In this document: positions 1 to 64,000 of the stretch, piece after piece
Position numbering within the stretch: position 1 is the first letter of the stretch
Layout of the letters: the number at the start of each line of letters is the position of its first letter
Assembly: GCF_021654855.1 (NCBI RefSeq)
Contig: NZ_AP024202.1
Location: 1,488,001-1,552,000, forward strand
Length of the DNA stretch: 64,000 nucleotides
From: Thiomicrorhabdus immobilis
GTDB taxonomy: Bacteria; Pseudomonadota; Gammaproteobacteria; Thiomicrospirales; Thiomicrospiraceae
Direction: 5' to 3'
Made by a program: the position numbers and the translations under genes
The notes under the pieces: model-generated
Told to the model about the DNA's origin: nothing
The model's input: only the letters and a program-made list of their open reading frames with translations
The model's database searches: none

Positions 1-628
1 CGCCTAAATTTTGCATTTCGAATCTTACCAGGCCTGGTAAGTCTGCCAAGTATTTGGCTTTTTGCTGCGGCTCAGCATGGAAAAAACGTTTATTTTCAAT
101 ATTTTGATTGACAAAGGCATCATAAACATCTTGCCCTACTTCAAACTGTCTGACCGAAATGGCCGGGCCAATCCACGCCATCAACTCACTAGACTGCACG
201 GGCATGGCTTGAATGGTCTTGCTCACTATCTTATCCGCCAACCCTTTCCAACCCGCATGAATGGCGGCGACACAACTACCCTGTTTATCGGTTAACAAAA
301 TCGGCAAGCAATCTGCGGTCATGACCACTGAAACTACGTTTACGGATTGAGTCCAGCTGGCATCGGCAATGGGCGGCTCGTCAAAAACGGTGGTTGAGGA
401 GAGCGGCAAAGCGATATCGGTATGCTGTTGATTGAGCCAAATTGGCTCACTCGGAAGATTAGCTTGCCGTTTGATTATGGCGCGGTTCTGCAACACATGC
501 TGAAGATCGTCTTCAACATGGGTCGCCATATTCAGAGAATCGAATGGCGGCTGGCTGACACCGCCTTGTCTTGTAGTGCATAAAGCTTGGATATTATCGG
601 GTTTTGGCCAATTTGGGGTGATAAACAA
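1..628 (-). CDS. pgeF: PgeF/YfiH laccase-domain protein, 3' part missing
   Basis: Polyphenol oxidase / YfiH family, now regarded as a purine nucleoside phosphorylase acting in the cytoplasm. The visible N-terminal part has the family signature TTRQGGVS (about residues 18-25), a Cys in TADCLP and a His in HAGWKGL, which are metal or active-site residues in the family. The C-terminus runs off the left edge. No ATG fits the full N-terminus; TTG at 628 has AAAGG 8 nt upstream and is chosen, since the first in-frame ATG lies after the signature. It follows rluD by about 80 bp, the usual order. A perfect ACCAGGCCTGGT at 27-38 encodes Pro-Gly-Leu. Confidence 0.88.
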   Translation of the reverse strand, partial: MFITPNWPKPDNIQALCTTRQGGVSQPPFDSLNMATHVEDDLQHVLQNRAIIKRQANLPSEPIWLNQQHTDIALPLSSTTVFDEPPIADASWTQSVNVVSVVMTADCLPILLTDKQGSCVAAIHAGWKGLADKIVSKTIQAMPVQSSELMAWIGPAISVRQFEVGQDVYDAFVNQNIENKRFFHAEPQQKAKYLADLPGLVRFEMQNLG

Positions 629-706
629 AACAGAAACCTTTCATGTTCAAGCGTGTTTTTTAACAATGCTTTGTAACAAGCTTGTTAGATGCATTGTTAA
701 GCGTCA

Positions 707-1750
707 TTAATCCGGGATGTCTTCATCGGTTACCCACTCCACTTCAACCCCATAATCGTAATCAAAGTCATCGTAACCTAATTGAGCATTTTCATACTCT
801 TCCATATCTTCACGCAACACATCGACCAGCTCGAACAGGTCATCTGGCATCGGTGCCTTCCATTTCATGGTTTTACCGGTCACAGGATGGGTTAAGCTTA
901 GAGCACCCGCATGCAGGGCTTGGCGATGGAAACCACGCAAGAAATGCACAAACTCCTCATTCATGCGTTTTGGGATTCTAAAACGTGAACCGTAAACGGG
1001 ATCACCGACCAACGGAAACCCTAAATAGGCCATATGCACACGAATCTGATGGGTACGTCCGGTTTCCAGTTTAACGCGGATACGGGTATGCTCTCGGAAG
1101 TGTTCCAATACACGATAGTGTGATATCGCTTCTTTACCCCCCATCGCACGCACAGCCATCTTTTTTCTGTCCGCAGGACTGCGACCGATTGGTTTATCGA
1201 TTGTTCCGCCGCGAGCCATCTTACCGACAACCACCGCGTCATAAATACGCTCCACCGCATGACGCTGCAACTGCTCCACCAAGCTGGTTTGCGCAGGAAC
1301 GGTTTTGGCAACCACCATCAAACCTGAAGTATCTTTATCCAGACGATGCACAATCCCCGCTCTAGGGACTTCTCGCAGAGCAGGATTATAGAACAATAAG
1401 GCATTCATCAAAGTTCCGTCTGGATTTCCTGCACCTGGATGAACCACCAGGCCTGGTGGTTTATTAATCACCATAATCGCATCGTCTTCGTAAACGATTT
1501 CCAGATCGATGTCTTGCGCCGGAATTTCCGTGGCATTTTCAAGTTCCACCAATAGCTCAACCTTTTCTCCACCCAATACCGATTGGCGCGGCTTTTTCCA
1601 AACCTCGCCATCGACCTTTAAATTACCGTCTTTAATCCATTGCTGGATACGGTTACGAGAATAGTCTGAAAATAACGGGCAGATAGCAACATCCAGGCGT
1701 TCACCTAAAGCGTCATGCGGGATGGTTGCGGTAAGAATTTGTTGACTCAA
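707..1750 (-). CDS. rluD: 23S rRNA pseudouridine(1911/1915/1917) synthase RluD
   Basis: Converts three uridines of 23S rRNA helix 69 to pseudouridine. The 347 residues carry an N-terminal S4 RNA-binding domain (about 15-75) and the catalytic motif HRLDKDTSG at 135-143, with Asp138 as the nucleophile by family analogy. The last 40 residues are strongly acidic (many Asp/Glu), beyond the core fold. ATG at 1750 gives the normal N-terminus. Divergent from bamD and followed by pgeF, as in Escherichia coli. ACCAGGCCTGGT at 1446-1457, extended to CCACCAGGCCTGGTGG, encodes the Pro-Gly-Leu-Val of KPPGLVVHPG. Confidence 0.96.
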   Translation of the reverse strand: MSQQILTATIPHDALGERLDVAICPLFSDYSRNRIQQWIKDGNLKVDGEVWKKPRQSVLGGEKVELLVELENATEIPAQDIDLEIVYEDDAIMVINKPPGLVVHPGAGNPDGTLMNALLFYNPALREVPRAGIVHRLDKDTSGLMVVAKTVPAQTSLVEQLQRHAVERIYDAVVVGKMARGGTIDKPIGRSPADRKKMAVRAMGGKEAISHYRVLEHFREHTRIRVKLETGRTHQIRVHMAYLGFPLVGDPVYGSRFRIPKRMNEEFVHFLRGFHRQALHAGALSLTHPVTGKTMKWKAPMPDDLFELVDVLREDMEEYENAQLGYDDFDYDYGVEVEWVTDEDIPD

Positions 1751-1915
1751 AAGATAACCTTTTTTAACTAAGTGGCTTTACGAATTTAATCCATAAACAA
1801 ACCGAAGTTGTTTGATGGCTTTTTATGCAAAGGCAGTCATTGAATATTCAATATTTGTGATACAATCGTTTGCAATTTATTAAACGTATATTGTACCTAA
1901 GAGTACCAAATAAAC

Positions 1916-2782
1916 ATGAAAAAAACGCTACTATCCTTAATGTTAGTTTCAGGCCTTGCTTTACAAGGCTGTTCAACACTTAATGGCTTGATTGAAAAGC
2001 CGGATGAAGATAAAACAGTAGAAGAGTTTTACACCGATGCCACCGATGCTTTTAAAGACCAGCAGTGGGACACCGCGATTGAAAACTACGAAAAACTCAA
2101 AGCTTACTTCCCTTATGGCCGTTACGCGGAACAAACACACCTGGAGTTGGCTTACGCCTATTACAAGTACGACGAACCTGAGTCAGCCATCATTGAACTG
2201 GATGAATTCATACGCCTGTTCCCGAAACACAAGCAGTTGGCTTATGCCTACTACTTAAAAGGCTTAGCTGCGGACTCGGTTATTCGCAGTTGGTTGGATA
2301 ACTATATCACCGACCCTGCTACCCGAGACGTAAAATCGGCCAAACGTGCTTACGGTTACTACAGTGAGCTGTTAAACCAGTTCCCTGACAGTAAATATGC
2401 GGTTGCGGCCAGCAAACGATTGGTCATCTTGCGTAACCAGATGGCTAGACACGAGCTTAAGGTAGCCAAGTTCTACTTTAATAAAGAAGCTTATTTAGCC
2501 TCGGCTAACCGTGCAAAATACATTTTAGAAAACTATCCGCAAGCCTCTTCTACCGTTAAAGCACTTAAGATGCTGAAAGAGTCTTACACTAAACTGGGTA
2601 TGACCGAAGCCGCAGAGAATGCCGATAAAGTGTATGAGTTGAATAAAAATGCCACCCAAGAAGCGACCGATGTCTCTTTTGGCGCCCAAGCTAAAAAAGC
2701 AGAGACTTCTGACCCTAAGGCGAAAAAAGATGACTCTTGGTGGTCAAGCGTCACCAGTATGTTTGATGGGATTTTCGACTAA
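1916..2782 (+). CDS. bamD: Outer membrane assembly lipoprotein BamD
   Basis: Essential lipoprotein of the BAM complex, which inserts beta-barrel proteins into the outer membrane. 288 residues: a signal peptide ending in the lipobox LQGC (lipidated Cys19), then a TPR array (about 33-245) with the typical EFYTDATDAF and YPYGRYAEQ-like helices, then a Lys/Asp-rich tail ending in a Trp-Trp-Ser segment. ATG at 1916 has almost no Shine-Dalgarno. A TACAAT -10-like element lies about 55 bp upstream. Divergent from rluD and convergent with nadE across a bidirectional terminator. Confidence 0.96.
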   Translation: MKKTLLSLMLVSGLALQGCSTLNGLIEKPDEDKTVEEFYTDATDAFKDQQWDTAIENYEKLKAYFPYGRYAEQTHLELAYAYYKYDEPESAIIELDEFIRLFPKHKQLAYAYYLKGLAADSVIRSWLDNYITDPATRDVKSAKRAYGYYSELLNQFPDSKYAVAASKRLVILRNQMARHELKVAKFYFNKEAYLASANRAKYILENYPQASSTVKALKMLKESYTKLGMTEAAENADKVYELNKNATQEATDVSFGAQAKKAETSDPKAKKDDSWWSSVTSMFDGIFD

Positions 2783-2819
2783 CCTTTAGACTAACCTCTA
2801 AAATTTTATCCCCTCTGAC

Positions 2820-2859
2820 AAAAAAGCCGATTTACCAGGCCTGGTAAATCGGCTTTTTT
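2820..2859. terminator. Bidirectional intrinsic terminator, 40-bp perfect palindrome
   Basis: An uninterrupted 40-bp palindrome with no spacer, centred between 2839 and 2840. The core is ACCAGGCCTGGT (2834-2845), flanked by GCCGATTT / AAATCGGC and by A6 and T6 runs. It lies between the convergent bamD and nadE genes and gives a U-tract on both strands. Confidence 0.93.
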
Positions 2860-2916
2860 ATTGCTTCCACAAACAGGTTATTGTCGTTTTTGATCAGTAT
2901 TGAGAAATGCCGTCGA

Positions 2917-4548
2917 TCAGCATTCCGAATAGTGACTCGTTATCGGATAACGTCTATCTCGTCCAAAGGCACGCTGGGTAATCTTAATCCCAGGAGCCGA
3001 TTGACGGCGTTTATATTCGCTACGGTCGATTAGACGAATCACCTTATGAACCTCTTCGGCATCAAAACCGAGTTCGACAATCTCTTGTGGTGTTCTGTCC
3101 AGTTTAACGTAATGTTTGATGATAGCATCCAACACATCATAATCAGGCAAACTATCTTGATCTACCTGGTCAGGCCTTAGCTCCGCCGAAGGTGGACGAG
3201 TGATGACTCGCTCGGGAATGCATTCAGAAATCGAGTTACGGTATTGTGCCAAACGATATACCAACGTTTTAGGGATATCTTTCAATGGCGAAAAGCCGCC
3301 GACCATATCACCATACAAAGTGGAATAACCTACCGCCACTTCACTCTTATTGCTGGTCGCTAACACCATTCTACCGCCCTTGTTTGACAGAGCCATCAAC
3401 AAGGTTCCTCGGATACGGGCCTGTAGGTTCTCTTCGGTTAAGTCGGTGTTGGTACCTTCGAAGCTACTGGCCAAAGCCGCTTCAAATGCGGCATACATGC
3501 TCTCAATCGGAATCGATTGATACTGGACACCCATGGTCATAGCCTGCTTGGCGGCATCTTCCTTACTGATTTCAGCGGTATAGCGAAACGGCATCATCAC
3601 CGCCTCAACCTTATCCGCACCTAGAGCATCGACCGCGATGGCCAAGGTCAAAGCGGAATCGATTCCACCCGATAACCCTAAAATCACCCCAGGAAAGCCA
3701 TTCTTTTCAACGTAGTCTTTCACCCCCATCTTCAATGCTTGGTAAATTCTGGCTTCACCTTCATATAGTGGCGCTTTAGCACCGTCAAGCATAATCAAAG
3801 AATCGGCTTGTTTAACCAACTGCACAGCGGTTAAATCGGTTTTAAACTCTGGGGCTTGCACACAGACCTCACCATCGGCACTTATCGCAAAAGAGCCGCC
3901 ATCAAATACTAAATCGTCCTGCCCTCCAACTTGGTTGACATAGACAATCGGCAATTTGATTTCGTCAACACGGCGTTGCAAGGTAGCGATACGATCCTGA
4001 TGCTTCTCTTCAGAGAAAGGCGAGGCATTCAGATTGAGAATAACCTCCGCACCGGCTTCTTTGGCTTGCGTACTGGGGGTGATTTTCCAGATATCTTCGC
4101 AAATCAAAATCCCGAATTTGATTCCTTTGAACTCCACCACACAAGGCTGATGGCCGGCAGTGAAATAACGCTGCTCGTCAAATACGCTGTAGTTCGGCAA
4201 ATTCTGTTTGATGTAACTGGCTTGAATCATCCCATCCTCTATCCAAGCCGCCATATTGAAGCGTTCGCCAAGCTCATCCATCATGGGATAACCGACCACA
4301 CAAACAATATCAGTAACCGCTTCACAAATCTGGCTTAACGCCTGATTCACTTGAGGATACAAACCTTCACGCAACAATAGGTCTTCTGGAGGGTAACCGG
4401 TAATGGTCATTTCCGGAAAGACGATGATATCCGCCTGCAAGGTTTGCTTTGCTCGTTGGGCGGCTTCAATAATTAATTCCACATTGGCGCGAATATCACC
4501 CACAATCGGATCAATCTGCCCCATAACGACGGTTACATTTTGTGTCAT
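2917..4548 (-). CDS. nadE: Glutamine-dependent NAD+ synthetase
   Basis: Amidates nicotinic acid adenine dinucleotide to NAD+ using glutamine nitrogen. 543 residues: an N-terminal nitrilase-type glutaminase domain with the Glu46 / Lys114 / Cys150 triad (in FPEMTITGYPPED, KQNLPNY and LICEDIW) and a C-terminal synthetase domain with the pyrophosphate loop SGGIDS at 293-298. An upstream TTG at 4569 would add seven residues; ATG at 4548 is preferred because AAAGAGAG sits about 7 nt before it. Cytoplasmic. nadA lies elsewhere in this window (61.3 kb). Confidence 0.96.
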   Translation of the reverse strand: MTQNVTVVMGQIDPIVGDIRANVELIIEAAQRAKQTLQADIIVFPEMTITGYPPEDLLLREGLYPQVNQALSQICEAVTDIVCVVGYPMMDELGERFNMAAWIEDGMIQASYIKQNLPNYSVFDEQRYFTAGHQPCVVEFKGIKFGILICEDIWKITPSTQAKEAGAEVILNLNASPFSEEKHQDRIATLQRRVDEIKLPIVYVNQVGGQDDLVFDGGSFAISADGEVCVQAPEFKTDLTAVQLVKQADSLIMLDGAKAPLYEGEARIYQALKMGVKDYVEKNGFPGVILGLSGGIDSALTLAIAVDALGADKVEAVMMPFRYTAEISKEDAAKQAMTMGVQYQSIPIESMYAAFEAALASSFEGTNTDLTEENLQARIRGTLLMALSNKGGRMVLATSNKSEVAVGYSTLYGDMVGGFSPLKDIPKTLVYRLAQYRNSISECIPERVITRPPSAELRPDQVDQDSLPDYDVLDAIIKHYVKLDRTPQEIVELGFDAEEVHKVIRLIDRSEYKRRQSAPGIKITQRAFGRDRRYPITSHYSEC

Positions 4549-4668
4549 TGCGTGTCTCTCTTTAATCAACGAGGAGTTTTGAACACCTAAAAGACCTTGA
4601 AAATAGCCATTCTCAAGACTTATGAGACATTCATTTCAGGTGTTCATCAATTTGATTTAAGCATTTTA

Positions 4669-4680
4669 AACAGGCCTGGT
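4669..4680. repeat. Palindrome copy (11/12), intergenic
   Basis: AACAGGCCTGGT between the start of nadE and the end of sucD. A TTGACA on the minus strand lies just beside it at 4692, but no -10 box at good spacing was found. The rest of this 264-bp gap shows no gene or clear terminator. Confidence 0.7.
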
Positions 4681-4812
4681 ACAGTTGATTTGTCAACAAG
4701 CCTCTAAAAATGCTCAATAGAATGATTTGAATTAAGTTCGTTTAAACAATCCAACGATAGTCATCGTAGTAATCGTTCAAACCAGTGTTTGAATAAATCC
4801 GAGCAAGTCAAA

Positions 4813-5694
4813 TCAGCCCAACTGAGCCTTCATCGCTTCTCCCAAATCGGCAGGCGAACGAACCACGGTGACTCCGGCTTCTTCCAAAGCCGCAAACTTA
4901 GCTTCCGCCGTTCCCTTACCGCCACTGACAATGGCTCCGGCATGCCCCATACGTTTACCGGCTGGAGCGGTAACACCCGCTATATAAGCCACTACCGGTT
5001 TGGTCACATACGCTTTAATGAATTCAGCCGCATCTTCTTCTGCCTGACCACCGATTTCGCCCACCATGATAATCCCTTCGGTCTGAGGGTCTTCTTGGAA
5101 CAAGGTTAAACAATCGATAAAGTTCATCCCTTGGATCGGGTCACCACCAATTCCTACACAGGTTGATTGGCCCAAGCCATTTTGCGTGGTTTGATGTACC
5201 GCTTCATAGGTTAAAGTTCCCGAGCGTGACACGATGCCGATTTTACCTGGTAGATGTATATGTCCCGGCATAATCCCGATTTTACAACCGTTGCCGTCAT
5301 TGCCTGGGGTAATTAATCCTGGGCAGTTTGGACCAATCAAATAGGCATCCGACTTTTCTAGAACCGCACGCACTTTCAACATATCCGCAACCGGAATCCC
5401 TTCGGTAATACAGGTAATCACCTTGATGCCTGCGGCAATCGCTTCGATGATTGAATCCGCAGCAAAAGCAGGTGGAACATAAATCATAGAAGCTTCCGCT
5501 CCAGCCTCGGCAACCGCTTCAGCTACGGTATTGAAGACCGGCAGACCTAAATGGGTTTGCCCGCCTTTCCCCGGTGTGACCCCACCCACCATATTGGTTC
5601 CATAAGCAATCGCCTGCTCAGAGTGAAAGGTGCCTTGTTTTCCAGTAAAGCCTTGGCAGATAACCTTGGTATTGCTATCGATTAAAATACTCAT
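4813..5694 (-). CDS. sucD: Succinyl-CoA ligase, alpha subunit
   Basis: With SucC it interconverts succinyl-CoA and succinate with substrate-level nucleotide phosphorylation. 293 residues: an N-terminal CoA-binding Rossmann domain ([14 protein letters not shown] around 16-29), then the ligase domain with the phosphorylated His251 in GHAGAI. Starts 3 bp after the sucC stop, so the two are surely co-transcribed. No other tricarboxylic acid cycle gene is adjacent. Confidence 0.97.
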
Positions 5695-5697
5695 CTA

Positions 5698-6861
5698 TTA
5701 TGCTCCTGCCACTTCAACTACTTTACGCGCCGCATCCGCTAAACCATCTGCGGTAATGATGCTTAAACCACTGTTTGCCAAAATTTGTTTACCCAGTTCA
5801 ACGTTAGTACCTTCTAAACGCACTACCACCGGAATATTCAAGCCCACTTCTTGTACCGCCTGAATGATCCCTTCGGCAATCAAGTCACAACGTACGATTC
5901 CCCCAAAGATATTCACTAAAATCGATTTCACCTCTGAAGAAGATAAAATCAATTTAAAGGCTTCCGCCACACGTTCAGGGGTTGCACCACCGCCTACATC
6001 CAGGAAGTTAGCCGGGTTACCGCCGTTTAATTTAATTAAATCCATGGTCGCCATCGCCAAACCGGCACCATTGACCATACAACCGATATCACCGTCTAAC
6101 GCGATATAGTTCAGTTGATGTTCGGAAGCTTTAGCTTCACGCTCGTCTTCTTGAGAGAAATCACGCAATTCAACCAGGCCTGGTTGTCTGTATAGCGCGT
6201 TTGAATCGATATTCACCTTGGCGTCTAAAGCGATTAGCTGATTATCCGCTGTTCTGACCAAAGGGTTAATCTCAACCTGAGAAACATCCTTATCTAGAGC
6301 CAGCTTATAGAAACGACTCATGAGTTGGCCGATTTGTTTGAATGCATCGCCAGTCAACCCTAGAGCAAAACCGACTTCACGACATTGATATGGCATCACC
6401 CCCACTGTCGGGTCGATATGGACACTTAAGATTTTCTCAGGAGTCTCTTCGGCCACCGCTTCGATATCCATTCCACCTGCAGCAGAAATCACAAACGTAT
6501 GGGTACGTGTAACACGATCCACCACCAAACTCAGATAAAGCTCTTCTTCAATCGCTAAAGTTTGCTCAATCAAAAGGCTGTTGATAGGTAATGCTTTACC
6601 AGCGGTTTGAATAGTCGCCAAACGGCTACCCAACAATTCGCCGGCAACTTGTTTGGCTTCTTCACGGCTAGTAACCAATTTGACACCACCCGCTTTACCG
6701 CGAGCACCTGCGTGAATTTGCGCCTTAACGACCCAAGCATTCTCTCCTACCGCATCCAATGCCGCATCAAGTTCTTCAAGCTGAGTGATCAACTGACCTT
6801 GAGGTACACCAATGCCATATTCTGCAAACAGGGCTTTTGATTGATATTCATGTAAATTCAT
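5698..6861 (-). CDS. sucC: Succinyl-CoA ligase [ADP-forming], beta subunit
   Basis: Nucleotide-binding subunit: an N-terminal ATP-grasp domain and a C-terminal domain with the FGGIVRCD segment that meets the alpha subunit. 387 residues from ATG 6861. A GTG three codons upstream is rejected because GGAG would then touch the start codon. First gene of sucCD. ACCAGGCCTGGT at 6173-6184, extended to CAACCAGGCCTGGTTG, encodes Gln-Pro-Gly-Leu-Val. Confidence 0.97.
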
Positions 6862-7232
6862 GGAAAACACTTCTCCAAAGAGTTATCTTAACCATTAGAA
6901 AATGGTCTAAGATTTTCTAAATAGGGATAATTTTTAATTGCTAAAAACAGGGTGAATTCTTTAGGTTTTATTTAAAGAATAAAATTGCTTTTATTGTATG
7001 ATTTTTAGACTGCGAATGCATTAATTAATGGCGTTTATTGGCTGAAAAACGCATTTAATTTTACTTTGAAGCTTACTTGAAACTGTGGGCAAAACGCTTA
7101 GCCAATCAAACCCGTAAACAGCACGCTAAACCTTCAAAATTTTAGAAGTGCTGATTTGTTTAGGGTATCATGCTAATCATTGAATTTAACAAAGGGTCTC
7201 TACCAAAGTAGAGGTTTTACAGAGGAACGCTT
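6862..7232. other. AT-rich intergenic region between divergent sucC and a small membrane protein
   Basis: About 370 bp with no convincing gene. It should hold the sucCD promoter and that of the rightward gene. The only structure seen is CTCTAC-CAAA-GTAGAG at 7198-7213 followed by GTTTT, just before the AGAGGA ribosome site of the next gene. This could be a leader hairpin; no ligand-binding motif was recognised. Confidence 0.5.
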
Positions 7233-7520
7233 GTGAGAGCAATTGTCTTTTTATTATTTGTTGTCTTGATCTTTTTAATCGCCCGTTTTGTACTGAACCG
7301 AGTGATTGAAATCAGAGAAAAGCAACGCCAACAGGATTTGCAAAATCAAAAGGCGCAGCAAGCCAAAACCAATGACAATCCAGAAGAGATGGTGCGCTGT
7401 GCCGAGTGTGGTGTACATCTACCGCAAGCCGAAGCATATTTTGATGGCAAACACACTTTTTGTAGCGAAGGCCACATGCAAAAATATCACTCCGAACATC
7501 AAAACGACAATCAAGAATAA
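7233..7520 (+). CDS. Small membrane-anchored protein, PP0621-like
   Basis: 95 residues: one N-terminal membrane helix (about 2-21), a Gln/Lys-rich linker, and a small domain with CAECGVHLP and FCSEGHMQKYH. Its Cys-x2-Cys and Cys/His pattern suggests a metal-binding knuckle. This matches the PP0621-type family of unknown function. GTG at 7233 is preceded by AGAGGA at good spacing and no ATG is available. The domain is probably cytoplasmic if the helix is a simple anchor. Function unknown. Confidence 0.8.
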   Translation: MRAIVFLLFVVLIFLIARFVLNRVIEIREKQRQQDLQNQKAQQAKTNDNPEEMVRCAECGVHLPQAEAYFDGKHTFCSEGHMQKYHSEHQNDNQE

Positions 7521-7594
7521 AACCAACCAAGTCTCGGCTCATCTCAATAGACTCGGTTATCGCTCTAAACCCGTGCTTTTCATGCTTTTCAATT

Positions 7595-8050
7595 TTAAGA
7601 AAAAATCTCTTCAATCTTCGCGCTAAAAATCACGGTTGCATCAGCTAATGGATGGTTGAAGTCAACGATTACCTTATCACCCTCTATTTGATGGATGGTA
7701 CCTGGAATTTCATCGCCTGTCGGTGTATTGAAACCAATGACATGCCCTTTTTCCAAAGCCATTTCTTCCGGAAAATCGGCCTTATCCATGGTTTGAAAGT
7801 TGTTTGGGTCAGACAAGCCAAAAGCTCGTTCTGGCGATAAGGTTAACTTGGCCGTAGTGCCTAACTCCAAACCGACCAGTAAGTTTTCTAAATTGTTAAT
7901 AAAGGTTCCATCTCCGATTTTAAAACGGAATGGCTCATTCTCTTGAGTCTCTTCAACCAGAGTACCATCAGCCAATTCAAGCTTAAAAGAAATCGCAATC
8001 TCACTATTTTCTTTGACGACTGGCAGTGAAGATTTTGGCGAATCTGACAT
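7595..8050 (-). CDS. FKBP-type peptidyl-prolyl isomerase, SlpA/FkpB-like
   Basis: 151 residues of the SlyD/SlpA class of FKBP. It catalyses prolyl isomerisation and has an inserted chaperone flap. Visible marks are DGTLVEETQENEPFRFKIG, the G-x-E-x-G strand (LVGLELGTTAKLTL), PERAFG and the C-terminal DFNHPLA. The first ~15 residues are polar and there is no signal peptide, so it is cytoplasmic. It has no His-rich metal tail. A paralogue lies at 24417-24842. Ends shortly after the small membrane gene on the other strand. Confidence 0.92.
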   Translation of the reverse strand: MSDSPKSSLPVVKENSEIAISFKLELADGTLVEETQENEPFRFKIGDGTFINNLENLLVGLELGTTAKLTLSPERAFGLSDPNNFQTMDKADFPEEMALEKGHVIGFNTPTGDEIPGTIHQIEGDKVIVDFNHPLADATVIFSAKIEEIFS

Positions 8051-8101
8051 AGTTTTTCCCTTTAAATAGTTTCAATATTTCTTTGATGTTATGAATATCG
8101 C

Positions 8102-9250
8102 CTAAGCGCTTTTTTTGGCGCGTGTTTTAGGTGCGGCTTTTGCGGATTTGCCCATAGAACGAACCAATTTGTTCCTACCCAAACGCTTAGCTTTGTAAAG
8201 ACCTTCATCGGCAAACTTCATCACTTGTTCTGGAGTCGTATGCTGTGCGTCCGGTTCAGCAACCCCTAAACTAATGGTAATACTCACGACTTTTGAAGAT
8301 GCTTTTTTAGCTTTATTCGAACCCACTTCAGCCTCATTCAGATAAATGACATGATTGGCCACCTCCTCACGTAAACGTTCGAGTTCTTGCGTCACCTGTT
8401 CAGCAGATTTTCCTGGAAACACCAAGGTGAACTCTTCACCACCATACCGATAGGCTTTACCGCCGACCACCGTATCCAAAATCAAGGCAACCATCTTGAG
8501 CACCTGATCCCCCATATCATGCCCATGGGTATCATTGAAGTTTTTGAAGTGGTCGATATCCACCATGGCAATTGCATAACGTTTGCCCAAACCCATAAAA
8601 AATTCATTTAATGCCCTACGCCCTTTAATCCCGGTCAACTCGTCCATGTAAGCGATGTGGTGGGCGTCTAAAACTAATGAAAGGATGACAATCAAGCCAA
8701 CCATCGATGAGACCCAAGCCAAAACGCCAACCTGCAGATACTGGTTTAAAGCAAAGGCCATTAACAACAGAACAAACACGCCAGCATGACTAAAAACACG
8801 TAATTGTTTTTGGCCATTGAGCTTTAAAGAGAGAATGAAACCCGCCAATAAAAACCCTAAGGTACTGGCAAAAGAGAGATGGTAAAAATCCAATCCTGGA
8901 AAGATTGGCAACGCGATCGTTTCAATCCACTGCAGGTTCAACTCCCTCATCACCCAATAAATCAAAACGCCTTGGGCAACAAAAACCGCTAACACAAAAT
9001 TGTTGAATGCTGTGTTTTGAATCCCTTTTTCAGATAAAACACTCCACAACAACAGGTTTAGCGGCAACAGAAAACTCAGCAGGGTAAAAAGAACCGATTG
9101 TGCGATTGAGACTTGTTCCGATGGTGCAAAAAAACTAAATATCACATTCACCATAAACACACTCAACAACACTAGAAAAGGTTGCAATCGGTTAAGCCAC
9201 AAGCTGATAAAACCGGCAATCAACATTACGGCATAAGGGGCATAGGCCAC
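8102..9250 (-). CDS. Membrane-bound GGDEF diguanylate cyclase
   Basis: Makes cyclic di-GMP. From GTG 9250 it has 382 residues: six or so hydrophobic segments (about 5-195), then a GGDEF domain with LTGIKGRRA, DIDHFKNFND and the signature GGEEF at 270-274. No RxxD inhibitory site is visible before the signature. The tail is Lys-rich. The start is doubtful: the frame stays open to about 9380 and encodes a further hydrophobic helix (YLWLITLSVFTVW), but that stretch has no ATG, GTG or TTG. An AGAGAG precedes an ATT there. Confidence 0.88.
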   Translation of the reverse strand: MAYAPYAVMLIAGFISLWLNRLQPFLVLLSVFMVNVIFSFFAPSEQVSIAQSVLFTLLSFLLPLNLLLWSVLSEKGIQNTAFNNFVLAVFVAQGVLIYWVMRELNLQWIETIALPIFPGLDFYHLSFASTLGFLLAGFILSLKLNGQKQLRVFSHAGVFVLLLMAFALNQYLQVGVLAWVSSMVGLIVILSLVLDAHHIAYMDELTGIKGRRALNEFFMGLGKRYAIAMVDIDHFKNFNDTHGHDMGDQVLKMVALILDTVVGGKAYRYGGEEFTLVFPGKSAEQVTQELERLREEVANHVIYLNEAEVGSNKAKKASSKVVSITISLGVAEPDAQHTTPEQVMKFADEGLYKAKRLGRNKLVRSMGKSAKAAPKTRAKKSA

Positions 9251-9412
9251 AAGTTCAAGCCAGGATTTAGGCCATTGCGATATAGACAGCGCTTGCCATA
9301 CCGTAAAAACGGATAAGGTAATCAGCCAAAGATAGTGTCGAGTTAAAATAGTAATAGCAATCTCTCTAGTAAGACGTATTTACATTGATTAAATAACGGT
9401 TGGTTTAGATAT

Positions 9413-9439
9413 AAAAAAGCCACAAACAAATGTGGCTTT
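9413..9439 (-). terminator. Intrinsic terminator of the 9460-9885 lipoprotein gene
   Basis: Stem AAAGCCACA (9416-9424) / TGTGGCTTT (9431-9439) with a 6-nt loop. The A-run 9413-9418 gives the U-tract on the minus strand. Confidence 0.88.
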
Positions 9440-9459
9440 CAATTAAGACTTCAATCCCA

Positions 9460-9885
9460 TTAGGTTTTACCAAATAAACTAAACGGTTCATTAGGTACAT
9501 CTTCACACTTAATACGCCATTCTAAAGCGTAGCCACAAGACATCTCTGCTTCACATTGTGCATCTGAATAAGCAAAACCACCGGTTTTTCTAGCGTTTCT
9601 AGAAAGGTAGACATAACCTTTTGGACAAACTTCCCTTGCTTCAATTCGCATAGCCCAACTGTCTAGGTTTTTAACCGGTTCATGAAAGTTCACTGACAGA
9701 TTGAAACGCTCATCATCCACCTTTTCAACCTTCACATCCGTGGTCACTTTCTCTATGCTTTCACCCACATAGACAATCCCTTTACCAACCGATTCAACCC
9801 CACTCGATATAGTGGAACAACCACTTAACGCGAGTAAACTCAGCCCCAAAGCGACCAGGCCTGCCTGCATTGAAAATTTATACAT
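9460..9885 (-). CDS. Small lipoprotein of unknown function
   Basis: 141 residues. The signal peptide (MYKFSMQAGLVALGLSLLALSGC) ends in a lipobox, so the protein is lipid-anchored. The mature part has a short helical stretch followed by a domain with four Cys (EVCPKG, DAQCEAEMSCG, IKCED) that probably form periplasmic disulphides. ATG at 9885 has AAAGG 7 nt upstream; the longer frame upstream lacks this. A degenerate palindrome copy at 9854-9865 lies in the signal peptide (Gln-Ala-Gly-Leu). I do not recognise the family. Confidence 0.8.
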   Translation of the reverse strand: MYKFSMQAGLVALGLSLLALSGCSTISSGVESVGKGIVYVGESIEKVTTDVKVEKVDDERFNLSVNFHEPVKNLDSWAMRIEAREVCPKGYVYLSRNARKTGGFAYSDAQCEAEMSCGYALEWRIKCEDVPNEPFSLFGKT

Positions 9886-10170
9886 TTGTGTACCTTTTTT
9901 GGAACTTGTCATTGGCATTATTCTTTTCACCGTGATGCAATTTTTATGGCTCAATTCAGTGTTTGACGACTCCAGCTGATAACCGGTGCAATATGCCAGA
10001 CCAAACAATCAATAAGCTCAATAATGAATGCCAAACATAATATCAGAATTTTTTTGAAAATAGCATCGTTTTGCAAAGATAAAAGCGGCTTTATAGCGTT
10101 CTCAATCGATTTTGATGGATTTGTGAAATTCTAGAAAACACCAAAAATAAAGTAAAAAACAAATTTTGAT

Positions 10171-10497
10171 TTACTTGGTCACTATCGGCTCTTCTTTTGT
10201 GCCCACTTCAGCAATAACAAAACAAAGATTGGTGTGAACCTTTTTACCATCAATCAATAGTGATGTGCCATGCACATCCTCAGGATTTAGACGCACATCA
10301 CCACGATACACCTTAACCAATTTACCAGTCATGCAACTATACAGTTCAACGGTACGGTTTAACCCTACCCAGTCAGATTGAATGTTTTTGGCGCTATTCG
10401 CTACCTTCTCACACCCCGTTAAAGAAAACATTGCCGTTAATCCAAGCAAGCCAATTAGCAATATATTCAGCAAGCCATTTTTCTTAAAATTTTGCAT
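10171..10497 (-). CDS. Small lipoprotein of unknown function
   Basis: 108 residues, with a signal peptide ending in the lipobox LTGC. The mature domain of about 80 residues contains a Cys pair (YSCMTGK, HTNLCFVI) and a beta-rich pattern (KLVKVYRGDVRL, TSLLIDGKKVH) suggesting a small periplasmic fold. ATG at 10497 is chosen over TTG at 10503 because AAAGGA sits 7 nt before it. Lies between two other small envelope genes on the same strand. Family not recognised. Confidence 0.78.
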   Translation of the reverse strand: MQNFKKNGLLNILLIGLLGLTAMFSLTGCEKVANSAKNIQSDWVGLNRTVELYSCMTGKLVKVYRGDVRLNPEDVHGTSLLIDGKKVHTNLCFVIAEVGTKEEPIVTK

Positions 10498-10599
10498 ATT
10501 CAATTCCTTTTATAGCAGCAGATTTGAAGCCCTAGATATCAGAATACCTTATTCCGGCTCGGCCTTTTCTAGGCCTTTTTTAAACATTTTAGGTTTGGG

Positions 10600-10926
10600 T
10601 TATTTAGGCACACCATTTTCATCTACATTAGGCTCAGAAGGGTTTTTGGCACTCTCTTTAATCTCTTGCCAGGCTTTGACATAGGTCTCTTTATCACCCA
10701 GCTTCTTTATATCTGAAAAACTTCCGGTTTCTTCAGATGATCCAGATGAATTCATCTCTTCTTTGACTTCATGCCACTTATCTACCGCACTGTCTTTCAA
10801 GTCGACAGAAGTTTCTTTAACTTTTTGCCAAGCATCTGCTGCCACTTGTTTGCTATCATCCCACAAGCCCGCATAAGCACTGCTTGCAACAGCCATAAAA
10901 CTGAATGCCAATAAAATCTGTTTCAT
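10600..10926 (-). CDS. Small secreted helical protein, unknown
   Basis: 108 residues with a clear signal peptide cleaved after SSAYA (about residue 19). The mature part is highly charged, rich in Trp-containing amphipathic repeats (DAWQKVKE, DKWHEVKE, KAWQEIKE) and very likely helical, perhaps a small coiled coil. Acidic Ser-rich linker in the middle. Periplasmic or surface location inferred. No family recognised. Confidence 0.75.
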   Translation of the reverse strand: MKQILLAFSFMAVASSAYAGLWDDSKQVAADAWQKVKETSVDLKDSAVDKWHEVKEEMNSSGSSEETGSFSDIKKLGDKETYVKAWQEIKESAKNPSEPNVDENGVPK

Positions 10927-11136
10927 TTAAATCCTCGTAAATGCCATTAACGCCAAGTAACACTGTTTAGAAAATAGTTTTAAGAACCGCTTCGGAGAGA
11001 CCTCATAAATATCTACCAAGCACATTCTATACATTTAAAAACCCCATATGCACAACAATACAGTTTTTGGCATCATTCAGGCTAACATGATTACAATATA
11101 AGGATTAAAACCGAGCATTCAAGCCAGTCGCCTAGA

Positions 11137-12519
11137 TTGCATAGTGTAAATAAAACCGAAACCGAAACCCAAATCAAGCAAACAGAGTCTATTTTGAACA
11201 ACCTTGTAAAATCTAAAAACCTATTAATCATTGGATACGTTTGGCCTGAACCCAAATCGTCTGCCGCTGGCACACGCATGATGCAATTGATTAAATTATT
11301 TCAAGCCAATCAATGGCAAATCACTTTCGCGAGCCCCGCTAAACAAGGTGAACACAAAGAAGACTTAACTCAATTGGCCATCAATGAACAGAGTATCGAA
11401 TTAAACAATAAAAGTTTTGATTGTTTTTTACAAAACTTACAACCCGATATGGTCATCTTTGATCGTTTTATGATGGAAGAACAGTTTGGCTGGAGGGTCG
11501 AGAAAAACGCACCGCAGGCACTCAGGGTGTTAAACACCGAAGACCTGCATTCGTTAAGGGCTTGCCGCCAGCAAATGGTCAAAAACCATCTTAAAACCAA
11601 GTCTCAACAAATCAATCTTGAAGAATTGCATTTAACTGACCAGGCCTGGTTGTTCTCACAAATGGCTCAACAAGAAATAACCAAACGGGAGATTGCCGCT
11701 ATTTTCAGAAGCGATTTAACCCTGATGATCTCCGAATTTGAAATGCAATTATTGCAAGAACGGTTTCAAATACCGGCAAGACAGCTGTTTTACCAACCTT
11801 TTCTATACCAACAGCCAACAATCGAAACTTTACCGAGTTTTGAACAACGCCAGCATTTTGTAACCATCGGCAACTTCAGACACGACCCTAATTGGGATGC
11901 CGTGTTGTGGCTGAAAGAATCGATTTGGCCGTTAATACGCAAACAGCTCCCACAAGCCGAATTGCATATCTATGGAGCCTACCCCCCTCCAAAAGCCACC
12001 GCGTTGCACAACCCCAAACAAGGTTTTTTAATTAAAGGCTGGGCTGACGATGCATTCAACGTCATTCAAAATGCGCGAGTCCTTTTAGCGCCATTACGTT
12101 TTGGGGCGGGCATTAAAGGAAAATTAGCAGAAGCCATGCTGAATGGCACCCCCAGCATTACCACCCTGATTGGACAAGAGTCGATGTCAACAGGCTCCCA
12201 AAACCTTTGGCCTGGCGCAATCGCCAATAACAGCATGGATTTTGCCAACGCGGCAATCGATCTTTATCAAAACCAACAGGCCTGGTCAAAATCACAGACA
12301 ATTGGCTTCAACATTGTTTCCCAACGTTATGTTTTAAAAAAGGAAGGTTTGGAAAGTTGTTCTGCTTTGATAAACAGTTGCGACCAACTTATCCGCCATT
12401 TGGAAAACCATCGGGCACAAAATTTTATCGGTTCAATGCTGAACCATCACCATCACAAAAGCACTCAATATATGGCACAATGGATTGAAGCTAAAAACCA
12501 AAACACGGAAACATCATGA
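11137..12519 (+). CDS. Glycosyltransferase, GT4-like (group 1)
   Basis: 460 residues in a two-Rossmann (GT-B) pattern: an N-terminal acceptor half beginning [20 protein letters not shown], and a C-terminal donor-binding half with [16 protein letters not shown] and [26 protein letters not shown], typical of sugar-nucleotide binding. Likely envelope or surface polysaccharide glycosylation; substrate unknown. The start is uncertain: TTG 11137 is the first codon after a stop and has no good ribosome site; TTG 11194 is an alternative. Two palindrome copies (11639, exact; 12275, one mismatch) both encode Gln-Ala-Trp. Overlaps the next gene by 4 bp. Confidence 0.87.
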
Positions 12520-12785
12520 GTGAAATAGAAAAAGCGGACGACATCAAAAAACGCCAACACCCCAAAGACCCTCTTCACGGTTTAAGTCTGAAAACCATAG
12601 TGACCGAACTGCAAGAGCATTATGGCTGGGAAGGCTTGGCTGAAAAAATTCCGGTAAACTGTTTCAAAAGCGACCCTAGCTTAAAATCTAGTCTGACCTT
12701 TTTAAGAAAAACCCCATGGGCGAGAGAGAAAGTCGAGCAACTCTATATCCGTTCAAAACAGAACTGGGGGAAATACAAGAAGTGA
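12516..12785 (+). CDS. VF530 family (DUF2132) DNA-binding-like protein
   Basis: 89 residues matching the VF530 family: [33 protein letters not shown], followed by [21 protein letters not shown], the family hallmark. The family has a DNA-binding-like fold, but no precise role is established. The start codon overlaps the stop of the glycosyltransferase (ATGA), so translation is coupled. Confidence 0.9.
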
Positions 12786-12931
12786 GCCTTTACTTTTAAT
12801 TGGCCTTTTCTTTTATGAGCTTTTTATCCGCTTTTTACCCTTCTAAAGCTCACCCTATTGCCAATAAAACAGAAAAAACTTTAAATAACCGCCACAATCT
12901 TTCGCCTCTCAAAAGGGCTCAATGCATATTA

Positions 12932-12943
12932 AACAGGCCTGGT
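12932..12943. repeat. Palindrome copy (11/12), intergenic
   Basis: AACAGGCCTGGT in the 175-bp gap between two convergent genes, 18 bp past the stop of the cytochrome gene. No T-tract follows, so a terminator role is not shown. Confidence 0.7.
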
Positions 12944-12960
12944 AACTTTAAAAAGTGGCC

Positions 12961-13404
12961 TTATTTGATTTTCAGCTGAAAATTAGCATGACAGCCTACA
13001 CAAAGTTTTTGCATATTGGCCAGTTTTTGTAAAACCACTTTGGATTCTGCCGTGGGGGATTTTGAAATATCGGCAATCTCAGCAAAACCATAATGCAAGG
13101 TTTTCAACATGGCGTAAAAAGATTTAGGCATTTTATCCGTCATCTCTTTCGGTAGGTTTTTAAGCATTTTAGTACCGATTGGGTTGGCGGTACGATGCAC
13201 CAATGCCATATCGTCTTTGAGAGCGTAATCTAAAACCTCCTGCGAACCCCTTAAAAAATTACGCATTTCAATCAAAAGCACCTCACGTTCAACGGCATTA
13301 AGCCAAATGGCCTGCCGGGTATCTTCTGCATGAGATGGGGCAACCATTGTTGAGAAAGAAAATCCAAGTAAGATCTGCACAAACAGTAAGCGATATTTAG
13401 CCAT
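12961..13404 (-). CDS. Periplasmic cytochrome c, class II (c'-like)
   Basis: 147 residues: a signal peptide cleaved near PSHA (about 27), then a mostly helical domain with one haem motif CVGCH at 135-139, only eight residues from the C-terminus. A haem site this close to the end is typical of class II cytochromes (four-helix bundle, c' family). Expected periplasmic, with electron transfer or NO binding as family roles. Which of these applies here cannot be told. Confidence 0.82.
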   Translation of the reverse strand: MAKYRLLFVQILLGFSFSTMVAPSHAEDTRQAIWLNAVEREVLLIEMRNFLRGSQEVLDYALKDDMALVHRTANPIGTKMLKNLPKEMTDKMPKSFYAMLKTLHYGFAEIADISKSPTAESKVVLQKLANMQKLCVGCHANFQLKIK

Positions 13405-13615
13405 AATGAAAACAAGCTCTTTTTAAGTTTTGACCAGTATAACCAAGTATTCCACAATAGTGCTCAAAACAAACTGCTTGCAGAAATAGAATTCTTTATA
13501 GTCTTATTAAATAGTTTTTCCAGGCGTGAAACACAGTATCCAAAATTCAAATATAGTTGCTGAAAACGCAAAATTAGGCGTAAAATTATTTAATAGACTT
13601 AAAGAGATTGAAAAC

Positions 13616-13927
13616 ATGATCCACCCAGATTCACGAGCTAAAGCACACCATATATTAGTCGCCGACGAAGCGGAATGTTTAGCTTTAAAATCGCAAATCC
13701 ACAGCTTGGAAGAGTTGATCGAATTGGCTAAAACACACTCCATTTGCCCTTCAGCAAAAATTGGTGGTGACATAGGCCTAGTTAAACCTGAAGTAATCGT
13801 AGCGGAGATGGCAGAGGCCATTTTCAATGAACCGATCGAGACCCTTCTAGGTCCGATAAAAACCGTGCACGGCTATCACCTGACCTGGGTGACCAAGCGC
13901 CATTTAGCCAACCAAGAGCAAAACTGA
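13616..13927 (+). CDS. Parvulin-type peptidyl-prolyl isomerase (PpiC-like)
   Basis: 103 residues forming a single parvulin domain: KAHHILVADEAECLALK at the start, the SICPSAKIGGDIG loop, the conserved FNEPIETLLGPIKTVHGYHLTWV end. No signal peptide, so cytoplasmic like PpiC. The frame extends upstream to GTG 13526, but those 30 residues have no family counterpart. ATG 13616 has AAAGAGATTG before it. Confidence 0.88.
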   Translation: MIHPDSRAKAHHILVADEAECLALKSQIHSLEELIELAKTHSICPSAKIGGDIGLVKPEVIVAEMAEAIFNEPIETLLGPIKTVHGYHLTWVTKRHLANQEQN

Positions 13928-14021
13928 TTTAATTACACATTCGTTCAAACAATAAACGTTTGGATTTTTAAAAATACCTTATAATCTGCCATCTTTTTTA
14001 CAGCACTCATTGAGATAGATC

Positions 14022-14462
14022 ATGAAAAAAACCTTTAAATTAAATCCAGAAAATCCTCAGCCTAGCCGAGAGGTTGAATCGATTAAAAAAGAAGTCAAAA
14101 AGTATCTAAATCGCGAGCGTAAAAAAGCCTTACCAAAAGGCGCTCACTTTTGGGATTTTGATTGCAAATTCGGACGTGATGAAGCGACAAGTGAAGAGAT
14201 TCATGTCAGCGAAATAGACAATGCCATTGCCCAGGCTAAAGCCGATGGGTTGGAATCATTCTATTTAGAAATCATCGCCGCCCCTGTTGCCCGCACCAAA
14301 AAACCTACCGAACTCAAAGCGTTGGAAGACATGGATGATGAGTTTGAAGGTGATTATGATGGCGATGATTTCGATATCGATTTTGACGATGATTTAGATA
14401 ACGACTTTGACGACGACTTAGGCGGAACTAGCCGCCATACCGACGATTTTGATTACAATTAA
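14022..14462 (+). CDS. DUF6172 family protein with acidic tail
   Basis: 146 residues. Residues 1-95 match the DUF6172 pattern (MKKTFKL, KKYLNRERKKALP, HFWDFDCKFG, ESFYLEI). The remaining ~50 are an extremely acidic Asp-rich tail with repeated FD/DD units, likely disordered or cation-binding. A TATAAT at 13980-13985 lies about 37 bp upstream of the ATG. Function unknown. Confidence 0.82.
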   Translation: MKKTFKLNPENPQPSREVESIKKEVKKYLNRERKKALPKGAHFWDFDCKFGRDEATSEEIHVSEIDNAIAQAKADGLESFYLEIIAAPVARTKKPTELKALEDMDDEFEGDYDGDDFDIDFDDDLDNDFDDDLGGTSRHTDDFDYN

Positions 14463-14497
14463 AACCGAATAAAGAATATCTGGACTCAGATTCATCC

Positions 14498-14544
14498 AAC
14501 AATGAGCTTATGCAAAGCTTCTGTGCAAATCGCTAAGCTCGTTG
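14498..14544. repeat. Imperfect inverted repeat between convergent genes
   Basis: GAGCTTA (14505-14511) pairs with TAAGCTC (14534-14540), with CAAC / GTTG just outside and an inner TGCA / TGCA pair. It lies between the DUF6172 gene and the chemoreceptor, and may help terminate transcription though it has no U-tract. Confidence 0.45.
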
Positions 14545-14577
14545 TAAACTCACTATTTATTCAGATACCGTTGTGTT

Positions 14578-15777
14578 TTATTGCGTTTTAAACTGCCCAA
14601 TCAACTTACTCAACTGTTCAGATAACTGCCCAACTTGCGAACCTGTTTCATAGGTTTTAGCCGCACCATTAGCCACTTTTTCAGCTACATCGCTGATTTG
14701 CTGAATATTTTCATTAACCATATTCACATGAATACGTTGATTATTCGAGGCATTGCTAATTTGAATATTTTTTTGATTGATATTACTTACCGCCGATTCA
14801 ATCGCACGCAATGAATCTCCTGCTTCACTCGCCTGTTCAACACTTTCATTAGCTTTCTGCTGCCCAAGCATCATAACCTCAACCGCTCGTTCAGAAGCCG
14901 TTTGTAGCTGTGCAATCGTTTGTTCAATCTCTTTGGCGGAATCTTGGGTTCGGCTCGCTAAAATCCTTACCTCATCGGCAACAACGGCAAAACCTCGCCC
15001 ATACTCACCGGCACGTGCGGCTTCTATTGCCGCATTCAATGCCAGCAAATTGGTCTGTTCAGCAATATCCTTAATAACTTCAAGCACATTACCAATGGTT
15101 TCACTGTCCTCTTTCAGGCGTTTAATGACATTGGCCGCATTGATTACCTCATTGGCCAAGTTGGTAATCGAGGAGACCGTTTCACTCACAACCTCACAGC
15201 CTTTATTACTGGCTAAATTAGCGGCTTCAACCGAACTCAACGCATCTTCCGCTTGGGCAGACATCTCATAAACGGCCGCATTCATATTCTTCATTGCGGA
15301 AACCACGTTACTGGTATCGCGCTTTTGCATCTCCACCCCAGACTGTGTCGCTTGGGTCTCGATCAACATCTCTGAAGAGGCGAGATTCAATTGACTTGAA
15401 ACATCAGCAATTCGGTTAATCATATTGCGTAAGTTTTGAGACATCAGATTAAAACTATGCGCCATATCCCCAATAAAATCATTACTTTGCATCATACATT
15501 TATGGGAAACATCATTATTGCTGATTGCGTTGGCGACTTCACCGATACGTTTAAGGCGTTGCAATAACATTTTGTTTAACAGCCAGAAATTAAACAGGCC
15601 GATACTAATCCCGGCAAGTATGCATGAGAGTATAAACCAACCTAACATTCCCTCTTTCCAATCCACAAACAGATTGGCAAAAATGGGAAACAATATCCCC
15701 ATGGAAAAACCAAAGCCCATGAATGCCAGAAAGATATTTCTCAATACACTTGGCTTACTGAAGTCAAATGAAATCAT
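14578..15777 (-). CDS. Methyl-accepting chemotaxis protein, short-loop type
   Basis: 399 residues: two membrane helices (about 12-34 and 43-66) joined by a periplasmic loop of under ten residues, a HAMP-like segment (about 67-120), then the signalling domain with the conserved hairpin tip [20 protein letters not shown] and [12 protein letters not shown]. With no periplasmic ligand domain, it must sense the membrane, the cytoplasm or a partner. AGGG lies 11 nt before ATG 15777. No che genes are nearby. Confidence 0.93.
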
Positions 15778-16009
15778 TATTGATAATCCCTACTAAAATA
15801 AAATTAACTGACCATTTCAAACCAACTTAACGGCCATTCTAAAGTTAAATATTCATAAGCAATCATTAAACCAACAAACAGCCATAAGCAAAAAAAACTA
15901 ATAAAAAATACAAAAAAACTAGAATCAAACATTAAAAATCTGATTTAAATGATAAAAAATAGATGGAACCGCCCCAAAGAATGCCATTGAAACGGTTAGA
16001 TTAGATAAG

Positions 16010-16867
16010 TTATTTTGATTTTTTGCGGTTATGATTCTTTTGAGCTTGGTTAGCTTGACGCTCTTTGACAATTTGCCGATACTCAGACTTAGTCTGGTTT
16101 TGTGCCTTAGGTCTAGAAGCGTTACCTTGTCGCGCCGTTTTACTGGAGTGCGCTACAGCCTGGTTTATCTCTTTCATCTCTTGGGTGGTTAAATAACGCC
16201 AAGCACCGGGCTTTAAATCACCCAATTCGACATTCATTATTCTAGAACGCTTTAACTTTCTGACGTTATATCCTAGATATTCACACATCCGTCGAATCTG
16301 TCGATTCAAGCCTTGTGTGAGAATCATCTTAAAAACAAATTGACTCTCTTTTGTGACCTTGCAAGGCTTGGTAACGGTGCCTAAGATTGGCACTCCACGA
16401 GACATATGGTTAACAAAGCTGTCTGTAATCGGTTTGTCTACGGTAACGATATACTCTTTATCATGCGCATTTTCAGCACGTAAAATCTTATTAACAATAT
16501 CACCATCATTGGTTAAAAAGATTAACCCCTCGGATGGCTTATCCAAACGCCCTATCGGGAAAATCCTCTGTTTATAGCCGATTGCATCGATGATATTGTC
16601 TTCAATACTGGTATCCGTGATACAGATAATCCCAATCGGTTTGTTATAGGCAATGTAAATACGATCCGATTTGTTTTCAGCTACCGAAGCGATTGGTTTG
16701 CCGTCGACTTTAACGATGTCATCAGCTTGTACCTTGGTACCCAATTCCGGCAATTTGCCATTGATAGTCACACGATTTTGCTCGATTAAACGATCCGCTT
16801 CTCGGCGTGAACAAAAGCCGGAATCGCTGATAAATTTGTTTAAGCGTTTTTCTGCTACTGTAGTCAA
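16010..16867 (-). CDS. rluF: 23S rRNA pseudouridine(2604) synthase RluF
   Basis: RsuA/RluB/E/F family. 285 residues: an N-terminal S4 domain (about 8-65), catalytic motif GRLDKPSEGLIFLTNDG (Asp of RLDK), and the C-terminal IRRMCEYLGYNVRKLKRSRIMN block typical of RluF. The last 60 residues are a basic Gln/Lys/Asn-rich tail. TTG 16867 is the start, with AGGA 6 nt upstream; no ATG lies at the family N-terminus. Confidence 0.92.
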   Translation of the reverse strand: MTTVAEKRLNKFISDSGFCSRREADRLIEQNRVTINGKLPELGTKVQADDIVKVDGKPIASVAENKSDRIYIAYNKPIGIICITDTSIEDNIIDAIGYKQRIFPIGRLDKPSEGLIFLTNDGDIVNKILRAENAHDKEYIVTVDKPITDSFVNHMSRGVPILGTVTKPCKVTKESQFVFKMILTQGLNRQIRRMCEYLGYNVRKLKRSRIMNVELGDLKPGAWRYLTTQEMKEINQAVAHSSKTARQGNASRPKAQNQTKSEYRQIVKERQANQAQKNHNRKKSK

Positions 16868-16977
16868 AACCTGTCCTAATCATTACACTATGAAAAAAGT
16901 GTATTAAACCATAACAAGCCCTGATTGACGCTAAAGATTCATTTCCAAAAGCTGTCAGCCTACTAAATCCCAGGCAT

Positions 16978-17004
16978 AAAAAAAGCACCGTTTACCAGTG
17001 CTTT
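16978..17004 (-). terminator. Intrinsic terminator of the 17.0-17.5 kb cytochrome gene
   Basis: Stem AAAGCAC (16982-16988) / GTGCTTT (16998-17004) with a 9-nt loop. An A-run at 16978-16984 gives the U-tract on the minus strand. Confidence 0.88.
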
Positions 17005-17036
17005 AGTTGCGATTCAACCATTAAAAATGGCAAAAC

Positions 17037-17552
17037 TTAATTAAGAGTAATCACATACTCGGCAATGGATTTCATATCATCAGAGCTTAATCCAGTCGCC
17101 ATTGGAGCCATCATGCCTGTCATCGGCCCCATTTGCTCACCAGCTTTATACTTTTCCAACTTAGCCACAATATCTGCCGCTGACTGGTTATTTAAACGAG
17201 GACCAACCCCACCTTCGGCTTTAGAACCGTGACAGCCTACACAAGTTGCATACGCTTTCTCACCAGATGGCGTCGCTGCAACCATTTCAGCAACCTCTTC
17301 TTTAACCTCGGCGACTTTCTCTTCCACAGCCGTTTTGACCTCTTCAATTGCTGCTGGAGCCGGTTGCAACGCTTCTTTTGGCGCTTCCATTGGTGCAGGC
17401 TGTTTCACCGCCATGGTATTTTGTTCTGCTGCTGGCGCTTGAGCCGTTTTCGCATCATCATTATCACCAGAACAACCCGCTAAAAACAGTGCCGACCCTA
17501 AAATAGCCGTTGAAATCATTGCCGTTGCTTTAAAGTTAAAACGTTTTTTCAT
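17037..17552 (-). CDS. Lipoprotein cytochrome c (c5-like)
   Basis: 171 residues: a signal peptide ending in the lipobox LAGC (Cys27), a long Ala/Pro/Glu/Val-rich spacer (about 30-92), then a class I cytochrome domain with CVGCH, GPRLNNQ and a Met-rich stretch (MGPMTGMMAPM) supplying the distal haem ligand. Likely anchored to a membrane with the haem domain held away on the spacer, carrying electrons in the periplasm. Has its own terminator. Confidence 0.9.
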   Translation of the reverse strand: MKKRFNFKATAMISTAILGSALFLAGCSGDNDDAKTAQAPAAEQNTMAVKQPAPMEAPKEALQPAPAAIEEVKTAVEEKVAEVKEEVAEMVAATPSGEKAYATCVGCHGSKAEGGVGPRLNNQSAADIVAKLEKYKAGEQMGPMTGMMAPMATGLSSDDMKSIAEYVITLN

Positions 17553-17933
17553 ATTTGAATCCTCAATGTTATTTCATGATATATCGAATATATACAAAAT
17601 CTTAAATCTATTATCTTTGTGTATGGTTATAAGGTTAAGACACAACGTCACACTTAAATGTTAAGAAAACATGAAAAATCTCGTAGAATCTTAAATCGTT
17701 TTAGATTTAAATCAAACAAACCTTAAACTACCCTTAAACTGTAACAACCTTATTTGTTCTATTGCAGTTTAAAACGCTTTAACCGCTTATACAAGTAGCC
17801 CCTCTTAAATAAGCTGGGTTTCTCGACAACATAAGAAAAACACGGATAAAAGCCTAACTTGCAAGACTGCGTTTTTTTATAAACCGCAATGAAGAAGAAC
17901 TCCAATTACATAACTGGAATTCATGCCCTACCT
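17553..17933. other. Intergenic region between hrpA and the cytochrome gene
   Basis: About 380 bp with no ORF of note. Contains AT-rich sequence upstream of the cytochrome gene and several TTAAA-type runs. A weak imperfect hairpin (CCAATT / AACTGG, about 17907-17922) lies just past the hrpA stop. No clear RNA gene seen. Confidence 0.45.
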
Positions 17934-20900
17934 TTACAGCGCTTTCATCTGCTTTTGCAAACGTTGAATGGAAACCGGTTTTAAGGTTTTCATCGGCTGA
18001 GAAAACAGAGAGATTCGGAGCTCCTCAATCATCCAACGGATATCCACCAGGCCTGGTTGGTTTTGGTAAGCCGGTTCTGCCGCCAAATCTTGATACATTT
18101 GTAGAATAGGTTGAATTTCTCTAATCGACTTTTGGTCTTTATTGGGGTCTAAATCAAGTTTTTGCAACCGTATTTCTAGCGCCTTCAAATAACGCTCAAT
18201 CTGTTTGAACCACATATCCGGGGTATAACGAACAAAATCTTTGGAAATCAAACCATCCAATTGGGTTTGAATATCGGCAACCGATGCCAACCAACGAGGG
18301 TTGACTCGTCCTCTGACCTGTTTGGCGATCGTTTGATGTAAGCTAAAAATCTCATTAACCTGCTTGGCAATCTGTTGTGCCACCAAAATCCATTCCGAGC
18401 GAACCTTTTCCAAAACCTCGTTAAATTGCGTTTGTCTACGAATCTGTTCAGGATGCGGCACTAAAGTATGCAACGCCCTATCAATCACCTGCTGGGTTAA
18501 ATCCTGACAGGTTCCATAGGGTGCGTAACACAAACAGGCTTTTTGCATCGGCAGCTTCTTTTGTAGATATTTCATCTTATCGGCCAACAGGCGTTCAATC
18601 AGTAATATCACCGCTTGTCCGTGGGCGCGTAAAGCCGTTTGCTGGTCCCCAATTAAATCCAACACAATCTCATCATCTTGGATTTGCAATGCCGGATAAG
18701 CCAACATTTCTTTACCTTGACTCTTAATGGTTTGACTATCGGATAAATCACCAAAGTTCCATTCATGGACCTGTATATGCTGTGTTTTTTGTTTGGCTTG
18801 ATGTTTCTGGATTTTGGCATCCACCAAATGCTGGTAACTTTTCTTAAGTTCATTCAAGTCATTGCTTTCCGCCAACTTTGCACCTTTGTCATCCTCCAGA
18901 ACAAAGTACGGTTTAAGATAATCCGGCAAGACTATTTCGGCAAAGTCACGTAATGAAACCTTTTGATTGGCTTTACGGTTTAACGCCCAAACCAGTTGAT
19001 GCAAATAAGGTTCTTTTTTTCCGGCAGAAACGGTTTTCTCCGCATTCATCTCCGCCAAGACCAAATCGGCATATTGGGGTGCGGGAATAAACTGTTTACG
19101 CAGCTGTTTTGGCAACGACTTGATATAGAATGCGGTTTTCTCTTTAAGCAGACCCGGCGTCAACCATTCAAAATCTTGCGCTTCCACATTGTTCAGGTTG
19201 GCCAGCGGCAAATGGTAAATCAGGCCATCTTTTTGTTTGCCCGGTTCAAAATGGTAATCCACCGCCAACGACATCTGATTGCTTAAATGCACCTGGTCAG
19301 GATAGTCTTGCAATAGCGTGCTATTGGCGGACTGCTTCATTAAATCCTGTTCCGTTAAGAACAGCGCTTGCAGTGCTTGAGGTGACTCTTTCTCGGCCTT
19401 TTTCACCCACTTTTCAAAAGCGGGTTTGCTATAGATATGTTTAGGGATGCGCTCATCGTAAAACTGATAAAGCACCTCTTCATCCACCAAAAAATCCGGT
19501 CGACGTAATTTATGCTCTAACTTTTCAATCTTTTGGATCAACGTTTGGTTATGCACGAAAAACTTGGCTTTGGTGAATAACTGGCCTTCGACCAATCCGT
19601 GGCGAAGGAAAATCTTGTGGGATTCTTGAGGATTGATCGGCCCGTAATTGCAGTGCCGTTTGGTGACAATCGGCAAACCATACAAGGTGATGGATTCATA
19701 AGCGCCGACCTGGCCGGTTTTCTTCTGCCAATGCGGATCACTATAGCTGTGCTTGATGAGATGTTTGGCCAACCCTTCCACCCAACGCACATCAATCGCC
19801 GCGTTGGTTCGAGCATAGAGTTTGGTCGTTTCCACCAATTCGGCCGACAACATCCATTTAGGTTTGCGTTTAAACAGACTCGAACTCGGGTGAATGAACA
19901 GTTTGGTATTACGTGCCCCCAAATAGGATTTTTCATCGTCACGAGTGGCGACATTGCCGAGCAAGCCTGCCAACAGTGAACGGTGCACCGCAATGCTGTG
20001 CAAATCGCTCAAACGCTCTTTAACCTCACCTTCATGTCCATTGGGCAATTTGGTACGCACCTCTTCAAACAGATGCAGCTCGCCGACTTTCATGCCGATT
20101 CGTTTTAGGCTTTGTTCAAGTTGCATGGTCAACTCATGCCACTCTTTCATGCGCATATAGTTCAAGAAATTGGTTTTACATAATTTACGCAGTTTGTTTT
20201 GCGATAGGTGACGACGTTGATGCTCGTAGAAATGCCAAAGATTCAAATAGAACAGAAAGTCAGAACGTTCGTCTTCAAGAGGTTTATGGGCCACTCGAGC
20301 CGCTTGCATGTTGGTTTCATTGATATCGCGCGGATCTTGAATACTCAATACCGCCGCAATAATCAACACCTCGGCCAACACACCATTCTTTTCCGCTTCA
20401 ATCACCATTTTGGCGACACTGGGGTCTACCGGCAGCCTGGCGATTTGCCGTCCCTCTTCGGTCAATTGGCGCTTGTCGTCCAAGGCCCCAAGCTCATGTA
20501 ACTGCCTAAAACCGTCATTAATCGCCTTATCATTCGGCGCTTCAATAAACGGAAAACGATTTACCGCACCTAGCTGCAACTGGGTCATGGTTAAAATCAC
20601 CGATGACAATGAAGTCCGGTGAATCTCCGGGTCGGTAAACTCGGGTCGGGCGTTGAAGTCCTCCTCTGCATAAAGACGAATACAAATCCCGTCGCTGACA
20701 CGCCCGCAACGTCCTTTACGTTGGTTAGCCGATGCTTGGGAGATTTTTTCGATTGGCAGACGTTGCACTTTATTGCGCACACTGTAACGGCTGATTCTGA
20801 CCAGGCCTGGGTCGATCACATATTTGATACCCGGGACGGTCAACGAGGTTTCGGCGACATTGGTACTTAAGATGATGCGACGTTTTTGCGAGGTTTGAAA

Positions 20901-21947
20901 TACCTTTTGCTGCTCACTCATTGACAAACGTGCATACAGAGGCACAATTTCGGTGTTTTTCAATTGGTGTTTGCGCAAGGCCTCGGCGGTCTCTTTGATA
21001 TCGCGTTCACCGACTTGAAACACCAGAACATCACCAAACGGATCTTCTTGTCCGAGTTCATCAATCGCATCGACAATCCCGGTAATCATGTCTTGCTCGA
21101 TTTCATTGCCGGCATCATCTTCATATACCGACAATGGGCGATAACGTAATTCAACCGGATAGGTTCGCCCGGAAACCTCCACCACTGGTGGGCGCTTACC
21201 ATTCAGGGTGAAGTGCTCGGCAAAACGTTGGGTATCGATGGTCGCGGAAGTGATAATGACTTTTAAATCGGGTCGCTTTGGCAACAACTGTTTAAGAATC
21301 CCCAACAAGAAATCGATATTGATACTGCGTTCATGCGCCTCATCAATGATGATCACTTCATATTGATTCAGATAACGGTCGTTCTGCACCTCGGCCAACA
21401 AAATCCCGTCGGTCATCACCTTAATCAAACTGTGCTCATGCACCTGATCCAAAAAACGCACCTGATAACCGACAATTTGTCCCAGCGAAGAGTGCAGTTC
21501 TTCGGAAATACGTTCCGCCACACTGCGCGCCGCAAGACGGCGTGGTTGGGTACAACCGATTTTACCGTGTAGACCTAAACCGGCTTCTAAACAGATTTTA
21601 GGGATTTGCGTGGTTTTACCCGAACCCGTTTCACCGGCGATGACCACCACTTGATTGTTTTTGATCAGTTCAACCAGTTCATCTTTTTTACTGGCAACCG
21701 GCAAAGCCTCATCGTAATCGATGCTCGGTAGCGTTTTCTGGCGGGCTGCTACCTGCAACTGTGAAGCTTGTATTTTTTCCGTTAATTTCAACCAGGCCTG
21801 GTTAGATTGCAAATCCTCCGAAGTCAAATCCTCAAAACCACCTTGTTTAGCCATTTTTTGCAATAAAAAACGGTCTTTAATCATGCATTCTTGAATTGCA
21901 TTTTTAATATTTTTAACGGAAAAACCGGGGGTTGACGAATTTGCCAT
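17934..21947 (-). CDS. hrpA: ATP-dependent RNA helicase HrpA
   Basis: DEAH-box helicase of 1337 residues, close to the usual ~1300. Walker A GETGSGKT at 105-112, DEAH at 202-205, then the second RecA domain with QRKGRCGR, the HA2/OB region and the long HrpA-specific C-terminus. In other bacteria it helps rescue stalled ribosomes and process mRNA. The frame opens 24 codons earlier with a hydrophobic stretch that has no family counterpart. ATG 21947 aligns with the known N-terminus but lacks a Shine-Dalgarno. Palindrome copies at 18046 and 21791 (exact) and 20800 (one mismatch) encode Pro-Gly-Leu-Val, Gln-Ala-Trp and Pro-Gly-Leu-Val. Confidence 0.95.
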   Translation of the reverse strand: MANSSTPGFSVKNIKNAIQECMIKDRFLLQKMAKQGGFEDLTSEDLQSNQAWLKLTEKIQASQLQVAARQKTLPSIDYDEALPVASKKDELVELIKNNQVVVIAGETGSGKTTQIPKICLEAGLGLHGKIGCTQPRRLAARSVAERISEELHSSLGQIVGYQVRFLDQVHEHSLIKVMTDGILLAEVQNDRYLNQYEVIIIDEAHERSINIDFLLGILKQLLPKRPDLKVIITSATIDTQRFAEHFTLNGKRPPVVEVSGRTYPVELRYRPLSVYEDDAGNEIEQDMITGIVDAIDELGQEDPFGDVLVFQVGERDIKETAEALRKHQLKNTEIVPLYARLSMSEQQKVFQTSQKRRIILSTNVAETSLTVPGIKYVIDPGLVRISRYSVRNKVQRLPIEKISQASANQRKGRCGRVSDGICIRLYAEEDFNARPEFTDPEIHRTSLSSVILTMTQLQLGAVNRFPFIEAPNDKAINDGFRQLHELGALDDKRQLTEEGRQIARLPVDPSVAKMVIEAEKNGVLAEVLIIAAVLSIQDPRDINETNMQAARVAHKPLEDERSDFLFYLNLWHFYEHQRRHLSQNKLRKLCKTNFLNYMRMKEWHELTMQLEQSLKRIGMKVGELHLFEEVRTKLPNGHEGEVKERLSDLHSIAVHRSLLAGLLGNVATRDDEKSYLGARNTKLFIHPSSSLFKRKPKWMLSAELVETTKLYARTNAAIDVRWVEGLAKHLIKHSYSDPHWQKKTGQVGAYESITLYGLPIVTKRHCNYGPINPQESHKIFLRHGLVEGQLFTKAKFFVHNQTLIQKIEKLEHKLRRPDFLVDEEVLYQFYDERIPKHIYSKPAFEKWVKKAEKESPQALQALFLTEQDLMKQSANSTLLQDYPDQVHLSNQMSLAVDYHFEPGKQKDGLIYHLPLANLNNVEAQDFEWLTPGLLKEKTAFYIKSLPKQLRKQFIPAPQYADLVLAEMNAEKTVSAGKKEPYLHQLVWALNRKANQKVSLRDFAEIVLPDYLKPYFVLEDDKGAKLAESNDLNELKKSYQHLVDAKIQKHQAKQKTQHIQVHEWNFGDLSDSQTIKSQGKEMLAYPALQIQDDEIVLDLIGDQQTALRAHGQAVILLIERLLADKMKYLQKKLPMQKACLCYAPYGTCQDLTQQVIDRALHTLVPHPEQIRRQTQFNEVLEKVRSEWILVAQQIAKQVNEIFSLHQTIAKQVRGRVNPRWLASVADIQTQLDGLISKDFVRYTPDMWFKQIERYLKALEIRLQKLDLDPNKDQKSIREIQPILQMYQDLAAEPAYQNQPGLVDIRWMIEELRISLFSQPMKTLKPVSIQRLQKQMKAL

Positions 21948-22075
21948 AATAATAATTAACAACCAGATAAATATTTTATATAGAATTAGTATTAATGCGA
22001 ATACTAAAGTAAAAATCAAACGATTATTATAGCAAATACATCTTACGACGATTCACAAACACAAGGCATAACAGC

Positions 22076-22768
22076 ATGAAAATTCGCCAACTATTTGATT
22101 ACGAAACCTGGACCTACACCTACCTATTGTGGGATGAAACCACTAAAGAAGCGGCTGTAATTGATTCGGTATTAGAGCAAGTCGATCGTGACATGCAACA
22201 CATTGAAGAACTTGGACTGAATGTAAAATACCTGCTGGAAACCCATATCCATGCTGACCACATTACCGGTGCAGGGCCGATTCGCAAGCGCACCGGGGCT
22301 AAAATAGCGGTTCATAGCAAATCAGGTTCAGAGTGTGCCGATATATTGACCAATGATGGGGATATATTCAAATTGGGTGAACAAGAAATCAAAGTGATGT
22401 ACACACCAGGCCACACCGATAACGACAGCACCTACTTGATTGACGGTGCCGCATTTACTGGTGACACCCTTTTGGTTCGTGATTGTGGACGTACCGATTT
22501 TCAATTAGGGAGCAATGAGAACATGTACCACTCTCTAACTGAAAAATTATTTACACTACCGGAAGAGACCTTGGTTTTTCCTGCCCATGACTACAAAGGC
22601 TTTACCCAAAGCACCATTGGTGAAGAAAAGCAGTTCAACACCCGCGCTGGTAATGGCAAAGCATTCGAAGATTTTTCAACCATTATGGATAACTTGAACC
22701 TACCGAATCCAAAACGGATTGATATCTCTGTGCCTGGCAACCTACAGTGTGGCGATTTAGACAACTAA
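22076..22768 (+). CDS. Persulfide dioxygenase (ETHE1-like)
   Basis: Metallo-beta-lactamase fold enzyme of 230 residues. Metal motif THIHADH (His57, His59, Asp61, His62), TPGHTDND, and the ETHE1 signature VRDCGRTDFQ with FPAHDYKG. The family oxidises glutathione persulfide to sulfite and glutathione, consistent with a sulfur-oxidising host. Single iron expected. Cytoplasmic. Its terminator has been split by the insertion sequence that follows 45 bp downstream. Confidence 0.93.
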   Translation: MKIRQLFDYETWTYTYLLWDETTKEAAVIDSVLEQVDRDMQHIEELGLNVKYLLETHIHADHITGAGPIRKRTGAKIAVHSKSGSECADILTNDGDIFKLGEQEIKVMYTPGHTDNDSTYLIDGAAFTGDTLLVRDCGRTDFQLGSNENMYHSLTEKLFTLPEETLVFPAHDYKGFTQSTIGEEKQFNTRAGNGKAFEDFSTIMDNLNLPNPKRIDISVPGNLQCGDLDN

Positions 22769-22793
22769 ACCGTCAACCACAATTTTTGAACAC

Positions 22794-22809
22794 AAAAAAG
22801 CCCGATGAA
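22794..22809 (+). terminator. Left arm of a terminator split by the insertion sequence
   Basis: The arm AAAAAAGCCCGATGAA pairs exactly with TTCATCGGGCTTTTTT at 24247-24262. Removing the element and one target copy leaves a 16-bp stem with a 10-nt loop, a bidirectional terminator for the convergent persulfide dioxygenase and slyD genes. Confidence 0.9.
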
Positions 22810-22819
22810 CCATGAAGTG

Positions 22820-22855
22820 ACCCCCAAATGTTGGACACCAACTTTGGGGGTTTTT
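22820..22855 (+). terminator. Terminator-like hairpin at the left end of the IS
   Basis: ACCCCCAAA-(T bulge)-GTTGG (22820-22834) pairs with CCAACTTTGGGGGT (22838-22851) around a 3-nt loop, followed by T5. It lies just before the orfA ATG and contains the only G-rich stretch that could serve as its ribosome site. It may stop incoming transcription and also limit orfA translation. Confidence 0.7.
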
Positions 22856-22856
22856 C

Positions 22857-23369
22857 ATGTCCAAATACAATCGAGAATTTAAACTGGCGATTGCTAAGCA
22901 ATGCCTTTCTCATGAATCCAGTCTGTCCATTTCCAAGCGACTCGGTATTCCAGATCGCTATATCCGTTACTGGACACAAGTCTATCGTTTCCATGGTCAA
23001 AATGCGTTTATCAAACGTAACACACCATACTCTTTTGAAGACAAATATCGTATCCTAAAACACATGCGTGAAAATCACTGGTCTATTAGTTATACCAGTA
23101 TTGTCTATAACATGAGTTCTGCGGGTACGATTTCTACTTGGCTCACTCAATTCGAACGGTTCGGCCTTTCAGGCTTACAACCTAAAAAGCAGGGTAGAAA
23201 AATGAAAAAAAACCAAAAGCAAGAAACCATTAAACCAACCGAACAAATGAGCCTAGAAGAGTTACGAGAAGAACTCGAATACCGTCGAGCGGAGAATGCC
23301 TATTTAAAAAAGCTCGATGCCCTGCTTCAGGAAAAAGAACGCCAAAGCAAGAAAAAGCAGGGCTCATAG
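22857..23369 (+). CDS. IS150-type transposase OrfA
   Basis: 170 residues with two helix-turn-helix segments: AKQCLSHESSLSISKRLGI near the N-terminus and a second around residues 72-110. The C-terminal part is a leucine-zipper-like helix (LEELREELEYRRAENAYLKKLDALLQ) for multimerisation. It binds the IS ends. The -1 frameshift site A-AAA-AAG lies in codons 150-152, inside the zipper. ATG 22857 has only GGGGG about 6 nt upstream, within the terminal hairpin. Confidence 0.93.
   Translation: MSKYNREFKLAIAKQCLSHESSLSISKRLGIPDRYIRYWTQVYRFHGQNAFIKRNTPYSFEDKYRILKHMRENHWSISYTSIVYNMSSAGTISTWLTQFERFGLSGLQPKKQGRKMKKNQKQETIKPTEQMSLEELREELEYRRAENAYLKKLDALLQEKERQSKKKQGS
23306..23364 (+). promoter_or_regulatory. 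Programmed -1 ribosomal frameshift signal
   Basis: Slippery heptamer A-AAA-AAG at 23306-23312 in the orfA frame, a 6-nt spacer, then GCCCTGCTT (23319-23327) pairing over 9 bp with AAGCAGGGC (23356-23364). This is the arrangement used by IS3-family elements to make the OrfAB transposase. Confidence 0.88.
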
Positions 23370-24205
23370 ATAAGCTTAGAAAGTTCTATCCACTTAAACA
23401 TCTTCTCAAGGCCGCAGGGCTTGCACGAAGTGTGTTTTATTACCATCAGGCGCGCAGTGCGCTGCCTGATCGTTATGCGGACGTTAAAAGAGCGATTCAA
23501 CAACTCTTTAATGAACATAAAGGTCGTTATGGGTATCGACGCATGACCTATGCGTTAAGACGCTTAGGTCACTTTTTAAACAAGAAGGCCGTTCAACGTT
23601 TAATGCAAGAACTGAACTTGAAGTCATTCGTCAGGCCAAAGCGTTACCGATCCTATAGAGGTCAAGTAGGCCGAATTGCCGAGAATGTGCTTCAAAGAAA
23701 CTTCCATGTTGATGCACCGGATAAAAAATGGGTCACCGATGTCACGGAGTTTAAAGTCGGAGAACAGCGTGTTTACCTATCCCCCGTGATTGATCTGTTT
23801 AACCAAGAAGTGATTAGTTATCGAGTGGCTAAGAGTGCACGGCTACCACTGGTGACCGACATGTTAAAAGAAGCAGTCAATAAGTTAACAGGTAAAGTCA
23901 AACCCATATTCCACAGTGATCAAGGTTGGCAGTATCAGCATAGTGATGTACAGAAGCTACTGAAAGAGAATGGATTAACTCAGAGCATGTCAAGAAAAGG
24001 GAACTGTTTAGATAATGCGGTTGCTGAGAACTTTTTTGGAATCCTAAAAACCGAGATGTATCATCGTAAGAAGTTCAATAGCGCTGAGCATCTAATGGAA
24101 GAAATTAAAGACTATATTGAGTATTACAATACAAAACGAATCAAGGTGAAACTAAAAGGCCTGACTCCGATAGAATATCGAAATCAGGCCTTAAGTGCCG
24201 TTTAA
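23312..24205 (+). CDS. Transposase OrfB (expressed as OrfAB by -1 frameshift)
   Basis: The open frame in the -1 phase continues from the slippery site, giving a 449-residue OrfAB fusion. An HTH_21-type region (about HKGRYGYRRMTYAL) precedes the rve integrase core with Asp in KKWVTDVTEF, Asp in HSDQGWQYQ and Glu in ENFFGILKTE; the last two are 35 residues apart (D35E). The first possible independent start is GTG 23432. It cuts and joins DNA at the IS ends. Confidence 0.93.
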   Translation, partial: ARCPASGKRTPKQEKAGLIDKLRKFYPLKHLLKAAGLARSVFYYHQARSALPDRYADVKRAIQQLFNEHKGRYGYRRMTYALRRLGHFLNKKAVQRLMQELNLKSFVRPKRYRSYRGQVGRIAENVLQRNFHVDAPDKKWVTDVTEFKVGEQRVYLSPVIDLFNQEVISYRVAKSARLPLVTDMLKEAVNKLTGKVKPIFHSDQGWQYQHSDVQKLLKENGLTQSMSRKGNCLDNAVAENFFGILKTEMYHRKKFNSAEHLMEEIKDYIEYYNTKRIKVKLKGLTPIEYRNQALSAV

Positions 24206-24246
24206 CTAAAATGTCCAACTTTTTGGGGTCACTTCACCATCATAAT

Positions 24247-24262
24247 TTCATCGGGCTTTTTT
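24247..24262. terminator. Right arm of the IS-split terminator
   Basis: TTCATCGGGC followed by seven T (24257-24263). Without its partner arm 1.4 kb upstream it cannot form the original hairpin on a transcript starting inside the IS or from slyD. Confidence 0.85.
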
Positions 24263-24330
24263 TATTTCTAAGGCACCAATCAATCTGGTTTCTTTCAACT
24301 TTCTCAAATTCAGTCAAACACGGCGATGTA

Positions 24331-24362
24331 CCATGTACCGATGCACCTAAGGGTGCACCTTC
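24331..24362. repeat. Overlapping hairpins in the slyD 3' flank
   Basis: TGCACC-TAAG-GGTGCA and GGGTGC-ACCTTCG-GCACCC share the GGGTGC segment, so only one can form at a time. It sits next to a short repeated ATGTACC. No U-tract follows on either strand. Role unknown. Confidence 0.5.
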
Positions 24363-24416
24363 GGCACCCAACCGTTTTACTCTGAATTCAAAGCGAGCTG
24401 AAAAAAACCGTTAAAA

Positions 24417-24842
24417 TCAATGGACTTCTAGAACTTCTACTTTGTAATCCAAGGTTTGATCGGCAAGCGGATGATTACCGTCTAAGTAAACCTTATCTTC
24501 CGTGACTTCGATAATACGGAATGTCACGGTATTGCCCTCAGGGTCTTCGGTTTCTACCGCTGAACCCACTTCGATTTCGACATTATCATCAAAATTTTCC
24601 GGTCCGGCAAAAACAATTAAATCGTCGTTACTCACACCGTAAGCTTTTTCTGGTGGAATGGTCACTTTAGCTTCAAAACCAGGTTCCTCACCCTCCATAA
24701 ACTCTTCAAGACCCTCAATGATTTCACCTTCACCTTGAATGTAAATAACGGGCTCACCACCAAAAGTCGAATCTAACACATTGCCCTTTTCATCACGCAA
24801 CTCATAGTGAAATGTAACTCGACTGCCTTTTTTAATTCTCAT
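24417..24842 (-). CDS. slyD: FKBP-type peptidyl-prolyl isomerase, SlyD-like
   Basis: 141 residues: the FKBP core split by an insert-in-flap chaperone domain (about 65-125), with DSTFGGEPVIYIQGEGEIIEGLEEF, PPEKAYG and the closing LDGNHPLADQTLDYKVEV. It lacks the His/Cys-rich nickel tail of E. coli SlyD. Strongly acidic. Cytoplasmic folding factor. Divergent from dnaQ. Its downstream terminator was the one disrupted by the IS. Confidence 0.93.
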   Translation of the reverse strand: MRIKKGSRVTFHYELRDEKGNVLDSTFGGEPVIYIQGEGEIIEGLEEFMEGEEPGFEAKVTIPPEKAYGVSNDDLIVFAGPENFDDNVEIEVGSAVETEDPEGNTVTFRIIEVTEDKVYLDGNHPLADQTLDYKVEVLEVH

Positions 24843-24917
24843 AACTCAACCTTTGTGACCTTTTAACTGTCTTTTGCATTAAAATAATGACGATATTTTA
24901 CAGCAAAGAGAATCCGA

Positions 24918-25619
24918 ATGCGTCAGATAATATTAGATACTGAAACCACCGGTTTTGAACCACATAATGGCGACAGAATCATTGAGATTGGTGCCGTTGA
25001 AATGTTTAAGCGCCGCTTGACCCATAACAACTACCACCAGTATATTTATCCTGAAAGAACGGTTCCACAAGAAGCGATCGAGGTTCATGGTATTACCGAT
25101 GAGTTTCTGAAAGACAAACCGGTTTTTGCAAAAATCGCTGACGAATTTATGGAGTTTGTCGCCGGAGCGGAATTAATCATTCACAACGCTCCGTTCGATG
25201 TTGGTTTTATCAACCACGAACTATCACTTCTACCTGGCAATAAATGGGGAAAAATCGAAGACCATTGTGTGATTACCGACTCACTCAAAATGGCTCGCCA
25301 AACCTATCCTGGACAAAGAAATTCTTTAGATGCGTTATGTAAACGTTTAGGCATAGACAACTCCAACCGAACCTTGCACGGAGCCTTACTCGATTCCGAG
25401 ATCTTAGCCGACGTTTACCTAACGATGACCGGTGGACAAACCGATTTGATGTTAGCGGCAGACAGCCAAAACAACAGCGAAAACAGTGATAGTCGAGTGA
25501 CTGTTCGCAGTGACCGTCCAGCCCTTAAGGTTTTAAAAGCCAACGATGCGGAACTTATGCTTCATCAAAAAAAACTGGAAGAGATCTCTAAGAAATCAGG
25601 CCAAGAGTTAGCCTGGTAA
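24918..25619 (+). CDS. dnaQ: DNA polymerase III epsilon subunit (3'-5' exonuclease)
   Basis: Proofreading exonuclease of the replicative polymerase. 233 residues: ExoI motif DTETTG at 7-12, ExoII (HNAPFDVGFINHEL), ExoIII-epsilon (HGALLDSEILADVYL), then a flexible C-terminal tail (about 180-233) that binds the alpha subunit. Faces rnhA across a terminator and is divergent from slyD, an old gammaproteobacterial arrangement. Confidence 0.97.
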   Translation: MRQIILDTETTGFEPHNGDRIIEIGAVEMFKRRLTHNNYHQYIYPERTVPQEAIEVHGITDEFLKDKPVFAKIADEFMEFVAGAELIIHNAPFDVGFINHELSLLPGNKWGKIEDHCVITDSLKMARQTYPGQRNSLDALCKRLGIDNSNRTLHGALLDSEILADVYLTMTGGQTDLMLAADSQNNSENSDSRVTVRSDRPALKVLKANDAELMLHQKKLEEISKKSGQELAW

Positions 25620-25645
25620 TCTGAAATACATCAATCCCTCATCAT

Positions 25646-25675
25646 AAAAAACGCCCATTAAAGGGCGTTTTTTTT
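25646..25675. terminator. Bidirectional terminator between dnaQ and rnhA
   Basis: Stem AAAAAACGCCC / GGGCGTTTTTT with a 6-nt loop between convergent genes. Confidence 0.92.
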
Positions 25676-25735
25676 ATTCTTACATTTATCCCTAACCAGG
25701 ATCAAACAACCGTAAAGCGAGCTTACAGCTCTTTG

Positions 25736-26194
25736 CTAAGAATTCATCAACAACTCATCAATCGCCAAATTCGCCAATTCATCCACTCTTTCGTTCTCTG
25801 GATGACCGCTATGCCCCTTGACCCAAAACCACTCGACCGTGTGTGGCTGCAAAGCCGCATCCAACCTTAACCAAAGTTCTTTATTTTTTACCGGCTGGTT
25901 GGCGGCGGTTTTCCAGCCTTTCTGCTTCCAACCAGCCATCCACTTAGTCACTCCGTTCTTCACGTACTGAGAATCCGTGGTGATATGCACCGTACTGCTG
26001 CGGGTCAATACTTCAAAAGCCTGGATTGCGGCCATCAACTCCATTTGATTATTGGTGGTGTCTTTTTGATAACCTTTGAGTTCTTTACGATATTGACCAT
26101 ATTGCAATAGCACCCCCCAACCGCCAGGCCCGGGATTCCCTCGACAACCGCCATCCGTAAAGGCTTTAACCACCTGATTGTTTTGAAATTGCAT
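25736..26194 (-). CDS. rnhA: Ribonuclease HI
   Basis: Degrades RNA in RNA-DNA hybrids (R-loops, primers). 152 residues: [16 protein letters not shown] with the catalytic Asp14, then NNQMELMA (Glu), [11 protein letters not shown] (Asp) and [15 protein letters not shown] (Asp), the full DEDD set. Starts 2 bp after the methyltransferase stop, so it is the second gene of that pair. Confidence 0.97.
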
Positions 26195-26196
26195 CG

Positions 26197-26979
26197 TTAC
26201 TTATCCACGCTATTAAGATGTTTTATTTTCTGGCTTGAAACCGTTGCACCGTTTCTGATGCCCTGCCATTTAGGCAAGTGCCATTTCAAACCAACCAAAG
26301 TAGGCGCATCAACACGTTTTTTTGCCACTAAACAATAAACATTGCCAAAATCCAAACCGATCATCTTAAGAGAGCTCTCGACTTTTTCGATGATTTTGGC
26401 CCAAAATGCATATTTCTCACCGCCGGTGAAACACATTACCGAACTATATTCGATAACCTTGACCTCATAACCTAACACTTCCAACCACTCTTTAATACGA
26501 TTGGCGCGGCGGTAGTTAGCCTGGTTGAATCCTTGAAGGGTAGAAAAATGTTTTAATCTGAATGGCATACAGGCAATGGGGTTGAACCCCGTCAATACGA
26601 TATGCCCTTCCGGCACCAACATACTATCCACCTGGCGTAACAAATAATAGGGGTCATCCACGGTTTCAAGAGTGTGCGGCAAGAAAACCACATCCGCTTT
26701 ATCTTTACCGATCGGTAAAAAATCCAACTCCGCTTGCACCCAGTGCACGCCTTGCAGAATGGTCGGTTGACCACTCAGCTGTTCATCAACCAATAACTTA
26801 CTGACTACACGACTGTTTTCCACCAAGTTTTCATTCGAAACACAGCCTAATTGAACCAAAAAATAACCGAATAGTCGATTGACAGCCTTATCAACCAGCA
26901 TCTTTTCTTGTTTATAAACGACCAGGCCTGCTGAACTTTGAAACCAATGTTTTAAAAACGTTTGAAAACCTTGATTCAT
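26197..26979 (-). CDS. Class I SAM-dependent methyltransferase (YafS-like)
   Basis: 260 residues with a Methyltransf_11-like core: [23 protein letters not shown] and [15 protein letters not shown]. Position between rnhA and gloB matches yafS of E. coli. The canonical glycine-rich SAM loop is weak near residues 75-85, so substrate and activity are uncertain. A palindrome copy (11/12) at 26921 encodes Ala-Gly-Leu-Val near the N-terminus. Confidence 0.85.
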
Positions 26980-27010
26980 CGTGCTTTTCCCACTATTTTC
27001 AGTGTAATTT

Positions 27011-27019
27011 TGTTAGAAT
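27011..27019 (+). promoter_or_regulatory. Extended -10 promoter element of gloB-mltD
   Basis: TGTTAGAAT, 36 bp before the gloB ATG. The same nonamer precedes ppiA, lpxH and upp. Confidence 0.6.
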
Positions 27020-27055
27020 AATTTTCAATTATAGCAACTGGATTCGGTATCTTAT

Positions 27056-27832
27056 ATGAATATCGTTGGTTTACCTGCCTTAGTGGGCACCTATGACAAT
27101 TACATTTGGGTCATTCACAACTCGGAAAACGCCTGGATTGTTGACCCTGGCGAATCTCAGCAAGTATTGGATTACCTGAATCAACACAATTTACAGTTGC
27201 AAGCCATTTTAATCACCCATCAACATTTTGACCATATTGACGGTATTGCCGACTTACATAATGCTTATCCTAACGCACAGGTATTTGGACCGGCAAAAAG
27301 CACACATCCTTCGATTCAAATCAAATGTAAAGAAAACGATGTCATTACACTAGCAGATGAGTTGCAACTCAAAGTGTTAGAAACCCCCGGACACACATTG
27401 GACCACATCGCTTTCTATAATGATTCAGTACTGTTTTGTGGAGACACCTTGTTTACAGCAGGTTGCGGACGCATTTTGGGCGGAACGGCACAACAATTCA
27501 GCGACTCTATACTCAAGCTCCGTCAACTGCCTGATGAGTTAAAATTCTTCTCAGCGCATGAATACACTTTAAGTAATCTAGGCTTTGCCGCCATTGCTGA
27601 ACCTGAAAACGCTGCGCTAAAACAGCGGATTGCAACTACCGAAATCCATTATCCAAGTAACCATACAGGTGCACAATCGACACTAGGTGAAGAGAAAGCG
27701 ACCAATCCATTCTTACGATTTGATACACCTCATCTTAAAAAATCCCTACTGGAACGTGGAGCGGAAGATTCTGCAGAAAGTTTATTCGCCACTTTGCGAG
27801 CTTGGAAAGATGAGTATGACCGCAACCACTAA
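27056..27832 (+). CDS. gloB: Hydroxyacylglutathione hydrolase (glyoxalase II)
   Basis: Hydrolyses S-lactoylglutathione to lactate and glutathione, the second step of methylglyoxal detoxification. 258 residues: metallo-beta-lactamase motif THQHFDHIDG (His55, His57, Asp59, His60), TPGHTLDH, FCGDTLFTAGCGR and AHEYTLSN, then the glyoxalase II C-terminal helical domain. Divergent from the methyltransferase gene, with mltD overlapping its end. Confidence 0.96.
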   Translation: MNIVGLPALVGTYDNYIWVIHNSENAWIVDPGESQQVLDYLNQHNLQLQAILITHQHFDHIDGIADLHNAYPNAQVFGPAKSTHPSIQIKCKENDVITLADELQLKVLETPGHTLDHIAFYNDSVLFCGDTLFTAGCGRILGGTAQQFSDSILKLRQLPDELKFFSAHEYTLSNLGFAAIAEPENAALKQRIATTEIHYPSNHTGAQSTLGEEKATNPFLRFDTPHLKKSLLERGAEDSAESLFATLRAWKDEYDRNH

Positions 27833-29744
27833 ACCATCCCCGAATACTAGAACTGAAATACCTATGGCACAAAATACTGAAACCGACTTAATATCAACCC
27901 CCAACCGGAGTCAACCAGGCCTGTTCAGATTGAGTTTAATGACCTTAGGTTTGATGGCCCTAGGCCTAAACACCTTGGTATTGACTGGTTGTGTGTCCAA
28001 CTCTAGCATTCAGTCCGATTCAGGTTTGACTCCGTCAGCTAAACCACAAGTTATTAGCAACAGCCGTCCAATCCAAACTCCGACAACAGCCGATGTAACG
28101 CCGGATAACCTACGTGTAGATTTACAAACCCATGTCTACCACCCTATCATTTGGGATGAAATGCGTTATAAATTTGATTTGGCAGATGAAAACTTTGGTC
28201 ATTACTCAGATTATTTAGCCTTTTACGGAGAACGTAAAACACATTTGAAACGTGTCTCAGAAAGGGCAAAACCATACTTACACTACATCCTGAACGAAGT
28301 TAAAAAGCGTAAAATGCCTTATGAAATCGCCCTGTTACCCGCAGTGGAAAGTGGCTTTAGACCTTTTGCCCGTTCCCATCAAAAAGCGGTTGGTTTGTGG
28401 CAGTTTATTCCAAGTACGGCGAACATCTACGACCTTGACCAAACCTGGTGGTACGATGGTCGAAAAGATGTGGTCGAAAGCACTCGTGCGGCTTTAGATT
28501 ATTTACAAAAGCTGTACAAACTGAACAACAACGATTGGCTGCTTGCCCTTGCCTCCTATAATGCAGGTTTAGGCAATGTTTATCGAGCGCAGAAAAAGTA
28601 TCGCAAAAAACACAAAGACCAAACTGGCATCAAAGAGTACCTACCTAATTTCTGGGAAATAAAAGAGTTCTTACCTCAAGAAACCCAAGGTTATGTTCCT
28701 AAACTTCTCGCTGTCGCACATATTATTGAATATTCCGAGCGTTTCAACATTGAACTCGAACCGATTGCCAACCGACCTTATTTCTCGCAAATTGCGTTAA
28801 ACAAGCAAGTTTCATTAGGTCAGGTCGCTAAACTTTCTGCGACCTCTGCTGAAGTGCTGGCGTCTTTGAACCCGGGCTACCATCAACCTGCCACGCCACC
28901 CAATGGTCCTTATCACCTGTTACTGCCGGTTGATAAGGCGGAAGCGTTTGAAGAACATATTGAAAACAACCAAGAAATCTTCAATATCCAATGGCAAAAG
29001 CACAAGATTCGTCAAGGTGATAGCCTGAGTGTGATTGCCAAAAAATATAAAACCTCATCCAAAGCCATTCAGCGTTTGAACGGTATGAAAAATGCCAATA
29101 TACGTGCTGGCAAAACGCTGTTAATCCCGATACCCGCGGATAAAATAGCCCAGGTAAAAGCCCAGTTAGCTCAGGCTGAACAACAGAAACCTTATAAGGT
29201 TAACAAAACACCGAATAAAACAACTCAAGCAAAATCAGTAGACACTACCGCAGCGAATAGCCACCTACACAAAGTGAAATCTGGCGATTCTTTATGGCTT
29301 TTAGCCAAGCAATACAATGTCAGCAGCCAGCAAATTGCCAAGGCGAACAAGCTATCTTTTAAAACCCCGTTAAAACTTGGCCAAAACCTTGTGATTCCTG
29401 GGTATGAAGCAACGACTAAAATCCAGCACACCTTGAAAACCGGAGAAAGCCTATGGTTGGTTGCAAAACGTTATAAGGTAACCACTCAAGATATTGCGGC
29501 TTGGAATAACATTTCTGCTAAAAAAGTGCTACAACCAGGAATGAAATTAACGATTTGGACAAAGGAAACACCTAACAAATCGGTTAAATATGTGGTCAAG
29601 AATGGCGACAACTTATGGAATATCGCCAAGGCAAATCAAGTTTCCGCTCAGCAGCTTGCTTTACATAACAACCTCTCTTTAAAGAGTTTACTGAAACCTG
29701 GGCAGATAATTAAAATCCCATTAACGAGCGCTAAAAATACTTAA
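27816..29744 (+). CDS. mltD: Membrane-bound lytic murein transglycosylase D
   Basis: Cleaves peptidoglycan glycan strands to 1,6-anhydro products. From ATG 27816: a signal region ending in the lipobox LTGC (Cys59), a transglycosylase domain with catalytic Glu178 in ALLPAVESGFRP, then four LysM peptidoglycan-binding repeats (about 396-440, 485-530, 540-580, 592-640). The start is uncertain: ATG 27816 has GGAAAG and overlaps gloB by 17 bp, while ATG 27864 gives a shorter leader but no ribosome site. A palindrome copy (11/12) at 27914 encodes Gln-Pro-Gly-Leu. Confidence 0.93.
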   Translation: MTATTKPSPNTRTEIPMAQNTETDLISTPNRSQPGLFRLSLMTLGLMALGLNTLVLTGCVSNSSIQSDSGLTPSAKPQVISNSRPIQTPTTADVTPDNLRVDLQTHVYHPIIWDEMRYKFDLADENFGHYSDYLAFYGERKTHLKRVSERAKPYLHYILNEVKKRKMPYEIALLPAVESGFRPFARSHQKAVGLWQFIPSTANIYDLDQTWWYDGRKDVVESTRAALDYLQKLYKLNNNDWLLALASYNAGLGNVYRAQKKYRKKHKDQTGIKEYLPNFWEIKEFLPQETQGYVPKLLAVAHIIEYSERFNIELEPIANRPYFSQIALNKQVSLGQVAKLSATSAEVLASLNPGYHQPATPPNGPYHLLLPVDKAEAFEEHIENNQEIFNIQWQKHKIRQGDSLSVIAKKYKTSSKAIQRLNGMKNANIRAGKTLLIPIPADKIAQVKAQLAQAEQQKPYKVNKTPNKTTQAKSVDTTAANSHLHKVKSGDSLWLLAKQYNVSSQQIAKANKLSFKTPLKLGQNLVIPGYEATTKIQHTLKTGESLWLVAKRYKVTTQDIAAWNNISAKKVLQPGMKLTIWTKETPNKSVKYVVKNGDNLWNIAKANQVSAQQLALHNNLSLKSLLKPGQIIKIPLTSAKNT

Positions 29745-29822
29745 TATTACCCACCATATTCAATTGAAAGAATTACAATAGGGTTAATTTTTCGATTTAA
29801 TGTCAATGACGGATAATTTATT

Positions 29823-31853
29823 TTGACTGTGTCTCAACACTCTGCCAACCTTTGTTCTTCTCAAAACCTGGGGATTGCCTCTCTCCAAAGTTCAAGGTTT
29901 GCCGTTTTTTTAGCTTTAACTACATTACTGTTTTTAATAGCCCCTTCTGTTAAAGCGCAAACGGATAAGACCTTGATGAGTGAACAACAAAAAGATTTTT
30001 TGTTGGCATACGATGCAATCAAACGTAATGACCGTACAGCCATTGCTAGCTACAAGAAAAAGTTAAAAGACTACCCTCTAGCAATCTACATCACCTATCA
30101 TGACTATCGTATACACCTATCCAGCACCCCAAGAAAACAAATCAATCAATTTATCAAACAGAATAAAAATCATTATTTAGCGGATAAACTGTACACAAAA
30201 CTGCTTGTGCAACTTGCCTCAGAAAAGAAATGGACGACCTTTCTCAACAACTACAAACCGCAGAAAAGTCAGAACTTACAGTGTTATCACATTCAAGCAT
30301 TAGCTAACCGTAAACAGACAACTCGAGCCGTTACATTGGCTAAACCCATTTGGCAAAACTCCACTGAATTGAGTAGTGCCTGCCAGCCACTCGATAAACT
30401 GCTACGTGACCAGAAAAAACTCACCGGAACCATGATTTGGGAAAGAATCGAGTTAGCGATGAATAAACGTAAAACCAAGTTAGCCAAGAAACTCAGCCAC
30501 GATTTATCCAATAAAGATAAAGAGATGTTCAACTACTGGCTCAAAGTCTATAAAAACCCGCTGTTAATCGCCAAACCGTTACCTAAGAGCATATCGCCAA
30601 GTATCAAAAAGAAAATTTTTACTCAAGGCATTCGCTTTCTTGCCTCAAGAGATCCTGAACTGGCCGACACAAGCCTGAATAAGTTCTACAAAGACTATGG
30701 CTTAAATAAAGATCAATATGCCATCTTAAAACGTAAAGTCGCTCTAAGAAGCGCATACAAATACGCGCCACAAGCGGCCGATTTACTCAATGAAGTCAAC
30801 GGAAGTACCGCTAAAAGTGAAGATACCCTACGCTGGCAAGCCCAAATAGCCCTTAAGCAATCCAACTGGGCGAGTTTACTGGAAACCATTGACTTGATGC
30901 CGGCTGAAACCCAACAAGACAAACAATGGCTATACTGGAAAGCACGTGCTTTGGAAGCCGCTAAACAACAAAAGGAAGCGAATGATTTATATCAAAAGCT
31001 GGCTAAACAACGAAACTATTATGCTTTTTTAGCAGCCGACCGCTTAAAACAACCGTATCAATTCAACCCGAATCCGGTTCAAAAACGCGACACCGCTTAT
31101 CTGGTTAAGAAATACCCCGAACTACAAAGAATTCAGGAGCTAATGGCGATTGACTGGCCATTGAGTGCCAAGCGTGAATGGTACCAACTATTGAATCGTG
31201 TGAATCAGGATGAGCTTCAAGCCATCGCCGTCCTCGCCAACCAATGGGAACAGTATTCACAATCGATCCGCAGTTTAGCTAAAGCCAAAAAATGGCATGA
31301 TTTAGGTTTACGTTTCCCCACTCCGCATAAAGAACCGGTTATGCAAAATGCGGATAAAAATAAAATTGATCCTGCTTGGATTTACGGCATCATGCGCCGT
31401 GAAAGTGCCTTCTCAGAAGACGTTAAATCCTCGGTTGGTGCCGTTGGTTTGATGCAACTCATGCCTAAAACGGCAAAATACATCGGCAAGAAAATCGGAG
31501 TTAAAAAAGTCTCTTATACAGACTTGACCAAAGCGGAAAACAACATTGAGTTGGGCAGTGCTTATTTAAGTTATCTACACGACAAATATGATGGCAATAA
31601 AGTATTAGCCACGGCCTCCTACAATGCGGGGCCAAATCGTGTCGACACCTGGATCCCTAAAAATGGAACTCTGGCCGCCGACCAGTGGATTGACTCGATT
31701 CCATTCACCGAAACTCGTGACTATGTGAAAGCGGTTTTAGAATACACCACCATCTTCAAATCGCTTCTAAACAAGAAGTATGACCGTTTAGAGGACGTTA
31801 TGCCCCCTATTGGCGGAAAACCCGTTAAGCAAACCGACCCTCAACATCCATAA
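29823..31853 (+). CDS. slt: Soluble lytic murein transglycosylase
   Basis: 676 residues: a signal peptide (about 24-45, ending SVKA), a long alpha-superhelical U/L domain, and a C-terminal lysozyme-like catalytic domain with Glu527 in MRRESAFS, GLMQLMPKTA and TASYNAGPNRV. Works in the periplasm and complements mltD just upstream. The start is TTG 29823 or GTG 29829; neither has a strong ribosome site. Confidence 0.94.
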   Translation: MTVSQHSANLCSSQNLGIASLQSSRFAVFLALTTLLFLIAPSVKAQTDKTLMSEQQKDFLLAYDAIKRNDRTAIASYKKKLKDYPLAIYITYHDYRIHLSSTPRKQINQFIKQNKNHYLADKLYTKLLVQLASEKKWTTFLNNYKPQKSQNLQCYHIQALANRKQTTRAVTLAKPIWQNSTELSSACQPLDKLLRDQKKLTGTMIWERIELAMNKRKTKLAKKLSHDLSNKDKEMFNYWLKVYKNPLLIAKPLPKSISPSIKKKIFTQGIRFLASRDPELADTSLNKFYKDYGLNKDQYAILKRKVALRSAYKYAPQAADLLNEVNGSTAKSEDTLRWQAQIALKQSNWASLLETIDLMPAETQQDKQWLYWKARALEAAKQQKEANDLYQKLAKQRNYYAFLAADRLKQPYQFNPNPVQKRDTAYLVKKYPELQRIQELMAIDWPLSAKREWYQLLNRVNQDELQAIAVLANQWEQYSQSIRSLAKAKKWHDLGLRFPTPHKEPVMQNADKNKIDPAWIYGIMRRESAFSEDVKSSVGAVGLMQLMPKTAKYIGKKIGVKKVSYTDLTKAENNIELGSAYLSYLHDKYDGNKVLATASYNAGPNRVDTWIPKNGTLAADQWIDSIPFTETRDYVKAVLEYTTIFKSLLNKKYDRLEDVMPPIGGKPVKQTDPQHP

Positions 31854-31942
31854 CCCCATCAAGCAGTTTACGCTTTCGCTAGTGATAGACCATTTTCTTA
31901 ATTATCTGTTTCAGCACATTTGTTTCAGCACTTTAAACAGGC
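31854..31942. other. slt 3' flank
   Basis: No gene or strong plus-strand terminator seen. The hairpin that follows has its U-tract on the minus strand and belongs to the small RNA. Confidence 0.5.
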
Positions 31943-31974
31943 AAAAAAAAACCCGAGTTGGACGACTCGGGTTT
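31943..31974 (-). terminator. Intrinsic terminator of the candidate sRNA
   Basis: Stem AAACCCGAGT (31949-31958) / ACTCGGGTTT (31965-31974), a 6-nt loop, and nine A (31943-31951) giving a U9 tract on the minus strand. Confidence 0.93.
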
Positions 31975-32031
31975 AAATACATTATCTCATTAGAAATAAT
32001 CAGAGGAGGATACTCATGAAGAAACATGAAT
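31943..32031 (-). ncRNA. Candidate small RNA with exposed CCUCCU
   Basis: Predicted ~89-nt transcript starting at an A at 32031, 7 nt below a perfect promoter, and ending in a U9 terminator. Reading 5' to 3': a hairpin AUUCAUG-UUUCUU-CAUGAGU, a single-stranded AUCCUCCUCUG, a weak AUUAU / AUAAU hairpin, and the terminator stem. CCUCCU equals the anti-Shine-Dalgarno core of 16S rRNA, so the RNA could block ribosome sites such as AGAGGAGG. No open frame of note on this strand. Lies about 205 nt past the cysS stop, with its own promoter. Known sRNAs with such motifs (RsaE, alphaproteobacterial cuckoo RNAs) are functional parallels only. Confidence 0.72.
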
Positions 32032-32037
32032 GAGCGA

Positions 32038-32066
32038 ATTATATTAGCATTTCCTTATCTTGTCAA
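32038..32066 (-). promoter_or_regulatory. Perfect sigma-70 promoter of the sRNA
   Basis: TTGACA (minus strand, 32066-32061), exactly 17 bp, then TATAAT (32043-32038). All 12 consensus bases match. Upstream lie an inverted repeat TTTTCT / AGAAAA (32081-32097) and a direct repeat AAGCAGTT twice (32104-32121), possible regulator sites. Confidence 0.88.
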
Positions 32067-32235
32067 ATATAAATAAGCCTTTTTCTAAATAAGAAAACTT
32101 AATAAGCAGTTTTAAGCAGTTGATTAAAATACATATTTTTTATAAGGATATTGCCCTACACCAGCCTAATACAGCAAGCTGTACAGCAAACCCTTATAAA
32201 CAGCGGGCTTTGTATTCCTAAAAAATTAACTCTTT

Positions 32236-33612
32236 TTATATCCTACGCCAAGTTGTTCCTTCCGCACTATCCAATAATTCAATCCCTTGTTCACTCAATA
32301 AATCACGAATCTCATCTGATCTGGCAAAGTTTTTTTCTGCTCTCGCCGTTTTTCTTTCCGCAATGTATTGTGCAATCATCTCATCACTTAAGTCGGAATC
32401 GCTGGGTTGTGATTTAAAGAAACTCTCGGCACTCTGTTCTAATAATCCAATTTGATTTGCCAACTTAACCAATAAAGCGGCCAGGCCTGGTTGTTTCGTT
32501 TTATTGACTTCTTTCGCCAACTCAAACAATACCGCAATGGCTTTAGGTGTATTGAAATCATCGTTCATAACGGCCATAAATTCCGCTTCGAACTCCGTAC
32601 CCTTCGCAGGCTCGATAAGTTCATTCAGCTCAACACTTTCTAAAGCCGAATACAATCGCCCAACACTCGCCTTCGCACTATTCAAATTCTCTTCGGAATA
32701 GTTCACCGGACTACGGTAATGGCTCGATAACAAGAAATAACGAATCACTTCTGGGTGATAGACTTTCAACACCTCTCGAATGGTAAAGAAGTTATTTAGT
32801 GACTTGGACATTTTCTCATCATCGATACGCACAAAACCACAGTGCATCCACGTGTTTACATAATGTTCACCTGTAGCGCATTCTGACTGGGCAATCTCGT
32901 TTTCATGGTGTGGGAAAGACAAATCCATTCCGCCACCGTGAATATCAAAATGGTTACCTAAACACTTGGTAGACATGGCTGAACACTCGATATGCCAACC
33001 TGGACGCCCATCACCCCAAGAGGAATCCCAACTTGGTTCATTCTCTTTGGAAGCCTTCCAAAGCACGAAATCCAACGGATCTTGCTTGACTTCATTAACA
33101 TCGACACGAGCGCCAGACTCAAGGTCATCAATATTTTTTCCGGATAAACGCCCGTATTCCGCAAAGGCTTTGACTTTAAAATAGACATCGCCATTGTCTG
33201 CCGGATAAGCAAAGCCTTTCTCTATCAAGGTTTCAATCATATGACGAATCTCATCCATATGCTCGGTCGCTTTTGGCTCCATATCCGGACGTAGCACATT
33301 CATCGCTTTTTCATCGGCATGCATCTCTTCAATCATACGTTCCGTTAAAGATTGAATGGACTCACCATTCTCTAAAGCACGTTTAATGATCTTATCGTCG
33401 ATATCGGTGATATTGCGCACATAATTAACGTCGTAACCCAAAGCTCTTAAATGACGTACAACCGTATCGAAAACCACCATGACACGAGCATGGCCGATAT
33501 GACATAAGTCATAAACCGTTACACCACATACATACATGCCTACTTTTCCAGGGTGGATTGGGGTAAAAACCTGTTTTGTACGGGTTTCCGTATTAAAAAT
33601 TTGTAGGCTCAT
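32236..33612 (-). CDS. cysS: Cysteinyl-tRNA synthetase
   Basis: Class I synthetase, 458 residues: zinc ligand Cys29 in [13 protein letters not shown] at 38-41, KMSKS in EKMSKSLNN (about 268), and a C-terminal helical anticodon-binding region. ATG 33612 has AGGA 5 nt upstream; the in-frame ATG at 33636 has no ribosome site. A palindrome copy (11/12) at 32480 encodes Gln-Pro-Gly-Leu in the variable C-terminal part. Confidence 0.97.
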
Positions 33613-33753
33613 AGTCTTCCTGCCGTGTCGTTTCATTTATGGGGTTTACGTTAAAAAGGCATGTAACATTGGGTACAGTATTAAGAACCGCACCAAGATG
33701 CTGACTCAATCCTTAAAATTAAGTTAGAAACTGTTCAGCCTATTTAACCTAGG

Positions 33754-33762
33754 TGTTAGAAT
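33754..33762 (+). promoter_or_regulatory. Extended -10 promoter element of ppiA
   Basis: TGTTAGAAT, 46 bp before the ppiA ATG. Confidence 0.6.
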
Positions 33763-33808
33763 GCTGCATATTGTATCTTATAACCGATTTAATATGTTGG
33801 AGTGAATC

Positions 33809-34432
33809 ATGAATAGAAGACTGTTTTTAACCTTTAAAGCCGCCCTGCTAACTGCTTTTATCAGCAGCAGTGTCTTTGCTCAAACAACAACCGAAACTCA
33901 AGCTGAAGTGGCCAGCAAAACTCCTGCAAAAGCACCGCAAGTATTAATCGAAACCACCGAAGGGACCATCGTACTTGAGCTATACCCAGACAAGGCGCCA
34001 AAAACCGTTGAAAACTTTTTGACTTACGTTAATGAAGAGTTTTATGACAATACGATTTTCCACCGCGTGATTCCTGGATTCATGGTGCAAGGTGGCGGTT
34101 TTACTGAAGATTTTGAGAAGAAAATCACTCATGCCCCCATTCAAAATGAAGCGGACAACGGGCTACGTAACCGCATTGGTACGGTTGCGATGGCGAGAAC
34201 CAATGACCCACATTCGGCTACGGCGCAGTTTTTCATCAATGTCGCACAAAACACTTTCTTAGATTTTCGTGAAAAAACCCCTCGCGCTTGGGGCTATGCC
34301 GTGTTCGGTAAGGTCATAAGCGGCATGAAAACCGTCAATAAAATTCGCATGGTGAGAACCGGTTTTAAAAACGGTATGAAAGATGTACCGATCAAAACCG
34401 TAAAAATCATCAAAGCCCGTCAAATCAAGTAA
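33809..34432 (+). CDS. ppiA: Cyclophilin-type peptidyl-prolyl isomerase, periplasmic
   Basis: 207 residues: a signal peptide cleaved after VFA (about 24), a short Thr/Ala/Lys linker, then a bacterial cyclophilin domain with FHRVIPGFMVQGGG, SATAQFFINVA and WGYAVFGKV. Assists folding in the periplasm. A cytoplasmic paralogue follows after 126 bp of repeat-containing DNA. Confidence 0.94.
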   Translation: MNRRLFLTFKAALLTAFISSSVFAQTTTETQAEVASKTPAKAPQVLIETTEGTIVLELYPDKAPKTVENFLTYVNEEFYDNTIFHRVIPGFMVQGGGFTEDFEKKITHAPIQNEADNGLRNRIGTVAMARTNDPHSATAQFFINVAQNTFLDFREKTPRAWGYAVFGKVISGMKTVNKIRMVRTGFKNGMKDVPIKTVKIIKARQIK

Positions 34433-34436
34433 TGGA

Positions 34437-34500
34437 TTCTAGAAATCTTAGATTTGATTTTAGAAATCTAAGATTTGATTCTGTAAATCTTCGATTTGAT
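34437..34500. repeat. Three tandem 21-22-bp imperfect repeats
   Basis: Units at 34437-34458, 34459-34479 and 34480-34500, each containing an AAATCTnnGATTT inverted repeat and ending in TTTGAT. They fill the gap between ppiA and ppiB and begin right after the ppiA stop. They could stabilise or end the ppiA transcript. Confidence 0.8.
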
Positions 34501-34558
34501 ATGCACAATCAAGTAAAATACCGCGCATGATTTTATAAATACAAAACAAGGATAATCC

Positions 34559-35062
34559 ATGTCAAAAGTCGTTATTGAAACCACAATGGGAAACATCACA
34601 GTTGAACTAGATGATGAAAAAGCACCGATTGGCGCTGAGAACTTCATTCATTATGTAATGGAAGGTTTTTACAAAGGTACGATTTTCCACCGTATCATCC
34701 CTAACTTCATGGTTCAAGGTGGCGGTATGGTTGAGGGAATGCAAGATAAAGCGTCTGGCGCTCCAATCGAAAACGAAGCCGATAACGGCCTTAAAAATGA
34801 TCGCGGGACAATCGCTTATGCGCGTACTGGTGACCCTCATTCAGCAACCACACAATTCTTCATCAACCTAAAAGACAACGGTTTCCTTAATCACACCGGC
34901 AAAGACATGCAAGGTTGGGGATATGCGGTATTTGGTAAAGTAACCGATGGTATGGATGTGGTCGATGCGATGGCTAAAGTGGAAACCACAAGCCGCATGG
35001 GACACCAAGATGTTCCGGTTGATGACATTACCATTTTAAAAACGACTTTGATTGAAGATTAA
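34559..35062 (+). CDS. ppiB: Cyclophilin-type peptidyl-prolyl isomerase, cytoplasmic
   Basis: 167 residues, a cyclophilin domain with no signal peptide: [32 protein letters not shown] and WGYAVFGKV. Cytoplasmic prolyl isomerase. ATG 34559 is preceded by AAGGAT. Followed by its own terminator, then by lpxH, an order also seen in other gammaproteobacteria. Confidence 0.95.
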
Positions 35063-35090
35063 TCATCTAAAACAAGTTTATTTTTAAATC

Positions 35091-35118
35091 AAGCCGAGTT
35101 CAAAACTCGGCTTTTTTG
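35091..35118 (+). terminator. Terminator of ppiB
   Basis: Stem AAGCCGAGTT / AACTCGGCTT with a 3-nt loop, then T-run. Confidence 0.92.
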
Positions 35119-35207
35119 TTTTTAACACATCATTTTAAAAAGACGGGCAGCAAAGCCATCAAAAGCCGTTAAAAGCATTCAAATCACTAGGTGTTGGCCT
35201 ATATTCT

Positions 35208-35216
35208 TGTTAGAAT
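35208..35216 (+). promoter_or_regulatory. Extended -10 element of lpxH, possibly leaderless
   Basis: TGTTAGAAT ends 6 bp before the lpxH ATG at 35223, so transcription would begin at or within a base or two of the start codon. Confidence 0.5.
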
Positions 35217-35222
35217 CATGCC

Positions 35223-35984
35223 ATGCAAAACTCTATCCCCTCACCCAATCCATTCACACTAGTGGTTGCCGACATTCACCTTCAACCTGAGCAAGAGCAC
35301 CCTATCAATCAAGCCTTTTATGATTTTTTGGAGCTTGAAGCCGCCAAAGCCGATGCTTTATATATCTTAGGCGACCTGTTTGAGATATGGGTGGGGGATG
35401 ATATTGGGCTTGAACAATATTCGACTATCATCCAAAAATTTAAAAGCTTAACCGATGCAGGCCTGCCAATTTATCTACAATACGGCAACCGCGATTTTTT
35501 GATGAAGCAAGCGTTTTGTGTGGCTACCGGCATTACCATCCTTGACGACATTACCGTAGCAAGACTTTATAACGAACCTTATCTGTTTTTGCATGGCGAT
35601 AGCTTATGCACCGATGACATCGGTTATCAAAGAATGCGTAAACTGTTTAGAAATCGGTTGGTACAGTGGATTTTCTTGCATTTAAGCCGTAAGCGCCGTT
35701 TAACCATCGGCAATAAGATGCGCCACAGTTCCAAACAGCATAGCCAACAAAAAACACCACAAATCATGGACGTCAATCAAAACACCGTTTGCGAACTTTT
35801 TAAGCTTCACCCTCAAGTCAACCATATGGTTCATGGACATACCCACCGTCCAGAACACCATATTATTGAAGCGGAACATAAGCGCTTACATCGTTGGGTG
35901 TTAGGCGATTGGCGGCCGCAGGCGAAGATTATATTAATTGACCACAATGGCCCGCAGCTTATTGATTACCCTAACCATTGCTAA
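35223..35984 (+). CDS. lpxH: UDP-2,3-diacylglucosamine diphosphatase
   Basis: Lipid A biosynthesis: hydrolyses UDP-2,3-diacylglucosamine to lipid X and UMP on the inner face of the inner membrane. 253 residues of a calcineurin-like metallophosphoesterase: VADIHL, LGDLFEIWVGDD, YGNRDF, LHGDSLC and the closing HGHTHRPEHH. No Shine-Dalgarno precedes ATG 35223. Confidence 0.95.
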   Translation: MQNSIPSPNPFTLVVADIHLQPEQEHPINQAFYDFLELEAAKADALYILGDLFEIWVGDDIGLEQYSTIIQKFKSLTDAGLPIYLQYGNRDFLMKQAFCVATGITILDDITVARLYNEPYLFLHGDSLCTDDIGYQRMRKLFRNRLVQWIFLHLSRKRRLTIGNKMRHSSKQHSQQKTPQIMDVNQNTVCELFKLHPQVNHMVHGHTHRPEHHIIEAEHKRLHRWVLGDWRPQAKIILIDHNGPQLIDYPNHC

Positions 35985-36017
35985 CCTGCTACTAAGATAT
36001 TCCATACAATGAAAAAA

Positions 36018-36040
36018 ACCGCTTTCAAAGCGTTTTTTTT
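36018..36040 (+). terminator. Terminator of lpxH
   Basis: Short stem CGCTT / AAGCG (36020-36032) with a 3-nt loop and eight T after it. Confidence 0.65.
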
Positions 36041-36070
36041 CAGCAACTTCCTAACAAGCTTGATGGTTTT

Positions 36071-36415
36071 TTAAGCATCCAGTTTCAAAAACTTAAAGTG
36101 TAACTCGCCATCAGTTTCTACGGTAAAACGCACCTTCTCTTTTACACGCCCCGCTTCTTGCGTTCCTGAACAGGTCCAAGCAATGGCCCAATCATAACTG
36201 TAATCACAACGGTATAAATTGTCTTTTAAATGTACGATAGCATCCACTGCGATATTCCCAGCATAATTGGCCGCTTGGCTAATATGACTCATATCTTGGA
36301 CAAAATCATCGCTGTAATCATCGATATATTTATCCAGTAATCTCTTCAACTCTGGTTCTAAAACCAGACTATCGTCAACATTACGGTCCTGTAACTCCGT
36401 CAAGGTCAATATCAA
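36071..36415 (-). CDS. Hypothetical protein
   Basis: 114 residues, acidic, with no signal peptide or membrane helix. It has a predicted helical N-terminal half (ELKRLLDKYIDDYSDDFVQD) and a C-terminal strand pattern with YRCDYSYDWAIAWTCSG. TTG 36415 has GAGG 8 nt upstream; two further in-frame TTG follow. I do not recognise a family. Lies 60 bp from the DAACS transporter, on the same strand but past the palindrome at 36442. Confidence 0.72.
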   Translation of the reverse strand: MILTLTELQDRNVDDSLVLEPELKRLLDKYIDDYSDDFVQDMSHISQAANYAGNIAVDAIVHLKDNLYRCDYSYDWAIAWTCSGTQEAGRVKEKVRFTVETDGELHFKFLKLDA

Positions 36416-36441
36416 AATAACACCCTCAAAGATTCGTTTTG

Positions 36442-36467
36442 TAAAGTTACCAGGCCTGGTAACTTTA
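36442..36467. repeat. 26-bp perfect palindrome around the 12-mer
   Basis: The core ACCAGGCCTGGT at 36449-36460 is extended by TAAAGTT / AACTTTA with no spacer. It follows the stop of the transporter gene and precedes the start of the 36071-36415 gene, both on the minus strand. There is no U-tract on that strand. Confidence 0.85.
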
Positions 36468-36474
36468 TTTATAA

Positions 36475-37737
36475 TTAAAAATTCTTTGTTACTAAAACGT
36501 GCTTTTCACCTTCGGTTTTAGCAATCACGACAGCTCCTACCGAATCACTGAAGATATTCACCGCGGTGCGCATCATATCCAAAATCCTATCCACCACCAA
36601 CAGCAAACCGATCGCCTCCGCAGGCAAACCGACCGCCACTAAAATAATGCTTATCGCGACCAAACTGGCCGATGGAATCCCCGCCACGCCGATAGAAGTG
36701 GTTAACGCCACAACAACGATAAGCAATTGGGTAGCAAAGTCTAATTCGACACCGAATAATTGCGCTATGAAAATAGCCGCTACACATTCATAAAGTGCCG
36801 TGCCGTCCATATTGATCGTCGCCCCCAACGGTAAAACAAAACTCGTTACCCGGTTGGAAACACCCGCTCTATGCTCAACAGAGTTCATAGAGATCGGAAG
36901 TGTTGACGAAGACGAACTGGTTGAAAACGCGGTAAGCAATGCCGGAGCCATAGCCTGATAATGCAACCAAGGATTTTTGATTCCGCCAACAAATTTTAAG
37001 ATAAGCGGCATAACCACCAAAAAGTGAACCCCTAAAGCGAGAACCACCGTCATAAAGAACAGCGCTAGATTACCGAATTGCTCAAAACCGGTTTTGGCAA
37101 CTGAAGCGGCCACCAAACCAAATACCCCTAACGGGGCGAACTTCATGATCAAATCGGTCATTAACATCATGACTTCGAAGACACCCAGCCAAAAGTTATT
37201 CATAGTCGTAGCGACATCCCCTTTTAGCCTCGTCATAAAAAAACCAAACAATAAACTGAAGAAGATCAAACCCAACATTTGACCTTGAGCGGCCGCATTC
37301 ACCACGTTGGTTGGAATCATGCGCAGAAAGACTTCAACCACATCGCCAGCGGATTTGCCTTCAACAGCCATTGTCACTGTTTCATTCGCTTCGATTACCG
37401 GAGGGGGATTATTTGAAACCCCGGGTTGAATGATATTCACCAACACCAAACCAATTAAAATCGCAATCAGACTGGTCGCTAGATAATAACCAATGGTCTT
37501 CATCCCTAAGCGACCAAAACCACCTTGACTCCCCACATTGGCAATCCCCGTGATAATGGCTGAAACCACTAAAGGCACAACAATCATCTTTAACGCGTTT
37601 AAAAAAAGTGTGCCAATAAAGGTATAGATTGCTAACCAATGAACGCCCCAAATAGTGCCTTCAACACCCGTATACGCTCCCATAGCCGTGGCGATAACCA
37701 ATGCAATCAAAATCTGCCAATGTAGTGCTAATTTCAT
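36475..37737 (-). CDS. Dicarboxylate/amino acid:cation symporter (DAACS, GltP-like)
   Basis: 420 residues with about eight membrane helices and two re-entrant loops. Signature SSSSSTLP in the first loop and NMDGTALYE in the seventh helix identify the glutamate/aspartate/dicarboxylate symporter family (SLC1-like). Substrate not certain; a neutral amino acid or C4-dicarboxylate is possible. ATG 37737 has AGGG 8 nt upstream; ATG 37743 is too close to it. Confidence 0.93.
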   Translation of the reverse strand: MKLALHWQILIALVIATAMGAYTGVEGTIWGVHWLAIYTFIGTLFLNALKMIVVPLVVSAIITGIANVGSQGGFGRLGMKTIGYYLATSLIAILIGLVLVNIIQPGVSNNPPPVIEANETVTMAVEGKSAGDVVEVFLRMIPTNVVNAAAQGQMLGLIFFSLLFGFFMTRLKGDVATTMNNFWLGVFEVMMLMTDLIMKFAPLGVFGLVAASVAKTGFEQFGNLALFFMTVVLALGVHFLVVMPLILKFVGGIKNPWLHYQAMAPALLTAFSTSSSSSTLPISMNSVEHRAGVSNRVTSFVLPLGATINMDGTALYECVAAIFIAQLFGVELDFATQLLIVVVALTTSIGVAGIPSASLVAISIILVAVGLPAEAIGLLLVVDRILDMMRTAVNIFSDSVGAVVIAKTEGEKHVLVTKNF

Positions 37738-37781
37738 ATTCATATCCCTTAAAGAGCTTTTATGGTGTATTTAATGATATA

Positions 37782-37819
37782 AAAAAAGCGCTTAAAACAG
37801 GAGCCTTAAGCGCTTTTTT
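37782..37819 (-). terminator. Terminator of the rhodanese gene
   Basis: Stem AGCGCTTAA / TTAAGCGCT flanked by A6 and T6, 10-nt loop. Also reads as a terminator on the plus strand. Confidence 0.9.
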
Positions 37820-37847
37820 CAAAAAGACCTAATCAAAGGTATTCAAA

Positions 37848-38144
37848 CTATAGATCCGGGCATTGATGCCAAGCCATGAATGACCCTAGGTTGTACACTT
37901 CAGAAAAGCTTTGCGATAACAAGATTTGCATCGCCATATGTGAACGCTGACCAGAACGACAGAATACGATTACCGGTAAATCGGCGTCCAATAAGCTTTC
38001 ACCGACACGATCAATGTCCTGTAATGGAATATTGATAGCACCCGGCAATTTACTCATAGCGAATTCTTCTGGAGTGCGAACATCGACTAACTGTGCATTT
38101 TTTTCTTTAATTAAGCGTTTTGCGTCATCGCATGGAATAAACAT
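37848..38144 (-). CDS. Rhodanese-like domain protein
   Basis: 98 residues, a single rhodanese domain (GlpE-like size): DVRTPEEFAMSKLPGAINIPLQ and the catalytic loop VFCRSGQRS, with Cys as the persulfide carrier. Thiosulfate or persulfide sulfurtransferase in the cytoplasm is the family role. It has its own terminator. Confidence 0.92.
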   Translation of the reverse strand: MFIPCDDAKRLIKEKNAQLVDVRTPEEFAMSKLPGAINIPLQDIDRVGESLLDADLPVIVFCRSGQRSHMAMQILLSQSFSEVYNLGSFMAWHQCPDL

Positions 38145-38335
38145 AATTTCTCAACTCCCAATTGTATGTTTTTATTTGGTGCGTAATATACCTTAAATCA
38201 ATTCGCTTTAATAGTTTAAGAAGACGTTAAACTATTAATATCCCCCCAAGCAAAGGTTATACCTTTTAGAACCCTAATCGTTATTAATTGAATCTAATTC
38301 ATTTAGGTGTCGACGATGTCCTACCAATTGACGTC

Positions 38336-38833
38336 CTAAGCGATAAAAACATAGGCCAACCAAATCACCGCAATAGCATAAAAAGCGGCAAGTACGTCAT
38401 CCAGCATAATGCCAAAACCGCCTGAAACTTGCTCATCCACACTCTTGATTGGCCAAGGTTTCCATATATCAAAAACTCTAAAAGCAACAAAGGCAGCAAA
38501 CCAATATTGCCAATTCTGTTCAGGGAGCACCAACAATACCAGCCAAATCCCTACAAACTCATCCCACACAATACCGCCATGGTCATGAACTTGCATATAT
38601 TCTGAAGATTTACCACAAATGTGACTTCCTAAAAACAGAGCTAACGCAAATACCAACCAGGCGAACCATTCTGACCATAGCAAAATAGGCAAAAACAATA
38701 ATAACCCCAACAAGGTTCCAGCGGTACCAGGGCCTTTGGGCGACAATCCCGAACCAAAACCAAAGCCAAGCATCAACATTGGATTATGTAATAGTTCAGA
38801 AAATTTAGGGATTCTTGGTTTATTTTTTGACAT
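38336..38833 (-). CDS. pgpA: Phosphatidylglycerophosphatase A
   Basis: Makes phosphatidylglycerol from its phosphate. 165 residues, membrane-embedded with three or four helices: GFGSGLSPKGPGTAGTLLG, HDHGGIVWDEFVGIW and the C-terminal VFDIWKPWPIKSVD ... GGFGIMLDDVLA, which are family signatures. Together with psd at 40.5 kb the window holds two phospholipid head-group enzymes. Confidence 0.95.
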   Translation of the reverse strand: MSKNKPRIPKFSELLHNPMLMLGFGFGSGLSPKGPGTAGTLLGLLLFLPILLWSEWFAWLVFALALFLGSHICGKSSEYMQVHDHGGIVWDEFVGIWLVLLVLPEQNWQYWFAAFVAFRVFDIWKPWPIKSVDEQVSGGFGIMLDDVLAAFYAIAVIWLAYVFIA

Positions 38834-38914
38834 ATCGTTATAGCTGATTGATGTAGAGTGGTTATCGAATTGAATAGCTCACGGGCATATCTGTAACGTT
38901 TAGATGCCACATAT

Positions 38915-38944
38915 AAAAACAGCGTTATTTCTAACGCTGTTTTT
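38915..38944 (-). terminator. Terminator of argG
   Basis: Stem AAAAACAGCGTTA / TAACGCTGTTTTT with a 4-nt loop, 14 bp past the argG stop. Confidence 0.93.
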
Positions 38945-38958
38945 GATTTAAAGCCTAA

Positions 38959-40170
38959 TTACTTAGAACGTCTTTTTGCTGCCGTTTTCAAGCGCAAGGC
39001 ATTCAACTTAATGAAGCCTTCCGCATCTTTATGGTTATAGGCTCCGCCATCATCTTCAAACGTGGCAATATTCTCATCAAACAAGCTGTTCTCGGAAGTG
39101 CGGCCAACCACAACAACATTACCTTTATACAGTTTGACACGCACGTTACCAGAAACATAAGTTTGTGACTGGTCAATCAACGCCTGTAACATTTCACGCT
39201 CTGGAGCAAACCAGAAACCGTTGTAGATCATTTCAGCGTACTTAGGCATTAACTCATCTTTCAGGTGAGCCGCATTACGGTCTAATGTTAAAGACTCCAT
39301 TGCACGGTGCGCCTTAAGCATAATGGTTCCCGCCGGGGTTTCATAACAACCACGAGCCTTCATTCCCACAAAGCGGTTTTCGACGATATCATCACGACCA
39401 ATCCCGTTTTCACCACCCACTTTGTTCAAAAATTCCATAACGGTTGCTGGTGACATTTTTTCACCGTTGATTCCAACGATATCACCTTTTTCAAACTCGA
39501 TATCTAAGTAAGTCGCGACATCTGGTGCGTTTTCTGGAGAAACCGTCCATAACCACATATCTTCTTCTGGCTCGTTTTCAGGGTGTTCAATAATCCCACC
39601 TTCATAAGAGATATGAAGTAAGTTTGCATCCATTGAGTAAGGTGATTTTTTACCTTTTTTCTTCTCAATCGAAATACCATGCTCTTCAGCATAAGCCATC
39701 AACTTTTCACGAGACATCAAATCCCACTCACGCCAAGGCGCAATCACTTTAACCTCAGGCATTAACGCATAAGCATTCAATTCAAAACGTACCTGGTCAT
39801 TACCTTTACCGGTCGCACCATGAGAGATAGCATCGGCACCGACTTCTTTCGCGATTTCAACCAAACGTTTCGAGATTAGAGGACGAGCGATTGAAGTACC
39901 TAAACGATACTCCCCTTCATAGATTGCGTTAGCACGCATCATAGGGAAAACGAAATCACGAGCGAACTCTTCACGCAGGTCTTCAATGTAGATTTCTTTA
40001 ATCCCCATTGCTTGAGCTTTAGCACGAGCAGGTTCAATCTCTTCACCCTGACCGATATCAGCGGTAAAAGTCACCACTTCGCAGTTATATTCATCCTGTA
40101 ACCACTTAGCGATAATTGAAGTATCTAAACCACCAGAATAGGCTAAAACGACCTTTTTAACATCAGACAT
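38959..40170 (-). CDS. argG: Argininosuccinate synthase
   Basis: Joins citrulline and aspartate with ATP in arginine synthesis. 403 residues: P-loop AYSGGLDTS near the N-terminus, [14 protein letters not shown] and [13 protein letters not shown]. The open frame runs 29 codons upstream but ATG 40170 has AAGGAAA and matches the family. A TATAAT on the minus strand at 40213-40208 is a likely -10, about 40 bp upstream. Confidence 0.97.
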
Positions 40171-40473
40171 GATTGTTTTCCTTACTATAAAACGATTAAT
40201 TGCGCGAATTATACATGAAACAGCCAAAAACATCATAAATTTAGGTGTTGGATTCACTCTAACTTACAAATTATTCGTATCCATTTTGAACAAAAAACAT
40301 ACGCTTGATTCAAAACGCAAAAAATTCGACATAGCACTTAAAAAACCCCGTTATTTTTAGGTCAAGTGAAGTAGATATTCAAAGTAATAACAAAAGATTA
40401 ATTAGCCTCCTTGAAATATTTACATTAGAATCCCATTAACTAAAGAATATAAAAAATTCAGGAACGCTTTGTC
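40171..40473. other. Divergent promoter region of argG and psd
   Basis: About 300 bp, AT-rich, no gene. Contains the argG -10 (40208-40213) and, toward psd, TTAGAAT near 40426. No ARG-box or other operator could be assigned with confidence. Confidence 0.5.
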
Positions 40474-41373
40474 ATGGCAAAACTAATGGACTTTATTAAA
40501 GTCACACCCCAATATTTCATACCTAAACACCTACTTTCGAGTGGTATGCACTGGTTCATGCAGGTTGAAACACCATGGATTAAAAATAACGTAATCAAGC
40601 TTCTAACCAAAGTTTACGGTATCAATATCAGTGAAGCGGCCGATGAAGATATTAACAACTACCCTCACTTCAACGCTTTTTTTACCCGAACTTTAAAACC
40701 AGAAGCACGCCCGATTGACCCAACACCAAATAGCTGGGTAAGCCCGGTAGATGGGTTGATCAGTCAATCCACCCACATTGAAGGTAATAAAATCATTCAA
40801 GCCAAATGCCACCCTTATACCGTTGAAGCTTTGGTGGGTGGAGACATTGGTTATGCCAAACAATTCCAAGACGGCGATGCCGCGGTCATTTATCTATCGC
40901 CAAAAGACTACCACCGAATTCATATACCGGTTGATGCCAAGCTATTATCGATGACCTACGTTCCAGGCGACTTGTTTGCGGTTAACCCTGCTACGGTGCG
41001 TCAAGTAGATGGATTATTCGCACGTAATGAACGTTTGGTGATTCGTTTTGAAAATGAACAGGGTCCATTTTGCTTAATTATGGTCGGAGCGATTTTTGTC
41101 GGTAGCATGGAAACCGTCTGGCAAGGTAAAATCACGCCGGATTACGAGCCGACAATTCAACATTGGGACTATCAAGACGAAAATATTGAATTCAGCAAAG
41201 GCGACGAAATCGGTCGATTCAATATGGGCTCCACCGTGGTTTTACTTACACCTAAAGGGCAGTTACCAGAATTAGGCAAGATTCATAGCGACACCCCTAT
41301 TAAAATGGGTGAACATTTGGCAAAATACCCAAATAGTTCAAACAGTAATGAACAGCAAGACCAACATTCTTAA
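40474..41373 (+). CDS. psd: Phosphatidylserine decarboxylase proenzyme
   Basis: Makes phosphatidylethanolamine. 299 residues. It self-cleaves between Gly252 and Ser253 in the motif MGST (normally LGST), giving a pyruvoyl alpha subunit. Other conserved blocks are [18 protein letters not shown] and PGDLFAVNP. Membrane-associated through its N-terminal part. Followed 16 bp later by the PII gene, probably co-transcribed. Confidence 0.95.
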
Positions 41374-41380
41374 TCATTAA

Positions 41381-41728
<348 letters not shown>

Positions 41729-41767
41729 TCTAGCGCAAAGCCTATTGGGTAAATACAAGTTCAATAT

Positions 41768-41793
41768 AACGCCACTTTTTAGTGGCGTTTTTA
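41768..41793 (+). terminator. Terminator of the psd-PII unit
   Basis: Stem AACGCCACT / AGTGGCGTT with a 4-nt loop and T-run. Confidence 0.93.
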
Positions 41794-42127
41794 TTCAATC
41801 GAAAAAATTTTAAGTGCGCAACTGGCCTGGTAATCGTATAGACAAGCAAATCAGGCCTCTTATTTTTATATTCACGACACCCTTTTATCGCTGTTTGCCA
41901 CTAGATATCTATCAATCCATAAAAATAAATTCAATTAATGCTGGACATTCCCCCCTAAACTCTGTAGTGTACTCCTCAGCAAGAAAGAAAGCCTAAAATT
42001 TACAACCTACATTTCGCTGTTTTATTCGTAACACCCCGTTCTGAAGTTTTTAAAGTATCAGTCAAGATTTCCATGCTACACAAGCCTCTTGAGGCAATAC
42101 TCTCAAATATAATTCAGGATAATTATT
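41794..42127 (+). promoter_or_regulatory. Long leader region upstream of the cold-shock gene
   Basis: 334 bp without a gene. Long 5' leaders are usual for cold-shock genes. Seen: a degenerate palindrome (CTGGCCTGG) near 41826, and a short GCCTC-TT-GAGGC hairpin at about 42088. AGGA lies 8 nt before the ATG. Transcription start not identified. Confidence 0.45.
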
Positions 42128-42337
42128 ATGTCTAATGCAGTTAAAGGAACCGTTAAGTGGTTCAACGAATCTAAAGGTTTTGGTTTTCTAGAGCAAGAAT
42201 CTGGTCCAGATGTTTTCGCACATTTCAGTGCAATCACTGGTTCTGGTTTCAAAACGCTAGCTGAAGGTCAAGCAGTTGAGTTCACAGTAACTCAAGGTCC
42301 TAAAGGTCCACAAGCTGAAAACATCGTTGCGATTTAA
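42128..42337 (+). CDS. Cold-shock protein (CspA family)
   Basis: 69 residues, one cold-shock domain: [18 protein letters not shown] with RNP1 (KGFGFL) and RNP2 (DVFAHF). Single-stranded RNA/DNA binding chaperone. The codon choice looks like that of a highly expressed gene, and the gene has its own strong terminator. Confidence 0.96.
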
Positions 42338-42395
42338 TCTTTAAGATAAACTCTCTTAACCTTGAGTTAAGTTGAGTTTAAAGATTACCAACCAT

Positions 42396-42427
42396 AAAAA
42401 AGGCAGGTTTCAAAACCTGCCTTTTTT
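42396..42427 (+). terminator. Terminator of the cold-shock gene
   Basis: Stem AAAAAAGGCAGGTTT / AAACCTGCCTTTTTT with a 2-nt loop. Confidence 0.94.
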
Positions 42428-42485
42428 GTATCTAAAATAAACAATATTACAAAGTGCTCACCTACAGCACTCTTCAGCAAACTTT

Positions 42486-43034
42486 CTATTGAAGTTCAGA
42501 CTCTGCCATCTCTTTTACCGTTAACCTTAACAGACGCACCTCATTGCCGGTTTGATTGTGTTTATATACGCTATGCATTGGCTCCTCACGCAACAAACGA
42601 TAACCTTCATGCATATAGTTAATACGCTCTTCATAATAGCGTTTTAATAATGAGGTTTCCAAACTCCAACCTTTTGGCATGGCCACGCCTTTTACCGGCT
42701 TGCTCGAGACTTTGCTCGCCAAACAGATTAAAGTGTTATCTTTCAATTTTGTAAATTGAGTGCTCAGCCAATCACAAGGCATTTCACTCTCACCGAATTG
42801 AGTCAGCATCACCATATCTTTAGAGGTCTCTAAACCACCGCCCTCTAAAGCGGCTAAAAACTCATTGGCTTGTTTTAAATCTAAAAAACCGATTCTTAGT
42901 AAATCTTCATCAGAACAAATTGCAGTTGGATGCAAAGTACCTTCTACAGAACCTAACGCATCCAAAGCCTTTTGATTTTTTAATGCTTGCTCTTTATTGA
43001 TAACAATCGAATAACCTTCAATTAAAACTGCCAT
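42486..43034 (-). CDS. Hypothetical protein
   Basis: 182 residues, soluble, no signal peptide. Begins MAVLIEGYSIVINKEQAL; the middle has EFLAALEGGGLET and FGESEMPCDWLSTQF; the C-terminal part is helical and charged (LLKRYYEERINYMHEGYRLL). I cannot assign a family. Not part of an obvious operon: 233 bp separate it from the Lon-like gene, and the cold-shock gene is convergent. Confidence 0.75.
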   Translation of the reverse strand: MAVLIEGYSIVINKEQALKNQKALDALGSVEGTLHPTAICSDEDLLRIGFLDLKQANEFLAALEGGGLETSKDMVMLTQFGESEMPCDWLSTQFTKLKDNTLICLASKVSSKPVKGVAMPKGWSLETSLLKRYYEERINYMHEGYRLLREEPMHSVYKHNQTGNEVRLLRLTVKEMAESELQ

Positions 43035-43267
43035 TTAATTTCCTATGTGATGTGTAGTGATATCCACTGCAAAGTTGAATTTTATATAAGCAAAATGCTA
43101 AACAGTTAGCCTGCAAAAAACAACCGATTAACATTACAATTCATTATGCAAATCATAACTAACTCAAACTCTATTCACGGTTAAGTTGGTTTTAGCGAAG
43201 CTTAATTAAAAACTCAAGTAACTGAAACTTTAAATCCAGACAACCTTTCTAGCCATCTATCAATGAT

Positions 43268-45697
43268 TCAATCCTTCTTTGGCTCTAAATACTGTTTACG
43301 AAGTTCGGTGTATTTTTGAATTTTCTGTTCAACAATGCCATTTAAACTGTCTTTAGGATAACGGCCTTTTTTATCTGCCACACCCATATCCACACCACTT
43401 AATATCGATAGCATCTCATCCACCGTTTCTACCGAATAAACTGCAAACTGGCCAGCTTTTACCGCTTGTAAAACTTTAGAGCTTAACATGAGGTGAACTC
43501 TATTGGACGCAGGGATAATAACACCCTGCTCCCCGGTCAAACCACGCTTATCACAGAGTTCAAAAAAACCTTCAACCTTCTCATTTACACCACCAATCGC
43601 CTGAATCTCTCCATGTTGATTCACAGAACCCGTCACCGCTAAACTCTGTTTTAATGGAATATCCGCTATTGCAGAAAGTAACACGCACAGTTCCGCAGCT
43701 GAGGCGCTATCGCCTTCAACCTCACCGTAGGATTGTTCAAAGACCAAACTCGCTGATAAAGCGAGAGGTTTCTCTTTTGCGTAACGATAAGCAAGATAAG
43801 AGGAGAGAATCATCACCCCTTTGGAGTGAATCGCGCCACCCAATTCAACCTCACGCTCAATATCAATCACTTTACCAGAGCCCAATCGAGCAGTAGCGGT
43901 AATACGAGTAGGCCGTCCAAAGCTAATATCGTCTAGCTGTATGACACTCAGACCATTGATTTGACCGACCTTTTCACCACTGGTGTTGATTAAGTGAATC
44001 CCTCTCAATATTGACTCTTGAACACGCTCACGAAGCTGCCCGCTTCTCATTAAGCGGCTATCGATTGCTTTTTCCACATCTTCTCTAATGATGCCCTTGC
44101 GTTTAGCTTGCTGCGCCCAATAATCGGACTCTTTTAGCAAATCGACTAAACTCCCCATATGCAATGACACTTTTTCGCCATCGTCAGCCATTCTAGAACA
44201 ATGCTCAATGACTCTCTCCACCGCCGCTTTATCCAATGCCAACAGTTTGTTTTGCTGTTGTAGCCCAGCTATCATGCGAGCATATAAAAAACTATTTTCG
44301 GGGTCGCGATCCATATCTTCAGAAAAATCAGCCGCCACCTTGAACAGCAGCCCAAACTCTGGGTCAAATTGTTTCAACAAGTAGTACAACACCCTGCTAC
44401 CCGTTAACACGACCTTCACATCCAGTGCGATAGGCTCCGGTTTTAGTGAGATTGTGCTGGCCATGCTTAGAATTTGCTCTAAGGATTCAATTTTGACGAC
44501 ATGTGAACGTAACGCTCTCTTTAGACCATCCCACGCATACAGCGACGTCAAGACCTTACGAGCATCCAACACCAAGTATCCACCGTTAGCCTGATGCAAA
44601 GCGCCAGATTTAATAAGCGAGAAATCGGTTAGCAAAGTACCGAAGTGGGCAATATGCTCCACTCGACCAATGAGATTTTGGTAGCTAGGGTTATCCTCGA
44701 AGATAACCGGTGCACCTTCCGTTGTACTGTTATCAACCAACACATTGATTTGATATTCGGTAAACTCTGGAGGCAATTGATTGGCGGTTAAGGTCGCAGG
44801 TGGTTTTTCAGCGGCATATTTTCTGAACAGATCCGCGTTGTTGATAATATCCTGTTTGACGAGTTCCAAAAATGCCTTAACCTCGGCTATATCTGCGTAA
44901 TGGGCTTGCAGATCTTGAGCATAATGCGTGACCGTCATATTGGAAACATCACGGTTCAATTTTTTAACACTTTCAGCCATCTCTTTTTGCCAAAGTGGGA
45001 TCTGTAACAAGATTTTCTTCAACTCATCTCTGAGCTCTTCGACCACACGAGTAATCACCTGTTGCTCATCGTCCGGCAACTGCTTGAACTCCTGTGGCGT
45101 AAGCACTCTTCCCTCTTTTTTGGGGCCAAGATTCCAACCGGTGGCGGTACGAGCCATCATGATATTGTTCGTTTCCGCTTTTGCGGCAATTTCCTGTAAT
45201 GAAAGATCTTCTTTATGCACAAAAGCATCATGGATGGTTTGATATTCGGCTTGATACTGGTCACTTTCAAAAGCGGCGGGAATGGCAATCAACAAGTCAG
45301 AGATGAATTGCACCATATCTTGCTGCAATGACTTCCCCCTGCCTTTAGGGAGTTTTAAAACCAGCGGTTTTTCAGGAAACTCAAAATTGTTGACATAACA
45401 CCAATCAAAAGGGGGTTGCGCGTGCTTAGCTTGCTCTTTTAATAAGGCTTTAACGGTGGTGTTTTTTCCTAAACCAGTTGAACCTAAGACAAATAAATTA
45501 TAGCCCTCATGCTTCATGCCCACACCAAACTTAAGTGCGTCCATAGCACGATCTTGCCCTAGATTTTCAGTTAAAGACTCCAAATCGGAGGTGGTCTCAA
45601 ATTCTAATTCGGATAGGTCGCATTGATGATATAGATCCGCATTAGATAATTGATATTTTCCTGGCTGACCTTGATCATTAGATGCCGTCTTTTTCAT
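43268..45697 (-). CDS. Lon-like ATP-dependent protease (YcbZ / AAA_32 type)
   Basis: 809 residues. The N-terminal AAA-like domain has LGSTGLGKNTTVKALL (Walker A near 73), a long helical insert, and DARKVLTSLYAWDGLKRAL. The C-terminal Lon protease domain has the catalytic Ser in EGDSASAAELCVLLSAI and a Lys after GGVNEK. Matches the putative Lon-like family that lacks the Lon N-terminal domain. Substrates unknown. Confidence 0.92.
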   Translation of the reverse strand: MKKTASNDQGQPGKYQLSNADLYHQCDLSELEFETTSDLESLTENLGQDRAMDALKFGVGMKHEGYNLFVLGSTGLGKNTTVKALLKEQAKHAQPPFDWCYVNNFEFPEKPLVLKLPKGRGKSLQQDMVQFISDLLIAIPAAFESDQYQAEYQTIHDAFVHKEDLSLQEIAAKAETNNIMMARTATGWNLGPKKEGRVLTPQEFKQLPDDEQQVITRVVEELRDELKKILLQIPLWQKEMAESVKKLNRDVSNMTVTHYAQDLQAHYADIAEVKAFLELVKQDIINNADLFRKYAAEKPPATLTANQLPPEFTEYQINVLVDNSTTEGAPVIFEDNPSYQNLIGRVEHIAHFGTLLTDFSLIKSGALHQANGGYLVLDARKVLTSLYAWDGLKRALRSHVVKIESLEQILSMASTISLKPEPIALDVKVVLTGSRVLYYLLKQFDPEFGLLFKVAADFSEDMDRDPENSFLYARMIAGLQQQNKLLALDKAAVERVIEHCSRMADDGEKVSLHMGSLVDLLKESDYWAQQAKRKGIIREDVEKAIDSRLMRSGQLRERVQESILRGIHLINTSGEKVGQINGLSVIQLDDISFGRPTRITATARLGSGKVIDIEREVELGGAIHSKGVMILSSYLAYRYAKEKPLALSASLVFEQSYGEVEGDSASAAELCVLLSAIADIPLKQSLAVTGSVNQHGEIQAIGGVNEKVEGFFELCDKRGLTGEQGVIIPASNRVHLMLSSKVLQAVKAGQFAVYSVETVDEMLSILSGVDMGVADKKGRYPKDSLNGIVEQKIQKYTELRKQYLEPKKD

Positions 45698-46080
45698 AGA
45701 ATCACTCTCATATTTAAATAATGCGTTTAAATATCACATTGTAAAATTCAACTACCGTTCAGCATACCATGGCAATAATAAACCTAAAAATCCATTTCAT
45801 GGCTATCATTGAAATGCTTTACATGATGTTGAGTTAAATCAAGTTGGTTTAGAGCTCTACATCGACCAGCTATTGATTGGCCAATTAACTCTAAGGAGCA
45901 ATGCTTGGAATAGGTTTCTACCTCCAAAAGCTTGACGATAAGATGAAGAGTAATGAACGGCAGAGAATGACAATAGAGAATAACGATAGAGACCGAAAAC
46001 AGAACGCTTAAAAGACGGTGATGATTTCAGCCTTTAATCAAAGAAGCTTTTTTTAAGATGGTTGCTGTAACCTAATATTG
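45698..46080. other. Intergenic region, no clear gene
   Basis: About 380 bp between two leftward genes. It should hold the Lon-like gene promoter. The plus strand has one short frame (45901-46011). A segment near 45935-46000 is unusually purine-rich on the plus strand. No tRNA or terminator seen. Confidence 0.45.
45901..46011 (+). CDS. Possible 36-residue small protein
   Basis: An ATG follows AAGGAG by only two bases, which is closer than normal. The product starts MLGIGFYLQKLDDKM and is rich in Arg, Asn, Asp and Lys after that. No signal peptide or known relative. It could be chance; the purine-rich sequence favours both the Shine-Dalgarno and the open frame. Confidence 0.2.
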   Translation: MLGIGFYLQKLDDKMKSNERQRMTIENNDRDRKQNA

Positions 46081-46848
46081 TTATAGGAAAGAAACACCTA
46101 CATGGTTTTTTTGCCATTTTTTACCGGCCTCACCTAAAGGGACCACCTCCCATTCCCAGGTGGTCTCAGCTTTTGGTGGCTCGACATCCCACCAAGGATC
46201 AAAGCGCTCCACCTCCTGCCCCTGTTCATCAAACTCAATATCGAGGCGATCGGCAATCAAGCAGACCTCACCGGAAAATTGCTTGAGGTAGTTGACGTGG
46301 GCAAAGATCAATTGCTTACCGACTATATCAGCCGCCTCTTCGGAAAGTTTATAATCATTAAGCAGCCAACGCACCGGGATTAGAGGTAATTGAGTAATTA
46401 AATTCAAGGAAACCACCAAATCGATATGCGGATCATCCAACCAGGTAGATGGTGCTTGAACCATGGCTTGACCTTCTGAAATCCACTCCAAAGACTCGGT
46501 AACATCATGCTCTATCAATTCGACATTATCGAATTTTGCGGCTTTCTCACGGGCAGATTTTAAGAACACCAAATCCACCAACATCACCCTTTCAAACCGG
46601 TTGGATAAAGCCTCCAACGGTACATCATTTAATGAACCTGCACCAAAAATGAGTACTTTACGATGTTGCACCGCTCGAGTCATTGCTTGCAAGATGACTT
46701 GTTGACACTTTTCATAATGCATACCCCACTCTTGCTGACAACGGTCGGCACGGGCTGACATAGCAATTGCTTCTTTTAAGTATCCCATTTTTTTTGCCTG
46801 CTCAATTTGAGTGGGAGTGGTCAAATACTGCCAAAATTCAAATATCAT
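46081..46848 (-). CDS. Methyltransferase-like protein
   Basis: 255 residues. A Rossmann-type core is visible: KVLIFGAGSLNDVPLEAL (glycine-rich loop), RVMLVDLVFLKSAREKA (acidic strand end), NVELIEHDVTE and DLVVSLNLITQLPLIP, consistent with SAM binding. The last 60 residues carry FDPWWDVEPPKAETTWEWEVVP. ATG 46848 has AGAGG 8 nt upstream, against the longer frame starting at 46950. Substrate unknown. Follows ntrC on the same strand by about 130 bp. Confidence 0.78.
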   Translation of the reverse strand: MIFEFWQYLTTPTQIEQAKKMGYLKEAIAMSARADRCQQEWGMHYEKCQQVILQAMTRAVQHRKVLIFGAGSLNDVPLEALSNRFERVMLVDLVFLKSAREKAAKFDNVELIEHDVTESLEWISEGQAMVQAPSTWLDDPHIDLVVSLNLITQLPLIPVRWLLNDYKLSEEAADIVGKQLIFAHVNYLKQFSGEVCLIADRLDIEFDEQGQEVERFDPWWDVEPPKAETTWEWEVVPLGEAGKKWQKNHVGVSFL

Positions 46849-46980
46849 TGAGAGTGCCTCTAGTGAATTTAAGTCGACTAATGTCATCGTTAGCCTAGAC
46901 TTGCATTTTATTGCCTCATACCTGAACCGAACGGAATCTTTAAAATCCAATCAATTCAAATACATTCACACTAATGATGA

Positions 46981-48429
46981 TTACTCATCAAGCCCTAAAG
47001 CCTGAGTTTTACGTGTTAGGGTATTTCGTCCCCAACCAAGCAACACTGCAGCTTTTTGACGATGATTCCCACTGGCATTCATAGCAACTTCGATCAAGAC
47101 TTTTTCAAACATTTGCTCTGCGGTAGTATGCAGACCTTCACGGCCACTTTTCAAAAACGCTTCAGACCAACGACGCAAAGGTTTCTCCCAATTATCACCA
47201 CTACAATCGTCCCCCTCTATCTCCGAAGGGTTTTGTAACTCAAGAGGCAGGTCTTCCATATAAACCGTTTTATCTGGCGCCATAATGGTCAGCCAAGTAC
47301 ATAAACTCCTTAACTGTCTAACATTACCAGGCCAGGGTAAATTGGATAAAAACTGAGTCACCTCTTTACTTAATGTCTTCTCTTCAAGCCCTAACGCCTT
47401 AGCCTCTTTTTCCAAATAGAAACGTAACAACAAAGGTACATCTTGAGCACGCTCCCTTAACGCTGGTACCTTGATACGGATAATATTCAAACGATAAAGC
47501 AAATCCTCACGGAATTTCCCTTCACGCACGAGCTGTTTCATGTTTTGGTGAGTCGCCGCTACGATTCTAACATTGGTCTGAATAGCACTTTTGCCCCCTA
47601 CTCGATAGAAACTACCGTCGTTCAACACTCGAAGCAGACGCGTTTGCAAATCAACAGGCATATCACCAATCTCATCTAAAAACAGAGTTCCGCCATCGGC
47701 CTGTTCAAAACGTCCTACTCGCTGTGAGTGCGCTCCGGTAAAAGAACCTTTTTCATGTCCAAAAAGCTCAGACTCCAATAATTCTCTGGGGATGGCGGCG
47801 GTATTTAAAGCCACAAAAGGGCCTTCCGATCTTGGGCTTAACTCATGTAATGCTTGGGCAACCAACTCTTTACCGGTACCTGTTTCACCATTTATCAACA
47901 CCGTGACATCCAATTGTGAAACACGCCCCAACACCCTGAAGACCTCCTGCATCGCGGGAGCGGCACCAATGATATTCAGGGGTTGCTTATCGGTTTTAGC
48001 CGAGCGTTTGACCTTTTTGACACCGCCTGATTTAAAACGTTTAATCGCCCTATCGACAAGGGTGGTGACTTCATCGATATCGAAAGGTTTAGGAAGATAC
48101 TCAAACGCTTTACTCTGGAACGATTTTACCGCTGTGTCTAAATCTGCATGCGCAGTCATGATGATGACCGGAATGTTTTTATCCAACTCATGCAACGCTT
48201 CCATAAAGGTCAAGCCATCCATATCCGGCATACGTACATCACTGACCACGACGGATGGAGGGAACGCATCATAAGACTTCAAAGCAATTAACGGCGAATC
48301 GAAAATCTTGACCAAATAAGGCTTGTCTTCCAAAGCGGCCTCTAATACCCAGCGTATTGAAGCATCATCATCAACAACCCAGACAATCGGTTCCACACTA
48401 TCTGCAACGTTATCACTCTTTATACTCAT
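46981..48429 (-). CDS. glnG: Nitrogen regulation response regulator NtrC
   Basis: 482 residues: receiver domain with phosphoacceptor Asp64 (SDVRMPDMDG), sigma-54 AAA+ domain with GETGTGKELV and the sigma-54 contact loop as GSFTGA (usually GAFTGA), and a C-terminal Fis-type helix-turn-helix (GNHRQKAAVLLGWGRNTLTRK). Activates sigma-54 promoters under nitrogen limitation. ATGA overlap with ntrB gives translational coupling. Confidence 0.95.
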   Translation of the reverse strand: MSIKSDNVADSVEPIVWVVDDDASIRWVLEAALEDKPYLVKIFDSPLIALKSYDAFPPSVVVSDVRMPDMDGLTFMEALHELDKNIPVIIMTAHADLDTAVKSFQSKAFEYLPKPFDIDEVTTLVDRAIKRFKSGGVKKVKRSAKTDKQPLNIIGAAPAMQEVFRVLGRVSQLDVTVLINGETGTGKELVAQALHELSPRSEGPFVALNTAAIPRELLESELFGHEKGSFTGAHSQRVGRFEQADGGTLFLDEIGDMPVDLQTRLLRVLNDGSFYRVGGKSAIQTNVRIVAATHQNMKQLVREGKFREDLLYRLNIIRIKVPALRERAQDVPLLLRFYLEKEAKALGLEEKTLSKEVTQFLSNLPWPGNVRQLRSLCTWLTIMAPDKTVYMEDLPLELQNPSEIEGDDCSGDNWEKPLRRWSEAFLKSGREGLHTTAEQMFEKVLIEVAMNASGNHRQKAAVLLGWGRNTLTRKTQALGLDE

Positions 48430-49484
48430 GCCTCATCTTCCTTCTGTTTCAACGGTAAATACACGGTAAATACCGTATTACCAGGTTCACTTTCTGCAAC
48501 AATCAAACCATCGTGTTGACGCAATACATTTTGTGCCACGGGCAAACCTAAACCGGTTCCCTCTTTCTTACTGGTCACCATCGGGTAAAAAATCGAATCG
48601 AATACCGAACTGGGAATCCCCTCACCCTCATCCTTAATACTGATGGTAGCGACCAACGGATAAGTTTTAGCACCCAGGGTGAACTTATGCTCAACACGGG
48701 TTTTGATGGTTAAAAAACCACCCGTTTTCTCCATCGCCTGCAAGCCATTTTGAATCAAGTTCAATAACGCTTGTACCATGGCGTCAAAATCCATATAAAT
48801 ATCTGGAATACTCGGGTCATAATCCAACTTCACATAAACGTTTTCCGGCTTTTCACCCTCAATCACTTGCAAGACATAACGAATCAATTCATGCACATTA
48901 TGCGCTTCTTTATTTGCGGTTTTTTCTGGCCCTAACATGCGATTCACCAAGTTTTTAAGGCGGGTCACCTCCTTGGAGATAATGTCTAAAAAAGCAGACT
49001 CTTTGTCTTCAGTGCCAAATCGTTTTTGTAGCAATTGGGTCGCACCCAGAATACCTGCCAATGGGTTTTTAACCTCATGTGCAAGGGTCTTAACTAAAAG
49101 GTTACCCGCTTCATACTGATGCCAACGCTCATCTTCCTCAACAATTCGGTGATGGCGCTCCGTATTATAGATTTCCACAAGCCAACCCATTTCATCATTC
49201 AACTCATAAGGAGAAATGGTACAACTCACACGAATCTTTTCCATTTCTTGAATGGTGATGACATATTCATGAATGGTTACCCGTTTATCCCGCGATTGAT
49301 TCAAAGTATCCACTAGGCCTGGTAACAATATCTGCCAACTTTCTCCCAGCATTCGTTTGGGACTCACCTGAAAAATCTCCCCGGCGGCCACATTCATAAA
49401 CTGAATGGTCTCTTTTTTATCCAACCACAAAACCGCGGTAGTCAAACCCTCAAGCACTTCATAAAAAAAACTTTTAGACATCAT
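48426..49484 (-). CDS. glnL: Nitrogen regulation sensor kinase NtrB
   Basis: 352 residues, no membrane helices: an N-terminal PAS domain (about 5-110), HisKA with His136 in LAHEVKNPLAGILGATQLL, and the ATPase domain with NLIQNGLQAM, DEGEGIPSSVF and GTGLGLPVAQNVL. Phosphorylates NtrC under control of PII. The start overlaps the DtxR-family gene by 4 bp (ATGA). A palindrome copy (11/12) at 49312 encodes Leu-Pro-Gly-Leu-Val. Confidence 0.95.
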   Translation of the reverse strand: MMSKSFFYEVLEGLTTAVLWLDKKETIQFMNVAAGEIFQVSPKRMLGESWQILLPGLVDTLNQSRDKRVTIHEYVITIQEMEKIRVSCTISPYELNDEMGWLVEIYNTERHHRIVEEDERWHQYEAGNLLVKTLAHEVKNPLAGILGATQLLQKRFGTEDKESAFLDIISKEVTRLKNLVNRMLGPEKTANKEAHNVHELIRYVLQVIEGEKPENVYVKLDYDPSIPDIYMDFDAMVQALLNLIQNGLQAMEKTGGFLTIKTRVEHKFTLGAKTYPLVATISIKDEGEGIPSSVFDSIFYPMVTSKKEGTGLGLPVAQNVLRQHDGLIVAESEPGNTVFTVYLPLKQKEDEA

Positions 49485-50167
49485 TTTTGATTAGCCTTCT
49501 TAGCTTTTGGTTCGCCAACGTATAACGCCATAGCCAACCGGTAATCAATGGCATGCAGACTCTTGTCTTCAACCTCTACCAACAAAGGACCGTTTAACGG
49601 TGCCATATTTTTGATCGTTAATGAAACACCGGTAGTCAATCCAATATTCGCTAGATAACGTAACTCTTCAGGACTACGGTTTTTAATGCGAATGACCTGG
49701 ACTTGCTGCCCTAGCGGAATATCGATCAATGGCACTAAGTTTTGTTTCACCAACTCGCCATCAACCGATGGAATCGGCGATCCATGAGGATCATGAGTAG
49801 GCTGCCCTAAATCGTCCCACATACGATTCGCTAACGTATCCGAAACCGCATGTTCGAGCACTTCCGCCTCTTCATCAACCTCATCCCAAGAATAGTTCAG
49901 ACGTTCGACCAAATAGAGTTCAAGAATACGATGCTTACGAATCATATTTAAAGCGATTTTACGACCCGATGCAGTCAAACTCACCCCGTAATAAGGCTCA
50001 TAGGAGATAAAATCTTGCTCAGCCAACTTTTTCAACATATTGGAAACAGAAGCTTGAGAGATGGACAGTCGCTCGGCAATCACGGAGGTTTGCACCCCTT
50101 TCTCTGAGCTTTTATCTTCAAGCTTATAAATAATTTTTAGATAATCTTCCAAGGCTTTAGATGCCAT
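49481..50167 (-). CDS. DtxR-family metal-dependent transcriptional regulator
   Basis: 228 residues: an N-terminal winged helix (ALEDYLKIIYKLED, VIAERLSISQASVSNMLKKLAEQ), a metal-binding dimerisation domain with HRILELYLVERL, EEAEVLEHAVSDTL and HDPHGSPIP, and a C-terminal FeoA/SH3-like domain. MntR or IdeR type; whether it senses Mn or Fe is not clear. Unusual neighbour: it is translationally coupled to ntrB. Confidence 0.93.
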   Translation of the reverse strand: MASKALEDYLKIIYKLEDKSSEKGVQTSVIAERLSISQASVSNMLKKLAEQDFISYEPYYGVSLTASGRKIALNMIRKHRILELYLVERLNYSWDEVDEEAEVLEHAVSDTLANRMWDDLGQPTHDPHGSPIPSVDGELVKQNLVPLIDIPLGQQVQVIRIKNRSPEELRYLANIGLTTGVSLTIKNMAPLNGPLLVEVEDKSLHAIDYRLAMALYVGEPKAKKANQK

Positions 50168-50201
50168 TAAAACCGCTCTCTTTTAATCCGTTGTAAAACA
50201 C

Positions 50202-50477
50202 TTATGAGTTTGCTGAAAGCGGTTCAGCGCCATGGGTCATCATCTCACGGATCACATCAGGATCGGGAAAAGCAAAAACGTATAAGATCATGAACAAGAT
50301 ATAGAAAACAAAGCGTCCCACACCTTGAAACTGGAGTTTTGGATGACTTAAAACGGCAATCGCCAAACCGGATACAATCCCCCCTAGCGTGCCCAAGGTA
50401 GCCGCCAACATCGCGAGTAAAGCGCCAAACGCCATTACATAGTAATGCCATGTAAACTTTGCTTTTTGTTGATTCAT
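50202..50477 (-). CDS. Small inner-membrane protein, unknown
   Basis: 91 residues with two membrane segments (about 13-42, Gly/Ala-rich, and 53-70), N- and C-termini probably cytoplasmic. It precedes the DtxR-family gene by 34 bp on the same strand and may be its first operon partner. Family not recognised. It could relate to metal transport, but nothing in the sequence shows it. Confidence 0.7.
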   Translation of the reverse strand: MNQQKAKFTWHYYVMAFGALLAMLAATLGTLGGIVSGLAIAVLSHPKLQFQGVGRFVFYILFMILYVFAFPDPDVIREMMTHGAEPLSANS

Positions 50478-50668
50478 TGATACTATTCCTGCTAATTATT
50501 AATGACAACCATTAACACAATGGTTTGTAAGTGAGTATATTCTACACTCTAAATTCGATTGAGTTGAAATACTTCCTCCATTTTGGTGCAATATTGCACA
50601 GTAAAATTTTCTGCTGACAAAATGAAATTACAGCAGATAAAAAGTTATTTAATTCAAGAGGTCAACGA

Positions 50669-51436
50669 ATGAAAGATCCTATTATTGTTATCGGACTAGG
50701 GGAGTTAGGAAGCGTATTTGCAAGAGGCTTCTTGCGTTTAGGCTATCCGGTACAAGGCGTTTCTAGAGAGATGGATTCTGCCGTTATCGCAAAAGCAATC
50801 CCGAATCCTGCTGCCGTTTTAATCGCCGTAGGCGAAGCCGACATTACCCAAACACTTAAGACCCTACCTCAAGAATGGAAAGACAAAGTCATCCTATTGC
50901 AAAACGAGTTACTTCCAAGGGACTGGAAGGCCGCTGAAATCGATAACCCGACAGTCATCTCGGTTTGGTTTGAAAAGAAAAAAGGTATGGATAGTAAGGT
51001 CGTATTGCCATCGCCAATTTTTGGTGCAAATGCCAAATTGGTTTTTGATGCCCTTTCACAAGTTGACCTACCAAGCTTTATTTTAGACTCGGAAGAAGAG
51101 TTGACCTATGAACTGGTGCGCAAAAACCTGTATATCTTAACCACCAACATTGCCGGCCTAGAAGTCGGTGGTAATGTTGAAGGTTTGGCCAATGAACATG
51201 CTGGGATCATGAATGCTGTCGCCAATGACGTCTTAGATATCCAAGACTGGCTAACCGATTCGAGCAATGAACGTACACGTTTGATGTCAGGGTTAATAGA
51301 GGCAATCAATGGTGACCTTGCCCATGGCTGCATGGGACGCTCTGCGCCAGCAAGGCTTACTCGAGCGATTGGCTTTGCAGACCAAGCAGGCCTAGAGGTT
51401 GCAACCCTGCGTGACATCGCTGAAAAACACCTGTAA
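50669..51436 (+). CDS. NAD(P)-binding oxidoreductase-like protein
   Basis: 255 residues. The N-terminal Rossmann loop IIVIGLGELGSVFARGFLRLGYPV is the clearest feature; a helical C-terminal half follows (YELVRKNLYILTTNIAGLEVGG and ARLTRAIGFADQAGLEV). Overall layout resembles ketopantoate-reductase or 6-phosphogluconate-dehydrogenase-like enzymes. Reaction unknown. AGAGGTC precedes the ATG. Followed by a palindrome doublet. Confidence 0.8.
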   Translation: MKDPIIVIGLGELGSVFARGFLRLGYPVQGVSREMDSAVIAKAIPNPAAVLIAVGEADITQTLKTLPQEWKDKVILLQNELLPRDWKAAEIDNPTVISVWFEKKKGMDSKVVLPSPIFGANAKLVFDALSQVDLPSFILDSEEELTYELVRKNLYILTTNIAGLEVGGNVEGLANEHAGIMNAVANDVLDIQDWLTDSSNERTRLMSGLIEAINGDLAHGCMGRSAPARLTRAIGFADQAGLEVATLRDIAEKHL

Positions 51437-51453
51437 TACGTCGTTTTAAACCT

Positions 51454-51490
51454 ACCAGGCCTGGTTAATACCTAAACCAACAGGCCTGGT
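51454..51490. repeat. Palindrome doublet past the oxidoreductase gene
   Basis: ACCAGGCCTGGT at 51454-51465 and AACAGGCCTGGT at 51479-51490, 25 bp apart. Each can fold alone, or the two can pair with each other. The following 200 bp to upp hold no gene. Confidence 0.85.
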
Positions 51491-51662
51491 CGGTTTTCCA
51501 AACCCAATACCTATCGAATCCACAACACAACCAGTCACTCTGAATCAACTTAGATAAATCAGCCCAGCTAATTCACTTCAGCCAAATGCATTCACCCTTG
51601 ATTCTTTCCGCTTGTAACATTACTCACTAAAACACTCTTAATTTAGCCACTTTTGTTAATTT

Positions 51663-51671
51663 TGTTAGAAT
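51663..51671 (+). promoter_or_regulatory. Extended -10 promoter element of upp
   Basis: TGTTAGAAT, 29 bp before the upp ATG. Confidence 0.6.
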
Positions 51672-51700
51672 GGGAATTAAATCGTTCAAAGGAATCAAAG

Positions 51701-52324
51701 ATGATTAATGAACTACAACACCCTCTTGTCAAAGACTTAGTGAACCGTTTGCGCTCAAACCAGACACAGGCAGAAGAATTCAAGACAATCATTGCCGAAC
51801 TCAGCCGGTTATTGGCATATAACGCCTTAACAACCCCTCCATTAATCCAATCAACCATCGATACTTGGCAAGGACCGGCTGAATACAGTTTCATTAAACA
51901 GGACGATCTAATCTTCATTCCGATTATGCGTGCCGGCTTACCCATGTTAAGCGGCCTTAGTTCGCTGTTTCCACATAGCCCAAGCGGTTTTTTAGCAATG
52001 CGCCGAGATGAAACCACCCACCAAGCCAAAACCTACTATGACCGCATACCCGAGTGTAACGATAAAATTGTAGTGTTATTAGACCCAATGGTTGCCACAG
52101 GCGGTTCTTTAAATGATGCGACAACCCTCATTAAAAGCAAAAACCCTAGCAAAATCATCTGCTTGAATATCATCGGCTCAAGAGAAGGCTTAGATGTTGT
52201 TGAAAGCAATCATGCCGATGTAGACATTCACATCGCCCAGATTGATAAAACATTAGACAGCAATAAATTTATCATTCCAGGACTTGGCGATGCAGGTGAT
52301 CGTGCGTTCAACACACCAGAGTAA
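51701..52324 (+). CDS. upp: Uracil phosphoribosyltransferase
   Basis: Salvages uracil to UMP with PRPP. 207 residues, the normal size, with PIMRAGLPM and the PRPP-binding loop LDPMVATGGS at 127-136, and IPGLGDAGDRAFNT at the end binding uracil. ATG 51701 has AAAGGAA 6 nt upstream; the frame opens 16 codons earlier inside the promoter. Convergent with the tRNA genes. Confidence 0.96.
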   Translation: MINELQHPLVKDLVNRLRSNQTQAEEFKTIIAELSRLLAYNALTTPPLIQSTIDTWQGPAEYSFIKQDDLIFIPIMRAGLPMLSGLSSLFPHSPSGFLAMRRDETTHQAKTYYDRIPECNDKIVVLLDPMVATGGSLNDATTLIKSKNPSKIICLNIIGSREGLDVVESNHADVDIHIAQIDKTLDSNKFIIPGLGDAGDRAFNTPE

Positions 52325-52440
52325 AAGAAACCGATCTGTTGGTGAACAAGCGTTCATAAAACCACAACGACATTGCCACTGATTGCTGTTCTTAGAGAGG
52401 GAAATTAAATGGGAATTAAATAGGATAAATCCTAGACAAT

Positions 52441-52475
52441 AAAAAACCCCGTTTTTCTATTGAAAAACGGGGTTT
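52441..52475 (-). terminator. Terminator of the tRNA-Lys pair
   Basis: Stem AAACCCCGTTTTT / AAAAACGGGGTTT, 6-nt loop, A-run on the left giving a U-tract on the minus strand. Confidence 0.93.
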
Positions 52476-52481
52476 AGAATA

Positions 52482-52557
52482 TGGTGGGTCGTGAGCGATT
52501 CGAACGCTCGACCAATTGGTTAAAAGCCAACTGCTCTACCAGCTGAGCTAACGACCC
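52482..52557 (-). tRNA. tRNA-Lys (UUU)
   Basis: 76 nt including an encoded CCA. Acceptor GGGTCGT / ACGACCC, D-arm AGCTCAGCTGGTAGAGC, anticodon loop CTTTTAA with anticodon UUU, T-loop TTCGAAT. Identical to the copy at 52612-52687. Confidence 0.97.
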
Positions 52558-52611
52558 ATAATCGTATGATAAGCTCAATACAAATTGTTTCCAAACAAAC
52601 CCAAAAATAAA

Positions 52612-52687
52612 TGGTGGGTCGTGAGCGATTCGAACGCTCGACCAATTGGTTAAAAGCCAACTGCTCTACCAGCTGAGCTAACGACCC
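52612..52687 (-). tRNA. tRNA-Lys (UUU), second identical copy
   Basis: Same 76 nt with CCA encoded. It is promoter-proximal in a two-gene unit, 54 bp from the other copy. Confidence 0.97.
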
Positions 52688-52696
52688 GCTTGGAAT

Positions 52697-52731
52697 GGGG
52701 CGTATTATACAAGCCTGTCAAAAGTGTGCAA
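52697..52731 (-). promoter_or_regulatory. Promoter of the tRNA-Lys pair
   Basis: Minus strand: TTGCAC (52731-52726), 16 bp, TATAAT (52709-52704), then a GC-rich discriminator ACGCCCC. Such discriminators are typical of stable-RNA promoters under stringent control. Confidence 0.8.
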
Positions 52732-52789
52732 GTCCTTTTGACAATTATTTAACATTTATTTGAACTTTTTTATCTGACTCAGACGGGGA

Positions 52790-53512
52790 TTAAGGCTGAT
52801 ATATCGTTGGATCTGGCACACCAGCGTCGCTAAACCCTTGTTTTCTCAAGCGACATGAATCACAAACCCCACAAGCACGCCCCAACTCATCCGCCTGATA
52901 GCAAGATACCGTTAAACTGTAATCCACACCATTTTTGATGCCTTGTTGGATAATTTCCGCTTTGCTCAAATCAATCAACGGAGTTTGGATATGCATTTTA
53001 TGCCCTTCAACCCCCGCTTTGGTTGCTAAATTGGCCAGGACTTCAAAAGCGGCTATGTACTCCGGACGGCAATCAGGGTAACCTGAGTAATCTACCGCGT
53101 TGACACCGATAAACACGTGATCGGCCTGTAAGACCTCTGCCAAACCTAAAGCGTAAGATAAAAACACCGTATTTCGTGCCGGCACATAGGTGATAGGAAT
53201 TTCATTCTCTTCCACCCCGCCTACCGGGACATCAATGGAACTGTCGGTTAACGCAGAGCCACCAATCGCCCGCATGTCCATATTCATAACGCGATGTGTT
53301 TTAGCCCCCAGCTGCACCGCCAACTTTTCAGCCGCATCCAACTCTGCACGATGCCGCTGACCGTAATCAAAACTCATGGTATGGCACTCATAACCTTGTG
53401 CAGTGGCAATCGCCAATACGGTGGCTGAATCCAACCCTCCTGAGAGCAACACAACGGCTTTTTGAGGTGAAACCGAATGTTCTTGTGATTGACTGTTTTG
53501 CGTTTGCGACAT
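52790..53512 (-). CDS. queC: 7-cyano-7-deazaguanine synthase
   Basis: Makes preQ0 from 7-carboxy-7-deazaguanine for queuosine in tRNA. 240 residues: PP-loop [14 protein letters not shown] near the N-terminus and the zinc cluster SCYQ ... [10 protein letters not shown] with four Cys near the C-terminus. The ATG shares one base with the cpoB stop (TGATG) and has GGAGAG upstream, so it is the last gene of the Tol-Pal operon. Confidence 0.97.
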
Positions 53513-54498
53513 CAATAACTCTCCAAACGCTTCTGCGCATTTTTAGCGGCCTTGCTATGTGGACGACTGTCGATGATGTCCTGATATAATTTTTTGGCTT
53601 CCGTTATTTGCCCTAAACGATCATACGCATCACCGGCACGAAGTTTCGCATCAGGAACTTTTGATGAATCCGGGTAACGCTCTATCACCAGCATAAAAGC
53701 GTCTAATGCCGCCTGGTTTTGGTCTTTAATCAAATAGCCTTCACCACTCCAATAAGCCGCATTACTCGCTAAATCGCTCTCAGGATAATTGTTTAAAAAT
53801 TCCTGAAACGACTTAATCGACGCTTCGTATTTAGAGGCTCTCATTAACGCAAAGGCCTCTTTATATTGCTCTTTTTCCAACTCAGTTGGTGTACGTGTTT
53901 TAATCGGCATCGAGACCGCTTGACCTTCTGTGGCCGCAACAGGCTTATCAGCCGTGGCTAATGTTGCTGAAGCGACATTAACTGAATCGGATGCTGCTTC
54001 AGTTGCTTTTGAATTTTCGGTAATAGAATTTTCATTCACCGAATCTTTAACCGCTGAATCCGCTTTAGAGTTGTCACTCACACCACCTTTCTGCGCTGAT
54101 GGAGTTACAGCAACCTGAACCTGTTTACTTGGGTCTGAATCGGCACTGGAATCCATACTTGAATCACGACTGCCAGCTCGCTCATCTTGATTCTTGTTGA
54201 AAGCGACACCACCTTCTAAAGCACTGAAACGCTCATCACTCTCTTTATAACGCTTATCCATCAAACTTCTTAGGTTTTTAAGTTCACGTTTCAAACGATC
54301 GTTCTCATCTTGCAATGATTGGATATCTCGCTGTTGCTCACCTAACCGACGACTTAATTGCAACAGGACAGGATTTTCCAGCATGCGTTCCAAACGTTTC
54401 ACACGCTGATCTAAGGTGGCACCCTCAACGGCCTTTGCTGGCAGGGCTACACTTAGACTTAGAACAGAAACGGCTGAAATTAAAACAAAATTACGCAT
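53512..54498 (-). CDS. cpoB: Tol-Pal system protein CpoB (YbgF)
   Basis: Links peptidoglycan synthesis to outer membrane constriction in the periplasm. 328 residues: a signal peptide cleaved after PAKA (about 22), a coiled coil (about 28-90), a long Ser/Asp/Ala-rich linker (about 90-205, longer than usual), then three TPR units ([64 protein letters not shown]). ATG 54498 with AGGA is chosen over TTG 54504. Confidence 0.94.
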
Positions 54499-54507
54499 TA
54501 CCAATCC

Positions 54508-55083
54508 TTATTTGATTACGATTTCTACACGACGGTTTTTCTGCCATGCTATTTCATTACTTTGTACATCTTCTGGCTGCTCCTCACCAAAGCTGACCAC
54601 TTCAATGCGCTCTTGTTGCACACCAAACAACATCATCGCCTGAGCCACGGCCTGGGCTCTTTTCTCACCTAACGCCAAGTTATATTCAGGGGTTCCACGT
54701 TCATCGGTATGCCCTTTCAAAACCACTTTTTGTTTAGGGTTCGCCATAAGGATATCGGCGTGATAACGTACAATATCCGTTGCTTTATCATCTAAGTCGT
54801 ACTGATCGTATTTAAAGTAGATAATCGGTGGGTAAATGGAGTCCACATCCACCATCTTCATCTCATCTAAAGATTGCCCTGTTCCTAGATTTTCTCCACC
54901 AGCCTGAGAACCACTTGCCGGAATCACTTCAACACCATTGGCAGAGTCACCACCAACACCAGGTGCGGTATCCGTAGTCACTTCAGGGTCATTCATGCCA
55001 CTGCCAGCTTTGTCCGGAGTTGAACTACAGGCCGCAAGTAAAGAGATTGCCGCAATAGAAAAGAGTTTTTGTAATGTATGCAT
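54508..55083 (-). CDS. pal: Peptidoglycan-associated lipoprotein Pal
   Basis: 191 residues: a signal peptide with lipobox LLAAC, a Gly/Ser-rich linker, and a C-terminal OmpA-like domain (about 80-190) with IYFKYDQYDLDDKA, GHTDERGTPEYNLALGEKRA and NRRVEIV, which bind diaminopimelate of peptidoglycan. Outer membrane. ATG 55083 has GAGG 6 nt upstream; ATG 55095 is rejected. Confidence 0.97.
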   Translation of the reverse strand: MHTLQKLFSIAAISLLAACSSTPDKAGSGMNDPEVTTDTAPGVGGDSANGVEVIPASGSQAGGENLGTGQSLDEMKMVDVDSIYPPIIYFKYDQYDLDDKATDIVRYHADILMANPKQKVVLKGHTDERGTPEYNLALGEKRAQAVAQAMMLFGVQQERIEVVSFGEEQPEDVQSNEIAWQKNRRVEIVIK

Positions 55084-55169
55084 TTGAAACCTCATCGGTT
55101 AATTTGTGTGTTAATTTTAATGCTTAAGTTTTGAATGTTCATATATGGAAATGGGTTCTACCAGCGAAA

Positions 55170-56543
55170 TCATTTCACCAAATACGGACCCCAAGCAGGC
55201 TCACGTACTTCACCATCTTTCACTTTGAGTGTCTGTGAGGTCTTACCATCGATTGCAACCACCGCCAACTCACCTCTACCATTTTTATTCATCGCATACA
55301 GAATCATCTCGCCATTAGGTGAAAAGGTTGGAGACTCGTCTAAATAAGTGTTGGTCAACACTGAAAATTCATTGGTATATAAATCCTGTATTGCAATATG
55401 AAATCCACCATTACCGTTTACCACGGCTAGATAACGGCCATCGGGAGAGATTTCAGGGTTAGCGTTGTATTTACCCTCATAGGTGACACGGCGAATCTCG
55501 CCGGTATCCAAGAACACCTGAAAGACTTGAGGTTGACCACGACGATCAGAATTGAAGAAAATCGAATTGCCGTTTGCCGCCCACGTCGCTTCAGTTTCAA
55601 TTGACCAGTTACGTGTTAAACGGCGTAACTTTTGCGTCGCCAAATTCATAATATAGATATCGGCACTACCATCCTTTGAAAGCGTTAGCGCCATCTGCGT
55701 GCCATCCGGAGACCACGCTGGAGCGCCATTAATCCCTTTATAGCTGGCAATCACTTTTCGGTACTTACCATCTAAACTTTGCACAATGATATTAGAACGC
55801 CCACTTTCAAATGACACATAGGCCAACTTACTCCCATCCGGGGACCAACTTGGAGACATGATCGGCATCTTGGACTTTAAAATCGGTTGGGGATTAAAGC
55901 CATCCGCATCGGCGATTTCAAGGGTATAAAGTCTTTTACCACCTACCTTACGTAGTGTCACATAAGCGATTTGGGTGTTGAAAGCCCCCCTTACCCCGGT
56001 TAACTCTTCGTAAATCAAATCACTGATTTGATGGGCGATTTGTCTTAAACTGTCTTTGTGGATACCACTCCAACGTTTTCCAATCACCTGGTTTTTACGC
56101 AAAACATCCATAAACCGCATATCAATTTGATAAAGGTCATTACCTTGAGAGACCACTTTACCGATAAGCATGTTATCTAAATCAAGCGCTTTCCAATCAT
56201 CAAAGTTGATGGCATCGATATCCGTTGGCAAAGCAGGCAATGAATCTCTTGAAATAGGGCTAAAGCGCCCACTTCTTCGTAAATCGGCCGCAACCACAGA
56301 AGCAATATCAACAGGTGCACCTTGTGATGAAACCGGCTTAGACAAATTCGGCTGATTGGCCATAGTGGCGGCATCTTCAAAACCAAATGGCACAACCGCT
56401 ATCGGCAATGCATTTTCGTAACCTTCATTGATTTCGATTGTTAACTCTGACCAAGCGGGTAATGAAAAAACCAATAACACACTCAATACAATGGATTGAA
56501 TTTTAAGATTTAGTTTTGACTGTAAATGCAAAGGAATCACCAT
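55170..56543 (-). CDS. tolB: Tol-Pal system translocation protein TolB
   Basis: Periplasmic partner of Pal and TolA. 457 residues: a signal peptide (to about AWS, residue 32), an N-terminal alpha/beta domain, and a six-bladed beta-propeller built from WSPDG-type repeats (SWSPDGSKLAYVSFESGR, AWSPDGTQMALTLSKDG and others). No Shine-Dalgarno precedes ATG 56543; GTG 56540 is possible. Confidence 0.96.
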   Translation of the reverse strand: MVIPLHLQSKLNLKIQSIVLSVLLVFSLPAWSELTIEINEGYENALPIAVVPFGFEDAATMANQPNLSKPVSSQGAPVDIASVVAADLRRSGRFSPISRDSLPALPTDIDAINFDDWKALDLDNMLIGKVVSQGNDLYQIDMRFMDVLRKNQVIGKRWSGIHKDSLRQIAHQISDLIYEELTGVRGAFNTQIAYVTLRKVGGKRLYTLEIADADGFNPQPILKSKMPIMSPSWSPDGSKLAYVSFESGRSNIIVQSLDGKYRKVIASYKGINGAPAWSPDGTQMALTLSKDGSADIYIMNLATQKLRRLTRNWSIETEATWAANGNSIFFNSDRRGQPQVFQVFLDTGEIRRVTYEGKYNANPEISPDGRYLAVVNGNGGFHIAIQDLYTNEFSVLTNTYLDESPTFSPNGEMILYAMNKNGRGELAVVAIDGKTSQTLKVKDGEVREPAWGPYLVK

Positions 56544-56600
56544 TCATTTTGATTTAATTATTTAGAACACTTTCTATCGTTTAATTGACAGAACGCCTAG

Positions 56601-56648
56601 AAAACTAACCAGGCCTGGTAAAATTATAAAACCAGGCCTGTTAGTTTG
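56601..56648 (-). repeat. Palindrome doublet in the tolA-tolB gap
   Basis: ACCAGGCCTGGT at 56608-56619 and ACCAGGCCTGTT at 56631-56642, 23 bp apart. Flanks AACTAAC and GTTAGTT extend the pairing, so the two copies form one long stem with a single bulge and an A/T loop. It may attenuate transcription from tolA into tolB or stabilise the upstream mRNA. Confidence 0.85.
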
Positions 56649-56704
56649 TTTGTATAGTTTCATGATACTCGAACAACGTTTAAATACAGCATCAAACAAT
56701 GCGG

Positions 56705-57736
56705 CTATGGTTTAAACTCAAAGGTAATTTCACGTTCAAACAACTCTTTAACCGGTGGAGCTGGGAGAGGTTCAGCACGGTAAACCGCTTTTTCCGCCGC
56801 TTCTTTAAACTGCTTGGTGGCTTCTTTATTACAGTTCAGCACCTTAACACTGGTAATATTCCCACCAGGTGACTGCGTAATCTTTAAATCACACTGAGCA
56901 TCAGGAGAGATTCGAGCCGGCGTTCTCCAGTTGTCTTTGACTTTAGCGGTAATCGATGAAATGTAAGATTCTCTTAATGAGAGCATTTGCTTACGTTTTT
57001 GTGCCGCTCTCAACTCAGCCGCTTCTTCATCCAATTGACGCTGTAACGCAGCCGCCGCTTCCTGCTGTTCTTTTTGGCGTTGCGCCTCAATGGCCGCTTT
57101 CTCCAACGCTTTCTTCTCTTCCGCTTTTTTCGCCAACTCTTTCTCTAAGACTTTCTTTTTCTTCTCTTCTTCCAAACGCTGTTTTTCTGCCAGAGCGGCC
57201 TTCTCTTTAGCGGCTTTACTTTGCTTTTCCGCATCTAGAGCCGCTTTTTTAGCTTGTTCGGCTTTTTTACGCTCTTCATCCGCTTTTTTCTTTTCAACCA
57301 AAGCTAAACGTTTCGCTTCTTCCGTCTTCTTACGCTCGGCTTCAGCTTTGCGCTTCTGCTCTTCAGCCTGCTGTTTGGCCTTATCCGCTTTGGCTCTTTC
57401 GATTTCTTGTTTCTTTTGCAGTTCCTTCAAACGCTCACGCTCTTGGTCTGTCTTAGCCGCCAGCATTTTCTGTTCATAACGTTTGGCTTCTTGCTGTTCC
57501 TTAAGCTTACTTAGCTGAGCTTGAACCTGGCTCGCATCCACCGTAAAGGTTTTCATAGGTTCTAGCTGGGCGATTTGTTTTACATGTTGCGGAGGCTGGT
57601 TGTCTTGCTCACCCTGCGAAGAGACTTTAATCACTTCCTTTGAATTCCAGTTAATACTGAATGCACCCACAATCGCGATGTGCAGCATGAACGCCAAAAA
57701 GACCGAAACAGGATGTTTAGAAATAAATTTTAACAT
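56705..57736 (-). CDS. tolA: Tol-Pal system protein TolA
   Basis: Energy-transducing inner membrane protein reaching Pal. 343 residues: one N-terminal membrane helix (about 9-27), a long Lys/Glu/Ala-rich helical domain II (about 65-245), and a C-terminal domain III (about 250-343) with YISSITAKVKDNWRTP and CDLKITQSPGGNITSV. It overlaps the tolR stop by one base (TAATG). Confidence 0.95.
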   Translation of the reverse strand: MLKFISKHPVSVFLAFMLHIAIVGAFSINWNSKEVIKVSSQGEQDNQPPQHVKQIAQLEPMKTFTVDASQVQAQLSKLKEQQEAKRYEQKMLAAKTDQERERLKELQKKQEIERAKADKAKQQAEEQKRKAEAERKKTEEAKRLALVEKKKADEERKKAEQAKKAALDAEKQSKAAKEKAALAEKQRLEEEKKKKVLEKELAKKAEEKKALEKAAIEAQRQKEQQEAAAALQRQLDEEAAELRAAQKRKQMLSLRESYISSITAKVKDNWRTPARISPDAQCDLKITQSPGGNITSVKVLNCNKEATKQFKEAAEKAVYRAEPLPAPPVKELFEREITFEFKP

Positions 57737-58191
57737 TAGGGCTTCACCAACTCAGGTTCTGTCATTAATGAGACGTTCTCAACACCATTTGCCTTCAACA
57801 AAACAAATATATGCACAACTTTACCGTAGGGTGCGGCTCGGTCACCTTGAATATAAATGGGTTGTTGATTTAATTGTGAACGCGCCATAACTTCGGCAAC
57901 TAAAGTCTCTAAATCCTGGCCGCTTAAGGTCATCTCAGGCTGCTCGGAGGTCTTATACAAACCATCGTTGGTGACCGTAATGACAAAAGGTTTGTTTTCC
58001 TCGGTTACCGGCGTTGATGGCTTAGTCACTTCAGGTGTTTGCGGCAGGCTGACGGTTACCGCTTGCTGCACGATGGGAGCCGTGACCATAAAGATAATCA
58101 GCAACACTAAAGTGACATCAATGTATGGCACGACATTGATTTCAGCCATTAGGCGTTTTTTGCTTCTACTACTACGAAAACCATTCTGCAT
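57736..58191 (-). CDS. tolR: Tol-Pal system protein TolR
   Basis: ExbD-family part of the proton-driven motor. 151 residues: one membrane helix (about 20-42) with the functional Asp in PYIDVTLVLLIIFMV, and a periplasmic domain with GDRAAPYGKVVHIFVLLKANG. Encoded between tolQ and tolA in one operon. Confidence 0.96.
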   Translation of the reverse strand: MQNGFRSSRSKKRLMAEINVVPYIDVTLVLLIIFMVTAPIVQQAVTVSLPQTPEVTKPSTPVTEENKPFVITVTNDGLYKTSEQPEMTLSGQDLETLVAEVMARSQLNQQPIYIQGDRAAPYGKVVHIFVLLKANGVENVSLMTEPELVKP

Positions 58192-58236
58192 TGTCTTTCC
58201 TAGATACCACTTAAAATCAACTCGTTATACGCTCTT

Positions 58237-58911
58237 TCAAACACTATGCGCTTGGCGGTGTAGAATTGTTAAAAACCCTTCAGAGAAGTTCTCATATTCG
58301 TTGAGCAGACGGTCGACTTTATTCGTTAAACGGTTATAGGCAATTACCGCTGGAATAGCGGCAAACAGCCCGATAGCGGTCGCAATCAACGCTTCTGAAA
58401 TACCCGGCGCAACCGCGGCTAAAGTGGCATGCTGGACGTCGCCCAATGATTGGAAAGCGTGCATAACGCCCCATACGGTTCCGAACAAACCGATATAAGG
58501 CGCCGATGAACCGACCGTAGCCAATAAAGACAGGTGGTTTTCCAATGCATCCGACTGTCTTGAAAAGGCAATTTTCATCGTTCTTTGGGCACCAGAAACC
58601 AAATCCGCCGCCTCTTGCACACCCTGTTGCTTTAAACGGGCAAACTCTTTAAAACCATCCGCAAAGATAAGCGCCAAACCCGCCGCATCATGGCGGTTAG
58701 ATTCTACTTGATGATAAAGGCTCGATAATTCTTGAGTTTCCCAAAATATTTTTTCAAACTGTTTGGCTTCACGTAACGCTTTACGGACTTGATAAGACTT
58801 TGCAAAAGCCACCGACCAAGCCGCTAATGACATGATGGCCAGCAACACCATTACCGTTTGCACTACAGGACTGGCCGTTAATATAATTTCAATTAAATCA
58901 CTATCGTTCAT
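58237..58911 (-). CDS. tolQ: Tol-Pal system protein TolQ
   Basis: ExbB-family inner-membrane channel subunit. 224 residues with three helices (about 15-37, 130-155, 168-195). PGISEALIATAIGLFAAIPAVIAYN holds the conserved Thr/Ser of the proton path. First tol gene. The usual ybgC thioesterase gene is not found between it and ruvB. Confidence 0.96.
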   Translation of the reverse strand: MNDSDLIEIILTASPVVQTVMVLLAIMSLAAWSVAFAKSYQVRKALREAKQFEKIFWETQELSSLYHQVESNRHDAAGLALIFADGFKEFARLKQQGVQEAADLVSGAQRTMKIAFSRQSDALENHLSLLATVGSSAPYIGLFGTVWGVMHAFQSLGDVQHATLAAVAPGISEALIATAIGLFAAIPAVIAYNRLTNKVDRLLNEYENFSEGFLTILHRQAHSV

Positions 58912-59035
58912 GAGTATCTCTTTCCAATATCTGGAGAATTAATTTTAAAAATCAGTTTATATCGTGCACATCATTCTAACGTATTTCTTGACCAATTTTA
59001 ACCTAATGTAATTAATTTACATTTAAAATAAGCCA

Positions 59036-60037
59036 TTACGATTCTTCGAAATTTAGATGGCGATAAGCATGTGAAGTGGCCATACGACCTCTTGAGGTTC
59101 TAACCAAGAACCCCTGCTGAACCAAAAAAGGTTCGATCACATCTTCAATCGTTCCACGTTCTTCACCTAAAGCGGTAGCCATACTATCAATCCCGACAGG
59201 GCCGCCTTCAAACTTATGGATCAAGGTTTCCAAAAAACGTCTATCCATTTTGTCTAGCCCCAACGAATCGACCTCTAATAAATTCAACGCCAAATCGGCA
59301 ATCGACTGGGTTATCACACCATTACCTTTCACTTGAGCGTAATCGCGCACTCTACGCAATAGACGGTTTGCGATACGTGGTGTCCCTCTAGAGCGGCGCG
59401 CGATTTCCCGAGCCCCTTCTGCTTCTGAGTGCATCCCCAAGATAGAAGCTGAACGTGTCACAATCTGTGTCAGCTCATCATCGCTATAAAACTCCAAACG
59501 CTGAACCAAACCGAAACGGTCACGCAAAGGTGAAGTCAGCAGGCCTGCTCTTGTCGTTGCACCAACCAAGGTAAAAGGCGGAATATCAATCTTGACACTT
59601 TGTGCAGCAGGCCCTTCACCGATAACGATATCGATCTGGAAATCTTCCATTGCCGGGTATAAGACCTCTTCTACAATCGGACTTAAGCGATGAATCTCAT
59701 CCACAAACAGAACGTCATGCGGCTCTAAACGTGTCAAAATCGCAGCCAAATCACCGGGCTTTTCAATCACCGGCCCTGATGTCTGACGTAAAGTCACCCC
59801 CATCTCTTGTGCAATGATATTGGACAAAGTGGTTTTACCCAGGCCTGGTGGCCCATAAAGCAGCACATGATCCAAAGCTTCATTGCGCATTTTGGCCGCA
59901 TCCATAGAGAGTTGAAGCTGCTCTCTTACAGCGGTCTGGCCAATGTATTCGTCTATCTGCTGCGGGCGTACCGTAGGGATACTATAGATGTCATCCTCAG
60001 TCTCTTGACTGCCGATAATACGGTCTGTTTCAATCAT
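59036..60037 (-). CDS. ruvB: Holliday junction helicase RuvB
   Basis: AAA+ motor of branch migration. 333 residues: Walker [10 protein letters not shown] at 62-70, Walker B DEIHRLS, sensor [17 protein letters not shown], and the C-terminal winged helix. A palindrome copy (CCCAGGCCTGGT, 59838) encodes the Pro-Gly-Leu of Walker A itself. GCAGGCCTGC at 59539 encodes the Ala-Gly-Leu of the sensor. The ATG directly follows the ruvA stop. Confidence 0.97.
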
Positions 60038-60670
60038 CTAAAGTTTCACCCCTTGTAAGGCCCGTTTAATAATGGCTTCCAATGTTAACCCCTCTTCAAA
60101 GACCCCTGCAACCATTTTTTCTGCCTGGTTATTTTTGTATCCTAAAGCAATCAATGCCTCACAAGCTGACTGTTGTATTGAGCTCGCAAAACCGGTTGTT
60201 GGAATCGATGTTTGCTTGGATGATGAGTCACTAATCGGTTGATAATTCAATAGCCCAGATTCTACAATCGGCTTGAGGCGATCACGCATTTCGATCTGTA
60301 GCCGTTCAGCGGTTTTTTTACCCACACCAGGAATACGTGTCAATGCCGAAATATCCCCGGTATCCACATAACTACAAAACTCATTGACCGACATGGCCGA
60401 CAAAATACCCAATGCCATCTTAGCGCCTACACCATTGACCTTAATCAAGGTTTTAAACAGAACTCGTTCCGATTCAGTGGCAAAGCCGAACAACAGCATG
60501 GCATCTTCACGGACATGCATATGCGTGAGAATCGTGACAGAGTCATCCACCGACTCCAGCTGATAAAACGTCGACATCGGAGCCTCTATCTCATAACCGA
60601 CACCATTGACATCCAGCAATAACATTGGCGGCATTTTTTGAACTAAATTACCTCTTAAAAAGCCAATCAC
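60038..60670 (-). CDS. ruvA: Holliday junction protein RuvA
   Basis: Tetrameric junction-binding protein. 210 residues: an OB-fold domain I (1-65), a helix-hairpin-helix domain II ([13 protein letters not shown] and [12 protein letters not shown]), and the C-terminal domain III that binds RuvB ([19 protein letters not shown]). Between ruvC and ruvB with no gap to the latter. Confidence 0.97.
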
Positions 60671-60683
60671 TTTTCATCTTCTC

Positions 60684-61202
60684 CTAGAACTTGGTACCTT
60701 TGGAAATCAATTCGGCATCAATCCCCAAAGACATATAACGGTCGTGACATAAGGCACAGGCTAGAGCGTCTGCCGCATCTTCTTGAGGTTTGTCGGTCAA
60801 TTTCAGTAAGTTTTGAACCATATATTGCACCTGGTCTTTATTGGCATGCCCTTTACCCACAATGGTGCTTTTGATTTGGGTCGGCGTGTATTCCATAATC
60901 TCTACATTCTTAATCGCCGCGGCGCATAAGATGACGCCTCGTGCCTGCCCCAAGGTAATCGCTGATTTAGGGTTCTTATAGACAAAGACTTTTTCAACCG
61001 CCATCACATCGGGTTGATATTGGTCGATAATCTGGCAAATGGATTCAAAGATGTTTTTCAGGCGTTGCGCACCGGAGAATTTCTCGACTCGAATGACTCC
61101 ACTCACTAAATACTTGGCAGAATAGCGCCCCGATTCCACAACTCCAAAACCGGTTTTGCGAGACCCAGGGTCAATACCTAAAATACGTTTTAACTTTGCC
61201 AA
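60684..61202 (-). CDS. ruvC: Holliday junction resolvase RuvC
   Basis: Endonuclease that cuts Holliday junctions. 172 residues with acidic catalytic residues in LGIDPGSRKTGFG, VEKVFVYKN and EDAADALACALCH. Starts at TTG 61202, with AGAGG 6 nt upstream; there is no ATG at the right place. Preceded by nadA instead of the usual yebC. Confidence 0.96.
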   Translation of the reverse strand: MAKLKRILGIDPGSRKTGFGVVESGRYSAKYLVSGVIRVEKFSGAQRLKNIFESICQIIDQYQPDVMAVEKVFVYKNPKSAITLGQARGVILCAAAIKNVEIMEYTPTQIKSTIVGKGHANKDQVQYMVQNLLKLTDKPQEDAADALACALCHDRYMSLGIDAELISKGTKF

Positions 61203-61214
61203 AAAACACCTCTG

Positions 61215-61226
61215 ACCAGGCCTGGT
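61215..61226. repeat. Exact palindrome copy, nadA-ruvC gap
   Basis: ACCAGGCCTGGT, 12 bp upstream of the ruvC start codon and just outside its ribosome site. A hairpin here would be in the ruvC leader. Confidence 0.85.
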
Positions 61227-61244
61227 TGATTTAAATTAGGCCAT

Positions 61245-61270
61245 AAAAAAGCGGGCATAAACACCCGCTT
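61245..61270 (-). terminator. Terminator of nadA
   Basis: Stem AAGCGGG / CCCGCTT with an 8-nt loop and A-run at 61245-61250. Separates nadA from ruvC. Confidence 0.92.
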
Positions 61271-61285
61271 AACATTTAACCAAAA

Positions 61286-62395
61286 TCACTTGGATTTTAC
61301 CAAACCTGCTTTTCGAGAAAAATCGAGCATTCTTTGTAACGAAACCAAGGCCTTTTGGCGAATGGGTTCTGCAATATGGATTTCACCAGTACGGTTTTTA
61401 ATGCAATCGCGAAGATTCTCTAAACCGTTCATCGCCATCCATGGACAGTGTGCACAACTATTACAAGACTGTACTTTGCTACCGGTCGGCGCAATATAGA
61501 GCTTTTTGTGTGGTGCCGTTTGCTGCATTTTATAAAAAATACCGTAATCGGTTGCGACGATAAACTCTTCATCCGGCATCGATTCAACCGCATTCAGCAA
61601 CACTTTGGTTGAACCGACAACATCCGCCAAATCCACCACTTCAGAGGGGGATTCGGGATGTACCAAAACTTTTGCTTTGGGGTGTTTCTGTTTTAACGCT
61701 TCGAGTTCAAAGGTTTTGAATTCGTCATGAACAATACAATGCCCTTGCCAACGGATCATCTCGATACCCGTCTGTTTCTCAATCCAGTCACCTAAATGAC
61801 GGTCAGGTGCCCAAATGATCTTTTTACCCTGCTCTTTTAAATGATTGACGATCTGCAATGCATTACCAGAGGTTACCACCCAATCCGCAATGGCCTTGAC
61901 TTCAGCACTGGTGTTAGCATAAACCACCACGGTGTAGTCAGGGTATTGAGCGCAAAACGCCGCAAATTCATCTGCCGGGCAGCCAACATCCAATGAACAG
62001 GTGGCATCCAAATCAGGCATGAGTACGGTTTTTTCCGGGCTAAGCATTTTGGCGGTTTCACCCATAAAACGCACCCCACAAACCACCAACATGTCTGCTG
62101 TGGACTGTGCTCCGAAATTCGCCATCTCCAGAGAGTCGGCAACCACACCGCCGGTTTCCTCCGCCAAAGCCTGCAACTCATCATCCACATAATAATGGGC
62201 AACCAATTGCGCATTATTATCCTTTAACAACTGCTTGATTTCAGCTTTCAAAGCCGTCTTTTGCTGCTCATTCAACCAAGGTTGAGTTGGCGCATCAGCC
62301 GCCAACTTCTGAATACGCGACTCCAGCTGCACAGGAATGTTCAACGCCTTTTCCTGGGCTTTTTGTTGCTGTGTATCGCTTATTGATTGCGCCAT
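61286..62395 (-). CDS. nadA: Quinolinate synthase A
   Basis: Condenses iminoaspartate with dihydroxyacetone phosphate to quinolinate for NAD synthesis. 369 residues, three repeated domains around a [4Fe-4S] cluster; Cys ligands are expected in [22 protein letters not shown] and [16 protein letters not shown] 62395 has AAGAGAG about 7 nt upstream. Confidence 0.97.
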
Positions 62396-62427
62396 GGCTA
62401 AACTCTCTTCACTCAGACTTAAAAGGT

Positions 62428-64000
62428 TTAAGCTTCACCACGTGCTGGCTTTCTAAAACGTAGAGCCAACTCAGCAAGCTGTGCGTTATCGACCAGGCCT
62501 GGTGCTTCAGTTAATAGACAGGCCGCAGACTGGGTTTTAGGGAAAGCGATTACATCACGAATGGAATCGATATCCCCAAGAATCATCACCAAACGATCCA
62601 AACCAAATGCCATACCCGCATGCGGAGGACAACCGTACTTCAATGCGTTCAATAGGAAGCCAAACTTATCTTGCGCCTCTTCATCTGAAATGCCTAATAA
62701 TTTAAAGACGGCTGCTTGCATATTGGTATCGTGAATACGTACCGAACCACCACCGACTTCCAACCCGTTGATAACCAAGTCATACGCTTTAGACAACATC
62801 TGTTCAGGTTCATCGTGGTTTAGAATCTCTTCCGTGGTCGCTTTTGGTTGCGTGAATGGATGGTGAATCGCCGTCATTCGAGCCGTTTCTTCATCCGCTT
62901 CAAACATCGGGAAGTCAACCACCCATACCGGTTTGAACTTGCCGTTAAGCATCCCTAAATCTTCACCAATCTTAACACGCAAAGCCCCTAACGCATCGTT
63001 AACGACTTTAGCGTTATCCGCACCAAAGAATACGATATCACCATCTTGCGCACCGACACGTTGCATGATATCCATAACCTGGTCTGGGAAGAATTTAACA
63101 ATCGGCGACTGCAAACCATCAATACCCGCAGATAAATCATTCACCTTGATATAAGCCAAACCTTTTGCACCGTAGATACCCACAAACTTGGTGTATTCGT
63201 CAATCTCTTTGCGGCTCATAGAACCTGCGCCAGGAACCTTAAGGGCTACAACACGACCTTTCGGGTCTTTAGCGGGTGCGGCAAAGACTTTGAATTCGAT
63301 ATCTTGCAACAAATCAGCGATATCGACTAACTGCATATCAATACGCAAGTCAGGACGGTCAATACCGTACTTTTGAATCGCTTCGGAATAAGGCATACGA
63401 GGGAAGTCGCCTTCAAACTCATGACCAATCGTTTCTTTGAAGATGGTTTTGGTTAGCCCTTCCATCAAATTCATTACCGCATCTTCTTCCATAAATGAAG
63501 TTTCGATATCCAACTGGGTGAATTCAGGCTGACGGTCGGCACGTAAATCCTCATCACGGAAACAACGTGTGATTTGATAGTAACGGTCAAAACCTGACAT
63601 CATCAACAACTGCTTGAATAGCTGTGGAGACTGCGGCAAAGCGAAGAATTTGTTCTGGTGAGTTCGACTTGGCACCAAGTAGTCACGCGCACCTTCTGGT
63701 GTTGACTTGGTTAGGATTGGTGTTTCAATATCCATGAAGTTATTGTCATCTAAATAACGACGCATTGAACGAGTCACCTTATAACGCAACATCAAGGTCT
63801 GTTGCATCTCATCACGACGTAAATCGATATAACGATATTTTAGACGAGTCTCTTCACCCACATTCTTATCATCCAACTGAAATGGAATAGGCTCAGCCAT
63901 ACTCAAGACATTCAGCTCGCTGGCAACGATTTCAATTTTACCCGTTGTCATATTAGGGTTGATTGTACCCTCTGTACGTGGAATGACTTTACCGGTAATC
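62428..64000 (-). CDS. aspS: Aspartyl-tRNA synthetase, 5' end outside the window
   Basis: Class II synthetase; over 520 residues visible, lacking about the first 70 of the anticodon-binding OB fold. Seen: [14 protein letters not shown] and [28 protein letters not shown] (motif 2), the bacterial GAD insert, and GLDRLVMIL (motif 3). The frame is open to position 64000 with family-like residues before the first in-window ATG (63951). Exact palindrome at 62492-62503 encodes Pro-Gly-Leu-Val. Confidence 0.97.

Follow-up and report, generated by a model that had tools for sequence, protein, structure and literature searches.

A conserved small RNA gene of Thiomicrorhabdus and related genera with a porin translation-start site as its predicted target

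The minus strand of the window, by which we mean the whole 64,000-nucleotide stretch of the Thiomicrorhabdus immobilis genome analyzed here, carries a small RNA (sRNA) gene, and this observation is confirmed as real. On the sequences compared, the conservation of the gene far exceeds chance. At a probability of roughly two in three, we read its product as a trans-acting, probably Hfq-dependent sRNA that would dock on ribosome-binding sites (RBSs), with the mRNA of an outer-membrane porin as its chief conserved target, in Thiomicrorhabdus, Hydrogenovibrio, Sulfurivirga, and their kin. With it, the Thiomicrospira-Thiomicrorhabdus-Hydrogenovibrio group gains an sRNA with a named, testable predicted target.

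RESULTS

Anatomy of the sRNA locus

The genome from which the window is taken consists of one contig of 2,539,444 bases, and Thiomicrorhabdus is placed by NCBI taxonomy in the Piscirickettsiaceae, Gammaproteobacteria. The sRNA gene, recognized from its promoter-to-terminator anatomy and its distribution in the family, occupies 31943..32031 on the minus strand. A sigma-70 promoter of the form TTGACA-N17-TATAAT precedes it on the same strand at 32038..32066 (-35 hexamer at 32066-32061, -10 hexamer at 32043-32038), and both the sequence and a scan bear out the original prediction that this promoter is perfect, with agreement at 12 of 12 hexamer positions. The predicted RNA start is the A at 32031, 7 nt downstream of TATAAT, and the RNA would end in an intrinsic terminator (31943..31974, minus strand; supported by scan and alignment pair counts) that consists of a stem of 10 pairs (31974-31949) and a U tail; as the run of nine Ts ends at 31943, the RNA is 89 nt long. 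The start A at a distance of 7 nt, the length of about 89 nt, the 10-bp stem, and the U9 tail, all described beforehand, are present in the sequence. Between the two ends, on the minus strand, lie hairpin 1 (32012..32031; from RNA folding and alignment pair counts), within which CAUGAGU is paired, a near-invariant core and predicted seed, UUUCUUCAUGAGUAUCCUCCU (32004..32024; from the alignment), which includes CCUCCU at 32009-32004, and an A/U-rich hairpin 2 (31981..32000; from alignment pair counts). Upstream of the sRNA and on the same strand is cysS (cysteine--tRNA ligase; 32236..33636, minus strand; TIGR00435 above cut-off), and the convergent neighbor is a lytic transglycosylase gene that is slt-like and is here called slt (29823..31853, plus strand; Pfam SLT and SLT_L). 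A DNA search of the own genome returned a single match to the sRNA gene. From this anatomy and the conservation described below, we infer that the sRNA is transcribed. Elsewhere in the window, two tandem tRNA genes of identical score (72.5 bits) stand on the minus strand at 52485-52557 and 52615-52687.

Promoter and control region

The exact TTGACA-N17-TATAAT arrangement occurs once, at the sRNA, in 464 kb of own-genome sequence searched on both strands, and the same hexamers with a spacer of 16-18 nt occur three times in that sample. Of the 54 sRNA copies, 49 agree with the consensus hexamers at no fewer than 10 of the 12 positions, and the remaining five promoters, those of locus L031 and of the four copies in genus g2, match at 8 or 9. 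The promoter spacer contains an inverted repeat, TAAG-N6-CTAA (32044..32057, minus strand), which is a candidate repressor operator. The pattern TWAG-N6-CTWA (W, A or T) is found between the -35 and -10 hexamers in 32 of the 51 copies with a 17-nt spacer and is missing in the remaining 19, which include copies of genera g5 and g6. When promoter and operator were sought as one pattern in the own genome, the sole match without mismatches was the sRNA itself, and the other 12 matches, at 2-3 mismatches, were no excess over the 12 of the reversed control. The position of the spacer repeat suggests a repressor site, and a regulator acting there would presumably be a repressor. The original prediction had also pointed to repeats farther upstream as a sign of control; the direct repeat is indeed present in the window, at about 32100-32125, but nothing matching it was found in the listed upstream sequences of relatives. 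By eye, a set of genus g6 copies (L065, L067-L071, L074, and L076) has a common element of about TTATATTGGTATAAA just upstream of the -35 hexamer, and this element stands where the spacer repeat is missing.

Distribution and conservation

The DNA search detected the sRNA gene in 51 of the 62 genomes of the family. A covariance search of relatives, which the original prediction had proposed as a check, found it in the same 51 genomes, 50 of which match by construction, as the model was built from their copies. In a class-wide sample of 369 genomes, passed through strict filters that diverged forms may escape, four genomes match, all of the same family. The exact core 19-mer occurs in 25 stretches titled Thiomicrorhabdus, Hydrogenovibrio, Thiomicrospira, Sulfurivirga, Piscirickettsiaceae, or Thiotrichales. 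In the alignment of 50 copies, 19 of the 21 core positions are invariant and the other two are at least 90% conserved, and the sequences of the loops, stems, and terminator vary across these same copies. The surroundings are also kept: among the 50 primary loci, cysS adjoins the sRNA in 46 and slt in 45; 42 loci have both neighbors, and one of the loci lacking cysS is cut off by a contig end. Relatives keep the promoter, the CCUCCU segment, and the terminator as a set, and the gene therefore withstands the comparative test by which it was originally proposed that it could be refuted. Even with genus g2 counted in, no sRNA was detected in seven of the 62 genomes (G019, G037, G038, G039, G043, G044, and G045). 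In five of these cysS is present and the core is absent, at up to three mismatches, from the 941-1500 bases downstream of it, so that the gene may have been lost or moved there; in G019 and G044, the search likewise found no cysS.

Predicted fold and accessibility of the core

The predicted fold of a 92-nt piece has three hairpins and leaves UAUCCUCCUCU single-stranded between hairpins 1 and 2; its energy is -26.6 kcal/mol (z -5.2), which none of 200 shuffles equalled. The exposed segment UAUCCUCCU is flanked by two hairpins in this fold, and the earlier description of CCUCCU as exposed between two hairpins thus agrees with the predicted structure. Folding of 54 RNAs gave a consistent division of the core, in which CAUGAG is almost never single-stranded (mean unpaired 0.04), and UAUCCUC mostly is (mean unpaired 0.79, lowest 0.42). 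Over the alignment, 94.1% of cells in the structure are paired, compared with a shuffled mean of 86.6% (0 of 500 as high). Hairpin 1 is paired in 97.7% of cells with no pair changed on both sides, and its sole one-side-variable pair is kept in four rows and broken in four. Hairpin 2 is paired in 96.7% of cells, with one pair changed on both sides and three on one side, and the terminator has two-sided changes in eight of its nine modelled pairs.

Four genomes of genus g2 carry a form that both the DNA search and the covariance model missed. They contain AAGAGGATACTCATGAA, the complement of a core that ends in CCUCUU rather than CCUCCU, on a different contig from cysS, and as judged from the DNA, its RNA is shorter, at about 60 nt, and has a terminator and a promoter that is plausible but weaker. 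When the copies were folded from start sites estimated by eye, three of the four had a lowest-energy structure in which CAUGAG pairs with CUUAUG on its 3' side and UAUCCU lies in the loop; the fourth (G003) prefers a 5' partner for CAUGAG. In these modelled folds, the scaffold changes while the core sequence is kept, and the relocated form offers a natural experiment on where in the sRNA selection acts.

The porin as predicted target

The complement of the core is a complete translation-start region, from Shine-Dalgarno through AUG (AGGAGGAUACUCAUG). A wobble-aware pattern matched the own genome 24 times, compared with 11 times for the reversed control, which is not striking, and the 24 include the gene for a 455-aa outer-membrane porin (Porin_O_P). 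Its site, GAGGAUACUUAUG, forms 13 uninterrupted pairs with the core, including one G-U pair. By duplex energy, computed without mRNA structure, the porin RBS is the best of 385 genes from a 464-kb sample of the own genome, at -23.0 kcal/mol against a mean of -10.4 kcal/mol (SD, 3.5). Target prediction had been proposed with CCUCCU as seed; with the core, the porin comes out best. Scrambled cores, which keep CCUCC and CAU and shuffle the flanks, averaged -11.3 against the porin, and none of 300 was as good; the outcome was the same for tolQ, the pilin gene, and the presumed accB-like gene described below. As the real core beats these flank scrambles, the match exceeds a Shine-Dalgarno sequence plus an AUG.

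Porin orthologues were fetched by protein similarity and were found in 32 of 60 genomes. Being chosen in this manner, their RBSs are unselected, whereas the own porin RBS was selected; loci chosen by their RBS (L200-L259, L261-L283, L164, L165, and L088) were excluded and identical RBSs were counted once. The 30 distinct porin RBSs, which include the own one and some paralogues, have a median of -17.3, and 21 of them reach -16 or better, compared with 26 of the 385 background genes (6.8%); the other nine are weaker. Controls lie at background, with medians of -10.4 for cysS (52 sites), -8.7 for slt (20 sites), -9.0 for ppiB (21 sites), and -10.5 for tolQ (11 sites), and ppiA (20 sites, -12.8) is slightly better than background (p 0.001). 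A flank-scramble z of -2 or below was reached by 17 of 30 porin, 12 of 39 pilin, and 8 of 124 control sites. The porin match persists down to 43% protein identity, and porin sites of genus g3 take other forms, such as GAGATGATACTTATGAA or GAGAAGAGGCTTATGAAGAAA, with pairing still strong. Two genus g2 porins that did not pass the cut, viewed apart, gave -17.8 and -10.6. Since the porin RBSs share ancestry, their p-values are not independent and overstate the independence of the sites. Taken together, the pairing comparisons make the porin a well-supported predicted target. The protein similarity search found no porin in 28 of the 60 genomes, including all nine of genus g6, and as the core is nonetheless conserved in g6, other targets must exist.

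Two further observations concern the porin genes themselves. The own porin gene (L261 1566-2565, minus strand) is preceded on its strand by two DsrE-like genes, of which one scores above the Pfam cut-off and the other just below it; these neighbors hint at a link with sulfur metabolism. In one genus g2 genome (L348), the porin leader contains ACTCATGAAGGAAA, which is complementary to the core in another register, one that puts UUUCUUC on the Shine-Dalgarno sequence.

Pilins and other candidate targets

The strict pattern AGGAGGATACTCATGAA, sought in the own genome at up to three mismatches, has one non-self match, whose position coincides exactly with the RBS and start codon of a gene of prepilin type. 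Self included, the pattern has two matches and the reversed control four; as the control gave four against this single non-self match, only the position of the pilin match is notable. The own pilin gene, outside the 385-gene sample, pairs at -20.6; six of the 385 sampled genes pair at least as well. Over 39 pilin sites, from which genus g5 matches first seen via the RBS pattern were excluded, the median is -14.2, with 12 at -16 or better. Pairing is good in G027, G031, G032, and G049, the genomes whose sRNA loci are most like that of the window, and in scattered others. Pilins thereby appear as a patchier, lineage-dependent candidate than the porin. In searches of 60 and of 20 chosen genomes, the strict pattern gave scattered hits among the matches listed; 60 of these were picked by eye and not at random, and among the 59 of usable length, five groups of related proteins recur.

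At the RBS of the gene at L299, which we take to be accB-like, pairing reaches -21.6 (own genome only). The tolQ gene (window 58237-58911; TIGR02796) was considered as a target and rejected: its -22.9 is second of the 385, but 11 relatives range from -7.9 to -15.9, two of the 11 have a z of -2 or below, and the match is lost at 83-92% identity, as expected of chance. By scrambled-core z in the own genome, tolQ (-4.8) outranks the porin (-4.2), yet its match is unconserved, so that single-genome ranks mislead; from one genome alone, target and chance are indistinguishable.

Small lipoprotein-like genes at L200, L201, and L202, in genera g3 and g7, have the identical RBS TGGAGGATATACATGAA, and the form in the own genome (L290) has a close RBS that pairs at -20.0, seventh of 385. 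The protein has no Pfam match. Having been found by their RBS pattern, L200-L202 are no test of conservation, and the small lipoprotein is a possible third target. Related proteins at L231, L232, and L233 (genera g6 and g7), MBL-fold-like by eye, have recurrent near-complementary RBS matches, and such a protein is a possible target where no porin was found.

DISCUSSION

The gene has the general attributes of an RBS-occluding sRNA, namely its own promoter, a seed, and an intrinsic terminator with a long U tail. In the mechanism that we propose, a strong sigma-70 promoter would drive the sRNA, and in the 32 of 51 copies that have the spacer repeat, a repressor could bind there. The open UAUCCUC(C) would dock on the Shine-Dalgarno sequence of selected mRNAs, after which hairpin 1 would open and pairing could extend through the start codon (CAUGAG, then UUUCUU). 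The resulting helix would block binding of the 30S subunit, and no ribosomes would load on the porin mRNA. The mRNAs of type IV pilin-like genes, as a second, lineage-dependent target, would be blocked likewise in some species, and the small lipoprotein gene may be a third. The U tail and the presence of an Hfq gene in the own genome (L293) fit an Hfq-dependent RNA, and Hfq would be expected to bind it. Repression of envelope genes is the most likely outcome of this pairing.

A broader reading, which we put forward only tentatively and with the odds against it, is that one ancient sRNA tunes the envelope of the Thiomicrospira group (porin and attachment pilins) under a dedicated spacer-binding repressor. 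Its core, being under extreme constraint, would on this reading have moved unchanged between hairpin scaffolds and genome positions.

It is also conceivable, if rather unlikely, that the sRNA is real but has its main conserved target elsewhere, the porin pairing being an ancestral coincidence. That the core hardly varies points to constraints that are many or strong; genus g6 has the core and no detected porin, and there are other recurring matches, to the small lipoprotein (including the own one) and the MBL-fold-like protein. Such a coincidence sits poorly, however, with a porin that ranks first of 385 by energy and whose match is kept to 43% identity, when the equally good tolQ match is lost among relatives of 83-92% identity.

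The original prediction held that the RNA could mask AGGAGG-type ribosome sites broadly, in effect as a general anti-Shine-Dalgarno decoy, a mimic of the 16S tail that damps such mRNAs generally and might, for instance, put a brake on growth. CCUCCU is exposed in the predicted fold, and a Burkholderia sRNA family (RF02278) is reported to suppress growth when overexpressed (PMC11722255). Broad masking nevertheless finds few sites to act on, as AGGAGG at -17..-3 is present in only 7 of 385 sampled own-genome RBS regions and 6.8% of these genes pair with the core at -16 or better. Conservation extends past CCUCCU, genus g2 has CCUCUU in its place, and the porin RBSs pair with the 16S tail at about background (mean -6.65 versus -6.07). 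A conserved unit that is longer than the hexamer and includes the complement of the start codon is better explained by specific extended pairing, best with a porin gene, and we regard the decoy as improbable. A CCUCCU motif, then, need not mean a general anti-Shine-Dalgarno decoy, and what the cross-genome comparison favors is extended pairing with a single envelope gene.

Next to no weight can be given to a tiny plus-strand gene with AGGAGGATACTCATGAAGAAA as its ribosome site and the minus-strand RNA as incidental or its antisense: the core complement is a well-spaced RBS and start codon, from which 23 of 54 copies read MKKHE and a stop, but the other 31 end differently, after 4 to 38 residues, and it is the minus strand whose promoter and terminator are conserved. 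A peptide encoded by the sRNA itself was rejected, as the first ATG is lost in the three genus g5 copies and the frame enters the terminator.

Comparison with known systems

The original prediction had recognized no named family, and Rfam likewise gave no match at threshold at the window locus, nor at the loci of three other copies. A search at E up to 10 listed 32 matches, and those below threshold are weak and have their best alignment in the terminator. The top scores belong to RF02278 (28.5 bits against a gathering cut-off of 50) and anti-hemB (RF02837; 27.7 against 49.5). The envelope sRNAs MicA, RybB, MicL, MicC, MicF, and VrrA lower porins or a lipoprotein by pairing at or near the mRNA start, and the sigma-70 type of the promoter here counts as a difference from them. 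MicC (20.0 bits against 90), MicF (17.7 against 79), and VrrA (14.7 against 50) fall far below their cut-offs, and MicA, RybB, and CyaR (whose accession we take to be RF00112) are absent among the 32 matches.

According to PMC11795201, ACCACC of the enterobacterial sRNA CyaR pairs with GGUGGU of ompX at the Shine-Dalgarno sequence and impedes ribosome binding. The likeness is that an exposed segment pairs with the Shine-Dalgarno sequence of an outer-membrane protein mRNA, which here is a prediction; the difference is that the core described in this work reaches over the start codon as well. For S17/bdhR1, the Betaproteobacteria toxic sRNA of RF02278, a preprint (PMC11722255) describes 27 nt that various Betaproteobacteria share without change and targets at or near RBSs, many of them transporter-related; S17S is there described as cut from a long form by RNase E, whereas here the promoter adjoins the sRNA. 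NmsRA and NmsRB of Neisseria, as documented in PMC5362039, have a UC-rich anti-Shine-Dalgarno sequence between stem-loops 1 and 2 that represses several mRNAs. They are set apart by this description, rather than by sequence comparison, through two anti-Shine-Dalgarno motifs, sibling copies, and TCA-cycle targets, and the sRNA described here has one own-genome locus and one CCUCCU motif. The alpha-r14 or cuckoo RNAs of Alphaproteobacteria, according to PMC10746234, have an ultraconserved anti-Shine-Dalgarno motif in unpaired regions, with three hairpins each exposing CCUCCUCCC; here, in contrast, a single CCUCCU lies between hairpins 1 and 2, and the sRNA has an AUG-complementary stretch.

A literature search by title and beginning of abstract, with subscription papers mostly outside its reach, returned no sRNA of Thiomicrospira, Hydrogenovibrio, Thiomicrorhabdus, or Piscirickettsiaceae. 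By the tests run, the sRNA is a member of none of CyaR, NmsR, S17/bdhR1, and alpha-r14; the RBS-occluding kind to which it belongs is known, and the family is new.
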